A stretch of 64,000 nt of DNA. It comes from Parietichytrium sp. I65-24A (lineage: Eukaryota; Sar; Bigyra; Thraustochytrida; Thraustochytriidae). Every line of letters starts with the position of its first letter. Position 1 is the stretch's first letter. Position numbers and translations under genes: made by a program. Shown here piece after piece: positions 1 through 64,000 of the stretch. The stretch is taken from the NCBI GenBank assembly GCA_012862575.1, contig BLSF01000026.1:484399-548398 (forward strand), read 5' to 3'. Under the pieces are notes generated by a model. The model saw only the letters and a program-made list of their open reading frames with translations, did no database searches and had not been told where the DNA came from.

Positions 1-601
1 AAGCCTATCTGTTTGCACTTTAATTCACAGTCAATCGAAGTTGTCACTGGAATTGTCAGTACTTGCACGCGCCTGAGAAACTCCTGGAACTTTCCGTTTT
101 CTTCTTTTCCGTTCCATCCTCTTCTGACTCGGAATTAATTCAATTCTGTTCCGAACTTGCTTGACTTGCTTGATGCCACTTGCAACAATTGCAACAAGGG
201 GGAACTTGATGCCGTCAGTTTAGCGTCACGATCACCCCTACGTTACTCGACCAGACCTGCTTGTGCTTCCGCGCCATGCATCATTAGTACACGACTCCGC
301 GCTTCTTTGCCCACAATACTAACCTATAGTCTTGTATTCGTGTACGAAACATACTGAGCGGATAGATTCCAATTTCCGCACTCTTAATAGCGACTATAAA
401 TCCCCACCACCAAAAGTTCTACCCTTTTGCTATCGCGACCTCATTACTCTAACTTTCCACTACGCCGTCTTACATCACTTCTACCCTTCGCAGTCCTACC
501 GAAATTGCATTATCGTAAACAATAGAACTGTCGGTAGTCCCGTCGCGGAGACCCATTGTAATTTGCCAAGTAATTTTGGTGTTGCTTTGCAAGTGACTGA
601 A

Positions 602-643
602 AAAGAGCGAGAAAGAGCGAGAAAGAGCGACAAAGAGCGAGAA
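602..643. repeat. 10-bp tandem repeat (AGAAAGAGCG type)
   Basis: About four near-perfect copies of a 10-mer in tandem. It makes the strand purine-rich and opens spurious reading frames on both strands. Confidence 0.8.
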
Positions 644-830
644 GCGCGCAAGATTGAAAGGGACAGTGCGCGATTGCCTCATTGCAGCAACGATCACAAC
701 TAGTGGCACGGGACCGAAAGGCTGGAAAGTGCGGAGGTGATAGTTGATAGTGGATAGTTGCTCGTGGCGGTCAAGTTGGCAAAAACTGCGAGGTTGGCGC
801 GAGAGTTTTGAAGTGCCGTGTTTCATTGAG

Positions 831-893
831 CTGTGAACTGTAAACTGCAAACTGTGAACTGTGAACTGCGAACTGTGAACTGCGAGTCACGAG
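831..893. repeat. GTGAACTG-type tandem repeat in 5' leader region
   Basis: Roughly seven to eight degenerate copies of an 8-9 bp unit (GTGAACTGY), followed at about 903-952 by a 10-bp ATTGAAAGCA repeat. Both lie just upstream of the start codon of the gene at 1039. Confidence 0.75.
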
Positions 894-1038
894 CTGCGGA
901 CATTGAAAGCACTGATAGCGTTGAAAGCATTGAAAGCATTGAAAGCATCGGTGACGGGTTGGAGAAGCGCCGGAAGCTGTTGATGCTCGAGCTGTCAGCG
1001 TAGGGAGGCACGTTGGCTTCCCGGCCAGAGCGAAGGCG

Positions 1039-4000
1039 ATGGAAGGTGTTGATGCGAAGAGTATTGTCCTCGCGGCCAAGCAGGCTTTGCAAAGCGGGCA
1101 GCTGAACTATGCGTTGCAGGTACTGGCCCAGCTTCCGGGGGACCAGAGGTCGCCGGATTACTGGGCTGCGTATGCTCAGGTGCGCATGCGCCTTCACCAT
1201 GCAACCTATTTGACCACGGTGGACGACAGCCACATCCAAGATGCACTCAAGACGGTGAGTACGGCGATTCCAAAGGCGAAAGGCAAGGTTACAGCTGAGC
1301 TGTGCGTGCTTCAATGCGCGTGCTACGAGCTGGTTGGCGACGCGAGCTCGGCAACCAGGGGGTACAACGACATCTTTTTGTACCACCCAAACATAAAGAA
1401 TATTTTGCAGGTGCGGTTCAAAGCGTGTCAGGCGTTCAAGAGGTGCGAGATGGTGGATGAAGCTATTGCCCAACTGCAGGAAGTGCTGGACGACCCAGTC
1501 CCGCCATACGATGAGCCAGACATCCTACTGCTCCTGGGCCTTTCATACGAATACAGCGGTGCGAAAGGGAGCAAGCGCATGAGCAAAGAGGCTTACAAAC
1601 AAGGATATAAACGAGCGCGGGAAACCGGCAAAGTAAAGTATGTTGAAACTGGGGAAAACTATGACTCGCCAGTGCTGGTGGATGGTCTTCCAGGTTTGGC
1701 AACCCCGCAAGCGCAGAGAGCGCAGCGTAAACACGTGGCCTTCAACGAGTGGAAAGAAGACCCCGACACATGGACAGATTTAGCAGACAAATGCTTCGAG
1801 AATGGAGACATCATATTTGCCTTGGAACTGTACACCAAGTGCCTCTGGACCGAGAGCGGCCAGTCAAACCCCGCGCTCTGGATACGATTCGCAGAGCTCA
1901 GCATGCTGTTGCGCGACTATGACTCCGCGGTGCAGGCTGTTGCGACCGTCTACAACATGCTTCCGTTCGACATGAGCATAAGATATAGACTGGGGCTCTG
2001 GGACCCAAGTAGATGGGGCGCGCACCTTGCGTTCGAAGAGCAAACCATCACTAAAGTTCAAGCCATAATTCGAGGAAACTGGGGTCGCGAGGCGGCAGCC
2101 CGACACAAAGCCATTGTGCTAGCGGAGCGGGCTCGTAGAAATGCGGCCGCAGTCGTGCTTCAGAGAACGATCGCCAGGGGGGTCCAAGGCCGTGAACGCG
2201 CAAAACAGCGACGTGCGCAGAAGGAAGCAGAATGGCTCGCCTATCAGAGGTTCCTTCTTGAGTCGAAGAGCAGCCTTATCATGCAGTGTTTCTGGCGTTG
2301 TGCGCGGTCCCGGATGCTAAGATCCAGGCTTGCGCTAGAGAGAGTAAGCGCAATTCATATCCAGTGCTTCTTCCGCCAGACTTTGGCACGGCTTCTGCTG
2401 AAGCGACTTCGGCAAGAGCACAAGGAGCGAATGGAGCGGAAAGGAGCGACTGGTTTGCAGAAGGTGTTCAGGGGCTTCGTCGACCGAAAGCGAGTGGCGG
2501 TGCTCCGTCTGCGCCACTCTTCTGCAAAACGTATCCAAACAGTGTTTCGGGCACACTGCGCTCGTGCAAGTTTTAGAATTAATATTGCCAAGTATCGGGG
2601 GGCCAAAGGGGTGCAAAAAATATTTCGCGGGTATCGGAAGAGAGTGTGGTATCAGAATCTGCGAGGTAATATGAGCATCCGCATACAAAAAGTGTACCGC
2701 AGATTTGTCTCGCGAATGAGCTATCCCGCGTTTAAGGCTTCCATGGAAAAGTACTCCCGAACCAAGTGTGGAACGAAAAACTCAAGATTCTCCAAACATT
2801 TGGAGTTTTTGTCGGCCTATGAGATTACCAACCAGGACAGCAGCACCCATGTCACTGAAGAGAAAGAGTTTTCTCCGCTGGCAAGGAATCTTCTTTCGCC
2901 CAAGGAGGCTCTGCCATCGTGCGTTGAGAGTAAGCTCTCGCAAGACGCCACAAACGCCAAGGTGTCCCAAAATCGAAAGGGATCATTGAAGGAAGAGCCT
3001 GCAAGTCCGGCTATTTTGGGGGAGGACATGTCTAGCAGACCGAAAACTGCTCCAGTGAAAGTCGATCACGAAGCGCCTCAGCGCCGGGAGGTCCCAAACC
3101 TTTGCCGTTCACCTGGCGCGATTGGAATGGCGCGTCAATCGAGCGAGCTTGGCCTAGCAGAGGTTGTGGCAAACATGCCCTCGACTATTTTGGCCTCCAA
3201 AGTCCCTCGAAGGAAAGACGCGACTGAGGTGTTATTAAAGTGGCTTGAAAAGAACGAGCGACAAGCCGCGTCTATCTGGGTTTCGAACTGGAGACTAGGT
3301 GCTAAGGGAGCGAAAAAGCTGGGCCAGGTGTTGGAGAAGAACGAATCACTTCAAGAACTTGGCCTAGGGAAAGGGTGTGCAATTGGCCCAGGCGGTGCGC
3401 ACGCGATCGCCGAGGCCATGAGATGCCACAACTTTCGCCTCACCAAAGTGTTCGTAAACGACCAAACGGAACTTGGGGACCAGGGTGCACAGCACTTTAT
3501 GCGCACGGTGGGAGATTTCTTCTTCGGTCGATACTCCAGACTCGAGGAAGTGAGCTTTCGAAACATTGGCCTCGGGGACATGTCGTGTTCTGTTCTGGTC
3601 GAAGGGCTGGCATTAAACAACAAGCTGAAGAGTTTGCAGCTGGAGAATAACAAGATCACAGACGTAGGTGCCATCGGCCTGGCCGAAAGCTTTGAGCGGA
3701 ACGAAACGTTGTTGGAGCTTGACCTAAGCGGAAACCGGATTGGATCGGAGGGAGTGGCTGCTATTGCGAGGGCGCTTCGTCGCAAAGTGCAGACGCATGC
3801 ACTGGAGATTCTCCGCCTGGACGCCAACTTGATTGGGACGCACGGCGCGATCGTTGTGCTACGATACATGCAGGCTTGCAAAAACGTTCGCCCAATGAAC
3901 CTCACGATCACGGGAAATCCGTTTCAGCCGGCGATTCACAAGCGTATCGTTGCTTTGAGCACAATCATCAAGCCATTCGGTCAGCGAGGGAACGTGATGG

Positions 4001-4254
4001 ACGTCGACTTGATCCATCACCAGCGTCAGCGCATGCTTGCGCGGAAAGAGCAAGAGCGAGACCTGGAATGCTTGTCGCCAGTGTCGCCGCTGTCCCCTGA
4101 CTGCGGCTCTGTGAGCAACCTCCTGGATTCGAGACAGCTTGATCTGCCTCCAGTGAAAATTCCTCGACGCAAGTCTCCATATCTCTCGCTTCCTTGGTCG
4201 CCGACATCCCCACAACAAAATCAAAATGGGCGTCAGCTTTTTACGTCACCTTGA
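1039..4254 (+). CDS. TPR / IQ-motif / leucine-rich-repeat scaffold protein
   Basis: A 1071-residue protein read without introns from the ATG at 1039. Residues 1-330 are helical with TPR-like pairs (alternating Ala/Leu/Tyr spacing, for example around 130-180 and 235-310). Residues 335-570 carry about seven IQ motifs (IQxxxRxxxxR types, for example IQCFFRQTLARL, IQTVFRAHCAR, IQKVYRRFVSR), expected to bind calmodulin or similar light chains. Residues 570-720 are a low-complexity Ser/Lys/Pro linker. Residues 725-975 are ribonuclease-inhibitor-type LRRs with LxLxxNxIxxxGxxxLA spacing (LQLENNKITDVGA, LDLSGNRIGSEGV). The tail has repeated SP sites. Each domain is a protein-binding module, so the likely role is a calcium-responsive scaffold, perhaps cytoskeletal or ciliary; that role is inference. 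I see no catalytic domain, signal peptide or membrane segment. Confidence 0.85.
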   Translation: MEGVDAKSIVLAAKQALQSGQLNYALQVLAQLPGDQRSPDYWAAYAQVRMRLHHATYLTTVDDSHIQDALKTVSTAIPKAKGKVTAELCVLQCACYELVGDASSATRGYNDIFLYHPNIKNILQVRFKACQAFKRCEMVDEAIAQLQEVLDDPVPPYDEPDILLLLGLSYEYSGAKGSKRMSKEAYKQGYKRARETGKVKYVETGENYDSPVLVDGLPGLATPQAQRAQRKHVAFNEWKEDPDTWTDLADKCFENGDIIFALELYTKCLWTESGQSNPALWIRFAELSMLLRDYDSAVQAVATVYNMLPFDMSIRYRLGLWDPSRWGAHLAFEEQTITKVQAIIRGNWGREAAARHKAIVLAERARRNAAAVVLQRTIARGVQGRERAKQRRAQKEAEWLAYQRFLLESKSSLIMQCFWRCARSRMLRSRLALERVSAIHIQCFFRQTLARLLLKRLRQEHKERMERKGATGLQKVFRGFVDRKRVAVLRLRHSSAKRIQTVFRAHCARASFRINIAKYRGAKGVQKIFRGYRKRVWYQNLRGNMSIRIQKVYRRFVSRMSYPAFKASMEKYSRTKCGTKNSRFSKHLEFLSAYEITNQDSSTHVTEEKEFSPLARNLLSPKEALPSCVESKLSQDATNAKVSQNRKGSLKEEPASPAILGEDMSSRPKTAPVKVDHEAPQRREVPNLCRSPGAIGMARQSSELGLAEVVANMPSTILASKVPRRKDATEVLLKWLEKNERQAASIWVSNWRLGAKGAKKLGQVLEKNESLQELGLGKGCAIGPGGAHAIAEAMRCHNFRLTKVFVNDQTELGDQGAQHFMRTVGDFFFGRYSRLEEVSFRNIGLGDMSCSVLVEGLALNNKLKSLQLENNKITDVGAIGLAESFERNETLLELDLSGNRIGSEGVAAIARALRRKVQTHALEILRLDANLIGTHGAIVVLRYMQACKNVRPMNLTITGNPFQPAIHKRIVALSTIIKPFGQRGNVMDVDLIHHQRQRMLARKEQERDLECLSPVSPLSPDCGSVSNLLDSRQLDLPPVKIPRRKSPYLSLPWSPTSPQQNQNGRQLFTSP

Positions 4255-4850
4255 TGAGAACTCTCTCACTCACTTGAGTCGCGGTAGTACCGCAAGTGAC
4301 ATGATTGACCCCAGACAACCAGTCTATCTCTCGATTGGAAAATCGGAGAAAACAAATTGAACATTTATTGAACCACAAGATACCACAAGACTGAACATAG
4401 CTATCGTGTTTTCTTTGCTCTCTTCTGACTGTACCTTTCGAAACGATATCTTGCGCGCCACACCAGCCACGAAATCCTTCTCCTTTTCAAGTCTAGAAGA
4501 CAATAATTAAAAGGTATTCAAAGATCATCTCATGTTCGCGCTGACTTTGAGCATCCACGCCCAGAGAAGATCTTCACAAAAACGACAAAAACGACTTTGA
4601 CATACTCCTTGGAACTCGCGTTCCTCGCAACTTATCCAAGTAATCCCATCTTCTCAAGATTCTCAAGTGCTGTTAGGTCACACACCATAGCACCGGCTAT
4701 GCTGTACTCGGGTAAACACGGGCAATCCAGTCGCCATGCAATTCCCAGCGCGCCGGGTAAACTTTTCCATCCTCGGAAGCACGTTTTTCCGAGAGGGGAC
4801 GCGCTGCATCACAAGGATCCATTTCAGTCAGTCAGAAACAAAATAATCAC

Positions 4851-4882
4851 TCATTCATTTTCATTCATTCATTCATTCATTC
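4851..4882. repeat. (TTCA)n microsatellite
   Basis: About seven copies of TTCA in tandem with one imperfect unit. Confidence 0.85.
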
Positions 4883-6365
4883 CACCAACATTAGCTCACA
4901 CATTCTCTGCCAACCACAAAAACAAAACCGCTCAATCAAAAGTTAATTTCAACTGAAAGAAGGAAAGGAAATTCCACCAGACTACGACATGTGAAATTGA
5001 CTACAGATCTCGCAACGGAAATCGCCATGAAAGTATGTGAAAGTCGCCACTTTTGCCATGCACGAGGCAGGCGCGAGCTGGGAGCTGGGAGATGGGCGCC
5101 AGATGGCAGAGACGTCACGGCACGTCGTCAGTCAATCGGTCGGTCGGTCGGTCGCGCATTGTTATGTGTGTTGTGCGTTGTGAAACACTTTAACTTGGCA
5201 ATGTGAATGCGGGCATTAGCGAGTATTGACAGTGGGAAGGTGAACCGGACAAGGACGAGGGAAGGAGAAAGGAGACTTTTCTATTGTGGGGGGGCTCTGA
5301 GTTTCGATAACTTCGTGTTGAAGTACAAAATGACAGTGAATCAACGCCAGCCAGCTCGTTGCGGGGAATCCTGGTCGCTGTCGAAAGCAGTGAAGAGAGA
5401 GCCAAGGCGGAAGTGCACCAAGGCCTTTCACACATTTGTTTGTCTGTTTGTTTGTTTGTTCCTTTCTTTGTTTGCTCTCTTTCGCCGCTCAAAAACCTTC
5501 GATTGGTTTGAGCTTTTTGTGCTCACTGATCGCGGTGCGGCGCATCGGTTCATCGCAACACTCGTTTACCTCGTTTACCGTCCAATCCAAAACTTCATCC
5601 TTCATGTTCAAGTTCGACCCCACCCTGACCTCGAACGATTCCACGCCAACTGACAAGAGGCAACGAAACGAGAAAGAAAAAGAAAAAGGAAAGCTTCGAG
5701 TCTGTCTATGTCTGTCTGTCTGTGAAAGAGCGTTGGCGATCTTGCTCAACTTTAGTTCAACCAAGACCTCCAAGGTCAGCAAGAGGCTGGATTGTAGAGG
5801 CGGAGCTAGGCAGGCTTCAGGGGCGTTTTGTAACCATAGCCACAGCCATTTCACCCTCGCGCGCATAGCATCTCTACCGTCTGCGCACAGCGGCGCTCCC
5901 AGCCGGCCAGTCGCCTAGCCCGCCTACGCGCACACGTACCTCGGGCTACTTGCCGATACACGCGCGCCTACCGCGACCCAGACATTCATAGAGGCTATGT
6001 TCTGCTCTGCATTGCTCTGCTTTGTCTGTTTTGCTTTGCGTTAATCTTAGAAAAGGAGTGCGCCTTCGATTGCAGACTGGTTCAATTGTTCAATTTGATT
6101 ATTATCGTGAAACTTTTGCCAGGCTGTGCAAGTTGGAGAAGGAATGTAGAAATATGACTGTTCTGCAGCTTTGAATTCTTGTCGATTGGCTTCTTGCAGA
6201 CTAACTCTTCATTTCGAGGTGCATCTTCGTTCTTGATTGAGCAGCGTGAAAGGAAGAAGAGCTGAGTGCGACCTGAATTCTGAAATTCTGAAGATCTATT
6301 GATTCACAGTCAGTCAAGAACACTGAAAACTGACTGTGACGTTGAAATTGACAGCGACTTGGATC

Positions 6366-6394
<29 letters not shown>
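6366..6394. repeat. (GAAA)n microsatellite
   Basis: Seven tandem GAAA units in the region upstream of the GAPDH gene. Confidence 0.9.
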
Positions 6395-6396
<2 letters not shown>

Positions 6397-6891
6397 GAAC
6401 CAAGGCAGGAAAGGCTAACTTATTGCAGGAAATGCACATTGCACATTGCATGGACGACAGCAGCCGCTGCTCTCTCTATCTATCTGTGATCTGTGATAAA
6501 ACTTACAAACATTACAAGCTGCGGCTGCGGCTGCGAGTATGATACTATCTATGATACTGCCGGCGAGTTAGTTCGTTGCCTGAGATGGTTGAGACTGACT
6601 GTGAGTACGTGCATAGTGAAAATAGTGAATGTGAGTGAGGAAGAGAGGAGCGAGAGAGGTCTTGCAGATAATGCAAGTACAAAGTTGACGTGCAAATTCC
6701 CAACGCTCAGGGCTTGCCGACCGCAGTGGAAAGAGGAGAGCGAAGAGCTGTGAGCTGTGAGCTGTGGCACAAAGCTGTAGTATCGAAATCCAACGTGACG
6801 GACGGTCGGTTGCGCAGCGCAATAGAGATAGCGGGGACCGCTTGCAAACGCTTTCGTGCGAGGGTGGAAGCGACCGTTGACGGTGGCCGAG

Positions 6892-8376
6892 ATGGAGAAC
6901 GGGAACAACTTGAAGAGGAGCTGGGACTCTCTCAACTACAATGACCAGCTGCAAAGCCACACTGTGAAAGCGAAGGCCGCGGTGAAGCTCGCCAGCAAAG
7001 TGGGCGAGCTGCTCTTCGAAAAGGGGATCGAGCTCGTGCTCAACAGGCAGAAGCTCGTGGACGCTCCTACCAGCCAGATCTTGAAGCTGCACGAGTACTC
7101 TTCGCAAGTTTGGAAGACGGAGATTAGCGTGTTTACGACGAGCACGCTCGCCGAGGCGATGTGCGAGATCGACATCGCTCCAGCAAAGATCGACATCGCT
7201 AGGTTGGCCAAGGAGTTTACCGAGAGAGAGGATGAGAGCGTGACCGCGAAGGAGTTTCTGGTCAAGCAGCTCGAATCTTTCAAGAAAGACAAGCAACAAA
7301 CTTTCGAGCCAAGTGACGTGGTCCTCTACGGCTTTGGAAGAATTGGCCGCTTGGCTGCTCGGATGCTTATCCTCGCTGCTGGTAAAGGCCTCCAGCTGCG
7401 CCTCCGCGCGATCGTGGTGCGCGACAAGGAGCTATCCGACATCAAGAAGCGTGCATCATTGTTCCAAAATGACTCTGTGCACGGGCAATTCCGCGGCCAA
7501 GTCGAGGTGGACGTCGAATCCCAGACCCTCTGCCTGAACGGACAGGTCGTCAAGGTGATATCTGCAAAGGATCCAGAGGAGATTGACTACACTGCTCACG
7601 GAATCAAGAACGCCCTCGTCATCGACAACACCGGGGTTTTCCGCGACAAGGAAAAGCTTAGCAAGCACCTCAAGTCCAAGGGAGTCTCGAGGGTGCTCCT
7701 CACTGCGCCAGGCTCCAAAGTGCCAAACATCGTGTACGGAATCAATCACAACGATCTCGACTTGGAGAATGATACAATTGTAGCTGCTGCCAGCTGCACA
7801 ACTAACGCCATTGCGCCAATTCTCACCGTTGTGCAAAACAAGTACGGCATTCGCAAGGGGCATATCGAGACTGTGCACTCCTACACGAATGACCAAAACC
7901 TCTTGGACAACTTCCATAAGAAGGCCCGCCGAGGTCGTGCAGCAGGTGTGAACATGGTGATCACCGAAACCGGGGCGGCTGGGGCAATTCCAAAAATCAT
8001 ACCGACCCTCAAGGACAAGCTGACTGGCAATGCCGTGAGGGTTCCAACACCAAACGCAAGTCTTGCAATCTTGCAGCTAGACCTCGAAAAGGGGGTCGCC
8101 TCCAAAGAGGAGATTAACGATGCAATCCGTCTGGCATCTATCACTGGTCCTTTGGTCAGCCAAATCCACTACAGCATCGACGATGAGCTTGTGTCAACGG
8201 ACGTCGTTGGAAGCTCTGCGCCAAGCTTCTTCGACAGCTACGCAACGATTGTTGCCAAGGACAATCAGAGCGTTGTCTTGTACACATTTTACGACAACGA
8301 GTATGGGTACACCAAGCAAGTCATTCGCTTGGCAAAGCACATGATGAAGGTTCGCCGCGCAGTTTACTACTTTTAA
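6892..8376 (+). CDS. GAPDH: Glyceraldehyde-3-phosphate dehydrogenase, long bacterial-type form
   Basis: A 494-residue protein from the ATG at 6892. Residues about 1-135 form an alpha-helical N-terminal extension absent from ordinary 330-340-residue GAPDH. The core follows: NAD-binding GFGRIGR at about 144, the catalytic motif ASCTTN with Cys302, and C-terminal DNEYGY. It should convert glyceraldehyde-3-phosphate, phosphate and NAD(P)+ to 1,3-bisphosphoglycerate in glycolysis or gluconeogenesis. The N-terminal extension is the hallmark of the long GAPDH family known mainly from Bacteroidetes and gammaproteobacteria, not of the common eukaryotic GapC or plastid GapA/B, so bacterial ancestry is likely (inference). 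I see no obvious targeting peptide, so a cytosolic location is the simplest reading. No intron is needed. An in-frame GTG at 6856 exists but the first ATG gives the family-like start. Confidence 0.93.
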   Translation: MENGNNLKRSWDSLNYNDQLQSHTVKAKAAVKLASKVGELLFEKGIELVLNRQKLVDAPTSQILKLHEYSSQVWKTEISVFTTSTLAEAMCEIDIAPAKIDIARLAKEFTEREDESVTAKEFLVKQLESFKKDKQQTFEPSDVVLYGFGRIGRLAARMLILAAGKGLQLRLRAIVVRDKELSDIKKRASLFQNDSVHGQFRGQVEVDVESQTLCLNGQVVKVISAKDPEEIDYTAHGIKNALVIDNTGVFRDKEKLSKHLKSKGVSRVLLTAPGSKVPNIVYGINHNDLDLENDTIVAAASCTTNAIAPILTVVQNKYGIRKGHIETVHSYTNDQNLLDNFHKKARRGRAAGVNMVITETGAAGAIPKIIPTLKDKLTGNAVRVPTPNASLAILQLDLEKGVASKEEINDAIRLASITGPLVSQIHYSIDDELVSTDVVGSSAPSFFDSYATIVAKDNQSVVLYTFYDNEYGYTKQVIRLAKHMMKVRRAVYYF

Positions 8377-8935
8377 CGCAAAGTGATCCTTCTTGCGCTG
8401 GCAATTTGTTGCGTGGCGGGCTGTAGATTGGATTGGGCTGGCGTTAGTTGATTGCTAGTTTTAAACAGAACATCATCTTTTAACCGTGGAGGAGAGGTAA
8501 AAAAAAATGTAAAGAACAAAAAATTACCTGGCTACAGATTTATGATTGCTTGGCCTACTACAATGAAAAGGTTTTCTCTCTTCTGCATGAATCAGAAAAG
8601 AAAAAGTAAACAAAACACACCTGCGAAACAGACCTACGAAACAGAGGTGATCGTTGTATCGGTAGTGGAAACCGGATAAAGAGGGAAAGAAAAAACGAAA
8701 TAGTCGCGCTTGCCTGGCCTAGACCGTCATAGCGGTACCGAGGAGTTGCCTCCGTGCCGTGATTTGTCTCTGTAGCACTTTTGTCTCTACTTTTCTTTTG
8801 GATTTGGATGGCCTAAATTCCGTAAAACCAAACAAAATTCAAAAGAAAGACACAACGACAAAACGAAATATGTGATTGTTCCAGTTATTTGGAATCGGCA
8901 GGAGTTCTTGTTGCGGTAACTGCCAAGCTTCCATC
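8377..8935. other. Convergent 3' intergenic region
   Basis: About 560 bp between the ends of the GAPDH gene (+) and the glutathione transferase gene (-). It is A-rich after both stops, as expected for 3' untranslated and polyadenylation sequence. No gene seen. Confidence 0.6.
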
Positions 8936-9667
8936 TCACATCTTTGAGCCTGTTTGAAGGAGTTGGACAACCCTCGATCCGATTTTGTGATACAACCCAT
9001 GAGATTCTTTGAAGCCCGGGCACTGCCGCATCTTCTGCAGCCAGGCTGCGATTGCAGGATAGTTATTCGTAAAGTCGTAACCGTCTGGCATCGGAATAAG
9101 CTCGAGCTGTTCGATCTCCGTCATCGCAGCGATGTCAGCAAGACTCGGCTCTTTTGTCTCTGCCAAAAACTCGTGCTTGGACAGCTGGGCCTCCATTTGA
9201 TCCAAGCACTCTTTCAAAGTTCGCTCCTCACGCTCTGCCGGAATCTCTTTAAAGTCAAGAACCATCGAGTGCTTGCTGTAATCCTTGAGCACTTTGGCTA
9301 GCACCTTTCTCCGGAACACTCCGGCGGATCCTGAGCGCAGAGAGGTGTGCTTCCAATCAAGCCAGGCATCCACGCGACCGCGATTTTCCGGGTCGCTGGG
9401 ATAAAGACTTGCAAGTTGCGAAGTGCCAAACTTGTTCACGACATACCTCATTTGAGCATGCGATTCCCACAGCACAAACTCTCCGTCCTGCAGGACAGGA
9501 ATCTTGGAGTTCGGGTTGAGCTTCAGAAACGCAGCCGTCCGAGTCTCTCCTGCCCCGGTGTTAACATTCTTAAACTCCACTCCAAGCCCCACCCATGCGC
9601 AAGCCCACCACACCGCACGCGTCGGTTGAGACAACGGCGAGCCGTACAATGTCACTGCTTTCATCAT
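8936..9667 (-). CDS. Theta-class glutathione S-transferase
   Basis: A 243-residue protein read from the ATG at 9665-9667 (a second ATG follows directly). The N-terminal thioredoxin-fold half has the theta signature LYGSPLSQPTRAV with Ser13 in the position of the catalytic serine, then NPNSKIPVLQDG with the cis-Pro that binds glutathione and WESHAQMRYV for the gamma-glutamyl site. The helical half contains the theta-type RVDAWLDWKHTSLR and the N-capping SLADIAAMTE. Length and order match GSTT1-type enzymes. It should conjugate glutathione to small electrophiles or act as a peroxidase in the cytosol; the substrate cannot be read from sequence. It is convergent with the GAPDH gene. No intron is seen. 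Confidence 0.92.
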   Translation of the reverse strand: MMKAVTLYGSPLSQPTRAVWWACAWVGLGVEFKNVNTGAGETRTAAFLKLNPNSKIPVLQDGEFVLWESHAQMRYVVNKFGTSQLASLYPSDPENRGRVDAWLDWKHTSLRSGSAGVFRRKVLAKVLKDYSKHSMVLDFKEIPAEREERTLKECLDQMEAQLSKHEFLAETKEPSLADIAAMTEIEQLELIPMPDGYDFTNNYPAIAAWLQKMRQCPGFKESHGLYHKIGSRVVQLLQTGSKM

Positions 9668-10281
9668 TTCAATGCACTTTCAATTCAGAAGGCTTCCTTC
9701 TCGCGTAACACAACAACAGTCTCGAATGTCAGTCCGGGTCATCTCTTCACCTGAAGCGCACTGATGAGCTTTGCCATCGACGCCATGGAGAGAGTCAATT
9801 GCTGTAAAGCCAAAGACTTGACTCACAGCGCGAGGCCTTCTTGCCATAGTCAACACGAGCACAGATATCAACCCACTTACCTCGTTTCCGAAAAAGGTAC
9901 AGAATAGAAGCTCTCCGCACTCTCGCTCCAGCAGGCCAACTGAATGTGATAGTGTCAGAGCTTAGCACTGCTGTGTACTCGAGTACTCTCTGTGGTTATT
10001 GGCAGTGCATTCACGTACGTACGTGCACGAGACTTGTATTTTGCAAAGAGAGATGAAAGAGATGAGAGAAGAGTGAAGAGGGTAGGACAAGATGGGCGGG
10101 GTTTCATTCGTTGATCGCGAACAAAAGAGCCAAGTTTAGTTCACGAACAGGAATGAGCTTTGTCGATCGTCGTGGTGTATCATGGTGTATCTATGTATCT
10201 TCAGGCGAGCAAACGAGGGAACTGGGGACATACAGCGAGGACACCGCATCGCAGTAAAGGAGGGATACAGATTCGGCCACG
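9668..10281. other. Divergent promoter region between GST (-) and alpha/beta hydrolase (+)
   Basis: About 610 bp between two start codons facing away from each other, so it probably holds both promoters. It contains an ACGTACGTACGTGCACG stretch near 10014. Short minus-strand frames at 9680-9871 end just before the GST start and look like leader sequence with upstream ATGs rather than a gene. Confidence 0.5.
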
Positions 10282-11383
10282 ATGAAGCGGTTCAGGCTGT
10301 CCAGCGGACGGATGATGGCCTTTACAGAGTATGTAAGTGCTGTGTGAAAAAGTATTCTTCGTGCTAGCGGTGCAAGCCAGAGAAGCATCAAGTCAAGTTG
10401 AAGCGGAACGGGAATAGGAGTGTATTGAAATGGGTGGGCTGTGCTGATTGCTAATGCTGATTGAGGTCTTGTTGAACGTGCGGGTATTGTGTTGGATAGG
10501 GAGACCGCGAGGGATTTCCTATCGTTTTTGCGCACGGCAACTTGAACAGCGGCAAATTCTTGCCATGTTGGAACAAGACTCAGCAGGAAACCGCTGACGC
10601 ACACGTCAGGGTCATTGCAGTAGATCGCCCTGGTTACGTAAGTGCTTTGTTTAATGCTGTCGCGCAGAATGTCTCGGGCTGATGTGCCGATGTTTTCACA
10701 TTCAGGGCGAGACGGACTTTGAGCCGAATCGAAGCTATCTCGGATGGGCGAGGGATGTTGACGAGCTCACCGACCATCTGGGCCTTCACAAATTTGCCGT
10801 TGCTGGCTTTAGCTCGGGAGGCCCCCACGCGCTTGCTTGCGGCGGAGACGAAGCAACGGTAGGCAAGTCGCTTTTCGCCAAAGTTGCTGGAATCTGCCTC
10901 ATCAGCAGCGATGGCCCGTATTTCACACTGGGAGCGGAATACATTCGAAAGATGTATCATTTTGAGCCACCAGTTACCACGGAGAAAGCGCTGCTGAGGA
11001 CAGGCGAGACTTTCGAGTCCATGAAGGCCGCATACGAAAGTATGGGGAATGCTGAGAAACGAAGCATGGCTTTGGCCGATCTAGAGCATGCCGTTGCGCA
11101 AGGGCTTCACGGACCCGCCTCTGACTGTGAGCTTGAGGCGTCTCAGTGGGACTACAAGATCTCAGCTACTGCCAAACCAGTGCAGATTTGGCATGGCGAT
11201 GCGGACCTTGACGTCCAGCCTTTCTGTGCGCAATACATCTTCGACCAGCTGTCCGAGCCCATCAAAACGAATTCCAAATTGACTTTTCTTCCCGGTGAAA
11301 ATCACACACTGCTGCGCAGGCATTGGAGTCGGGTATTGTCCTCGGCGAGGGAGGCCTTCGCCCCTGGACACTCTTCACTCTAA
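10282..11383 (+). CDS. Alpha/beta hydrolase, three exons
   Basis: Exons 10282-10332, 10500-10637 and 10706-11383 join into a 288-residue protein. Introns of 167 and 68 bp start with GTAAGT and end in TAG and CAG; both are phase 0. A CTAAT element sits in intron 1 as a possible branch site. The N-terminus reads MKRFRLSSGRMMAFTEY and runs across intron 1 into GDREGFPIVFAHGN, which is the usual beta-strand and HG oxyanion motif of this fold. The nucleophile elbow is GFSSG with Ser99; Asp228-232 (HGDADLDV) and His263 (GENH) complete the triad. It resembles small alpha/beta-hydrolase-1 esterases; the substrate cannot be told. Without the two introns the third exon alone would look like a truncated protein. 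It is separated from the downstream BART gene by a patch of possible short exons. Confidence 0.85.
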
Positions 11384-11475
11384 ATGCTCTCCATTCTCTC
11401 ATATATCAAATTATTATTTATATGTACCATTTCTATTTTCTAAGCGGTAATTGATGAAGAAAGCGAGAGTTTTAA

Positions 11476-12037
11476 AGTTCCAAACCCACAGAAAGAGAGA
11501 TTACCACAGAGTTTGACGAGCTTCTTGACTTTGATCCACAAAATATGGGCGTCTTAATTGACCTTGGAGGAATATCTTGGACATTTAAAGACACTTTCAG
11601 CCTGCTACAGCTGTGAAACTGACGCCTGAGGTCAGAGGACATGTCCGAAATTGTTCAATTTCGATTCAGTGAAATGTCGGCCGCTTGTAAGATGGAAGCA
11701 AGTTTCGTTTCAAGCAGGCTCGATGCTGCGGGGTATTCCTGACCCATTTAAGAGCTCGCAATTATTTTGTTTGAGGACGAATAAGAGTTGCGATTCCGAA
11801 ACGAAATTATCTTGAAGAACTTACATAGCTAATTGGTAATTCTGCGAGGATCCCAACGAAAGCAAGACTGTGACTATCACCGAAGCAGTGGTGTTGGAGA
11901 GTGACGGGGGCAGCTTCTCTGCCGCCGCACAGACCCAAGGTCACGAAGGCGCGACGCAGACGTGTCCTTCAACGCACTTCGACATTCTCTGGTGCCAGCC
12001 ATTCGTATTCACTTTGAGCAAACTAGAACCCGCTTGA
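11476..12037 (+). other. Possible multi-exon gene or gene relic
   Basis: Three consecutive stretches read like protein but are closed by stops between them: 11476-11616 (includes DELLDFDPQNMGVLIDLGG), 11641-11742 (starts MSEIVQFRFSEM) and 11849-12037 (includes TITEAVVLESDGG, ends FTLSKLEPA). The last is followed by an AATAAA-like signal near 12095. Short introns could join them, but I could not find splice sites that keep frame throughout, so this may equally be a decayed gene. I recognise no family. Confidence 0.35.
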
Positions 12038-12942
12038 TGACGACGGAGACTGTGGACTAATCTAACATACTTTTATACTTTTGTTCTCGTGGCCAAAATA
12101 AAAGTATAGGTTCTTTGTTCTTGTACAAATTACTGTTCATTCACATCGTGAAGACAATAACTTATCAGAAAAGACACGCAGGTGAGATGCGAATGCATCG
12201 CGTTGGATTTGTTCGTGCTGCGAAGCTGAGTGAGCACGAGTTCTGGTTGTACCCAATTCGATAGCTATCTGCTTAGCACCTAGCTAGAGAGCAAATGCCT
12301 CCGCGCTGCACAACTGTTAATTATTAATACACGAACGTCAGTATATGTTCAGAATTAGCGAACTAATGCGCTGTGTCCGTTAAGAGATTTTATGGCCTTG
12401 TGTAGCGCGAGGGGGCAATTCACACTAGTCCACTTTCCACTTCACATTTATCATGTTTTGATCGATTGATTGATTGATCAAGGTGGAGAGAATTGATTGA
12501 CAAAGGCTTGGGACAGTGGCTTTGATATAAAGTAGAGAAGCAATGGTGGATAAGAAGGAAAAGTGGACTTGATGTTTAAAGACATTGTACTTGGTTGAAT
12601 GGAACGCGTTATACATGCACAACGATTTGCATTGTTATTCACACAGGGAAGAAGTGTGATGGCCGCAAAGTGGCGAAAATGGACAGTTGCAAGTGTGAAC
12701 CGGCTGCTCTAGCAAGACTTTTATACGTTTCGCTTCGCTGCGGTGAACACGTTATGTTGTCTTCCAAGTCCATTTTGACAACCGCAATTTCGTCCCTGTT
12801 TGGCTTTGGCGGATTAAGGTTGTCGGGTGAATCTAACAGCTCAGAACTTGCAGCAGACCAGAAACGAAGACAGGCGAGAAGAGCTGGGGCTTTGGTCACC
12901 TTTGCTGCGACAAGAAAGAAAGTCGAAAGTCGGACGTGTAAA

Positions 12943-13636
12943 ATGGCTGAATCCAAGTTCGCCGACCCACCGGCTCGCAGGTCCAAGGAGAGCAAGTTTG
13001 CTGACGAGGAAGAGGAGTATGACATGTTCGCAGTGGATGACGAGTCGAAGCGTGACGCAGACGAATCCAAGTTTGAGTCAGAGGAGGTCAGCGAGACTGC
13101 ATTGACCACATCCGCTACTGTGTTTGGCAACGATCCAATCATTGAAAAGTTGATTCAATTCTGGGGAGAGAGGCTCGCGCAGGATATCAACACCTTCTTT
13201 GCGGATAACTGCGGGGCATTCGATGTCGATGATACCGAACACAAGCTGGAGTACACCAAGTTGCACAAAAAGTACGAGAAGATTGTGGAGAGCCATCTCC
13301 AGGATTTCAGAGACGAGGAAAACATCTCCGAGGCAGACATGTACACTCGCATTCGAAAGTGCACGGACGAGAATGAGCTGGCACAGATGATCATCGAGCT
13401 AGTGCTCTGTTGCGCAGACTTTGCGTGTTTTGTGTAAGTTTCTACCCTTTGTGTTATAATGCCGTGTCCTTGCAAGAGAGCTGGAGACCGGCCGAAGAAA
13501 GTGTTGTGCCTGACAATTGATTCTTTTATGATGGACGATGGATTTATGTTACAGGGACATGATGAAGTCAAAGCGGCGTCAGCTTGATTTCGAAGAAGGG
13601 TCAACCTTCTTTTGTGAAGAAGAGTCCAAGTGCTGA
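12943..13636 (+). CDS. BART-domain (ARL2-binding-protein-like) protein, two exons
   Basis: Exons 12943-13433 and 13555-13636, split by a 121-bp GTAAGT...CAG intron in phase 2, give 190 residues. Residues about 63-172 form the BART fold: an amphipathic helix DPIIEKLIQFWGER, an acidic turn, LEYTKLHKKYEKIVESHLQDF, and the closing helix across the splice junction. BART proteins such as ARL2BP and CFAP36 bind GTP-loaded ARL2/ARL3 small GTPases and serve mitochondrial or ciliary trafficking; the partner here is inference. The N-terminus is acidic and repeats ESKF three times (residues 3, 16 and 41). The frame stays open upstream to an ATG at 12679, which would add 88 residues rich in Ser and Arg that could be a mitochondrial leader; I prefer 12943 because the acidic ESKF tail starts there. 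Confidence 0.8.
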
Positions 13637-13840
13637 GAGATTAGCAGCGTCGGACTCCACGATAGTTTTCGCACGGCAATGGAGAATAAGTGAAAGCTGG
13701 CAAGACCAGCGAAAGTTCTCAAGGCTGCCCTGACTCGAATAGTGTACAATAGTTTTCTTTTCCTCTCGGTAGTAATTTGCTTTCACCGGGAAATGACTTG
13801 AACAATGCAAAGTGAGCTTCTTTTACTTCCACACATTGTT

Positions 13841-15397
13841 TTAACTGGGCTCAAGCGCGTTGTAGTGCACCCCGCCGCAATAAAGAACGTTGATTGTCCG
13901 CGCTTTGAGTCCCTCGGTGCCGGGCAAGTCAAAAGCCGATATGCGCTTGTAGCGTTGGCCACCACCAGGACGCAAGAGCTTTCGCGAGGAGCTTTGCTTT
14001 TCGTAAATGTGGACGTTCACGCCTTTCAACCGCGAGGCTGCGGCGCATTCGATTCCGCCGCCCCACCCACTCACCGACATTTTTGAAGTATAGGCAGCCA
14101 CAGACTTACCGCTGTCCCACAAGATCCAATCTTTCAGCGGGACATCGGATATTTCCATCTTTGGGTTCCTTCGGATAAAGTCTTCGATATCTCGCCGAAG
14201 CGTTTTGGCGTTCGATCCGTCTTTTAGCAAGTACGAAAGAGAGTGAAATAAGCAGTCGCCGTCACCAGGCATGCGCCTCTCCGTAGCGTTGCTCAAATAC
14301 ATAATCTTTGACGTGTCCCCCATTCCCAAAAGTTTCTTGTTTGCCCGCCCGTCTGGGTGATCCTCGCGATTCTTTTTAAAATAAGGGCAGGCGCTGGAGA
14401 TGTGATCTTTTTTCCCGCACTTTTCGCACTCTTCCTCGCTCCTCTTGCTGTTGATGCTTTGTCGTGCTGACTCCTGAGGTACAGGTTCCCTCAATTCTGA
14501 GTTTTTGAGAGACGTGCGCGACCCTCTTGAGAGACTTTCGTACCCGTCTTCGTACTTGCTCTCGACGTCGTATTTTTCCTCGTAGGAGCGCCTGTGTGAA
14601 GAGACAGAGGCTCGCGATATTGTTGAATTTCGCGAGGAAGTGGAGGTTGAAGACATCGTTGAGCCTCGTCGGCTTGAGATGTTGATGGGCTCGATGTCAT
14701 AAGTTGGAAGCTGTCTGCTGTTGCTTCTGGTGTATCGCACAGGCGAGGAATATGGATGAGCGTCCGGGACGGCATCTTCGTCGTCAGAGAGCCGAAACTC
14801 AGACGAGTTGAGGCTACCAAAGCTCGTGTTGAAAGACGCTTGTCTGGAGTTATGCTGAGTCCCCGCGTACCTGGTTCGAGGTGATGAAGTGAGTGAGGTT
14901 GCGCCGGAATGTTGCTTGGAAGGCATCCTCGATCGGATGTGTGTTACGTTCGAGTACTGATCATTGTAGTTTGTGGGCCGTGCGCTCTGGTAATAATAGG
15001 TCACAGAGTCCCTGTTTGCCCGGCTTGATGCAAACTCGTGCGCAAAGGAGCTGGCAGAGGTCCGTGCAGAGTCTACAGACAAACTGCTAAATTGAGATGC
15101 CATGCCTCTGTGATAATAGTCACGTCCCGTTTCCACATTTTCGAGATGGTTGCTCCTTCTCCGGACAAATTTGCCCGAGTCGCTTCCCCTGGCCAGCATC
15201 AAGAGTCGATCCTCGACGTTCGACCCAGCGGGCGTCACTGCGCACTGCCCGGTATGGGCCTCCTTTACTTGAGGCAAAGGCCAGCAACCCGTGTTTCTGT
15301 CCAAGTTGCCGGCGCCAGTAGCTATCGTCCCAGCGGTCTCTGCAGGTGCGACTGCCCAAAGTAGAATGCAGCAAGCCCCCCACTTGGCTTTCAACAT
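13841..15397 (-). CDS. OTU-family cysteine protease with CCHC zinc knuckle
   Basis: A 518-residue protein from the ATG at 15395-15397. Residues 324-337 form a zinc knuckle, CEKCGKKDHISSAC (CX2CX4HX4C). Residues 375-515 are an OTU domain: GDGDCLFHSL with Asp379 and Cys382, SGWGGGIECAA near 445, and the catalytic histidine in GGVHYNAL at 511. OTU enzymes cleave ubiquitin or related chains. Residues 100-320 are a Ser/Arg/Tyr-rich disordered region. The first 22 residues are hydrophobic and look like a signal peptide, unexpected for an OTU enzyme. If that part is untranslated leader, translation could begin at Met99 (15103), giving a 420-residue cytosolic enzyme. It is convergent with the BART gene. 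Confidence 0.85.
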   Translation of the reverse strand: MLKAKWGACCILLWAVAPAETAGTIATGAGNLDRNTGCWPLPQVKEAHTGQCAVTPAGSNVEDRLLMLARGSDSGKFVRRRSNHLENVETGRDYYHRGMASQFSSLSVDSARTSASSFAHEFASSRANRDSVTYYYQSARPTNYNDQYSNVTHIRSRMPSKQHSGATSLTSSPRTRYAGTQHNSRQASFNTSFGSLNSSEFRLSDDEDAVPDAHPYSSPVRYTRSNSRQLPTYDIEPINISSRRGSTMSSTSTSSRNSTISRASVSSHRRSYEEKYDVESKYEDGYESLSRGSRTSLKNSELREPVPQESARQSINSKRSEEECEKCGKKDHISSACPYFKKNREDHPDGRANKKLLGMGDTSKIMYLSNATERRMPGDGDCLFHSLSYLLKDGSNAKTLRRDIEDFIRRNPKMEISDVPLKDWILWDSGKSVAAYTSKMSVSGWGGGIECAAASRLKGVNVHIYEKQSSSRKLLRPGGGQRYKRISAFDLPGTEGLKARTINVLYCGGVHYNALEPS

Positions 15398-17376
15398 GCA
15401 GGTCTCGTCTCCTGTCCCAGCTACCTCGTGTGTCTCCCCACACTTTCACAGAGTGTGGCCTTGCGTGCTCGCCTTCGCCGAGGCCAAGTGCTGCGTGCTA
15501 ACTGCACCGGTCGCTGCCCTTCTGATAGTCAAGCCACTGCTTAATCTGCCTGAACCACTGCCACCGCACAGTTTGTATTTGTTGTGCAACTCTCAGAGAC
15601 AATGCACTTGGGTGCCTCGTACTGCCTGTGAGTACTGCACGGACATGCACAATCTTGTCCTCAACTGCAGCAATGGATTGCTTTTCTGCTCTGACAGTCG
15701 CTGCCTTAGTAAACACACGCAACTACGTGGCACCACGAGTTGCCGTTTCCCTTTTAACTCTCTTGTCTCTCTTGTCTCTCTTTCTTGCTTTGCACTCTGT
15801 ATTTCCGGCCCCTGAGTGCTCTGAGTATTGTGGCAGTTCCAAGTTGAAGAAAACAAAGGAAGAAACTGCGATCTAGTTGTCTCTCGTCTCTCTTGTTGCT
15901 CTCTTTGTCTCTCCGTTTCCTCACTTGCGCCAGTTATTTTGTTGGTTAGCAAAGAAAAACAAAAAGAGGACAAAGTCAAAAGTGGATTGTGACTACTGCA
16001 ACAGTATCCCAACATTAAGATAGTCTTAGTGAATCAGTAGAACGAAACAGTCAAAATTGCGACTACACACTCCCTCGCTAATAGTAACGTACTACTGCGC
16101 GAAGCGTGGCCAGTGAAGTACTTAATGCGGCTACCGCTTTGGTATGGTTCAGTAGGACTGCGGGTAATTCGTGGCCCGCTCGGTTTGATTTTTTTGCTAG
16201 ATGAAACTATGGGACGGGTTAGTGGGTTTCAACGGATGAATTTGTTTCTTCTTCACTGTCCATTATTGGCCTGTGAAGATCGTTGCTAAAAGAAAGAAAG
16301 AAAGAATAAATGAATGAATGAATGCATGGATGAATGAAAGACTCAACAGCCTCGGGTCTCGAAGAAGAGTGCAATCGTTGTCGTCATGGAGACGCAGCGA
16401 ATGTCACCAGTCTGGCGAGAGCTTCCTTACTCTCCACAGCCTGCGCTCCAGATTTAGCCGCAGACAGCGCGTCACAGGGACCTCTATGATACATCAAAGG
16501 TGACATAACTCTGATACATTATGATACATTCCTCGCTCTAATACGAGCCGTGTTACGAGATAGGTTCCTTCGTTACGCCGACCTTCCCACGTCGGAAACA
16601 TAACGTAGACGTTTTCGTGGCGAAGCTGGACACTAGTGACATTTAGTGACCGACGGTCAGCGTCTGACCGGCAGATTCTGTTACGTGAAAGGTTCTATCG
16701 TTACGCGCAATCTGACCTGAATGAATCTGAAGTGATAGAGAGACGATCCGGAGACAGAAGAGAGACAAGAGAAAGAAAACATGTGACGAAAGTGGTCGAA
16801 AAGGGCGAAACGACAAAGTGTGACAAAGTGCGAAAAGGCTTTCCCGACTCATTCATTATTACAAGAAAAGGGCGAGCGACGCGAGGACATCAAGTCAAGC
16901 ACGCCGTGCGGTTCATAGCAGAATAGGAAGACACTTGCGGACGAGTGGATACACAAGCGGACGAGGCTCACTCAGTGGAGCACGAGGATAGGTTTCAAAA
17001 AGGACTCGAGATTTGAATTCTTCCTTTAAAGGTTGTCTTGCCTTTGCGGCGTTGGGATAATCGTGTGCAATTGGAGTAATTGGAGCAATACGTTGCGACG
17101 ATACTCGATCGGCCGTGCGAAGCCAGTCTGGTTACATCGAATAGTTTTTCGGCGGGAGTCTGAAATAGAGGAGAACTTTCTCGTTGACGCGATTGATCCA
17201 TTTGTCGATTGGTTGGTTCATTATTCATTAGTCAGAATTCACAGTCTTCTTTTGGGGTTTTCTGTGCCGACAGGGAGTGCTTTGGAACTCCCATTCATTG
17301 GTGAACCAGGTTTGTTTGGCGAAAGAAAGCCGGCGTGGATAGGGAACAGTTTTTGCCTCGAGAAAGTGGGAGGAAA
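15398..17376. other. Divergent intergenic region, no gene seen
   Basis: About 2 kb between the OTU gene (-) and the M11 peptidase gene (+). Only short frames without protein-like composition are present. There is a short GAAT/GAAA repeat near 16290-16325. The two promoters probably lie at its ends. Confidence 0.5.
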
Positions 17377-19443
17377 ATGGGCCCGCGGAAGGAGGTGTTC
17401 GCGGTGTTCGCCCTGGGGCTGATGCTGCTTGCTGGAGTAGAGTATTACAGCTTTTTCCGGAATGTGGACTTGGTGGATTCTGTGCAAATGTCCCTGGACG
17501 GCGGGTACGAGGTGACGGAGATGGCGCCGCTCAATATCTCAGAGAGTATTGGGTACACGCCAGACTTTGAGGAGTACAGGGGATGGCATCCTACTCGCAG
17601 AAAGGCTCTCGCCAAAGTTAGATTTGACACAGAGTCAGATTCCGGCCGGATGGGCGAGTTCCCGTACGCCTCTCCGCAGTTTGACGACCCAGGCGAGGAG
17701 TATCTTCCGTTTCGAGAAGACCTAGTTGCGGCAAAATACAACGGCACGGCGAGGCTCGTGTACGACATCAGCGTGATCAGGCTCACAGACGATTTTGGGA
17801 TGATCGATGACCCGTACAAGCCTGAGGAGCTCGAAGAATTTTTCCAAATTGTAGTGGATATATTTGCAGAAGGGAATGTCTATGTCCGCATCAGCAGAGA
17901 AGATTTGGCCAACACGTACGCGTTATCGCGTAAACGATCCTTAGAGTCACTCGCGTATGTCGAGGGCCCGGACTTGGCCGAGAGTGTGTTTTACAAGGAA
18001 GGTTCGCAGGGGATGAGTAAGAACATCCGCGACTACAATGAATGGTACGCACAAGAATACAAGAAGGAGTACCCTTTCGCGGTCATCGGGGCAAAGGCCA
18101 AACACACTGGCCAGCTCAAAAAGCCAGGTGCAACTGCGGCAAAGTACGACTTCAATCGCAATCTCATCGAGTGGGTCGTAGGTTTCCCGCACCTCTTGAC
18201 ACCGTGGGAGATCTACCACACGACTCCAATGTTTCCGTTGTATGTGTTTCACGGAATGAATGGCGAGTGTCGTGGTGGACGAATCACGGGACGCACAGGA
18301 TCCTGCTGGCTGCCCCCGAAGCAGATTTACGACAAGACGACCGGAGAATTCGTCAAGACTATGAGCTGCAGGCGCTTCGTGAGCGGGTTGCGTTCCCGGT
18401 TGAAGATGAAGCAAGATGAGGTGTACATGCGCAATTCCGAAAAGAGGTCAATGTACGGCGCCGGAGCAGCGCGGATGTGGGCGCATGAACTCGGCCACTC
18501 GCTTGGCCTTCACCACCCTGCTTCCAGCTGCAACCACGCCGCTGCTTGGAGTGATAATAACCTGATGCTTCAGCAGCGCCACGTGGGGCTCAAAGGCGTG
18601 GGCTGTCCAAAGACGCCTGCCGAGGATCAAGCCCAAGGGGTGGCATGGACTGATAAACAGTGGCAAAAGGTGCGCGGCTTTATCAGAGTCAGGGACATCA
18701 AACCTAGCCCAACGTTGCCAGGGGGCGTTACCGTCGGGGAGTCCACGATGCAAATGGGCGTGAAGACGGAGCAAGTGTTTCGCCGATTTTCCTTCAATCG
18801 TTCGCCTATGATTGGCTCTGGTAAGCGTGTAAGCCGCGAAGATTGCAAATTGCCGTCTTCCACCATTGTGTTTACTCGTCTACCCAGTCCGCGAGCTGGA
18901 ATGGTTCACCGGCTCCGTTGGCTCCCTTCGCACTGGAAGTCGGAGGCATACAACATTATTGTCATGGTGGTGAGTGCTCCAGAGGACATGGACGCTTCCA
19001 GTAAGGTGTCATTTGAGGTGATAAGTCGCTCAGAGCCGATCGCAGTCAACCCGCAACGCCAGAAGGTTCACTACGAGATTGACCTTCCATCTCCTCTGAA
19101 TATTGAACCTGGGCAGTTTGTAGCGCTGGCTACTGAGGATGGGACCTCACTTGCGATCGACCAGCAACTGTACGCCTCCGACCGAGTACTCTACGGCGAT
19201 ATCAGCGGAAAGCTACCCACGGATGGGCCAAGCATCCACGATTCTATGATGCAGTGGGCAGAAACCAAGCTGTCGTACCCCACGGTGTTACTTTCGAGGC
19301 ACGACAGGGACCACTTTCATTATTCCAGCGCCAAGCCAGACCTTTCGAGCAATATTCTCGAGGCTCGAAAAGCTCCAGCAGCAAAGAAGGAGGAATGGTG
19401 CCTGCCCCTAATCTTCAATTTTGACGTTGTGCCTGCGGCATAA
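17377..19443 (+). CDS. Gametolysin-like M11 metallopeptidase, membrane-anchored
   Basis: A 688-residue protein; I start it at the ATG at 17377 because it directly precedes a hydrophobic segment (residues 7-25, VFAVFALGLMLLAG), a signal anchor or uncleaved signal peptide. The metzincin zinc site HELGHSLGLHH (HExxHxxGxxH, first His at 370) and a downstream NNLM Met-turn place it with M11/gametolysin peptidases. These cleave Pro- and Hyp-rich cell-wall glycoproteins, for example during gamete release in Chlamydomonas. Residues 40-190 could be a pro-region; cysteines around 290-340 (GECRGG, GSCWLP, MSCRRF) match the family's catalytic domain. Residues 480-688 form a beta-rich C-terminal domain of unknown role. 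An in-frame ATG at 17335 would add 14 residues before the anchor. Confidence 0.85.
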   Translation: MGPRKEVFAVFALGLMLLAGVEYYSFFRNVDLVDSVQMSLDGGYEVTEMAPLNISESIGYTPDFEEYRGWHPTRRKALAKVRFDTESDSGRMGEFPYASPQFDDPGEEYLPFREDLVAAKYNGTARLVYDISVIRLTDDFGMIDDPYKPEELEEFFQIVVDIFAEGNVYVRISREDLANTYALSRKRSLESLAYVEGPDLAESVFYKEGSQGMSKNIRDYNEWYAQEYKKEYPFAVIGAKAKHTGQLKKPGATAAKYDFNRNLIEWVVGFPHLLTPWEIYHTTPMFPLYVFHGMNGECRGGRITGRTGSCWLPPKQIYDKTTGEFVKTMSCRRFVSGLRSRLKMKQDEVYMRNSEKRSMYGAGAARMWAHELGHSLGLHHPASSCNHAAAWSDNNLMLQQRHVGLKGVGCPKTPAEDQAQGVAWTDKQWQKVRGFIRVRDIKPSPTLPGGVTVGESTMQMGVKTEQVFRRFSFNRSPMIGSGKRVSREDCKLPSSTIVFTRLPSPRAGMVHRLRWLPSHWKSEAYNIIVMVVSAPEDMDASSKVSFEVISRSEPIAVNPQRQKVHYEIDLPSPLNIEPGQFVALATEDGTSLAIDQQLYASDRVLYGDISGKLPTDGPSIHDSMMQWAETKLSYPTVLLSRHDRDHFHYSSAKPDLSSNILEARKAPAAKKEEWCLPLIFNFDVVPAA

Positions 19444-19821
19444 TCTCCCACAATCCTTCATCGGGGTTCTCTATGTGTGCCTGCATGCTTGTTTTTCATT
19501 TCTTGTTATTCGCTCTGATTGTGAAGTTGCTTTGCATTGATTTGATTTGCTGTGCTTTCTTTCTTTCTTTCTTCTCAAGCCATCATTTTTTGGATATTCC
19601 TCCAGGAGGAAACAAAGGAAAGAAAAGGAAAATGTATACCTTTCAAGTTCTGCGTGATTCATATGATTTACTGTTACACTTCATTCATTCATGTATACAT
19701 ACATCGACGAACATGGCGATTATGCTTTTTTCTCCTTTCTCGTGTCTCTATAACCCACGTTGATCGAGTCCAAACCAATTCGTCGAAGAGGAAAAAAAGA
19801 AAGAAAAAGACTCTGCTGGCC
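19444..19821. other. Convergent 3' region
   Basis: About 380 bp between the stops of the M11 peptidase gene (+) and the beta-helix gene (-), with a CTTT microsatellite at 19555-19574. Probably 3' untranslated and polyadenylation sequence. No gene seen. Confidence 0.6.
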
Positions 19822-21672
19822 CTAAGCAGTCTCGGGCTCCTCAGTGTCCCATCCTACGTAGCTCTCCAGAATGGTCTCCACCAAGTGCAGCGGCAGCTGG
19901 ATAGTCTTTGTTTGTACAGGTTTTGCAGGTGGCGCTTGTCGAATCGACAAGTTGCACGAATCATCCTGGGGAAATCGCATCGTTTCGAACGAGCGATCCA
20001 TCTCGTGTGGAGAGCCGCTTTGCTCGCTGCAGGAGTCTTCCGTGCAAGGCGAAGAGAACAACGAGCTCGGGGAGCTCAGGGACCTCGAGTGGCCTGTTCG
20101 AGCCGCAGGCTCATCTACTGGAGATTCGTCCTGCTCGTCGGACTTGCAGGTAATAGTGATGGTGGCGAAGGTTTCCAGCAGAGGCTTCTTAGAAATTAAA
20201 AAGCGCGCTAGATGCGCTTCGGCAACGCGATTGGAGTCGTAGACGTTTGGCTCCTCGGCGGCAACATTGAATGCGACGCGAGCCGTGTCCGCCCCGCTAA
20301 TCGCCACCTGTGCCGGATCTAGCTGCCCCACGAAAATTCCGCCTCCAAAAGACTGTCCCACGTGGCCAGCTGGCCAGCCCCACGGGTGTCGGCCGCCCCT
20401 GCCGCCCACGCACTGATTCCTCCGTATCTCGCAGTCTCGCACGACCAGAGACCCGCCGTGAAGGCAGCACACCGCGCCGCCAAAAGCGCCGCCGCCGCCT
20501 CCCGCGGACCCCGAGCTCGCTCCGGGAACGCCGCCATCGCCGCCGCCCCAACCTGCTTTACCGGGCTTTCCAGTAGCCTCGAAACCTCCGAGGGTTTTGG
20601 CCCCTGCGCCTCCACCGCCGCCGCCCCACGCTCCTGAACCTCCATCGCTTCCGCTCACACCGCTGGACCCGCCGCCACCGCCAGAGCACCCGGTGAACGC
20701 CAAATGCTGCGCCAAATGCTGAATTGCTGGGCGCCTTTGCACTTGCTCGTTGCCGTGGTCAGCGTGCATCACCATTCTATCCTTTGTGACTTTTCTATCG
20801 CCATTACCATTACGATTGCCATTGCCATTGCCATTGCCATTGGAGGCGGCATGGCCATCAGCAATACTGTTGACGATGCTGGCGCGATTGCGCTTGTCCT
20901 CGCGGTACAAGGCCGCCATTGCCGACAACGGGTCGGCAGCATTGGATCCCGATGAGCCATTGGCACCGCCATTGCCACCGCTTGCGCCGGCGCCCCTGCC
21001 CCCTTGGCCCACGTAGCGGCCCCTGTGCGGGTTGGCGTCGCCACCGTTGCCGCCTAGCGCAATGTTCGCGGTGAGAGAGCAGCGCTGCAGCGAGACGTGG
21101 CCGCCGTCACTAAAGATGGCACCGCCACATGCTCCCTGGCCACCACCACCGCCGCCGCCGCCATTTTCGCCGCCAGTTTGTCCTGCGAGTCCTGAAGCTT
21201 CGCAGTTGGCGATCGAGCAGTCCTCCATGATCAGCCTTCCGCCGCGGCCCACGGCCACGCAGCCGCCGAACGAGCCTTTCACCTTGCCGCCAGAGAGCGC
21301 CACGCCCGTCATGCGCAGCGTGCCGAGCACCGTGAAGAAGCGGAACGCGCAGCACGCAGCGCCGCGGGAGATGCTAGCGCCGTTGCCCACCAGGAGCACA
21401 TGGCAGCCGGCCGGGATCGCAGGGAACGCGTCGTCCGGTCCGTGCGAGACGCGGGTCACTTGGTACGCGCCGCGTGATGCCAGCTCGATCACCCCGCCGC
21501 CGCGCTCCACTGCCCACTGCACGGCGTTCGCGAGACCGCCGACATCGCCGTCATGCACCAACTTGCGCTCCGAGGCGGGAGACGCCTTGCGTGGCGACGA
21601 TGCTAAGCCCGAGGGCGACCACGACTGCGCTTTTGCCTCCAGGCGATCGACGCCCGCCACCGTCATCATCAT
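19822..21672 (-). CDS. Glycine-rich right-handed beta-helix protein
   Basis: A 616-residue protein; three consecutive ATGs end the open frame at 21664-21672, and a TGA lies upstream in frame. Residues 40-480 are a parallel beta-helix of the pectate-lyase-like or Pmp type: GGxIEL near 70, LRMTGVALSGG, LIMEDCSIANCEASG, GACGGAIFSDGGHVSLQRCSLTAN and FGGAVCCLHGGSLVVRDCEIRRN follow the regular strand-turn pattern. GGAI/GGAV with xxxN recalls bacterial polymorphic outer-membrane proteins. Gly-rich inserts and a Asn-Gly stretch (20801-20842 in DNA) loop out of the coils. No signal peptide or carbohydrate-active residues are clear. The C-terminal 130 residues are acidic and Ser-rich, ending in LPLHLVETILESYV, which only vaguely recalls an F-box helix. 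Function unknown; binding of polysaccharide or an adhesive surface are possibilities. The coding DNA is much more GC-rich than its surroundings. Confidence 0.75.
   Translation of the reverse strand: MMMTVAGVDRLEAKAQSWSPSGLASSPRKASPASERKLVHDGDVGGLANAVQWAVERGGGVIELASRGAYQVTRVSHGPDDAFPAIPAGCHVLLVGNGASISRGAACCAFRFFTVLGTLRMTGVALSGGKVKGSFGGCVAVGRGGRLIMEDCSIANCEASGLAGQTGGENGGGGGGGGQGACGGAIFSDGGHVSLQRCSLTANIALGGNGGDANPHRGRYVGQGGRGAGASGGNGGANGSSGSNAADPLSAMAALYREDKRNRASIVNSIADGHAASNGNGNGNGNRNGNGDRKVTKDRMVMHADHGNEQVQRRPAIQHLAQHLAFTGCSGGGGGSSGVSGSDGGSGAWGGGGGGAGAKTLGGFEATGKPGKAGWGGGDGGVPGASSGSAGGGGGAFGGAVCCLHGGSLVVRDCEIRRNQCVGGRGGRHPWGWPAGHVGQSFGGGIFVGQLDPAQVAISGADTARVAFNVAAEEPNVYDSNRVAEAHLARFLISKKPLLETFATITITCKSDEQDESPVDEPAARTGHSRSLSSPSSLFSSPCTEDSCSEQSGSPHEMDRSFETMRFPQDDSCNLSIRQAPPAKPVQTKTIQLPLHLVETILESYVGWDTEEPETA
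20801..20842. repeat. Hexanucleotide repeat coding an Asn-Gly stretch
   Basis: Tandem copies of a CCATTG-type 6-mer inside the beta-helix gene; on the minus strand they encode alternating Asn and Gly. In frame, so length changes would add or remove residue pairs. Confidence 0.85.
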
Positions 21673-22736
21673 CCTCCGCAGAGACACTGACACTCTTTCA
21701 AATCAAAATAGAATGAAACACACCTTCAAATTGAACTTGAGCTTGACACCTTGAGAATGGATTCAGCCGCCGCGCGAGAAACGGGATCTCTCTCTCTCTC
21801 TCTCTCCACTTGTGCTAATCCAAGTCCGACAAATGAATGAAACACACGCTCTCTGCGACTTGCCAGCGTCCAATTTCCAACTTCCAACTTCCAATTTCCA
21901 ATTTCCAACTTTCAACTTCGAAATGGAAATTTAAGCACCTCCGTCTTCGTCCCCTTCCCGTCCGCGCAGACAAACTGTCAAACAGACAGACAAATCAACC
22001 AATCAACGAAGCAAACAAGCAAGCAAATAAGCAAATAAGCAACTAAGCAAGCGAGACACTTGCTCTTGCTTGCCACTCTTCAGCAGTCCCCGCGTCCCAA
22101 GCAATACGCCGAGCCCTATAACGAGTGCCGTGAACCTGCGCTGAACCCAGTCGCAAATTTGCCGAGCGCGTCCCACTCCCTATGTCTCCCTATTATTTTC
22201 CTAGTATCTTCCAATTCGCCGAGCGCGTCCCACTCGTTATCCAATTTGCCGAAACGGCGACTCGGATTGTCGAAACGGGCGTACTCCGCGTTCGGTAGGA
22301 GTATATGGCATAAACTGTAGAGCTGAGGTGTTTCTTCCGTCTCCATGTCCCCGTTCAACTGAACCACTAGGAGTGGTTAGGCGAGGGAGTAATGAGGGAT
22401 GTCCCAGGCTCGCTCGATATAATTTATTCAAAGTTCAGTTTTTAGGCTTTGTTAGCGATTATGGGTAGTAGTGTTCGGAGATCTTTACTATGGCTGCTAG
22501 GGTCATCTATGGTCATCTAGGGTCAGCTCGATTGCAAAGGCTTTGTGTCACTGTTGGTTAGTAACTTAAGTAGAATAGTTTTGCGAAACTGGGAGTGACG
22601 TTCGGTGTGAAAATCAATGTGCGAAGGCGGGAGGAGCGCTCTGATGCGAAATTAGAGTGCTCTTGTATTTTCTCAAATTCCAATTTTCCCGTTTGTATAA
22701 TTTTGTATGCCTGACTTCTGAATTACCTTCAGAACC
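21673..22736. other. Intergenic region with short repeats
   Basis: About 1.06 kb upstream of the beta-helix gene (-) and before the decayed gene at 22.7 kb. It has a CT run (21787-21807), an 8-bp CCAAYTTC repeat (21870-21917) and an AAGCAAAT/AAGCAA repeat (about 22008-22046). The segment GCCGAGCGCGTCCCACTC occurs twice (near 22158 and 22217). No gene seen. Confidence 0.55.
21870..21917. repeat. 8-bp CCAAYTTC tandem repeat
   Basis: About six imperfect copies upstream of the beta-helix gene. Confidence 0.8.
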
Positions 22737-23885
22737 TTGAAATCCAGTCTGAACAGAGTTGCTATGCTCGTCAATGATCTGCGCGGAGGTAATCTCTCAC
22801 TTGACGAAGCCAAACAGTTGCATGACTTGGTCGTCACCGCTTACCAAAAGTTTTACAGTGAGGAGCACTGGAGGAATATTTTCAAGCGAGACATGACCAA
22901 AATTAATGACAAACGCGTGAGCAAACGGATTCACCAGCGCACTTTGGATCACCTCAGACGCGTACATACACTGGCGATGACGGGGATATGTCTATTCGGA
23001 CCAAAACGCCATTGGTCCACGAGTTCATTGAGAAGGACGGCCATAGTATCGATCTGGGAAAGAGCCTCCTCGAGCTTGCCGAAACCTAACTTTGACCGCG
23101 CTTGGAGAGGGCAAGGTGTTTGTGCCTTCCATCGTTATCGACGCGTTCTGCAGCACGACTATGGTGCTCCCGAAAGGTGTCCTCTCGCCTTTCGACTACT
23201 CATGGGAGATCGTGGAGTCTGTCGCGATGGACTCGCTTAAAAGCAGATGGAACTCGATCTGGTATGCTACTGATAGCTCCCCAAGCGAAATCAACGTCCA
23301 AGACCTTCGGCCTAGCGCGTTGTTCAATTCGGAATCTCCAGCGCGTTGTTCAATTCGGAATCTCCAGCATTTCAAAGCTCCTTCAATATTACTGTTGACA
23401 AAAGTGAGCGTCCTTGCGGACCTCTTGAAAAAGACGGCTCGGCCACGAAGTTTTGAACAGGAGTGGATGGTAAGGGAAATTAGGTGCAGCTGGAGGATCG
23501 TAAGCTGGTCATGATGCGCAAAAATGAGACAGGAAACGATGGCGCTGTGCTGTTCAAACCTGTCGCTTAACTGAACCAAACCAAGAGCATGGACATTCTG
23601 GCCGATAGGAGAAGTACGGTGACCCAAGGTGCAGTGAATGAGCTTGTGCGGCGCCAACAGAATGCCATTGGCAGATTTGCGTTTGACACCGGTGCAACCG
23701 AGCGTGTGCACGATCTATTCACGAATTGTAAGCAGGGACCAGCACTCAAAGCCGAAGATCTCCAAAGAACACTTTGTTGACAACGTTTGACGATTTTGAA
23801 GAGGTCGTTGGCCCATTGCTCGCGGTCACTCGCGAGTTGTTCGAAGAGCTGACCTCAAATCATGAGCGAAAACTATTGAACCAAT
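22737..23885 (+). pseudogene. Decayed protein gene with several frameshifts
   Basis: Protein-like reading runs through the whole span but jumps frame. Piece 1 (22737-22975) includes NLSLDEAKQLHDLVVTAYQK. A second frame follows with TPLVHEFIEKDGHSIDLGK and a stop near 23086. The next piece (23092-23340) includes KVFVPSIVIDAFCSTTMVLP. A 26-bp tandem duplication at about 23316-23367 shifts the frame again before FNITVDKSERPCGPLEKDG. Further pieces carry LEDRKLVMMRKNETGNDG (near 23490), VNELVRRQQNAIGRFAFD (near 23632) and FEEVVGPLLAVTRELFEEL (near 23800). No ATG opens the first piece. I do not recognise the family. Some breaks could be introns, but the 26-bp duplication and the number of in-frame stops favour a pseudogene. 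Confidence 0.6.
23316..23367. repeat. 26-bp direct tandem duplication
   Basis: Two perfect adjacent copies of a 26-bp unit beginning GCGCGTTGTTCAATTCGGAA. Since 26 is not a multiple of three, it breaks the reading frame of the surrounding decayed gene. Confidence 0.9.
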
Positions 23886-24589
23886 TACGTCTATCCAGTT
23901 CTCATCCGCCGCCATGAATTGGTTTTCTTTTACGGTGTGTCAATCGATGAAAACCCTCGCGTCATTAATTTAGCTTTTTCCAACTTGATCAAAACTCCGG
24001 TTCCGAATGGTCCCGATCTATGAATGGGTTCCAGTGCAGGTAGGGTTTGCTTACGCTACACTCGTTACCTCGTGGCTACAATGGCAATATAGTACTAGTG
24101 TTCATTACATTGTCAAAGTGCCAAGCGCCCCCCACCACCACGGGGCCTCACAGTATTCTCAGTGTAAAAGTCATAACAAATGATTAAGTTGACAAAGCGC
24201 TTTGTCAAGTTAACAGTCAGGTCTTGCGCGAGCACATGTGCGACAAGTTACTCAGTTTACTGTGCGATCGATGCATGTGCGACCGTACTGACGGTGAGAG
24301 CACGTAAGACTCGAGTAACAGTTTTACAGTTGGCAGTGCTGGAACTGCTTGCTCCTGCCTTGCATGCCTGCAAACAACAACTACGAAAGAGTAGAAAGTA
24401 GGAGGGAGGGAGTAGAAAGTAGAAAGCTGTCGCAGCTACAAAAGTGTGGTCAATTGGCCGACTAGACCGGTCTCACTCACAACTCTCACTACCAGCGCAA
24501 TCCCCCCCGTTTTCCCCGCCAGTCGAGTTCTAAAATGGTTGTAAAATACGAGTTGCATTGTCAGTGAGGAGAGACCCGGAGGGAAAAAG

Positions 24590-24636
24590 GGAAGGAAAGA
24601 AGGGAAGGAAGGAAGGAAGGAAGGAAGGAAGGAAAA
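24590..24636. repeat. (GGAA)n microsatellite
   Basis: About eight tandem GGAA units flanked by purine-rich sequence. Confidence 0.9.
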
Positions 24637-25010
24637 GGAGAGGGAGGCGCTCCTCACAAGTGCAGCGCTGGTCGTCTCTTCTTCTGGCTTCCGAGAGGAG
24701 TTTGCTCAAGACCCGTGAGATTGAGAGTAAGATTGGGAGTGAGAGTGAGAGTGAGAGGGAATAGAACAGATCTGCAGCATCTGAATTCTGAAAAAAGTCG
24801 GGCTTCGGGCGTCTCGATTTTTGCATTCTTCATAAACATTCATAAACTGTATTTGTTTTCCTTGCCAACTGAATGAAAACTTGACACAAGCTGTCCTTGG
24901 AAAACAGAGAAAAAGTGCGGTGGGAGGCTTTTCGAGGGAGATGGATCCGAGAAAACAAAACGACGACCAGAGGAGGAGAGGAGAAGGCGGAGAGAAGGCA
25001 AGGCCGAAAC

Positions 25011-25073
25011 TTTTTCTTTCTTTCTTTCTTACTTTCTTTCTTTCTTTCTTTCTTTCTTTCCCTCCTTCCTTCC
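25011..25073. repeat. (TTTC)n microsatellite
   Basis: About eleven TTTC units with one interruption, then CCTTCC-rich sequence. Confidence 0.9.
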
Positions 25074-25609
25074 CCAATGTTGCAAAGGACGGGAGGGAGA
25101 AACGCGCATGGCTAAGCTAGGCTGTGACGATCTGTGACGTTGAAGTAATTGCAAGCGCAAGTGCAACTGGACGCGGACAAACGAGTACTAAGATAAGAAA
25201 GAAAACGTTGAACTTGTTACACGGAACATGGGGCGAATGCTTGAGGGTTACAAGTCATCGGCGAGGCACATCCAGTCGCAGCGTTTTCGCTAGGCAAACG
25301 CGGGCAAGATTGAATCTTTCTTTCTTTTGTTTTTGTTTTGTCCGGGAAACTCTGTTTACTAAATTTCTAAAATCAGTCGCTTCGAGCCAACGATCAAAGC
25401 TTGCCCTCCTTTCGTCCTTCCTCCTTCCTCCCTTCCCTCCTTCGCGTAGCACTGTGGCTTGTGGCGTACAAGTCGCCGTCTCTCCAGCTGCGGAGCTCGG
25501 AAGGAAACGTTGAGACGGTGAGAGCTTTGGCTGAGAAGCGAAGGCTGTCCTTTAAAAGTGCTAATGGCTGTGCCCCAACTTGTGAACTGTAAAAAGTTGT
25601 GCTCACGGA

Positions 25610-25667
25610 GAAAAAGAAAAAGAAAAAGAAAAGAAAAGAAAAGAAAAGAAAAGAAAAGAAAAGAAAG
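25610..25667. repeat. (AAAAG)n microsatellite
   Basis: Three AAAAAG units followed by about seven AAAAG units. Confidence 0.9.
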
Positions 25668-26561
25668 TGAATTTACGATTTGATTCGGATTCTGATTCTG
25701 GTACTGGACGGAAGCCGCGCCACGGTCCTGGTTTTGATTCTGCTCCAAAGTGAGAGCCAACGCGCGGCTTTGCTTATTATTTTTAACATGAAAAAATAAA
25801 CAAATAAATAAAAAATGTTCAATTCTCTTTCTTGCAAGCCCAGGCTGAGGAAGGCAGGGGGCTGCTTCGGATGTTGGGCCTACTGCCCGGAGTACCAGTC
25901 GTATCCAAGCTTTCTCTTTTCTTGCAACTTGCTAGCCATCATGACCACCGTCCGTCTCTCTGAGTGAGGGAATCTATGAATGAATGAGTGAATGAATAAA
26001 TTGTACATTCGCTTGGGAGAAAGAGTTGCAGTCGCAAGCAGGCTGGAGAGTCTGGAGAGGAGGAAAGAGAGGGGGAAGGAGAAGGAGGAGGTGCGTTTGG
26101 GGCAGCAGAAGAGTAAACTTTACTAAATGCACTAACTGTAGGTGGAGAGAGTCAAGTCTGGTTGTGAGAGGGTTTCAGATGTTGCAGTGTTGCAGGCCAC
26201 TGACTGCGGCTGCTTCGCTAGCTTCATTAGAAAGCTTCACTGGGAATGGGATTGTGAAGAAGGCTTCCCAAAAGACCACCTCCCTGTGAGCACGGAGTAG
26301 CGGTGCATTCTTCGTATTCGAGACCGCTGAGAGGGCTCTCGCTTCCCACACACGTACTCAGGAGTCTCCATGTCGTCGTGGAAATGGCCAAGATTTCCCC
26401 TCCTGTTTCCTCGACGCCACCCTCCGAGGTACGTCCTCGGCTACGACTACTTCTTTCCGAAGCCTATATTTACACATTAGTTACACATCCGCAGAGAGGG
26501 AAAAAGAAAGAGGGAGCGAGAGAGAGATAATGAAAGAGATTGCAGTGGCAGAGTGAGGACT

Positions 26562-26602
26562 TGGTGTTTGGTTTGTTTGGTTGGTTTGTTTGGTTGGTTG
26601 GT
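26562..26602. repeat. GGTTTGTTT/GGTT repeat
   Basis: Imperfect tandem of GTTT and GGTT units. Confidence 0.8.
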
Positions 26603-28900
26603 CACATGAAAGCTCTCTGACATCTTTCACTGCAACAAGCTCTCAAGCTTCTCCAATGCTTTCAAGTCTTCTTGGCATGTATGCATCCCTCTAATCCTTA
26701 GCAGCCACAGCACACCTACCTAATACGCTACCAAGTACCTCATGCTGCCCTCCTCGGCTACTCGTCTTCTACTCGTACTGAGTAGTACTGGGACTTACTT
26801 CTTTTTCTCTTTCTCTCTCTCTGTCCTTTTCAAATTTCGCAGTCAAGAACCAACGTGATCAACTTCTTGATTGAAAACACAGTACTCTAGTAGCAGGGAG
26901 AAAAAGCCCTATGAAAAGGAAAAGCTGCTGCTACCAAACTCCTTCGAGCGCTGAGGCCCTGACTGCGAAATAAGAAGAAAGAGAAGGGAACATGGGGAGA
27001 GAGCGAGAGAGGAAGAGAATGAGGAAGAGGTTGGAGAGAGGAGAGGAGAGGGACAGTATGTATTTGTCAATTAACAAGAGAGTAGTGTAGACTGCATTCA
27101 ATAGTTCTCAGCGCAGTCGTCAAGAGAGACTGTTATTAAGTCCTACCCAAAGAAGTAGGCGAGCGCTTGGTGGAAAAACGGCGCCAAGTGAGACCCGTCG
27201 CACGAACGCAGTGTGGCGACCACCCCTCTCCTCCTCCCTCCCTTCCTTCTTCTTCCGTTCATTTGTTTGCCTCCTCACACTCCTCCCCACCCTTCTCCTC
27301 TCCCCTCTCAGCACATGTAGCTTATGTAGTGAGGCGGCACTGACATGTGCGAGAGCCTTTGAGAGTTGTTGCACGTTGCAAGAGGAGGGTTACAAAGTTT
27401 GAACACGGTTTCGTTGCTTCCCCCTCTTTGCGAGTTCATTTCTCGCTCCTTCTCTTCCTTTCTTGCTTTATTTATGAGTGAGTTATAAAGCACTCACTCT
27501 TTTAAAAGATGATTAGCCTCTGGAACCAGAATTCAGAATTCAGAATTCAGACTTTCCGCAACAATCCACAGTTCCCAGAGTCGTCGTGAGAGGAGGAAAG
27601 GTTCGTTGTGAACAACACAGAGAGCTGGCACTGTGAGTTGGTTCTCGACTCAGCTTCTCTCATTGTTGTGCAGGTTTTACTGTGTATAACTTTATTAATA
27701 CACCATTCGCACTGTGAAGTAATTATTTCGATCTCGATTTTACTTTTAAAATTTTAATCTTGATCAACCAATTCATGTTCATTGAATGAACAATCAATCA
27801 TTCAAACAACAATAAATAGAAACATAATAGAAACATAAGCATGAAAAACTAAAAACAAAGAAACAAATGCTTGAAATCGAGAGTGATCCCGGCACTAACT
27901 TGCAACCCAAGTTGGCAACTGTTTTGACAAAGCGTTTCCGTGGAAAAGAGAGATAAGGAGTATTGAGTACAGTACCAGGAGCTTCACATTCAACTCGGGA
28001 ACTGGCACTGTCGCCGACAGCGTGGCGATGGCAATGACATGCGGAGAGTTGGTTCTCAAAGTTTCAACACGAAGGAGATTTGCGTCCAAGCTCTTTTGCG
28101 ATCTTTTGCGGGTCTCTGGTTCCCAGTCGCGGTTCGCGGGTCGCGAAGAAAGCTCTGGCGTTGTCTGGTTGACTGTTTATTCTGTCTATATAGGTTATAT
28201 CACGTTCACGGAGTTCACGGTCACGATGTGCTGTATCCTTGGACGAAAAAAGCTGCTCTGCCCAGGCCTACGGAGTCTCACGTTCGACTTGAGGTCAACA
28301 CTTGCGGTGCTAGTGTCGGTGCGTCTGGCTTCGAGTAATTGAATGCAACGCGTGCAGGTTGGAGGCCTGATTAGTCCTGCGTGAGCTCACTGTCAGCCCT
28401 ACACAAACCAGCCAGCCAGCCAACCAACCAAACGCACGCTGTTCCGACGGTTATGGGTCTCGGTGCGTGCGTGAGCCAACGAACGGTGGGGTTGCAGTCT
28501 TTGAGAGGCCGTGGGTCGCCACTCTTGTCGTGTGACAATCTGGCTCGTACGTTCCAATGACAATGACAGTGGCGATGACAATGACAATGACAGAATTTGA
28601 CTGTGCAAGTCAATCGAGAATTGGAAGATACCGGAAGAGGCTCTGGCGGTTGCCAGTGACAAGGTTGTTTTGATATTCTAGCTCCTGACTCCCAAGTACA
28701 GCGCCCAGGACGCCTCCCAGCTCTCACTCTGAGAGAATCTCAAGAGTCCCGCTACCTCTTGCTTCTTCCTGGAGCTAGGACGCTGCTGACGGCGGGACGT
28801 TGGTCTGGATCATGCAGTCACTGACATACTCTGACGGTGTAAGGTCAAAGTTCAGTTCCTACTCCTTTAGAAATAGAACTTTGATGGTAAGACGGGCGAC

Positions 28901-31900
28901 ACGAAGGCGAAGATGTATTCGATGCTGCGGAATGTGTTAAACAAACACTTGGCAATCAAACCAATGAACCGTCACGGTCAAGGAGCAAGTACCGGTATAG
29001 TACCGTCCATCCATTGGCAACTAGGAAGACTCTCGCGGGGGTGCGAGAATCTGCAAAGTTTGATTTCCAGATCATTCGAGACGCACAGCCTGTACACCCT
29101 TCTCGACTGTTAGCGACCTCCCAGCTTGCTTTTAGTCACGGATCTGTTGATTTCGTGGAGCTTGCTGGACTCAAGAATACTAGCTAGCTAATGCAGAGCG
29201 GTGAGGGATGGAGCTGTATCTGTTGCATGAAAGCAAAACACGGAAGGAACGATGGACAGCGATGGACAATGATGCAAAGACCTGAAGTCAAACCATTCGT
29301 GAGAAGCAAGTTTTGAATGCTCTGTGATGCTACTACCGTATATTGCGTCTCTCCATTCGCGTCTCCAGAGTTGGAAGGGATTTGTGTTCTCCAGTCGAAC
29401 GTTGCAGCACGTTGTGGACTGGCCTCTCGGGACTCAGCAGGCTGTGAAGAAGAAGCGGTGGCAACCGGCCACTTACCGATCGTCGTGGTAATTTCCAACT
29501 TGTCTTTCGAGGAGGTGGCATCAATGTGTTGTACAGGTTTATTTTAACAAAAGCAAAATCGAGAATTCGACTGGACCAGGCAATTGAGCGGAAGATCAGT
29601 AAATGCTAAGTGACTCTCGTTCCGATCTCGAACAAACAATACCAGTCTCTCTCGACATGCTTCTCCTCTCGCCCAATCTCTCTCCTTTTTCAATTTGTAC
29701 ATCACTGCGCTCGCTTCTAACAGTAAATGACTACTCGTACCTCTTCGCTCTAGCTTTTTCTTGGAGTGATCGGCGGTAATCCTCTCAGTGTCTGCGTAAT
29801 CGAATGCTGCGTGATCAAGGGATTGACTAATCGAGTGATCGAGCGATCGAGCGCGTGAGAATGGAAACCTCTTTCCGACACTGCGCAAATGCCATTCTTG
29901 TTTCTGTGGCATGTTCTGAAATGGTTGACTCGATGCGGAATGAATCTTCAGCCGGGGTATGAGTAGAATCAGATGGATGATACGCATGAGTCAGTGCTGC
30001 TTTGCTTGCCCGTTGCAGCTCCAAATAGAGTACATGTAAACTTGATGTTTCACAGTGAATGCACGTGCTCAGTGCACAAGAGTGCTATCTAACTCAAGTC
30101 TGAAGTTCAGAAGTCCTGAATTTGTGATTAGTCGTGCTCTCGAGGCCTGGGTAGAGCTGAAAATCCTCAACAGTGAACTTTAAACGGCCCCAAGCAGCCT
30201 GAGAAACCCATCACGGTCAGCAATCAACCAGCCTTGACCGTGGATTTGAACTAACTTCATTTCGGCTTTTCCACAGATTGACGGTAACCAATGTAACCAA
30301 CTTGAGGTCTTTATAGACCATTGCAAAACGCAGTAGACTCTTGCTGTGGATGCTACGCAAATATGCTGGTCCTATGCTTCACTAGCGTGGGAATTCTCGG
30401 GGAATAAAAAAGCATTCCACACTGGCCAATCACAGCTCCACCCACGTACCTGAGGGAGAGAATCTCTTCTGGGCCATGATAGCCACTCCTATCTAACGCC
30501 TTAGGCAATCTGTCACTGTCCCACTGTTGTGCCTTCACACTGATTAGATAGAAGCTGTAGCTTGTAGTTCACTCTTTTACCAGACCCCCTCCTCCACCTT
30601 TCTCCCCCCACCTCGTCTGCTAGGAATTTGTACCCCAAGCCTCACCATTAGCTACGGGTAACACGCTCGAATGTTGTTCATACCTCTCTAAGCACCGCCA
30701 GGAGAAAGCGGAAAAGCAGGAGGAGGAAGGGAAGAGAAGGAGCGAGACAGAAAGTTTGCGCAAAGGAAAGGTGTGCGTCTGTGTAGTAGTCTCTTATTGA
30801 TAGGGATAACATTAGTGATGCGGAAACTTGAGAGCAGTTGAAAAAGTCTTCCGGAGGTTGCTGATTTTCAACTTGAGCGAGCTCAAACATTGAAGAACAT
30901 AGAAGATGTGACGGGAAAAAATGAAATGATGATGCGAAGAATGCGAAGGCACATTGATTGTAAATCATGCATTACGCATTACGCATCACGCATGAGGAGA
31001 ACTCAATAAAGGTGGGAGAGACCGCGGCGCAGAAAAAGAATAGTACGAGTTCTGCTTCTTTTTATCTCTTTTATCGGAGTAGCATAACTTCAAATCAATC
31101 ATTAACAACGACAAATTACATCACATCCCATTTCGTGGGCGATTGCTCTGCGCAAGCTGTGTACTCGCGCAAGTCGCACAAGTCACAGCATGCGGCGATA
31201 CTAGTCTTAACCATAGTGCTCACTATCAGCACAAGACCCCATACTCACACCCATCACCGGGATTGAGTATTAGTGAGTGACATAGAAACGGCGCTGATAC
31301 TCACAGTCGGGACGCATGCGGTGAAGGAGGGGAGGACGAAATTGCCGATGGACTTGCCACTGGTCGGACGACAACCTCCCAGAAATGCGAATCCGCAAGT
31401 GGCTATATCTTCAGCGGGACAGGAACACGAAAAGCTGGAAATGCTGGAAAGATAGACATGGAGATAGAGAGAAAGCTAGGCAGGAGAAAGAGGTGGTCGT
31501 TTTTCTACCGCTACACTTTTTGAGAAGAAAGTTATATCACTTTTCCGCTCAGCCGGCTCTCGGCATCGGGAAAGAAGCACTGAAAAGTGATGGGCATATG
31601 TATAGCGAGATAGGGGAGATACATGTACTGACTGTGAGTGCATGTGGCGGGGAAGCGTGACCATGTGTTCTCCTGCTTCATGAGGTGGGAAGGTGTAACT
31701 CGTGCCAGAGAGGGAGAGAGAAAGAGAGAGAGAGCGATGTCGCTCGATGTGGCGCCCGCCATGGTATATTTCGCTGGCCGTCGGGGGAAAAATGTGCAGC
31801 AATTTTGCCGCAGTCAACACAGGCACCGGCACTTCCTCGGGACCTCCAAGACGAATGAATAGATTAAATGAATGAATGAATGGCGAACTGTTGTGCAACG

Positions 31901-34015
31901 ACAGTGCACTTTTCTTCGTCCGTAGATGAGTGAAATGCGTAGAATTGGCAAATGTGAATCTTGGATGTCGTAAAACTTGTTTGCAACCGATGCGGAGCCG
32001 ACTTTGTCTATGTTCGGAACTTCTCATTAGATCGATCGACCTCTCTCTCTCTCTCTCTCTGGTTCTCCGAACCCGAAAGCGGGGGAACCTGTCCCACTTT
32101 CCGTTCTCTCCTATCGCTGCCTGCGTGCTAAACTTGCAAGCAGTGTGACGGCTCTTGAACGGTGGCGAGAATGAGGGAGTCTCCGCACAGTCAATCAAGG
32201 TCTTCTTCACTTGCAGTATTTTTTGCAAGTAAATATCATCTGCGAATTCTGCATGTGGACTGTGAACTGACTGTGTTCTGAAAAAAGACTGTGACTAAAG
32301 TCACCCACGTGACACTCTGAAACGAACCTAGATAGGGTACTCACGCACTCTTTTCTTCACAGTCAGTCCAGTTTTTTTCTCTTTCTCTTTCTTTCTTGTT
32401 TTGCGCTTTTTTTGTTTTGCGCTTCCTGCTCCTGTTGCGAACTACAAGTGCGCCAAGAGTCGCCAAAGAGAAAAGGCAACACTCTCTATCGTGAATGTTA
32501 TCTAGCGCGAATAGGCGTTCCTCTTCCTCAGACGCTCTGTTGGAGACGGGGAGGAGGAAGGAGGGGGAGGCAAGGGAGGAGGAAGGAAAGAGGAACGGAG
32601 GAAGGAGGAAGGAGGTAGGTGGCAGAGGAGATGGGAGAAGGAAGGAGCGTCGGTCAGCTAAAGTTGTGAAGCCTCTGTGACCTGTGTGGCTTGTGTGGTA
32701 TGCTACCTCGGTACTCAGATATCGTGCCGAAGGTTAGACCTTCACCAACTCTCGGAAAAGGCGCGAAGAGAAAGATCGTTGGGCTGCCCGACGGTGAGTT
32801 TTTCTATCTAAATCAAACTTATGCCATAAGCTTACCTCCCTTTGTGATTTGGAACTTGCTATTTTTTGAGAGCTGCCGTCAGTCCATCCCGTTCGCAAGA
32901 ATAGTACGAGAATGAAGTTGTTCGGCCATTAAAAAACGCTGGAAATCTACTACGCGAAATTCGTCGTGCTACTCCACACTAGTAGCGCCAATCCGCGACA
33001 GTTCAAGTTTTCCTTTTTATTTTTTTTCTTTGACGGTAAATAAAATTTGAAGGTAGGACCCGAGTCTTGTAAACGGTGTGAGAGAGAGAGAGGCCCGGCC
33101 CCACTGGCACTCAGGCTGGCACTGGCACTGGCACTGGCAATTCCGTGCTCAAACGGACATCTCTTCCTCTCAGCTGACCTCCTCCAATTCAATTGAAATG
33201 AATTTTGATGAGATGAGACGAACCGCGTCTCGGAGCAAGAAAATGTATCTTTTTGCTGGGACTTCAATGGAGAGATCGCAGCGAAAAGAATGATTTATCT
33301 GACTGTGATTCGGAATGATTGAAATTTCACACAATCAACTGAAGGGAATACTTGTTCTTGTGCCCATGGAGTCGGGGTTTGAACAAATAGGGACTATTAA
33401 TCTAGCTAGCTAGCGAGGTAATAGTAGCTATTAAATAGATACCTCCTCTGCTCACATTCATCCTCAACATTCCCCAACTGCCGAGTCTACCCTTTCATAC
33501 TTCGGACCGTTTATGGCGTGGTAGTGGCTTGCCGTTCACTGCTCTCCCAAAGAAATCTGGCATACGTTGGGAAGAAGAAGTAGGCTGGGAAACCGCCCAC
33601 TCCACCTTTTGGGAGGGCTACGGTGAAAACCGAAGAGTACGCTCCCTATTGATTGCGATCATTAAAAAAAAATGAACTTTGTGCTTTGAGAAGGAAATTG
33701 CTTTTCTGCGAAAGTACTAGTTTGCTCCAACTCATGCTCTGTCAGTGTGAGCGTGTCGATCGAGAGGGAGGGTGGAAGGGTGGGAGGGGACGAGAGTGTG
33801 CGCAGTGAGTTAGTTTGCAGTTGCGAATGTCAGTTGATGTGCTCATTGATGAGCAGGAGGGAAGAGGTCGGCCTCTCTCTCAAGAAGTAAGAACAACAAA
33901 GCTCACCTCGAAGGAGTTGCAGGAAGCTGCAACAGCTCCTGGCTTGCCGTGCTTACTGCTACACGTGCGATAGCTTTATGAGCTACGGTATGCGCTTGCT
34001 TTTTTCGTCTGTCAC

Positions 34016-34046
<31 letters not shown>

Positions 34047-34860
34047 TCCACCGCGTCTCTTAACTCTCCATCTCAAAATGCCCACCTCGTTCAAGGGTTT
34101 CGCATGGTGACCTCTTAGGGAAAAAGGTGAAAGAGCTCCGATTGTGCATTTCCACTCCTAGCTATGCTAAGTCACTTTTGCTTGCGCAGCTCGTGGGAGT
34201 CTACTAGTCTTGCTTACCGCGGTTCCCTCGTCCAGTCCCAGTACTCCGGCCCAAGTCCTATGGGCCTGTAACGCCCTACTATCCAGCGGTAGCCGTGAAC
34301 TAGGTCATAATGAATTATTTGCACACACGCACCCCCACTCACAAGTCCAATGAGGTCCAAGGGGAACAAGAAATGAAATGTGTGAAGGAAGCGCTCCGTT
34401 CTTTTTCTTTTTTGATTTTAGTTGACAGCTCCGAAACGGCGTACTGACTGTGAGTACTGGGTACTGGGTACTTCAAAAAATAAGTTATATTTGAATGACT
34501 CAAAAGTGAAAGAACATTCCTTCTTTTGACCAGAATTGTAAAAAGCGCGGAAACTCGGCTACAAGCAAACAACCAAGCTAAAGCTAAGGAGGATGCTGGA
34601 AAAGTGTGATGATGTTGGACTAGCTTGGGGGTGGGTGTCTGGAAAGCAGGGCGATAAACGCCGGCTTTCTTTCGCCGGGCGAGGGAACGCTGGGAATAGC
34701 TTCGCCGGCTTCGTGTTTGTTAGTTCTTCATTAAAAACTCTTTTAAAAAGGAATTTAAATTAATCAATTCTCGGATTGTTATCCGGGCGTTCAAGTTTAT
34801 ACTTTGTCCTAATGAAAGAAAAAACAACTAAATTTACAGTTCAAACAAATATAAAGAAGA
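28901..34860. other. Gene-poor region, middle part
   Basis: About 6 kb without a gene I can support. The most protein-like short frame is 29317-29547 (+, 76 codons, ATG start), including GHLPIVVVISNLSFEEV, but nothing around it confirms a gene. Repeats include short CT and GA runs near 31720 and 32042, a GGCACT repeat near 33103-33140 and a TTTC run at 34017-34048. Confidence 0.45.
34017..34048. repeat. (TTTC)n microsatellite
   Basis: Eight tandem TTTC units. Confidence 0.9.
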
Positions 34861-34869
34861 ACGACCTTT

Positions 34870-35270
34870 GCAATGCACAAGTGAAATGTGCCTGACCGCG
34901 AGTCTTGCAATGCTCTACAATATGCTCTCGACGCGGCATCACTTTGTCCACGCGCGCACGACGGTCCCAACCGCGCGATTGCAGCTGGATTTCCTCTCGA
35001 ACGTCGGCAACTGCCTGTCAAGCCCGAGCGCCCCGAGACTTGCGAGCCAATCTTCCTCAGCTCTTCGTCGCAAACGGTTAGCTTACGATGCACAGCTGCA
35101 TGCAGCTCAATGCAGTTGCCACTATTGCCACGCCAGCCTTCCCGAAAGGAGAGCGCGGTTCCTCCGTACGCGGGTGCCACGGGTGTGAAGGATACCGAGT
35201 TGGCAAGCAGGCGCTTCTTTCCTTCAAGCAAAGGCCATGGACACTCTTGCACATCTTGCACCAACTGCAT
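34870..35270 (-). pseudogene. Possible coding relic on the minus strand
   Basis: A GC-richer island in an AT-rich background. Minus-strand reading from the ATG near 35270 gives MQLVQDVQECPWPLLEGKKR and, further on, ELHAAVHRKLTVCDEELRKIG. Near 35010 the protein-like reading moves to another frame, with EEIQLQSRGWDRRARVDKV and HIVEHCKTRGQAHFTCAL. This pattern fits an old gene with a frameshift, but a small intact gene with a different structure cannot be excluded. No family recognised. Confidence 0.3.
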
Positions 35271-36613
35271 TCTTTGGTTTTGAGCAGTGCAGTGCGAATG
35301 ATGGCAAGCAAGTCCACGTCAGTTGTGGTCAAAGACAACTACAGTTGTTGATCGGAAGTGGATATTAGATTTGATAGATTGTGGATAGTTGGAAATGGAA
35401 AATGGAAAGAGTGCATGGTGTTTCCGCTCCGAACGATCGACGAGACGTCAACCCACAGGAAGTTATGCATAACAATACTGGCTGTGAAACAGAGAGATGA
35501 ATTCTAAAATCTGTCTGATTGACACTGATTGTATTGGATTTCACTGAATTTCATTGGGCTTCGTTGGATTTCATTGAATTTCATTTGAACAATTAACTGC
35601 TATACTCTGCAATACACTGCACTGAATTAAACTGATTGATTGAGTGAGTGAGTCAGAGAGCGAGGGCACGCGAAAGAAAGTGATAATCTTTACAATGCAA
35701 AAATTCCGGTCTTGCTCTTGTTATATTTTATTCTAAATGATTCTTCTTCAGAAAATCGTGAAATAAAAAATCATTTCCAACGAGCGTGGGGAGTGACTTC
35801 ACAGCTCCAGGTAGACGTGGCTACCCCACGCCTTAGTAATCACCCGTGTCCTTTTTCCGTCCAAAAAGTTCGGCAGAAACGTGCATCGCAGAATCACAAG
35901 GAAATGCAGGTATAAGGATTTAGTTAGGGATGTAGGGAGTTGTCGTACATAGTGGACAGCACACTACCGGCGCCTTTTTCTCCCAGAGGAGACGGAACAT
36001 TGAACGATTTCACCACCGACTTTCTTCCCTCCCACCAAGTCGTTACTGCCACAAATGCCTCGCCTAGCTTTTCGCATGGTACTTCATTCTCCTGCACTTC
36101 CGCTGTCCACTGTTTTGGAAGAAAGTGGTTCAGCTAAGAGTGAATTGCAGGCTCTTTGCTTCTATCGCAAACTATAGAGTACTGTAGATTTGAGGTCGTC
36201 AAGAAAGTCTACTTGTGTGGAGGCGAGAAAACTGTGAAGCACTGTTCTGCGCCTTACTATAGAATCCCTCGTATAGTTGAGGAGCTACTAGAAGCTGGGG
36301 ATGGAATAGTGTACTCCGAACCTTCACCACCTGCAGATACTTTTAAAATTACTGTGATAAGTTGAGAGATGAAAGGAAATTTGGACCACCCCGACACATT
36401 CTGCTCTTTCTTTTGGACTTGGCTCCTTCACACTATTCACTCGTGTCAACTTCACAACTTGGGTGCTAGGTCTGCCGTTAACACGTGCCGTTTTTCCCTA
36501 AGCCGCGCCTTCACAGCCGTTTCCGTTCCAAAGTAGCAATACTGACTACCTGGTACTCCTCTGCGGAGTCGAGTTTTCCGCGCACGCGAATGTGCCGCGA
36601 AAGAAAGAGACAC

Positions 36614-36643
36614 AGAGAGAGAGAGGGAGGGAGGGAGGGAGGA
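36614..36643. repeat. (GA)n/(GGGA)n microsatellite
   Basis: GA dinucleotides merging into four GGGA units. Confidence 0.85.
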
Positions 36644-38180
36644 TAAGAGAACTCATGTCAACGAAAGAATCCTCACTGCGGCTTCTGAGCCCGTGCAATT
36701 TCAAAAAAGCACTTTTGCTGGTTGTCACTTCAAAAAAAAGAAAAAAAAAGGCAAAAACAAGTCAATCATGATGAAGAAATGAAAGATGGATGAGAAAATG
36801 ATTGAATGATGAAAGAACGACTCAGCCTGCGCCGAACACCGTCCTTTTCGCTCCGAATGCGAAAGTAAGTAAGCCTACCAGCCAGAGTTGTTGCTGCACA
36901 TCCTTTTCCCGCCACAAGAGAAAAATTTCCCCGACTCTAGCCTCACACACTCATCATACACTCATACAAAACTCAAACACAGAGTGGGAAACGGCGAAAG
37001 GGGAATCTTCGAAGGATGCCTTTGCACGCGCAATTGGGAAGCGTTTGCGACAGCTTTCATTCGGTGAAACTACGATATCCACTCACGCTGTGCAGTTTGT
37101 CGAGTCTTTGCTGTCTTTGCTGTCTTTGTGAAGAATGTTCACCTCAATCAATCGCAGTGAAAGGAAAACAAGAAACGAAAGAGAACCTGCTCGCCTCCTC
37201 CTCCGAAAACTCGTCCGACGAGCCGTGCAGTCGCTTCCTGTACTCTCTGTGAAATGAAAAAGCGTTTCTGGCAGAAAACGCTCTCCTGGCACAGCCTTCT
37301 TCTCACTCAAAGCCGAAAGGAGGAGTTTGCTTTTTCCGCTTCCCCAAAGCACCCTATTGGAACGCTAAGGTTTGCATAGGCAGCATACAAACGCTTGGGA
37401 GACCGGCCCTATTGTCGTTCCAGCCGAATCTATAATCTTTCCCCTTCCCGCTCTGTCGCTCCGCAGGTTCGGCTTCTTCTTTCTCCCAGCACCTGGTTTC
37501 TTCTTCTTTCATTCAGCGAGTTTCTTCTTCCTCCTTAGCGCTCCGTGCCTCCTCAGACTTAGCCCGTGTAAATAAAAATAAATCGACTCGTATTGGCTGA
37601 GAGGCAGTTTGATGGGCCGCCTCACATGGATAAATGTCGCTTACAGTAGTTCAATAGTCCATTCTCCTTCTCTTCTCTTCATCCTCTAGACCTCCTCTTT
37701 TTTTCTTTTTTTGTTCATGAAATGAAAAAAGTTTGCTCACACAGCCTCACAGTGAGACTTTCCTAGATCTCGTCCTCATCCTCTCCTGAACCATGATCGG
37801 CCAACTAGTCGTCATTTAGTGCTGGGGGTAGAAATGGGAAGGAGTAAGGGGTAACGACAGGATTATCTCTGCTAGCCTCCCGAGGGCGTCGATGAGTGGA
37901 GTTTGGAAAACCTTCTCAAGTTTCACTGTCACACCCCCAAATAAAAAGAAACCACCGAGAGCCACATCCTCAGAGGCAGCCGGCAAAAAAAAATGCTTTT
38001 TGATGAAAAAGTCGAAAAGAGCAACCCCTCCTCCCCCAGCCCCCCTTCTTTCTTCCCGTTCTTTCCCCTCGTAACCTAACATAAGGAGGAGGAAGGGCCG
38101 GCAATTCGCACAGAAAATTAGAAAAAGGACGGAAGAAGGAAGGAGTCGTCACCCAAAGAGACCTTACACCAACAACGTAT

Positions 38181-38240
38181 GAGAGTAGAGTAGAGAGTAT
38201 AGAGTAGAGAGTAGAGAGTAGAGAGTAGAGAGTAGAGAGA
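38181..38240. repeat. 7-bp GAGAGTA tandem repeat
   Basis: About eight imperfect copies of a GAGAGTA unit, adjoining the GA run that follows. Confidence 0.85.
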
Positions 38241-38257
38241 AAAGGCGACACACACAC

Positions 38258-38260
<3 letters not shown>

Positions 38261-38294
<34 letters not shown>
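38261..38294. repeat. (GA)n dinucleotide repeat
   Basis: About fifteen GA units. Confidence 0.9.
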
Positions 38295-38298
<4 letters not shown>

Positions 38299-38385
38299 AA
38301 ACATGCAAAAAGAGAGAAAGAAGTTGTTGGAGAGGGGAAACCAACGTCCTCGAGAGGCACGCAGAGAGACAGCGCCTGCCTGCCT

Positions 38386-38420
38386 GTGAGTGGGTGAGTG
38401 AGTGAGTGAGTGAGTGAGTG
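38386..38420. repeat. (GAGT)n microsatellite
   Basis: About eight tandem GAGT units. Confidence 0.9.
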
Positions 38421-38430
38421 CAAGTGCAAG

Positions 38431-38485
38431 TCAATGTGAATGTCAATGTCAATGTCAATGTCAATGTCAATGTCAATGTCAATGT
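38431..38485. repeat. (TCAATG)n hexanucleotide repeat
   Basis: Nine copies of TCAATG/TGAATG. It opens repeat-coded frames on both strands (Val-Asn on plus, Ile-Asp on minus) that I do not regard as genes. Confidence 0.9.
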
Positions 38486-38741
38486 GAGAGTGAGGGTGAC
38501 GGTGAGAATACGTCCTCGTCAAAACAAAGTGGTAGGTAGTCACACCCAACCAAAACATCCAAACATCCAAACAAACAACCAAAGACAGAGAGAGGGAGAG
38601 GTAGGTAGAGGTAGAGGAGGAGAAAGCTGACAAGGAAGGGAGACGGAAAGGGGGAAGGCACCAACCTGCGGCAGAAAAGTGCAAAACAAAACCCATCCTC
38701 AACGTGAGGGGCTCTCGAGGGGAGAGTACTCAGCACACAGA

Positions 38742-38797
38742 GCAAGAGCAAGAGAGAGAGAGAGAGAAAGAGAAAGAGAGAGAAAGAGAGAGAGAGA
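38742..38797. repeat. GA-rich repeat
   Basis: GA and GAAA units run together over 55 bp. Confidence 0.85.
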
Positions 38798-39721
38798 CCT
38801 TGAAGGGAAGGGAACCCTGAGAGAGACCGAGAAAGTGAAAGTGCTCATTGGAGACCAAACGCGAAACGGCCAAACCCTCGAAAGCTGAGCCGCGAAACAC
38901 TTGTCACGCGCTGGGTGAGAGAGAGGTAGACAGATAGATAGATAGAGAGAGAGAGAAGGAGGTCGGCCTTGGCACCTTGGCACCTTGGCAGCTTCACACC
39001 TTGGTACCGACTTTGGAACCTCTTCCATCTCCTCCATCCAAAGCAGAATCTGTCTCGTCGGAACGGTCGCAGAATCGATCGACTGCAATCTGAAAGTGCG
39101 AGCGAGGGAACGCGGCGGCCTGCGTTTTTTGCACAAGTCAAGTTGGTGCATTTCCGCGGCCGTTCAGGCGTCCGTCCAGTCCAGTCCTCTTTCAGATTGG
39201 TCCGCCACGAGCTGCGAAGGCACGGAGAAGAGCTCAAGAGAAAATCACAAAATCACAAAATCACAATCACGGTGGACTACGCAAAGGCATTTTGCGGATT
39301 GCGTCAAGGTACTGAGGTACTGAGATCCTGTGTTGGATGAAAAGGGTCCCGGCGAGTTCTTGGCTCGCGAAAGGACTGCTGCACGTGTTTTGAAAGAGCT
39401 TGGTCGGTACGGGCTGGTAATTTATGGATGCTCTTGGGTTCGGGAATTTGCGCATCATCCATCGTTTGGCCGTTCTGAAGACTGGCTTTTGCGTTCATAG
39501 CGCAGCTCAGAGAAGGGAAGGGAAAGGAAAGGAGAAGTAGGCGGCATTTGCGGTCTGCGGCGCTTTGCTAGCCAGCCTCTGGGCGAAGAGCTTGGCCAGG
39601 GGCGAGGGCGAGGGCGGGGGCGCCTTTTCAGAAAAGTTTTGGAACTTTGCGGGCGTGGAAGAGGAGCTAATTTTCCTGCTCGTCTTCTTTCTCTGCCTGG
39701 TTAGCTTGATAGTATATTGGA

Positions 39722-42517
39722 ATGTCCACCTTGAACCAAGTGGAATGGCTGAGCACATTTAGGGCTTCTTACCTCCGGACATACCGCAAGTCTGCGGCGC
39801 ACAGCAAGAAGAATCTGCGATGCTTTCCACAATGCGGCCCGAAAGAGTCGGGGCACTCAGAGTCCGGGTTTTGCGGTCAGCCAGTCAAGGTAACTTTAAA
39901 ATTTAAAGGGGCTACTATAAATCCACAGACCCTCGTGTTTATTGGGGAAGTAATTGGTCTGGAGGAGCCGCTTCCAGGCCACGGCCAACGAACTCTTTCT
40001 TCTGCTTTGGTGGCTTCCAAGCTCCGCTCCCAGGAGGAGAGACTGCTACCTTGGATGCCAGGCGCCGTCACACTCTCTCCGAACGATCCGGACTTACTGC
40101 TTATCACCTTCAACGAATCGCTTCAAGGCTACCACTATGGCTGGCTCAGCACCAAGGCCACTTGCAACATGCTCCACACTTTTAGAGTCTACATTCTTGC
40201 TCCCAAAGGCGATGACTACGATCTTGTGGATTCCTTCGACTCGCCCGCCTTCCAAGTGTTCACCAGACGCGGCTTGAAGACCAAAGAACGAGTCGCGATT
40301 ACCAACAGTGCGTCCAGGGAACCGTCCGACTCGTCCGAAGACTTCACCGGTATTTTGGCGGAGCCACCTGAGCCACCAATATCAGGTCGCCTGGCCGAGG
40401 TTCAAATTGCAGTAGAGAAAAGGGGGTCCAAGAGCAAAAGAAGATCCGAAGGAAACGATGACATGCTTGGGGGGCGGGAGCGCTCTGCTTCCAAACCGAG
40501 GTTGCTCGACTCATCTTTGCCGGAAATGAGAACCGTTGATCGCCTCGCTGTTCTCCTGTTTTCTTGTGGAAATATTCCTCAGTGGGTCTTGCAGTCATTG
40601 CCAGGTCATAATCTTGCAGAGTTTGTTAAGCAGCTCCAGATGAAAGATCCTTGGCAGCGCCACACCAGCACTGCACAAAACTTCTCTGCGGAGCAGCAAG
40701 ACCACCAGCAGCAATGTGCTCAATCTGTGCCGGGGGGAGATCAGAAAGTTCAGCCTTCAAACTCGGCTCACGGTTTCATCACACCACTCTCGCCGGTGCT
40801 CTCCCTCGATCATGATGGACGGAAAGGCGAACCGGGCAGTCACCCAAGTCTGTTTGCGTTTGATAGTCAACCCACACCGCGTGGTAACAACAATGGCTAC
40901 CCAAGCAATCGAAACAGCCCATTCCCATACACTAGCAGCAACTGGCCGGTACCGTCCGGAGGTCATTTGGCCCATGAGCAGCAGCACCAGCATCTGGACG
41001 TGAATCAGCAACTCGAGAGTGTTGAAGACACGTATGCGTCATTGTTCGGTCAATACGACTATTCCAGTACGAGCCAGCAAGCAAACGACTATGAGTCATT
41101 TCCACGTGTTAGGGCTGCCCTCATAGAGGCATATTCGCACGGACAGCACGGAGACGCCCTGCAGGCGGTGTATGCCTCTGTTGACCAATTCATGAAGAAG
41201 CTCGGCGATGTGGTCTTGGAGGCCAGTCTGTGGATTCTCTCATCCGGCTTCAGCATGTACTTCGAAAATATTGTGTCACGTTACAAGGTTGTGAAATCCA
41301 CGAGCTTTTCCAAGTATCAGGACCTCGTGAACGGGCCAAGCCACGGCGATACAGACAATAGCTGGCAAGCTTCCCTTGAAGACGATACCCGCGAACCCAG
41401 CCAGCTCAGCACCGAGCTCGATTTCTTTCGTGACTTCAAGTACCTTTTGCGTGTTCCTGTCGACAAGGCGCTTGTGAAGCTTGGATACTCTGTGAGGGAC
41501 TTTGAGCAGCCCATGGAACTTGCTGCTCAAGCGCAAGCTCTTCCTATGGATGCCTTCCACACCATCTCCTGGCCATCTCAGCGGCTCTTCAACTACGAGC
41601 AAATCTTTGGCAATGATAGTGTGGGGTCGCCGAGCGATCGCTCGAGTGTCTCGAGTAGTCAACAAGATCAGCCCGGTATCGCCGAGAGAACTGCTCGGCA
41701 ATACCACAAACTCCGTGCCAGTATCGCCAAGGACCTCTTCATAGGGCGAATAGTTGCTGATGAGCATGCGGAGTCCATGGAAGGTGTCGGCCGACCACTT
41801 TTGCATCTCAACTTTGACCCGAGCGGACAGTACTCTTGCAAGTACCTTGGTCCCTCCATTGACGCTATTTACAAGTCGGACATGTTGTCCCTCATACACG
41901 ACTTGACGATGGTTCGCATGGGAACGCTGTACGTCTCTCTCTTTTGCGCAACCTTGGGCACCTTGGACGTTGAACTTGGCCACGACAAATTGACAATTGC
42001 GGGCCTTAACCCAACTATGTTTGGAAACATGCGTTTTGCTACACAGCTCGACGGCCATCTATATTCGTGCCAACCGACAAAGCTAGTGTCTCCAGTAGGA
42101 GTCTTGTTCCCTTTCGCAACTAATTTCTGTGGACTCGGCAAAATTATTTTTTTTCACGCCGACCAGGTCGAATGCTTGCTGATCCACTCCTGCAGGCTCA
42201 CCGTTGCAACGACCGCGGAACTTATAGAAACGTGCCGGAGCCGCGTAGACATAGGTGAGCAAGCGCAGATTTTTAACAGGATCGGCTCCATTCCTATTGA
42301 GCATGCAGACGAAGAGGACGCCCCGACGGTAGTTGTGTACGTTCGACTCGTCTTTAGGCAAAATGTCATGCTGCGGAACGAAAACTGGTTCTTGTATCCT
42401 CGGTCACGCTTTCAGCCGCGTCTGGACAACATCGAACACTCTCAATACTCACCTTTTGCGGATCCGTCTTGCATGCCATTGCTTACTAATTTTGAGCAGA
42501 CCTATTATCGGGTCTGA
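39722..42517 (+). CDS. Orphan 931-residue protein
   Basis: An uninterrupted 931-residue frame from the ATG at 39722 with even, protein-like composition. Residues 50-185 look like a compact beta-rich domain (PVKVTLKFKG, VFIGEVIGLEEP, DLLLITFNESLQGYHYGWL, FRVYILAP, then SPAFQVFTRRG). The SPxFxVxTRR ending recalls the edge of Rel/STAT-like or CudA-like DNA-binding folds, but this is a weak resemblance. Residues 200-430 are disordered, Ser/Gln/Pro-rich. Residues 430-640 are largely helical (ALIEAYSHGQHGDALQAVYAS). Residues 690-931 form a second mixed domain with conserved-looking aromatic and Cys residues. No signal peptide or membrane span. A nuclear regulator would fit the Gln/Ser-rich middle, but I assign no function. 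Confidence 0.75.
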   Translation: MSTLNQVEWLSTFRASYLRTYRKSAAHSKKNLRCFPQCGPKESGHSESGFCGQPVKVTLKFKGATINPQTLVFIGEVIGLEEPLPGHGQRTLSSALVASKLRSQEERLLPWMPGAVTLSPNDPDLLLITFNESLQGYHYGWLSTKATCNMLHTFRVYILAPKGDDYDLVDSFDSPAFQVFTRRGLKTKERVAITNSASREPSDSSEDFTGILAEPPEPPISGRLAEVQIAVEKRGSKSKRRSEGNDDMLGGRERSASKPRLLDSSLPEMRTVDRLAVLLFSCGNIPQWVLQSLPGHNLAEFVKQLQMKDPWQRHTSTAQNFSAEQQDHQQQCAQSVPGGDQKVQPSNSAHGFITPLSPVLSLDHDGRKGEPGSHPSLFAFDSQPTPRGNNNGYPSNRNSPFPYTSSNWPVPSGGHLAHEQQHQHLDVNQQLESVEDTYASLFGQYDYSSTSQQANDYESFPRVRAALIEAYSHGQHGDALQAVYASVDQFMKKLGDVVLEASLWILSSGFSMYFENIVSRYKVVKSTSFSKYQDLVNGPSHGDTDNSWQASLEDDTREPSQLSTELDFFRDFKYLLRVPVDKALVKLGYSVRDFEQPMELAAQAQALPMDAFHTISWPSQRLFNYEQIFGNDSVGSPSDRSSVSSSQQDQPGIAERTARQYHKLRASIAKDLFIGRIVADEHAESMEGVGRPLLHLNFDPSGQYSCKYLGPSIDAIYKSDMLSLIHDLTMVRMGTLYVSLFCATLGTLDVELGHDKLTIAGLNPTMFGNMRFATQLDGHLYSCQPTKLVSPVGVLFPFATNFCGLGKIIFFHADQVECLLIHSCRLTVATTAELIETCRSRVDIGEQAQIFNRIGSIPIEHADEEDAPTVVVYVRLVFRQNVMLRNENWFLYPRSRFQPRLDNIEHSQYSPFADPSCMPLLTNFEQTYYRV

Positions 42518-42963
42518 GAGGCACGCACGCAGGCAGGCAGGCAGGCAGGCAAAGCCACTATCACATCACCCCCACTCCAACCAGACACTACAGGTTTATT
42601 AAATTCTGATCATTGCATCCATCACATGGCCTTGGCGTGTTGCAGGCCAAGTTGATTGACTGTCGACTTTTTATAGTTTTCTCAAGCTCTCGAGCTAATT
42701 TTCAATTTTGAATCTCACTTGGAGACTTTTCTCCTCTCTTTCTCTACTTTCCCCACACTTCTGAACACCTTTTTTTTGGTAAGTTCGAGCTCGTTTCCCC
42801 TCCACCGGAAGTCGGCAAAAGGATCTTGATGGCCGCGTGAGCTCTTCTTTATGTGAAAAAGCACGAAATGGCCGGGAATAAGGATGGAAAACTCGAAAAG
42901 TGATAAAATTGATTGCACGAATAGCAAAAGGTCTCGATGGATAGTAGTAAAGGATCACATGTT
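42518..42963. other. Convergent 3' region with (GGCA)n repeat
   Basis: About 450 bp between the stops of the orphan gene (+) and Rab7 (-). A GGCA microsatellite lies at 42528-42551 just after the orphan stop. No gene seen. Confidence 0.6.
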
Positions 42964-43725
42964 TTAACAGCCGCACTGGTCAGCGGAATGGTCGTCCTGC
43001 GCAGTAACCTTCAGAGTGTTTGGAATGTACACGTCTTCTTGGTTGTCCTGCTTGAGGGCGGCCTGTGCGATCGCTAAGAACGCTGCATCAACATTAATTG
43101 CCTCCTTTGCACTAGTCTCAAAATAAGGGATCTCGTGTTCCGAGTCTTTAGCACACCACCGGCGCGCGGTCTCTTCTGGTACACGTCTCTCGTCGGCTTT
43201 GTCAACCATATTACCAAGCACCGCAAACGGAAAGTTCTCCGGGTCCTGTAGTTTCGAGATGTTCACCCACATTATCAATAAACGTTCGTAGCCGCAGGGA
43301 CTCGAGACCGTTAGTGACCAACACAACACACACACACCACGCGAAAAAAAAAAAACGGGCACAACCTATCGACAACTCAAACGCACCCTTGGGCCAGCCT
43401 GGATGAGAAACTCATCCTTCCAGTTTGAGAGCGACTCAAAAGACTTTGGCTTTGTAATGTCATACACTAGCATGCAAGCATCCGCGCCGCGGTAGAACGC
43501 CACGCCCAGGCTTTGAAAGCGCTCCTGCCCAGCAGTGTCCCAGATCTGCATGGTGACAAGCTTGTCGTCCACCATCACCTCCTTGGTGGTGAAATCGGCC
43601 CCGATGGTGGTCTTGTACTGCTTGCTAAACTTCTGATTCACATACTGGTTCATCAAACTGGTCTTTCCCACTCCAGAGTCACCAAGAATGATGATCTTCA
43701 ACAACACCTTCTTCCTGTGCGCCAT
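42964..43725 (-). CDS. RAB7: Rab7 small GTPase, two exons
   Basis: Exons 43387-43725 and 42964-43245 (minus) are separated by a 141-bp intron (GTGCGT...CAG, phase 0) and give 206 residues, the usual Rab7 length. Motifs: P-loop GDSGVGKTS at 15, switch I TTIGADF, DTAGQE, the Rab7-typical FLIQAGPR joined across the splice to DPENFPF, the SAK loop FETSAKEA, and a C-terminal CGC for double geranylgeranylation. It should direct fusion of late endosomes and vacuoles. The oddity is the guanine-specificity motif: NKxD is read here as NMVD (AAT ATG GTT GAC, near 43200), so the lysine is replaced by methionine. This could reduce nucleotide affinity, be tolerated, or reflect a one-base sequence error (AAG versus ATG). 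Confidence 0.93.
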
Positions 43726-43989
43726 CTTGGTCGACTAGATACCTCGGAAATCACAACGCCCAACTCCGGGGGCGATTCCACAACAACACACAACAAGGAC
43801 AAACACTATTCTCCAAAGCAACCACAAGACAGAACACAACCCGTTCGGTGATCATCAACACAGTCAGCATCATCAGCCCAAATCCACCTCCCATCCACCA
43901 CCAAACCTGCACACACTATTCTCACCACCAACTATGGCCAAAGACAGCGAAACCGCAACCAAACTAAACACAAACACAAACACACACAT

Positions 43990-44192
43990 ACTCTCTCTCT
44001 CTCTCTCTCATCCGCGCTCACCAGCGACCGAACATTCGCGAACGCGCACCCCTCTCTTCCTCTCTGTCTCTCTATCTCTCTGTCAAAATGTGTCTCTCTG
44101 TCTCTCTGTCTCTGTCTCTCTGTCTCTCTTGACTCTGTTTCTCTCCTCTCCTCTCGGCGACCGCTCTCTCTCTCTCTCTCTCTCTCTCTCTG
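43990..44192. repeat. CT-rich microsatellite cluster upstream of Rab7
   Basis: A (CT)n run at 43990-44010, CTCTGT-type units at about 44056-44135 and a 30-bp (CT)n run at 44163-44192, all within 500 bp of the Rab7 start codon. Confidence 0.85.
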
Positions 44193-45315
44193 GCACTCAC
44201 CTTCAGTGAACAAAGGGCCGTTCGCGAACGCTGCGGGTACGCGACGTATGCCACGAGGGATAGGGGTCCGCGGTAGGTGAGAGTGCGGTGTGAGGTGGGA
44301 TGGGGTTGCTAGCGGGAGGGGTAGATAGGGGGTAGTGCGGATCTGAGAATTTCGGAGGCGTTTGGCTGAGAGGGGGATCGGTTGGAGTTGTGTTTGATTT
44401 TGGTTTTTTTTTGGTTTTGGTTTTATTTTTTGTTTCTGGGTTGGAGAGGGCTCCTCTCATGTGGAGTTGTGTTTTTTGGCTCTTTCGCTCCTTGGGGAGG
44501 AGATGGTGTGAGGAGGAGAAGCTGTGTGGAGGGCTGGCTGTGCTGCGAAGAGAGGAAGAGGGAGCAAGGACAGAGACCCCGGGCGCGGCGCTGATTGGCG
44601 AATTTAGTAGTGCTTTTATTTTTCTTAGATGACATTTAAAACGATATTTTCCTTGGATTTCTCTCTTCAGCGTTTCTGATTATAGTGACGGGTGAGGTTT
44701 CTGCGCAGTTTCCACGACCTCCTCTCTTCAGAGGCGTTGAAGGCTGTGAGGGGGGCTGTGATCCTCCTCACAAAAGCTTTTCGGAGGAACACAAAAGATT
44801 TTTCGGCCGCCCTCTGATTCTCAGATATTGGATAAGAAAGTTCTTGTCCCTACTATTACCTGTATCAAGCACTTACTCTTCGCGATTGAGCCTACTCTTG
44901 CCCAATGCGTCACGCACACACTACCATTTTCATTAGCCACAGTATAGTCCCGAATTTGTCTAACTCCGATTCAATTACTGCACTAGCAGCCCATACGCAG
45001 TCCTAGTCCGAAAATACGGTCTCGAATATTACAATTTGTATCGCCGTATTCACAACTACCTAAAGCCATAATTAACATAAACTATAACTGATACCCGAGC
45101 GAGAGCGTGTAATAGTTCATAGTTATCTGGATCTGACAAGTTAATTTTAGATTTAGCTCTCCACTTGGACCGTGAGTAAACCGGCGAGTGCCAATACTCG
45201 TGTAGTACTGTGTCGCGATTTTTCGCTCTCTTCATGTAGCCAGCTGGCTCAGCCAACCAGCCAGGCGACCGACCGACCGGTTTTTCGATAGATCGCTGTA
45301 GTCCAAGCGACCAAA

Positions 45316-45549
45316 ATGGCTCGTGAAAGTCGTGAAAGTGACATGCAAGGAAAAGTATTAGTGTTGAGGAGAGTTGGAACCAAGAGAGTAGGACCTGCCA
45401 GGCGAAAGGTTAATCCTCGCGAAGAAGACGGGCAAGGTGAGAATGTTCGCTTAGTACAGCATCGCTCGACGCCGCCCTCGATTGACGCTGGAGAAAACAC
45501 GTGGGTTCTCAAAGCACGTTCTGATTCGCAAAGACTTTGCGGATTCTGA
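45316..45549 (+). CDS. Small hypothetical protein
   Basis: A 77-codon frame with an ATG start in an ATGGC context. The product is strongly basic and polar at the start (VLVLRRVGTKRVGPARRKV) with no membrane segment. Its composition is better than that of nearby random frames, but it has no family resemblance and no supporting neighbour. It could be an exon of something larger or chance. Confidence 0.2.
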   Translation: MARESRESDMQGKVLVLRRVGTKRVGPARRKVNPREEDGQGENVRLVQHRSTPPSIDAGENTWVLKARSDSQRLCGF

Positions 45550-46308
45550 CAATGAAGTGATATATTATTCTACATGCGAAGTTACGGCAGGGAACGGTTT
45601 TTAAATCGAAAACTTTAGAATTTAGCTTCATCGAATCGATAAAGGTGTTTTTTCGTTCCAACCTTTTGCGCCGAAGTTTAGTACACTTCGTCGCGTGGGG
45701 AGGACTGGTTTCTTTGCTTTCTTTGTCTTTCCACCACTTTGCGCGTACTAGCTCATACTACTAAAACAGTCCTATTGTCTCCATTCTCCTCGCTACTCGC
45801 CGCTCTTAGCCTTCGTCTAACACGCGCTAGCATTCGCTACTCTGTCCATTTCTGACTACCACCCACCCTATGCTCCTGCTACGACACTCCGCCTAGCGTG
45901 CCCCTATCCGCACCACTAGAACCCTGCAGAGAGTGGCGAGCGGAGATGGGTGTGGACTACCATCGGATAGGGATACGGGTAGTAGTCGCTGGGTGCGTGA
46001 GAGTTAAGGTTGTTCCTGTGGTGGGATAGCCGCCGTGGCCAGCGGAAAAGGTAGAGTAGGCAAATGGCTTGCGATGTTCATGTTCATTGTTACTATGAAT
46101 GTCCAAGGTAAGTTTAGTGAAAGAAGTGAAAATGTATAATTATCACTTCTGTGCACCCAAAGTCTGCAGACCCGCGAGTGAACTGCTCAAAATAGGACGC
46201 GAACAGCGAAACAGCGAAACAGGGCAAAAGACCGAAAGACCGAAAGACCGAAAGAGGACGCACGCGTGGCGACTTTGTCCGTCTGTCAATCTGTATATTG
46301 TATAACTA

Positions 46309-46340
<32 letters not shown>
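46309..46340. repeat. (CTGT)n microsatellite
   Basis: About eight CTGT units about 230 bp upstream of the gene at 46572. Confidence 0.9.
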
Positions 46341-46341
<1 letters not shown>

Positions 46342-46571
46342 TGGAGTCGGTCTGGAAGCACTGCTGTCTCGGAAGGTAAAAGGCTTCGGAGTCTTTGGAG
46401 TCCCGAGTTGATTGTGGCCGACCACAAGGTGCTGCGTGGTGGCCTGGACGCAGGCTCGCTCGCTGGTGTAGAGTGCCGGCTTCTTGAGTTTGGGTTTTGG
46501 AGCGTGCCTGGTGCTTGCTTTTGCAGTGGTGGGTGGGGAGGTGGGGTTTAATTCAGAGACAGCGTGCGAAA

Positions 46572-47759
46572 ATGGGATGCACCCACTCGAAAAAGCATCT
46601 CGAGAGCGAGGGGAAGCATGATCAACCTGCAACGCAGGGGAAAGAGGTCGAAATAGAGCAGGCTGGAGCGGACAAACTGAGACTGGATGTCCCAGAAGAG
46701 CTCACACTTCCGGGAGGAGCGGGCACGCAGGAGGTTCGAATCATTGTAGAGAAAGAGGTAGGTGAAGCAGACTCTGCTGAGCACACGAAGGAGGTAGCGA
46801 CGGTTGTGACGCCTGTGGAGAATAGCGAGGGCCTTCAAATCCAGCTCTCGCCTCAAGATGTTTCGGGAGATGAAGGAAAGAGCGGAATCGAAATTGAAAG
46901 AAAAGGCGAGCTAGTGAACATTCAGGTCTTCAGCCATGGTGGGAAACCAGATGGCTTAGACGCCGGCGACTTGCTTTTGATGGCCCAACCGAAGCGAAAC
47001 GGCAACGGAGTCGTCATTGAGCAAGCCCTCGTGCGAAAGCACGGGGCAGACCAAGAGAAACTTAGCGTCGACACTGAGCAGCCTCAGAGTGTGCATGCTG
47101 AAACCGATCAGAACAGCGAAAGCGAAAGCGCCTCATCAGCAGCAGAGCCCAATTCTCCTGCATCTGCGACTTCCTCCGTAGAATTAGGTTCTGCTTTGAA
47201 ACGCGCGGGATCGTCGCTCGAAATAGCCATGGACAAAGTCTTGCGGAGTTTTGCCGAGCATGACGACGTGTTCGCAAAATGGCTCATCCCCCAGGATGGC
47301 TCCCCAAGACTGGAAAGTCGCCAAAAATCGCTTCCAAGTCTTGCAGCGCAAAGCTCGACTTCCCTTACGTCCCAGGTGTCAAATTTGAACAAATCAAGCT
47401 CTCAACGGAAAATTGCACGCCCGGACTCACTCGCCACATGGCTCATTCCTTCGAATCGCTCTTTACTCGAAAACGAGTCTCCAAGGTCTGCTAAGAGTAA
47501 AGCCCCCGCTGTCTACGGAGAGGAGGGCCTTCAATCTTCGTCAAATGCCAAGATGACCGGTCTTGTGAATCCCGTAAAGGAGGATTTTCAAACTATTGCT
47601 CGGAAACTTTCAAAGCGCGAGATGGCCGTGCATAGATCACCCATCGCCAACAACGATGAACACGAAAGCGAAAGCGACGAAAATTTTGTGCTTAGAATAA
47701 GAGGTCTGTCTGATGCGAATGCAAATCAGACGGCACAAACATTTCGAACCTCGGCGTAA
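46572..47759 (+). CDS. Probably N-myristoylated protein with duplicated WLIP motif
   Basis: A 395-residue protein. I choose the ATG at 46572 over an in-frame ATG at 46497 because it gives MGCTHSKKH, a classic N-myristoylation signal (Gly2, Ser/Thr near position 6, basic residues) with Cys3 available for palmitoylation, as in membrane-tethered kinases. Residues 10-200 are acidic and low-complexity. Residues 230-300 hold a repeated element: DDVFAKWLIPQDGSPR (Trp237) and DSLATWLIPSNRSLLENESPR (Trp290), 53 residues apart. The rest is Ser/Lys-rich. No enzyme domain. A short membrane-tethered adaptor is the simplest guess; the WLIP elements may be a docking motif (inference). Confidence 0.7.
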   Translation: MGCTHSKKHLESEGKHDQPATQGKEVEIEQAGADKLRLDVPEELTLPGGAGTQEVRIIVEKEVGEADSAEHTKEVATVVTPVENSEGLQIQLSPQDVSGDEGKSGIEIERKGELVNIQVFSHGGKPDGLDAGDLLLMAQPKRNGNGVVIEQALVRKHGADQEKLSVDTEQPQSVHAETDQNSESESASSAAEPNSPASATSSVELGSALKRAGSSLEIAMDKVLRSFAEHDDVFAKWLIPQDGSPRLESRQKSLPSLAAQSSTSLTSQVSNLNKSSSQRKIARPDSLATWLIPSNRSLLENESPRSAKSKAPAVYGEEGLQSSSNAKMTGLVNPVKEDFQTIARKLSKREMAVHRSPIANNDEHESESDENFVLRIRGLSDANANQTAQTFRTSA

Positions 47760-48036
47760 AACTCTTTCCCGTCCCATGTTTCTTACACGCGCCACAAATA
47801 ATATGTAGAATAGATAAAGTTTTCTAGATTTTCACAAAATTTTCTTATTCTGTTGATTTCCAAAAAAGAAAATCCAAAGAAAAAAACACTTGGAGACGCA
47901 AGCAAAAAGGTTCAAGTTGGACCGGCGTGAGGAGAAACATCCCATTAAAACTACGATATCTGTAAAATATTGCACTTTGAACATGATGGAGAGAACACAA
48001 TAGGCGATGCTTGCGGAAGGCAAATCTATGTCATCC

Positions 48037-50898
48037 TCAAACCTTGCGGTTGCGAGGCTTTTTGGTGTTGGTCTTGACAACCATTCTACTTCTGGCGAAT
48101 CTAGACTTGAGAGCCTCTCCCTTCGCCTTAGGCTTGTATTTCTCCCTGGAAAGTTCTCCTCCAGTCTTGCGCTTCTCCTCCTTAGGGGCTCCTCTGCCGT
48201 TCTTACCCCGCTGTTCGTGCGGAGTGCGAGCATTCTTTGCCTTCCTCTTCTCCTTCTCCTTGATCTCTTTGCGAATCTTATGGACGTCCTTGATCTCATC
48301 GCGCGCTTTTGCGTTTGCAACTTTGTACTCACGGTGCTTCTTTGCGAATGCTTTGACGTTCATCATGGAGCTCTCTGCGCGTTGCCTCTTCCTTGGGCGA
48401 TCAGCATCTTCCTCGTCACTAGACTCCTGTCCTCCTTGTGCCGCGATACGCTTCTTTGTCACCTTTTGCCACTTGTCGTAAATCTCTCCACGGTTCTTCA
48501 CATTGATCTTCGTACCACTTTCACTCTTCATGCGCTTGGACTTGAGATGCTCCTCTAATGTAGCTTTCACATACCGTTTCTTGCGTTTGTCCCAATGGAA
48601 AGACCTCTGCCGTGAGGCCAAATCATTTGAATCGTCGGGGGTAAGATCCAACAGCGCCTCCTCCAGGCGCGCAGAATGAGATAAATTTCCACTGTCATCT
48701 CCCTTCTTGTCATTGATCGCCAGCTGTGTGCTCGCTTCGTGATCATACCCTTGCGGCACCGCATTTACGTAAACGGAGAAGTCTCTGTAATCCTTGGTAC
48801 CCATCTCGCCGCCTCCCTCCTCGCGGGGGCGGCTTTCTGCCTCCTCGTTGCCTTTGCTAAGCTCCCGTGCTCGCGTATTGGACGTAGACGGGACATTGCC
48901 TCCGTTGGACGCCGACGGAGACACACCGGCTTTCCTTAGTTTTTTACGCTCTGCCTTGGAAAGCCTACGCTTTGATGACCTCGCTTCGTCGTCTGAAGCG
49001 TCGGAATCAGCGTCCTCACCCGCAGCGCGAGCGCCCGAAAACTCCATGCCTCCTGGGGCCAAAGGATTGGCCTCAGCTTTGCCCTTCAAGAGCTGTTGGG
49101 CTGAGTCCGAAATGCTCAACTTCTCAGGAGTATCCTCCTCTTCCTGGCCTGCAGCTTCCTTGTTTCGTTTGATTTCGGCCACCCTCTTTCTCTCTTTACT
49201 AATAATTTCCTGGTGCGCAACGCGCTTGTTTTGCATTGCAATGACGCTCTCGCCGATGGCCTTGCCTTTCTTCATGGTCTCCATCTCAAAAACTGTCAAG
49301 TTTGGCCGAAACGATCGCAGGACATTCAAATGGTCATCCATAATTTGCAGCTCCTCGCCGTGCTCTGCTACAAAGAGAGGGTGAATGAGGGGTCGAGGAC
49401 CCAATTCCTTGGAGCGCTTTACGGAGCGGCGGGACGCTTCCTGGCGGGTCTTTGTATACATCACGTGCGCATTTTTCACCACAGAGGCTAGTTTGGCAAG
49501 CTCCGCAGCGGAATCTACAACGCTATCCAAACGCTCCATCTCTGCGTCAAGCACATGTTGTGGAAATCTGCCGACGTCGATATCATCTGGTGTCATGTCT
49601 GCCAGCTTGTAAGAGCGTTTCTCGGTGACACCATTCTCATTTTCGAATCCTCGGATTGGGCGGCCAAGAAAAAGATGAAGATCCACCATGTAGGGCATTT
49701 CGTCTTGAGTCACAAAAGAATATGCTGTTCCGCTACGGCCTTGACGAGCTGCACGACCTACTCTGTGAATGAAGAGTTTAGATTTGCTCGGAAACTCAAA
49801 ATTTATCACATTGTTCAGAAGTGGAATATCGATACCTCGAGCAGCGACGTCCGTCACCAACAGCACCTTGTTTTTGCCTGTCCTGAAATTATCCAAATTG
49901 GACCTGCGGGCTTCCATGTCCATGCTCCCGTACGCAACGCTGGAGGAGATGCCGCAACACCGACTCAGCAACTCTTTAATATAGTCAACGTGGTGCCGCG
50001 TTGCGGTGAATATAATTGTGAGGTCGTCTTTGGGGATCACTTCTGTCAACAAATGAACGAGCGCCGCCATCTTTTCCTTTGAAGGAACCACGAAAAAGGC
50101 CAACTTCAGATTCTCGCTGATTTTCGTCTCCGTATCTAGCCTCACGAGCTCTGGGTCCGACAGCCCCGCACGAGCAAACTCCATAAGCTGAGCAGGCATC
50201 GTCGCACTGAAAAGCAAGGTCTGACGCTGGTCTGGCAGCTGGTCCAGGATGTCTTTGAGCTGAAGTGCAAATCCCATCTCGAATAACCTGTCAGCCTCAT
50301 CCACAATGAGCATCTCCACACGCTTGAGCCCAAAGTCTGGCACCTCCACGAGCAAGTGGACGAGACGTCCAGGCGTGGCAACCACAATGTCCGGGTTATT
50401 CGCAAGTGCCTCGAACTGGGCCTCCATTTTATCACCTCCTTGAAGCAAACAAATGCGAAGCGAGGTAAATTTCCCCATTTGTTTGGCGAATTTATACGTT
50501 TGTTGCGCAAGCTCGCGTGTGGGACTCAGAACCAGACCACGTGCGCCAATCGTTGCAGAATGCGCTTGTAGCTTTTCCAGCAGCGGGATCAAGAACGCGG
50601 CCGTCTTTCCGGACCCTGTCCTCGCCATCGCGACAATATCCTTCCCAGACAAGCTCACGGGAAGCGTTTTCCTCTGAATCGGCGTCGGCATCTTGTACCC
50701 CATCCTCATGATCCCCGAGAACACCACTTTGCTCAGCTCAAACGATTGAAATCCGCCGCCCTTCTTCTTCTTCTTGCCGCCATCAGCCTTGCCTTTGTCG
50801 CCTCTGTCGGCCTCCTCGTCGCTGCCGAAACCTGGCACCACATCGTCCTCTCTATCATCCCCAAAGCTCACCGTTCCTTCCAAAAACGACTCTTCCAT
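48037..50898 (-). CDS. DBP10: DEAD-box ATP-dependent RNA helicase, DBP10/DDX54 type
   Basis: A 953-residue protein from the ATG at 50896-50898, without introns. The helicase core has all motifs in order: Q-motif PTPIQRKT, motif I ARTGSGKT, Ia PTRELA, Ib TPGR, II DEAD, III SAT, IV IIFTATRHHVDY, V TDVAARGID and VI HRVGRAAR. The region near residues 760-850 (EIYDKWQKVTKKR) matches the DBP10 C-terminal domain, and the tail is Lys/Arg-rich with many nuclear-localisation-like stretches. DBP10/DDX54 acts in the nucleolus in assembly of the large ribosomal subunit. Acidic patches near the start (DDREDD, GSDEEADRGD) fit. Upstream frame to 50958 lacks an ATG and is repeat-coded. Confidence 0.93.
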   Translation of the reverse strand: MEESFLEGTVSFGDDREDDVVPGFGSDEEADRGDKGKADGGKKKKKGGGFQSFELSKVVFSGIMRMGYKMPTPIQRKTLPVSLSGKDIVAMARTGSGKTAAFLIPLLEKLQAHSATIGARGLVLSPTRELAQQTYKFAKQMGKFTSLRICLLQGGDKMEAQFEALANNPDIVVATPGRLVHLLVEVPDFGLKRVEMLIVDEADRLFEMGFALQLKDILDQLPDQRQTLLFSATMPAQLMEFARAGLSDPELVRLDTETKISENLKLAFFVVPSKEKMAALVHLLTEVIPKDDLTIIFTATRHHVDYIKELLSRCCGISSSVAYGSMDMEARRSNLDNFRTGKNKVLLVTDVAARGIDIPLLNNVINFEFPSKSKLFIHRVGRAARQGRSGTAYSFVTQDEMPYMVDLHLFLGRPIRGFENENGVTEKRSYKLADMTPDDIDVGRFPQHVLDAEMERLDSVVDSAAELAKLASVVKNAHVMYTKTRQEASRRSVKRSKELGPRPLIHPLFVAEHGEELQIMDDHLNVLRSFRPNLTVFEMETMKKGKAIGESVIAMQNKRVAHQEIISKERKRVAEIKRNKEAAGQEEEDTPEKLSISDSAQQLLKGKAEANPLAPGGMEFSGARAAGEDADSDASDDEARSSKRRLSKAERKKLRKAGVSPSASNGGNVPSTSNTRARELSKGNEEAESRPREEGGGEMGTKDYRDFSVYVNAVPQGYDHEASTQLAINDKKGDDSGNLSHSARLEEALLDLTPDDSNDLASRQRSFHWDKRKKRYVKATLEEHLKSKRMKSESGTKINVKNRGEIYDKWQKVTKKRIAAQGGQESSDEEDADRPRKRQRAESSMMNVKAFAKKHREYKVANAKARDEIKDVHKIRKEIKEKEKRKAKNARTPHEQRGKNGRGAPKEEKRKTGGELSREKYKPKAKGEALKSRFARSRMVVKTNTKKPRNRKV

Positions 50899-52210
50899 CT
50901 TGCAACTCTGCAACTTTGCAACTCTGCAACTCTGCAAGAAAGACGCGCGCTTGCCCACCGTCCCACCGTCCAGAAAGAGAAGTGAAAAGATAGTCTATCA
51001 GGCAGTCCCTTGCGAAACTTTTCAATATTTTTGCAACTGGAAAAAAATATGCACAACGCACAACGCACGATGCACAACCTGAAGAACCAGACCGAGCCGC
51101 GCGGTTCTGCTTGCGAGAACCCGTCGCCTCTCCCGCTCCCCGCTGCTGCCTCCCGTCGCCTTTCGTTGCGCACTGCACGTTGCCAACTGCGTCCACGTTC
51201 ATCTCGTGTGCCAGAGAAAAGGGTTCCGCGGAAGAACGTCGAGTATTTGTACATATGAAGATACGCTCCAGATGGTATTACAATAGTTTCATTTACTCTC
51301 ATGTGCAACTAGTAGTACCTCATTATAATATATCGTAATATGGATAGCGTAGATGTTCCCTGGAGAGGCCTATAAGGGGCCGCTGATAGAGGTGGTGGTT
51401 AGCAGAATTCCAAAAAGCTGTACGCACTTGCAACGGATCATAATCGACGAGTCCGGTAGGAATTGAAGCATGCCGTTATCGTTAATTGAAATTCATAAAA
51501 TAGAAAATGCATGTCATCGGAACCGGTGTTTCCGAACGGATACATGGGCATTCCAATTTACAATTTTTTGGCATTCCTTTGACATGCGCTGAGAGCTGTC
51601 TTCACGTTCACGCTGGATCTGGCCACGTGAATTGGGACATGTTTTGAGTTATTGTTATCATCAGAGACATTTCGATCGAAGAGGCTTACCTTGGATTCGA
51701 AATGGCTGCGTCGAAAAACATGGAAACTCGCCAAGGAGAGTCAATTGACCTGAAAAAAGAGTTGTTACTCATTCATTCATTCATCCATGCATGAAATTAA
51801 CTCCGTTCCGATGACTCATCGCTGCTAGTGTAAAGCAATTATTAAGCGATCGCCGCGGCGGCCCGAGTTAACAAAAATCCTTCATCAAGTCTCTAAACTC
51901 GATAAATGAACCCCGAGTCTCCCAAAGTAAACAATGTTAACAACGAAAACACAAAAGCTCGAGCGCGGCGGGACATTTCGTATACCTTGGATAAAAAGAA
52001 TTAGGGCACACTGGGGTTGGACACACGCACGGCGCGAGCTGCCAGCACAAACTTAGTTGTAAGGCTCTCCCAGTCTTCAAAGTTTGAGAGCGATCGATTA
52101 TCCAAGCTCGCTTCAGTGCTGTGCTGTGCTGCGTGCGCGACAAGCAGACAAGCAGCCAAGAGCAGATCGCGCGAGCGCCAATCAGTGAGCAGAGCGATTA
52201 GGGTACGACG
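50899..52210. other. Divergent intergenic region between DBP10 (-) and myosin (+)
   Basis: About 1.3 kb. A TGCAACTC octamer repeat (50901-50937) abuts the DBP10 start codon. The remainder is AT-rich, with a possible TATA-like stretch near 51325-51335 (TATAATATAT). No gene seen. Confidence 0.5.
50901..50937. repeat. TGCAACTC octamer repeat next to DBP10 start
   Basis: About four and a half copies of TGCAACTY, beginning three bases upstream of the DBP10 ATG on the minus strand, so it is most likely part of the 5' untranslated leader. Confidence 0.85.
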
Positions 52211-55200
52211 ATGAGTCAGGCGAAGATGAGGGCAACACGACAAAATTCGAGCAAAGCCCGCGAGACGTGCTTCGTGGGCTCCAAGGTATGGGTTGCGATT
52301 CCCGACGACGCGCGGCTCTTTGAGCTTGGAGAGGTAGTTCACATCAGCGGTGACAATGAGTACACCGTCGAAACGGAAGGCGGTGAACACGTTGCGGTTG
52401 GACCAGAAGCAATCAAGGTGACGCACGAAACTGGAGGCCGCAGCGTGGAAGACCTCCTCAATCTGAGCGACTTTAGCGAAGAGAGTTTGGTGCACTCGTT
52501 GCGTGAAAGATATGCGCGGGACGAGTTTTACAGTATGGTTGGCCCCATTCTGATCTCCATCAATCCGTACAAATGGTGCGATATTTACAGCACGGAGCGA
52601 ATGAGCGAATTTCGCGGCAAGCGCTCCTCCAGCCAACCGCACGTCTTTTCCATAGCCGAGAACGCATACCGCGCTATTGTGGAAGATGCCGAGAAGATGA
52701 GCCAGGCGATCATCATCAGCGGGGAGTCCGGCGCGGGGAAAACGGAGGCCACAAAGATTATAATGAAGTACTTGTCCACAGCTGGCCGCCAACAGAGACA
52801 CGAGCAAAGCGACGAGCCGACGTCTCCGACGTCTCCGAAGTCTCCGAAGAGCCCAGCCAAGCGTGGCTTGGAGCAACGAGTGTTGGACTCCAATCCTTTG
52901 CTTGAGGCGTTCGGGAACGCAAAGACTGTCCGAAATGACAACTCGTCTCGCTTTGGGAAATTCATAGAGATTCAGATAGATCAGACTGGCCTCATCATGG
53001 GCGCGAAGGTGATCAACTACTTGCTTGAAAAGTCTCGTATCATTCGCCAGTCGGAAGGGGAGCGAAATTACCACATTTTTTACCAGCTCTTGCGCGGGGC
53101 GGACAGTAGTTTGCTGGAGCAAATTGGACTTGGAGATATTATTGAGCATGACTTTGTCTACGTGCAAACAGGGTCTTGCTTGTCGCTCTTTGAGGAAAAC
53201 GATGTATCCAATTTCAAGCGTACTCTTGAATGCCTGGCTTCCATCGGTGTTAATAACGGTGAGAGGCTAGACTTGTTTCGCGCGCTCGCTGGTGTTCTTT
53301 TGCTCGGAAATATCGAGTTTGAAGAAATGGAAAATATCGACGGGTGCACGGCGAGAGATGACTTTCTTTCTCGCGCCGCGAAGACGCTTGGCCTGCCAAA
53401 GGAGGAGTTAAGTGGCGCACTCTGCAACCATCTCGTTCAAGTTGGCTCAGAGTCCATCCGCAAGCCCATTCTCCCATCCGTCGCCATGGACAAGCGCGAT
53501 GCTCTCTCCAAGGCACTTTATGCCCTTGTGTTTCGTTGGCTTGTTGCACGGATTAATTCGAGTTTAGCTGGGCATGCGTCCACTGCACTTAATGCCATCG
53601 GATCAAAACCGCGAAGGTCGGATGATGAGGGTTCCCAATTTATCGGAATTCTTGACATCTACGGATTCGAGGTTTTCGAGGAGAATTCCTTCGAACAATT
53701 TTGCATCAACTTTGCTAACGAAAAGCTGCAGAGGCACTTCAACAAGTACATTTTCGAGGTGGAACAGGTCGAGTACGAGAAAGAAGGCATTGATTGGTCT
53801 CGCATTGAGTTCAATGACAACCAGCCTTGCTTGGAGTTGATTGACAACTCGCAAACGTCGGTGTTGTGCCTTTTGGATGAAGAGTGCATCATGCCCAAGG
53901 GCTCTGACACGAGCTTCCTGCGCAAGCTTCACAGTATGCACAAGGACAGGCACGCAAATTATGTCACCAGTCGCTTTGGTGGGGAGGCCGTCTTTGGCAT
54001 CAAGCACTACGCCGGCATCGTCGAGTACAGTGTGGATGGTTTCATCTCCAAGAATAATGACTCCCTGAGCGAGGAGCTGGCTGGTCTCATGCAGCGCTCC
54101 CAGTACGCTTGGGTGAGGGATCTGTTCCCGACACTACCAACTCCTAGCGCAACCAAGTCCCGCAAACGCGGCTCGTCGCTGCGCGCCCCTACGGTTTCGC
54201 AGCAGTTTCGCAAGCAGCTCGAGAGTTTGACGCAAAAGCTTGAAAGCTGCAAACCCAACTTTATTCGTTGTGTAAAGCCGAACGAATTCAAAGTCGCAGG
54301 ATTTTTTGACACACTCAAGTGTCTGAATCAGCTACGCTACGCTGGGATGATGGAGACAGTGCGAATTAGGGACGCGGGTTACGCTCTTCGCGAGAAGCAT
54401 GATTCGTTCTATCGGCGCTTCAAGATCCTCTCCCCAGACGCCTCCACTTGCGCTGAGCTGGTACAGCACATTGCCGCGCAGTTTGACCTGCAAGACTCTT
54501 CGTTGTGGCAAATCGGGCACACCAAAGTTTTCTTGAAACGCAGTCTTTCGGACCTTTTGGACCGATGTGCGGGCATTCGCTTGACAGCAGCCTCCAGAAC
54601 AATCGCTAAAACGTTTCGGCAAACGATTTTGCGCAAGCGCAAAGACGCCATCGCCAAGATTGAGGCATTCTATGAGCGAGTCAAGTTTGTCATGTTGTTG
54701 CGAAAAGTTCTCCAGATCCAGTGCTCGGTCCGGATGCGGCTGGCGCGAATCCGCGCAGCTCGCTGTCGAAAAGCTGCAGTCGGAAAGCCAGCTGTGGACA
54801 CGAGCTTGTATGAGGTCCCGGATCTCAACAAGCTTCTGAAGGATGCCAAGGCCAAAGAGGCTCAGCCCAAGCCACTCCGTGAAAAATCTCGCCCGGCCAA
54901 AATTGTTGTTGTCAATCCGCCAGCTGCAGCTTTGACCCCGCCAGCAGCAAGCCAGGCTGATGTAGCAGAATTTGATCAGACGAAGCAGGAGCTCGAAGCG
55001 TCGCTCAGACGCGAGCAAGAGTTTAGGGCCAAAACGCAGGCTTTGGAGATTAAAGCTACCGATTGGGAGCAAAAGAGCACTGTGTACAGCGAGCAAGTCG
55101 AGATTTTGAAGCACAAGCTTGAAGAGTACTCTAGGCGCGAGTCAGTCCTCATTTCTCGCATGGGCGACTTTGAGAGTTTTGTGGAGACGTTTTGGAACGA

Positions 55201-56095
55201 GGACACGGCTCAGGCGCACGATGAGGAGGAGTCCTCTCTTTCAAAGCCGCAGCACTCTGATGAGGCTCTCGACAGAATGATCAAAACAGTTAAAGCCGGG
55301 GTCAAGCAAATGCAGAATCGGTACGCGGTGCAAAAGCAGACTCTCCAGTCTCAAACGGAGATGCCGGCTAGTGCACAGAGTGCAGTCTCCGACGAACTCA
55401 AGGCTCTGCTGTTGCAACAAAGTGAGCTGATGATGCGCAAAATTGATGCTGAACGGCTTGATCGCGAGGAAGGAAAGAGTAAAATTTCTCAGCTTGAGGA
55501 AGTGAGTGCTCGACAGCGCAACGAGATTGAGAGACTTGAGAAGGAGCTTGCGAGTGCCAAGAACATGGCCAGCAAGTTGGAAACCGAAATCCGCCACGAA
55601 AAGTCTGACGCCATGAGCCGCATCGCGATGATGGAAAAGGAGATGCAACTGGGACTTTCTGAACGTCAACGACTTGAGTTAGCTTTGGAAGAATCACTGG
55701 AGGCACAAAGGCGCTCTGAGCTTGAGGCGAAGCAGGCAAATGCCTCTGTGGATATCAGCGTCTCCAACTTGATGAGAGAAAATGTAGCCCTTTTAGACGA
55801 AGTGCTGGACACTCGAACGAAGTATCAAGCCTTGGTTCGTAAGGCTTCCAAGCTGGAGTCCCGCGCAAAACAGGCTGAGGCGGCAAACGAAACACTGGTT
55901 ACCCTTTTGAGCTGGAGAGATAATCAGCTTTCAGTTTTGGTGGAAGGCAAGTCTGGAATCTCGAAACAGCAGGCGCAGCAGCTCAGGGGAGGACTTGAAG
56001 GAGACAAAATTGAATCTCAAATAGACGCGCTCAAGCCATACTTTGAGAGGATTACCAGCACTACCGAGTCGAAACTCGATGATGACTTGTACTAG
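52211..56095 (+). CDS. Myosin heavy chain with coiled-coil tail
   Basis: A 1294-residue myosin without introns. Residues 20-70 are an SH3-like N-terminal domain (GSKVWVAIPDD, GEVVHI). The motor spans about 85-770: P-loop GESGAGKT (171-178), switch I NDNSSRFGKF (242-251), switch II LDIYGFE (481-487), the actin-binding and converter region KPNFIRCVKPN and CLNQLRYAGMMETVRIRDAGY. Loop 1 (about 195-220) is enlarged by repeated SPT/SPK triplets that could be phosphorylated. One good IQ motif lies near 837 (IQCSVRMRLARIRA) after a degenerate one. Residues about 920-1280 contain long heptad stretches, so it is likely a dimer. There is no clear globular cargo domain. The architecture resembles class V, VIII or XI motors, but I cannot place the class. 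It should move cargo or organise actin. Confidence 0.92.
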   Translation: MSQAKMRATRQNSSKARETCFVGSKVWVAIPDDARLFELGEVVHISGDNEYTVETEGGEHVAVGPEAIKVTHETGGRSVEDLLNLSDFSEESLVHSLRERYARDEFYSMVGPILISINPYKWCDIYSTERMSEFRGKRSSSQPHVFSIAENAYRAIVEDAEKMSQAIIISGESGAGKTEATKIIMKYLSTAGRQQRHEQSDEPTSPTSPKSPKSPAKRGLEQRVLDSNPLLEAFGNAKTVRNDNSSRFGKFIEIQIDQTGLIMGAKVINYLLEKSRIIRQSEGERNYHIFYQLLRGADSSLLEQIGLGDIIEHDFVYVQTGSCLSLFEENDVSNFKRTLECLASIGVNNGERLDLFRALAGVLLLGNIEFEEMENIDGCTARDDFLSRAAKTLGLPKEELSGALCNHLVQVGSESIRKPILPSVAMDKRDALSKALYALVFRWLVARINSSLAGHASTALNAIGSKPRRSDDEGSQFIGILDIYGFEVFEENSFEQFCINFANEKLQRHFNKYIFEVEQVEYEKEGIDWSRIEFNDNQPCLELIDNSQTSVLCLLDEECIMPKGSDTSFLRKLHSMHKDRHANYVTSRFGGEAVFGIKHYAGIVEYSVDGFISKNNDSLSEELAGLMQRSQYAWVRDLFPTLPTPSATKSRKRGSSLRAPTVSQQFRKQLESLTQKLESCKPNFIRCVKPNEFKVAGFFDTLKCLNQLRYAGMMETVRIRDAGYALREKHDSFYRRFKILSPDASTCAELVQHIAAQFDLQDSSLWQIGHTKVFLKRSLSDLLDRCAGIRLTAASRTIAKTFRQTILRKRKDAIAKIEAFYERVKFVMLLRKVLQIQCSVRMRLARIRAARCRKAAVGKPAVDTSLYEVPDLNKLLKDAKAKEAQPKPLREKSRPAKIVVVNPPAAALTPPAASQADVAEFDQTKQELEASLRREQEFRAKTQALEIKATDWEQKSTVYSEQVEILKHKLEEYSRRESVLISRMGDFESFVETFWNEDTAQAHDEEESSLSKPQHSDEALDRMIKTVKAGVKQMQNRYAVQKQTLQSQTEMPASAQSAVSDELKALLLQQSELMMRKIDAERLDREEGKSKISQLEEVSARQRNEIERLEKELASAKNMASKLETEIRHEKSDAMSRIAMMEKEMQLGLSERQRLELALEESLEAQRRSELEAKQANASVDISVSNLMRENVALLDEVLDTRTKYQALVRKASKLESRAKQAEAANETLVTLLSWRDNQLSVLVEGKSGISKQQAQQLRGGLEGDKIESQIDALKPYFERITSTTESKLDDDLY

Positions 56096-56284
56096 ATGTA
56101 TCTCCTCTCAGCTTTTCTCCTTTCCCAGCGTCACAAGGAAAGGACGAACTGACGACTAATGTATATGTATACAAAAATATGTGTAGTTTTGGTATGGGAA
56201 GACAATTTTTTAAAATCATGGTATATCGTATGTACATGGAAAATGACGTAATTGGAGACCAAAACAAGAACACCAACCCTCCCG

Positions 56285-57409
56285 CTAGTGGAGCTGTGCC
56301 CAAGGGACGTCAAAGTCAAATGGTAACCCTTTTCCACGGAGCATATCTTGCACTTTGTCAATTTTCTTAGCCGGATCAATTTGGATTTTCGCCAGCGCGT
56401 CTGCATTTCGCTGACGAGCAAGCGCCTGCTCTACCACATAAGGACTCTTGGGCGTTCTTGGCGTAGCCGCAGTTGATTCATACGAGCCTAATTCGTCCAG
56501 TACGGAGGACATCGATACTTTTGGGATCGCGGATGCAAACCAGGAAAACAGGCCAGCTTTTGGCACGACCTCCCTTTTCTTTTCAGGGACAGGAATTTCC
56601 ACGATCCTTGATATCGACGGCGGCGAAGCTGCGCCGTGGTGGTCTGAAGGCGCTGGATCGTTGGCCCAACCAGAGAGGAACTGGACCATATTGTCCTGGA
56701 ATTTGACAAGAAGTCCTAACTCAACAAGCCTCTCCTCAGGGCCGTATTTGGGAGCATTCGCATACCCACGGCGCTCGGCTTCGAGAACTTGCGCTTGTTG
56801 TTGGCGCATAACCTCCGCCTGTTTTGCGAACGCGGCCTCCTTGCTCATGCACAGCCCTGTGAAGGAGTCGTAACCGAATGAGCACTTGTTCGTGAACGAC
56901 TGAGCCTTGCGAGACGACCACCAATCGCCAAAGCGCTCCAGCAGTCCAGGGGAAGGCGGTTGCACCTGAGGCTGAACGATGGGCGACGCGAAGGATGCAA
57001 ATTTAGTCCACAGAGAAGACGCACTTCCTCCCTGGTCCCTTCCCATCTTTTTGGACAGCGACAGCAGGACCGGTGCGCCAAGGACCGCCGTTATCGCCAA
57101 GAACACCACAAGCGCGAGAAAGACGCGGCAAAACAGACCCACCTTGCGGCACGCGCTCGAAGACCTCCCTTGCCTATTCGCAGCCATCCTTTCGCTCGCA
57201 GGCTCTCTTCTTCTCTTCCGTGCCCGCCTTGATACACCGTCACGGAAAGCAGGCGCCACAGCGTCCAGACTGGCACTGCTCGCTCCCACGTCTTCCCCTT
57301 TGTCATTCGTCTGCGGCACCTGCGCGGAGTCATCCGAGACTGGACCAGGCGACTCAGAAGCCCCGTCTCGAGGACGCCGGATCTGCTTCATCCCAGGGAG
57401 GCTGGTCAT
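56285..57409 (-). CDS. Single-pass membrane protein of unknown function
   Basis: A 374-residue protein from the ATG at 57407-57409. Residues 1-87 are Ser/Asp/Pro-rich and then very basic (RRARKRRREPASERM), a likely cytosolic side by the positive-inside rule. Residues 91-117 are a hydrophobic span (LFCRVFLALVVFLAITAVLG). The rest is mostly helical and charged, with a Gln-rich segment (KQAEVMRQQQAQVLEAERR) near 195-215. Two Cys in KCSFGYDSFTGLC (about 174-186) could form a disulfide if that side is luminal. No domain recognised. It ends about 190 bp after the myosin gene, on the opposite strand. Confidence 0.65.
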   Translation of the reverse strand: MTSLPGMKQIRRPRDGASESPGPVSDDSAQVPQTNDKGEDVGASSASLDAVAPAFRDGVSRRARKRRREPASERMAANRQGRSSSACRKVGLFCRVFLALVVFLAITAVLGAPVLLSLSKKMGRDQGGSASSLWTKFASFASPIVQPQVQPPSPGLLERFGDWWSSRKAQSFTNKCSFGYDSFTGLCMSKEAAFAKQAEVMRQQQAQVLEAERRGYANAPKYGPEERLVELGLLVKFQDNMVQFLSGWANDPAPSDHHGAASPPSISRIVEIPVPEKKREVVPKAGLFSWFASAIPKVSMSSVLDELGSYESTAATPRTPKSPYVVEQALARQRNADALAKIQIDPAKKIDKVQDMLRGKGLPFDFDVPWAQLH

Positions 57410-58418
57410 TTCTCTGCCCGAGCTAGTCCCCAGCCGGAATCTATTTCAGCTGTGCCCGTGCTCGACCCCTACGCTTAGACTATGCGTCGATCGACGCGAG
57501 GCGCGCTGACCGCTCGATCCACCCCAATACGCGACAGAGAGACACAGACCTAACCCAAGTGCGTGTGTATGCGTGTGCACACAAACGTGTGAAAGCGGCC
57601 TAGGCAGTCGTCTGTCTGCCTGTCTGATGCTAGGTTAGCAACGCGTCTGGATGCGGGAGCTGAGAAGGGGTGCACGATTGCAGACACAGCCAGCGAGTAC
57701 TGTACAGTACGTATTGTCTGCGGGTACTCCCGTGTGCACTTGCACAAGTGGTTGTGAGGCTTCTTACTGTTAATTAACTTTTAACCAGGGACGAGTAGCC
57801 ACGTCTACTTGAAGACTCTCTCTCGACGTTAGTGAGTTACCACATCTCTAGCACTTTTGGTTGTGGACAGTGAGCGCTTACTAATTTTACCATACTACCT
57901 AAGAAAAATAGGAAATATTAAGCCCTCTAGGGCATCGTTACAAATCCAATTCCTTGCAACAATCATGAAGACTGAACTCAGAAATGGACTCTCACTTTCG
58001 CAATCTCTTTCGAGAAAGGGGGCAAGTCCCAACGTTTGTGCAAATGCACGCCCTCTTGTTTGTTTCAAATGTTGAGAAACTGTTCGTTCAATGTAAGGTA
58101 TCTCAAAAGAATGTTCCTGGCTCCGTTCGCGTCGCGATCGCTGATGTTGTGGCACCTGTTGCAATTGAAAGTCTTGGAGGATCCTAGATGATGGTCAAGG
58201 GCGCCACACATTCCGTACGTTTTTGAAGTGTACAGTGAGCGGTCAACGCGAATCAGCTTGGTTGTCTTTAAAGTTAATTTTCACAGTATCGAAATGTTGA
58301 GGGCGGGCTCGCTAAGATGAAGCAAGGCGAAACGGAAAAGGAAATCGCGACTATGTGCGAATGCAGTGCAGCTTAGAGTTGAAAACATGGAAGAACGTCA
58401 TGGTGCAAGTGAAGAAGG
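57410..58418. other. Intergenic region between two minus-strand genes
   Basis: About 1 kb upstream of the single-pass membrane protein gene and downstream of the ceramidase-like gene. Short frames on both strands; none is convincing. It presumably holds the promoter of the former near 57410-57700 and the terminator of the latter. Confidence 0.5.
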
Positions 58419-59450
58419 TTATGCGTCGTCTTGCTTGACGGATGATGACAGTTCAGAGTCATCTGAGACTCTGAGGAGTATTTGGTGCCAGAGACCATGC
58501 ATAGCGACATCTCGAGAGGTGAGCGACCTTGCAAAAATGAAAGCGATTAAGAGGGCCAGCCCGAGGGCTGCATGCCAGAGAGCATGAAGCTCAAGGTTCA
58601 CATCCACACACCTTTTCTCCACTTCTTCTGGATACCATGCAAGAACCGCAGAGACGAGAAAAAGTCCCGCAAGTGGAATCATTTGCAAATCATAATTTGG
58701 ACCAAGCTTGTGGCACCGGACATAGAGCACAGAGGCTGAGCCGATGGCGATCAAAAGCCCGAAAACCGCGAGCATGAGAATCTTGAGGCTAGACATGGGT
58801 AGCCCGCGAAAGACTTGGTCCCTTTTGACCCCAATAGCGATGCCTAGACCAAAAAAGAGCCAAACAGCAATATTGACCGGAGCCTTTTTGGTGTCGGCAC
58901 GAATCCTTCCCGAAACGAGGAGCAGAAGAACGGAAAGCGTGGCGAGCAACGCGAAAATGACAAAGAAGATTGAGCTCACGTCGAGAGATCCAAGCTTAGG
59001 ACAAGATGTGCACATGTGGTACGCACCAGAACAGACGCCCAGAATCACCATGGCGACGCCAAAGATGACCTCCAAATGGGGCATGTCGCCCAAAGATAAC
59101 CGACCATCGTCCGGCACAGGAGGTGGATATTTAAAGTCAAAGTACGCCGCAAAGAGAGCATATATCCCCGTATACAGAAAAGCAAGATTGGAGAGTGCGT
59201 TCGCTGGCTCTCTGATCAGGTTTGAGTCCCTGGAAGTCTCACAGCGCGGGTTGTCCACCACATTTCCCCAGGGATTTTGTCCTGCGAGGATTGCGTCAGC
59301 CACCAGCAGAGCAATCAGAACAACGCTATATATCCCGCCACAGGCGATCAGCAGTCGGTACTCCTTCACCCGCGGCATCATCCTCTCTCCTTTTGATGCC
59401 TCGCTGCTGCCTTCGCCGAGTTTGCGCATGTTGTGCTCATCAATACTCAT
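58419..59450 (-). CDS. Ceramidase-like seven-pass membrane protein (CREST superfamily)
   Basis: A 343-residue protein from the ATG at 59448-59450. Seven hydrophobic segments are visible after a 30-residue hydrophilic N-terminus. Hallmarks of the alkaline-ceramidase and related CREST family are present: CExxRDSNLIREPANALSNLAF (Cys70, Glu71), SGAYHMCTSC (Ser142, His145), LDVSSIFF (Asp157) and HALWH (His289, His293), which together make the metal site. Alkaline ceramidases hydrolyse ceramide to sphingosine and fatty acid in ER or Golgi membranes. The ExANxLSNLAF form is also common in bacterial relatives, so the exact substrate is uncertain. No intron seen. Confidence 0.8.
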   Translation of the reverse strand: MSIDEHNMRKLGEGSSEASKGERMMPRVKEYRLLIACGGIYSVVLIALLVADAILAGQNPWGNVVDNPRCETSRDSNLIREPANALSNLAFLYTGIYALFAAYFDFKYPPPVPDDGRLSLGDMPHLEVIFGVAMVILGVCSGAYHMCTSCPKLGSLDVSSIFFVIFALLATLSVLLLLVSGRIRADTKKAPVNIAVWLFFGLGIAIGVKRDQVFRGLPMSSLKILMLAVFGLLIAIGSASVLYVRCHKLGPNYDLQMIPLAGLFLVSAVLAWYPEEVEKRCVDVNLELHALWHAALGLALLIAFIFARSLTSRDVAMHGLWHQILLRVSDDSELSSSVKQDDA

Positions 59451-59815
59451 CAAGCTGAGTTGGCGGGACCAATTTTGTAAACACGACCTTTGTGCGATTC
59501 GAACCAGACCCGGCGCAGTCCTCCTGTTTGCAACCTAGAGCAAGGGCCCTGTCTGCTGAGAAGGTGACAATACCCATTACAGCATCACTAAGTTGTTTGT
59601 ACGGTAGAGGGTAGAGGACGTGAAGAGAGAAAAATTTCAGTTCCTACGAGGCAGGCAGGGCCAGCTAGCAGGAATCGGGGCTTGGTTGAGAGTGGTTGAG
59701 AGAGATGGTCGTGGTCTGCTTGACTTGGCTTGCGAGTGATGGAGTCGAGTTGACATGAGTTGACATCGACATCTGAAGTTGGATTGGATTGGATGAGTTG
59801 TTCATTGTCAATTGT
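59451..59815. other. Short intergenic region upstream of the ceramidase-like gene
   Basis: About 365 bp with G/T-rich repeats (GTTGAGA, TTGACAT) and no gene seen. Confidence 0.5.
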
Positions 59816-60451
59816 TTATCTCTTCTGTGTGCAGCTGCCATCTGGCAGCCAAGGTGGCTCTATGCGCAGCTCGCAAAAGCTGTGTGTTGCTGAGATCGTG
59901 CTGTGCATTTGAGAGCGGCATGCCAGTAAATTTACACCGGAAATACTCGAGTGTGAATATAGCACATTCGGTTGTTTAGGAACAGTCTCCCCAGGGACAG
60001 TGAAGTTCGCGTTGATAGTGGGGAGCCAATGCGGGAGACGTGCCTCAATTGCAATGGCAGACCTAACGGTGGTTTGGACGTTCTCAGATGGGTCTATAAG
60101 TTCGACCCGTGCATCTGGAAAAGGTGTGGAGTCAAATTCAACGAGAAGGAAGTGGTTCTGCAGACATACCGGCGCAAGGACACGTCTTCTTTGCCGCAGC
60201 ATCTCGATGAAGTCAAGGGGGAAGAGAGCATTGGCGAGGAAAAGGTGAACGGGGTTTGGAGGCACCCTATAGCCCTGTCTTTGTCCGTCGGGAATTTGCT
60301 CGAGCTTTGATGCTGACGAGGGGTCGCGCAGGAGGCAAAGCGGCGTTAGTTTTATTCCTCTTTCGCGTTGGTGAAGGGTGGAGGTAGGCTTTGTTCTTGC
60401 ACGAGACCTGCGACATGGTCCTGGCTGGCAGAGTAGCAGGAGATAATCCAC
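59816..60451 (-). CDS. Hypothetical protein, possibly a downstream exon of the Pro-rich gene
   Basis: An open minus-strand frame of up to 211 codons. The part below about 60320 is protein-like (LDFIEMLRQRRRVLAPVCLQ, EFDSTPFPDARVELIDPSE, TTVRSAIAIEARLPHWLPT). A plausible acceptor CGTCAG with an upstream CTAAC element lies near 60320-60345, so this may be an exon. The same frame continues upstream through one TGA into the end of the Pro-rich region. I cannot choose between one interrupted gene and two units. Both plus-strand frames are open too but look worse. No family recognised. Confidence 0.4.
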   Translation of the reverse strand: MDYLLLLCQPGPCRRSRARTKPTSTLHQRERGIKLTPLCLLRDPSSASKLEQIPDGQRQGYRVPPNPVHLFLANALFPLDFIEMLRQRRRVLAPVCLQNHFLLVEFDSTPFPDARVELIDPSENVQTTVRSAIAIEARLPHWLPTINANFTVPGETVPKQPNVLYSHSSISGVNLLACRSQMHSTISATHSFCELRIEPPWLPDGSCTQKR

Positions 60452-60474
60452 AGTTCACGCCTGGATGCGCAGGT

Positions 60475-61210
60475 CTAGTACGAGCTTGTCGCCTCTATCC
60501 AAGCGCATGGTCGCGCCCTGTACGCCCATGTCGGTAGCACCGGAGACAGTGACGTATTCGTGTGCGCAGACGGCTTGTCGGGGGTGTGTGATAAGAGAGG
60601 AGTCACTGCAGGTGGAGGTGGTGGTGGTGCTGCCGCCAGAGTCGTAGTCTCCGGGGCCGCTGCAGAGGGAAGTGGTGGAGGTGGTGCTGCTGCTGCCGCC
60701 ACAGTCGTAGGCTCAGACGGCTTGTCGGGGGTGTGCGGTAGAGGAGAAGTCACTGCAGGTGGAGGAGGTTGTGGCGGTGTTGCTGCCGCCACGCTCGTAG
60801 GCTCTGGGGTCTGTGGCCCGTCAACAGTGTCCTCGAGCTGGGTTGTTCGCTGACCCTGTACGTCATCTCCTGAATTGGAAGAATGCTCGCCCAAGTCTAG
60901 TGGATGGGGGAACTGCATGGGCGGCGCTATATCAGCGACTGTCTGCTCGGGAAGGTCCTGAACATTTTCTTCGCTGTGAGTACTTGATGAATTGTCTTTC
61001 AAGGACTTTGCCAATTCTTGAATTGCGTGGTCGATTGGGTTCTTCATTGCTTCGGTCATGCGTCTTTCCAAGTCATGAAGTTTTTTGTCCTCAAGTTCCT
61101 GGACCTCTTTTGGTGTCTTTCTTCTTTTGGGTGGGCTTGGATCCGAAAGCACAATTTCGTCTTTCGCATCGTCACCGCGTTTCGCCGGCCCGGCCTTGAG
61201 TATTTTGGTT
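60475..61210 (-). CDS. Pro/Ala-rich repeat protein, start unresolved
   Basis: Open from just after a TAA near 61211. There is no ATG near the start: the first residues (ILKAGPAKRGDDAKDEIVL) would need an upstream exon, and a TACTAAAC branch-like element with CTCAAG acceptor lies right there. Residues then form a charged coiled stretch (EVQELEDKKLHDLERRM) and a Pro/Ala/Thr-rich region with a 49-residue tandem repeat (HTPDKPS... AAAPPPPPPAVT). Near the end another frame reads GVQGATMRLDRGDKLVLDL, more protein-like than the open frame's WAYRARPCAW, which suggests a frameshift or an unseen intron. Not recognised. Confidence 0.45.
60569..60800. repeat. 147-bp tandem repeat in the Pro-rich gene
   Basis: The element beginning GACGGCTTGTCGGGGGTGTG occurs at 60569 and again at 60716, a spacing of 147 bp (49 codons), with good similarity over the following 80 bp. 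Confidence 0.75.
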
Positions 61211-61240
61211 TAGTACTTTGCCTTGCAGTCCTTCTTACAG

Positions 61241-61729
61241 AATGTAACTTCTCCTGGGTTTCTTCGCAACGGAGATGAACGTTCCAATCATGTGGAAATT
61301 CCCAGGTCTGAGGACAAACTTGTTTTTGACTTATTTATTGCGACAATCGCGTCCCCAAAGGCCGCTCAGCATTTTAGCACCAATAAGCCGATTACCATGC
61401 AACAGATTCAAGGCTACAAGGTGGGTGCGATGCAGAATAAATGGGTACAAAGGCTAGACCACAACATTTTTCTTTCTGAGCAAGCCGACAAACTCGCGAA
61501 GGCCCACTCGAAACAGGTTGACATAGAGAGGAACGGTATCGAAGACGATGCTGATGCCAACTTGGAAGACAATTGCATTGACGAGGGCATCGACTTTTAC
61601 AACAAATTCCAACAGGAGCGAGACTTGGGGAACAGGAAGCCACACAGAAACGCAAAGCGCCCAACAAGAGCAAGGTCTCCAACAAAACCAAGAGAGCACG
61701 AGCAAAAACATGCAAAAACGACACAATGA
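61241..61729 (+). CDS. Hypothetical protein exon
   Basis: Protein-like plus-strand frame that opens after a CTTACAG acceptor-like site at 61234-61240 and ends at TGA 61727-61729. It reads KLVFDLFIATIASPKAAQHF, later QRLDHNIFLSEQADKLAKAH, an acidic stretch and a basic Arg/Lys/Pro-rich tail. There is no ATG near the start, so it is an exon of a longer gene or a fragment. It lies head-to-head with the Pro-rich minus-strand frame and within 5 bases of the first LRR exon, whose in-frame ATG overlaps this stop. Whether it is part of the same LRR gene is unknown. No family recognised. Confidence 0.4.
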   Translation, partial: NVTSPGFLRNGDERSNHVEIPRSEDKLVFDLFIATIASPKAAQHFSTNKPITMQQIQGYKVGAMQNKWVQRLDHNIFLSEQADKLAKAHSKQVDIERNGIEDDADANLEDNCIDEGIDFYNKFQQERDLGNRKPHRNAKRPTRARSPTKPREHEQKHAKTTQ

Positions 61730-62690
61730 TTCAGGGGACTAGCTCCTTGTTCTCTGGGATTCCTTGTTCTCTGGAAAATAGAATTGGTGCCGAAGGAGCA
61801 TCAGCGATCGGTCGCGCGTTGGAGAAGAACACTGCGCTGACTACATTGAAGTACGTGTGACTTTGACAGCAGTTTGGTGAGAGCGATGAGTCTCTTGCTG
61901 AACTTTCTCGGACTTGGCTGACGATTTTGTCTTTTTGTAATGAAATAGTATTCAAGACGATGACATTGGCGATGAAGGAGCATCAGCAATCGGTCGCGCG
62001 TTGGAGAAGAACACTGCGTTGACTGAGTTGGAGTACGTGTGCTTTTGACACTGGTTTGGTGAAAATGATTAGTCTCTTTCTGAACTTTCTCGGGCTTGGT
62101 GGCTGACGACTTGATGTCTTTTTGTAATGAAATAGTCTTCGAAGGAATAGAATTGGCGATGAAGGAGCATCAGCGATCGGTCGCGCGTTGGAAAAGAACA
62201 CTGTGCTGAGTACATTGTAGTACGTGTGACTTTGACAGCAGTTTGGTGAAAAAGATTAGCCTTTTTGTTGAACTTTCTCGGATTTGGTGGCTGACGATTT
62301 CATGTCTTTTTGAATGAATCGGATCCGACCAACTCGCTCAATTTAACCCATCTTACAGTCTTGCGGGCAACTATATACGAGCGGTCAGCAGAGCTGCGAT
62401 CTACGCCAAAATCGAGGAAAACAGGATGGCCGCGCGTGCAGACTCCAGAGACACTCTTTGATGTAGAAAAGTCCCTGACGGCAGCGATCGAGAATGCTGG
62501 CTTGCAGACTTGAGGACGCGCCAAGCTACTGTTCGTTGGCGAGGGACGTGTAGAGAAGACTTCCTTCCACCCTCAGATCCCTGTTGGGAATGTCGCCAGA
62601 TTTCACACCGAGTATCAACGGCGTCGCTTCGAAAGTGGCCAACACTGCAGAACTAGCGCGAGCAAGAAATCGGCGAAACTAGCTTTAATC
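61726..62690 (+). pseudogene. Decayed LRR / P-loop NTPase gene with tandem LRR exons
   Basis: Exons 61726-61850, 61949-62032, 62136-62219 and 62359-62461 splice cleanly (GTACGT...TAG/CAG, all phase 2) into 28-residue LRRs of ribonuclease-inhibitor type (NRIGDEGASAIGRALEKN). Junction codons restore Asn, Asp and Tyr exactly at the LxxLxLxxN position. After the fourth exon the reading shifts frame (ETLFDVEKSLTAAIENAGLQ), meets a TGA at 62511, and continues in frame as AKLLFVGEGRVEKTSF, a Walker A motif whose second glycine is Glu. The next part, LLGMSPDFTPSINGV, is in yet another frame. The order LRRs then P-loop matches Roco-like or STAND-type LRR proteins of protists. The first exon lacks an acceptor where the others have one, so the 5' end is truncated. 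Confidence 0.65.
61767..62358 (+). repeat. Tandem exon-plus-intron repeats of an LRR module
   Basis: Three units of 182, 187 and about 223 bp (61767-61948, 61949-62135, 62136-62358), each an 84-bp LRR exon followed by a related intron. Introns 1 and 2 (98 and 103 bp) share GTACGTGTG and TGTCTTTTTGTAATGAAATAG. Intron 3 is alike up to the CTTTTTGAATGA position, then has lost that acceptor and uses a new CTTACAG 139 bp from its donor. Confidence 0.85.
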
Positions 62691-62727
62691 GTCAAGTTCA
62701 AAACCTAACCTAAAAAAGAAGAGTATC

Positions 62728-63275
62728 TATGACCTGTCCGTGCTTCTACAACCGAAATACAAAATCATCAACGAGATCCTTACGGTGCAGGGGCCGTCCT
62801 GCAAGAAGGCCATCGTGAACGTTGCCGCGTGCTCTGCCGTGCTGCAAACAGCAAATGTTTCAACATGCGGGCAACTTTACCGGCTTGAGGGAAAGTGCAG
62901 GCAAGCAGGCGCAATACATTTCATTAGCTCTTACTCCGCAGCTGGCATACAGAATTGAGCCGCCAAATAAACTCTCCCGCAGCCGCAGACAGGACTCCAA
63001 AGCCCTCGGAGAAGGGCTGAAGTATAGGGCAGTAGCACTTGCTCCTTTGGAATACGAGGCACTGCAACACTTGGTCCTGTGCCAAACGCAAAACACCAGC
63101 GCCGGTAAAGGCTTTGAAGCCAGAGCCAGAATGCTTGGAAACACAACAACAGCCCGCCATCGTCTTCAAAGTAGCAAAGCTCGACGTCAAACTACGTCCC
63201 TTGGCTGGAGCGCAGGCTGTACGCGCCCCCGTTGTTTCAGCCTCATTGTGCGGAACAAAGGCTTCGGAATAATGA
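62728..63275 (+). pseudogene. Possible decayed gene in three frames
   Basis: Protein-like reading passes through three frames: 62728-62880 (IYDLSVLLQPKYKIINEILT), 62885-63080 (YISLALTPQLAYRIEPPNKL, LKYRAVALAPLEYEALQHLV) and 63085-63272 (QQQPAIVFKVAKLDVKLRPL). No splice sites explain the frame changes well. It follows directly after the LRR/P-loop relic and may be its downstream part or a separate dead gene. Family not recognised. Confidence 0.35.
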
Positions 63276-63289
63276 CTTTAGTTTAGTTT

Positions 63290-63904
63290 TCAGGTTAGCA
63301 GAGTAACGCCTCATCCTCTCCTTCTCCAGTGCTTGCTTGGAAGCCGTCTCGACCCGACAGGCGTTGCACCCACGATTTTCAAATCCCTCCACCCACTCAA
63401 CTGAGAGCTCCACACTTTTCGCCCGAGTCCTACGAACTCACCCTGCCTATCCCTGCTTTTCTCGTAGGACCAGTAGGACCTAACAATTTCATACCTCTTT
63501 CTTGAGATCAACAGTGTTCGTTGCAACCCCATGTTACTACTAGTAGTTTCACTGTGAAGACGATTAAAGTTACTCTTATCATCCACCGCACTGAAGCATT
63601 AATCAGTAGTTCTATGAATCAATAGCGTTGACTGCTCGAAGAAAAAAGAGAACGGCAAAGTAGAAAAGAAAAACAGAGAGGACAGCGACAAGTCGGAGCG
63701 GGTCAATCAAAATCAATCCAATTCAACGCGTCATGGTGATGGCTGGAGCGGCTTGCGGCTGCTGGTCCTCACCGGCGCCGTCACGTTTTTGACTAATTGT
63801 ATAGCGGAAAAGCACAAAGAGGAACAACTCGCTTCAACCAATGGCAACGGAAAGGTGAGTGTGCCAGTGCGGTACCTTCGCTCGTGCTCGTTGACCCGCA
63901 CAAT
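63290..63904. other. Upstream region of the last gene
   Basis: About 600 bp without a supported gene. A GTGAGT donor-like site follows a short frame near 63855 (ending NGNGK), so a noncoding or short coding first exon is possible. Confidence 0.4.
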
Positions 63905-64000
63905 ATGGCGACACGGGCTTTTGCCCTGGGTATGCTCGTCTTTAGCGGCCTGGCGATCGCAAACGGCACATTCCTATCTCAGCTGCTAGGCGAGCAAGCC
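63905..64000 (+). CDS. Start of a secreted protein, cut by the window end
   Basis: ATG at 63905 opens MATRAFALGMLVFSGLAIAN and continues for 32 codons to the end of the window. The positive residue at 4, hydrophobic core and small residues near 18-20 make a standard signal peptide, with cleavage likely after AIA or IAN. Nothing of the mature protein is visible beyond GTFLSQLLGEQA. It could also be a second exon, given the donor-like site upstream. Confidence 0.55.
   Translation, partial: MATRAFALGMLVFSGLAIANGTFLSQLLGEQA

Follow-up and report, generated by a model that had tools for sequence, protein, structure and literature searches.

Expandable arrays of 84-bp leucine-rich repeat exons in Parietichytrium: a truncated copy and a family of candidate recognition receptors

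Close to the end of contig C26 of Parietichytrium, a few short exons encoding leucine-rich repeats (LRRs) alternate with introns that resemble one another, which raises the question of whether exons and introns were amplified together, recently and at this site, as the original prediction held, and of what kind of gene such a module would belong to. The window, i.e., the whole stretch of DNA analysed here, comprises the final 64 kb of this contig, in a genome of 42.5 Mb and 172 contigs. The original description of most genes in the window as intronless agrees with its long single-exon frames and with the other LRR genes, which lie in long open frames, and the single-frame ORF of 1071 amino acids at 1039–4254 (forward strand), with LRR_6 and IQ motifs, is an intronless LRR gene that contrasts with the exon arrays. 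One open frame also holds a myosin of 1294 amino acids (52211–56095, forward strand) and another a DBP10-like DEAD-box helicase (48037–50958, reverse strand), and a GAPDH frame of 506 amino acids (6856–8376, forward strand) is extended at its N terminus by approximately 150 residues ahead of the NAD-binding domain.

The mini-array, with all its features on the forward strand, can be described by a four-exon model (61726–62461) that is open for 131 residues once the predicted splicing is applied; read unspliced, 61768–62219 contains six in-frame stops. The putative first exon (61726–61850) starts with an ATG at 61726 and contains the first LRR unit, in register, at 61767–61850; upstream, this unit is joined to unrelated DNA, and there is no AG directly before 61767, so that exon 1 is without an acceptor. 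Intron 1 (61851–61948, 98 bp), exon 2 (61949–62032), intron 2 (62033–62135, 103 bp) and exon 3 (62136–62219) follow, both introns being GT-AG. As had been described, exons 2 and 3 have exactly 84 bp and encode one 28-residue LRR each, of the ribonuclease-inhibitor (RI) type, their flanking introns would be in phase 2, and in the window model the predicted splice junctions all fall in one codon of the LRR repeat. Predicted intron 3 (62220–62358) matches the array introns in its 5′ part (approximately 93 bp) and is similar, in its 3′ part, to the ends of the arrays L035, L038, L040 and L050, while the predicted terminal exon (62359–62461; LAGNYIR...DSRDTL, then stop) is capping-repeat-like and has similar short termini as counterparts in L038 and L040. 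The spliced product of the mini-array matches Pfam LRR_6 with 63.5 bits. A 56-bp stretch just upstream of the array (61643–61698) has a counterpart of 91% identity ahead of the L046 array and matches less well in L033 and L040, and is thus a repeat found near several arrays.

The window introns had been called nearly identical. With gaps counted, intron 1 is 83.5% identical to intron 2, and intron 3 is 76.0% identical to either, values lowered by its trimming to the homologous 93 bases; in ungapped columns the values are 88% (introns 1 and 2), 86% (2 and 3) and 91% (1 and 3). Homology is well supported, since these identities lie far above those of 500 base shuffles (means of 0.516 and 0.513, maximum of 0.596), but near-identity is not what we observe. 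Among 182 introns, the window introns rank 18th to 85th for each other in ungapped columns and 17th to 126th with gaps counted, and the intron closest to all three (gaps counted) is one from L040. Of their 84 bases, 18 distinguish exon 2 from exon 3, and each of the two exons ranks only 116th or 132nd of 195 for the other, the exons closest to them being on other contigs, with 8 differences. Since the exons and introns of the window are closer to those of other contigs, the window does not directly demonstrate a recent unequal duplication at this site, as it was thought to do.

In the genome as a whole, where the original prediction had proposed to look for them, further arrays were indeed found: a two-unit probe from the window gave 271 matches, and intron 2 alone gave 158, the best besides itself being 90% identical. 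We counted 36 clusters on 29 contigs among the matches listed, and 27 of the 36 were analysed, as 20 fetched loci and seven shorter loci (stretches of 1.9–3.3 kb), leaving out C58, C59, C75, C87, the two on C125, C140, C146 and C155. In these 27 clusters, 197 of 220 complete exons have 84 bp, with a fixed length and one repeat per exon, and predicted phase-2 introns on both sides. The phase-2 frame is open in 196 of the 197, against 8 and 1 for the other two frames, and the splice dinucleotides of the 220 exons are AG/GT in 206 cases and AG/GC in seven. The 183 array introns have a median of 102 bp (range 69–181) and their lengths are not restricted to multiples of three. The exons form 39 runs of 1 to 19 exons, 33 of them with two or more; of these 33, 25 are open when spliced and none when unspliced. 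Splicing gives an open frame for the run of 18 exons in L047 but not for that of 19 exons in L036, and the eight broken runs may represent pseudogenes, sequencing errors or gap effects. We infer from these frames that the arrays are spliced at the predicted phase-2 sites.

The repeat, with the consensus LTxLxLxxNxIGDEGASAIGRALEKNTA, is of the 28–29-residue RI type: the L046 array matches Pfam LRR_6 with an E value of 1.8e-53, and a match to the sequence of ribonuclease inhibitor in the PDB (1dfj, E value of 1.1e-29) points to RI/NLRP-type LRRs. In protein databases, consulted for signs of a transcript, a spliced 18-repeat query had a best-scoring match of 49% identity and none above 54% among the best 120 of 193, and no protein was recognized as coming from this organism.

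It is at the level of this family that recent unequal duplication of an exon-intron module finds support. Adjacent 186-bp units of L035 (5292/5478) are identical, those of L049 (4802/4989) are 97% identical, and collinear duplicated blocks are present in L036 (five exons), L040 (a repeated block) and L047 (last units identical), the 5′ module described below being present twice on the L047 contig. The nearest relative lies within the same locus for 85 of 196 exons, against 5% expected. Mean divergence within loci nevertheless equals that between loci, so that recent growth from a single local unit does not account for every array, and the pattern fits local duplication over an old, genome-wide mixing. 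At least 15 of the 36 clusters (a raw count) lie 10 kb or less from a contig end, and on C5, C45, C91 and C169 no more than approximately 0.2 kb separates an array from the end of the contig; array copy numbers and some of the fresh duplicates may therefore be artefacts of a collapsed or chimeric assembly. Several contigs stop inside arrays, so that assembly breaks account for at least part of these end positions, and no telomere repeat was recognized by eye in the last 150 bases of nine contig ends, which speaks against a telomeric explanation of these positions. The 5′ module itself lies less than 0.5 kb from the start of C4, C19, C22, C41, C53, C54, C58 and C110, suggesting that the assembly breaks at these genes and that their copies are probably undercounted.

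Fuller members of the family have parts on both sides of the array. A 5′ module, for which a probe from L008 representing one subgroup gave 34 DNA matches in the genome, was aligned in seven loci, and a second, related subgroup was found in the flanks of other loci. By eye, the module comprises approximately 38 residues plus a modified LRR, and in loci with either type of tail its first exon resembles MGxYxx...FWxVxSLxEGLxAIDxGxxAVW. Two types of long tails were distinguished in seven translated loci. Type A consists of a protein kinase and a cysteine-rich end, with Pkinase above the Pfam cut-offs in L031, L034 and L043 and identified by alignment in L049, where part of the sequence reads N. 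Type B consists of Roc, COR-A and TIR_2, above the Pfam cut-offs in L039 and by alignment in L032 and L045. The cysteine pattern of the type-A end was seen by eye, and a RING/RBR identity was considered and set aside, as no RING or IBR Pfam domain was obtained at E≤1 in L043 and L031; the PDB search gave no support for such a name. The L043 tail has 14 database matches, covering 7–26% of it, which we read as probably the kinase domain only, and the L039 tail has 64 database relatives, 25 of them named as belonging to Hondaea fermentalgiana, a thraustochytrid, at 30–44% identity, which fits a labyrinthulomycete; the best match, 51% identical, is not among these 25.

Compared with these genes, the window copy is a 5′-truncated mini-array, a remnant or mini-gene, which has three LRR units only, has lost the usual start and ends in relics of both tail types. 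No match to the 5′ module was obtained on C26 with the DNA probe of one subgroup, nor was there a match to the N-terminal peptide, and of the upstream region 60001–61766 only 56–63 bp recur, in three other loci among those fetched. Downstream, an alignment identified a type-B tail relic reaching the start of the ROC domain (62325–62649), interrupted by a single TGA and by a frame change, whose part before approximately 62462 overlaps the predicted terminal exon in another frame; 75 bases further, a second relic (62725–62841) corresponds to the cysteine-rich part of type A, with 64–67% over 39 aligned positions. The same fused flank occurs at L040 (83% over 787 bp), a locus that still has the 5′ module, and part of it at L038 (90% over 356 bp). 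It seems, then, that an old recombination joined both tail types and that, as L040 and L038 carry this flank, its product was copied to several loci. That the window copy is a non-coding pseudogene scrap, left when an LRR gene of the ROCO type recombined with one of the kinase type, is a reading we somewhat favour for this particular copy, given the missing 5′ module, peptide match and acceptor, the adjacent relics with their stop and frame change, and the flank shared with L040; the four predicted exons, open throughout once spliced, and the similar short terminus of L038 and L040, consistent with a retained LRR-only form, argue against it. The pseudogene reading is compatible with the explanation that we prefer for the family as a whole, in which the arrays belong to candidate recognition receptors.

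The variation among repeats, 186 of 196 of which are distinct, is concentrated in few codons. Amino-acid entropy is highest at codons 3, 2, 5 and 26 (3.83, 3.64, 3.37 and 2.52 bits, respectively), followed by codon 8 with 2.14 bits, and the junction codon is likewise variable. Codons 2, 3, 5 and 26, hereafter HV codons (with the junction bases added in distance counts), are presumably the exposed positions on the concave strand in LRR proteins. Over 10965 pairs of 149 units, HV positions differ by approximately 63%, introns by 24%, fourfold sites by 17–18% and the remaining codons, at their first and second positions, by approximately 12%. In 39 independent close pairs (≤8 differences), HV codons have 61 nonsynonymous and 8 synonymous changes, against 54 and 44 for the other codons (Fisher p of 3e-6), and the nonsynonymous excess has a p of 1e-9 at ≤12 differences. 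It is not significant in the closest pairs (≤4 or ≤6 differences, p of 0.42 each), and at ≤6 differences the HV synonymous rate is raised (0.319 versus 0.086 per opportunity, p of 0.014), not significantly so at the thresholds 4, 8 and 12 (p of 0.08, 0.27 and 0.18). Diversifying selection on the HV codons is likely, as judged from these substitution patterns, and, owing to the raised synonymous rate at 6 and the non-significant closest pairs, a mutational or conversion share may be present in the variation.

That targeted mutation or short-tract gene conversion, rather than selection alone, underlies the diversity of the exposed codons is in our view unlikely. Such processes would agree with HV codons near saturation between conserved flanking codons, with the higher synonymous rate in pairs with ≤6 differences, and with the sharing of codons 2, 3 and 5 by nine of 18067 between-locus pairs, against a mean of 1.8 and a maximum of 6 in 200 shuffles. 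Against them, the synonymous rate is not significantly raised at ≤8 or ≤12 differences, segment sharing is rare and every HV position shows all four bases. Shuffling of HV segments between loci was also considered as the main source of variety, and nine of 18067 pairs make it a weak candidate. That a 187-bp satellite or introner-like element is spreading itself, with LRR coding incidental, is highly improbable, for although introns and exons recur jointly in many places, coding constraint is evident by frame and by site, conserved codons differ between loci at 11.5% of first and second positions versus 23.6% for introns, the intron-profile matches adjoin an LRR unit in 248 of 248 cases (in the 27 loci, chosen for their arrays), and the intron matches listed lie, by eye, on array contigs or beside a 5′ module or ROC relic. 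An array intron in unrelated genes, sought as the sign of an introner element, was not found among the matches listed, inspected by eye, nor in the 27 loci.

We consider it probable, therefore, that the window holds a truncated member of a large family of candidate recognition receptor genes in this thraustochytrid, with expandable arrays, whose repeats would be gained and lost by recombination between units. In its fuller members, a short 5′ module is followed by up to 18 or 19 predicted 84-bp exons, each of them coding for a single LRR of the RI type and accompanied by an intron of approximately 102 bp in phase 2, and, in the long-tailed genes, by a tail with a protein kinase and cysteine-rich end or with ROC-COR-TIR. 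Because the exon length is divisible by three and both ends are in phase 2, and because units resemble one another in exon core as well as intron, misaligned recombination could start almost anywhere in the unit of approximately 187 bp and whole LRRs would be gained or lost in frame. The in-frame growth of the module by tandem duplication that was originally predicted appears borne out for the family, the most variable residues being those expected to face a ligand. Selection would then diversify the exposed residues of the strand (LTxLxLxxNx), and the family may serve as a germline repertoire of recognition receptors that signal through their tails. The sequence itself shows the structure of the arrays, the duplicated units and blocks, the variation at particular sites and the tails; that recombination is the agent, and that the proteins recognize and signal, we infer from this arrangement. 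More tentatively, and with less confidence than doubt, the family may be an NLR-like repertoire of a unicellular stramenopile. Related 5′ modules and an expandable array would then be combined with exchangeable kinase or ROC-COR-TIR tails, the binding face would diversify at individual codons against a background, including the introns, that changes little, and the skipping of exons without loss of frame could yield still more products.

Tandem LRR exons of fixed length have been described in other organisms. In Tetrahymena, according to the accessible part of the report, LRR genes have tandem 90-bp exons with an upstream phase-2 intron in more than 98%, repeat units alike at the nucleotide level, a variable exon number from which ectopic recombination was inferred, an association with a non-LTR element and purifying selection overall, and the authors were aware of no other organism with such arrays (PMC6564038); the terms positive selection, hypervariable and diversifying are absent from its main text. 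As far as that account goes, Parietichytrium is similar in its fixed-length tandem LRR exons, phase-2 introns, variable number and nucleotide-level repeats; it differs in the exon length of 84 instead of 90 bp (one of 220 exons has 90 bp), which places it outside the 90-bp family, in its RI-type 28-residue LRR and its ROC-COR-TIR and kinase tails, and in having dozens of clusters where Tetrahymena has thousands of genes. The LRR-ROCO genes of brown algae, in the portion of the source available, have 72-bp phase-2 exons of one 23-residue LRR each (PMC11378527; Zambounis, 2012, as cited there), four positively selected sites on the concave face and alternative splicing of LRR exons (PMC11378527). 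On the same partial basis, both have exons of a single LRR, phase 2 and concave-face variation, and in some of the genes only a ROC-COR part, which in Parietichytrium lies 3′ of the LRR array (in L039 by Pfam; in L032 and L045 by alignment), whereas exons of 84 instead of 72 bp with a 28-residue LRR lie outside the 72-bp family, and TIR after COR and the presence of the same arrays on kinase tails are differences of Parietichytrium. Human NLRP genes also have RI-type LRRs from modular exons, and the part of the source available makes no mention of arrays in which 84-bp single-repeat exons alternate with homologous introns (PMC6642158). The thraustochytrid proteins P0029 and P0036 of Hondaea fermentalgiana likewise have 28-residue LRRs before ROC-COR-TIR, at only 30–31% identity to the L039 tail. 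We found no published account of an 84-bp LRR exon family in a search that ran mostly outside the subscription literature, and the one thraustochytrid paper found to mention leucine-rich repeats only counts them in its accessible part (PMC8917795). As the fixed lengths of the Tetrahymena and brown algal families are not those observed here, we class the arrays as what looks like a separate version of a known arrangement, with another unit length, another LRR class, and kinase and TIR tails.

A third exon type, of 84 bp, with another LRR class and in what appears to be a separate lineage, would point to repeated origins of this arrangement as a means of changing a binding surface in frame. Since each exon stands beside a homologous intron, the family would also allow selection, mutation and conversion to be separated at the scale of single codons, in a single-celled organism.
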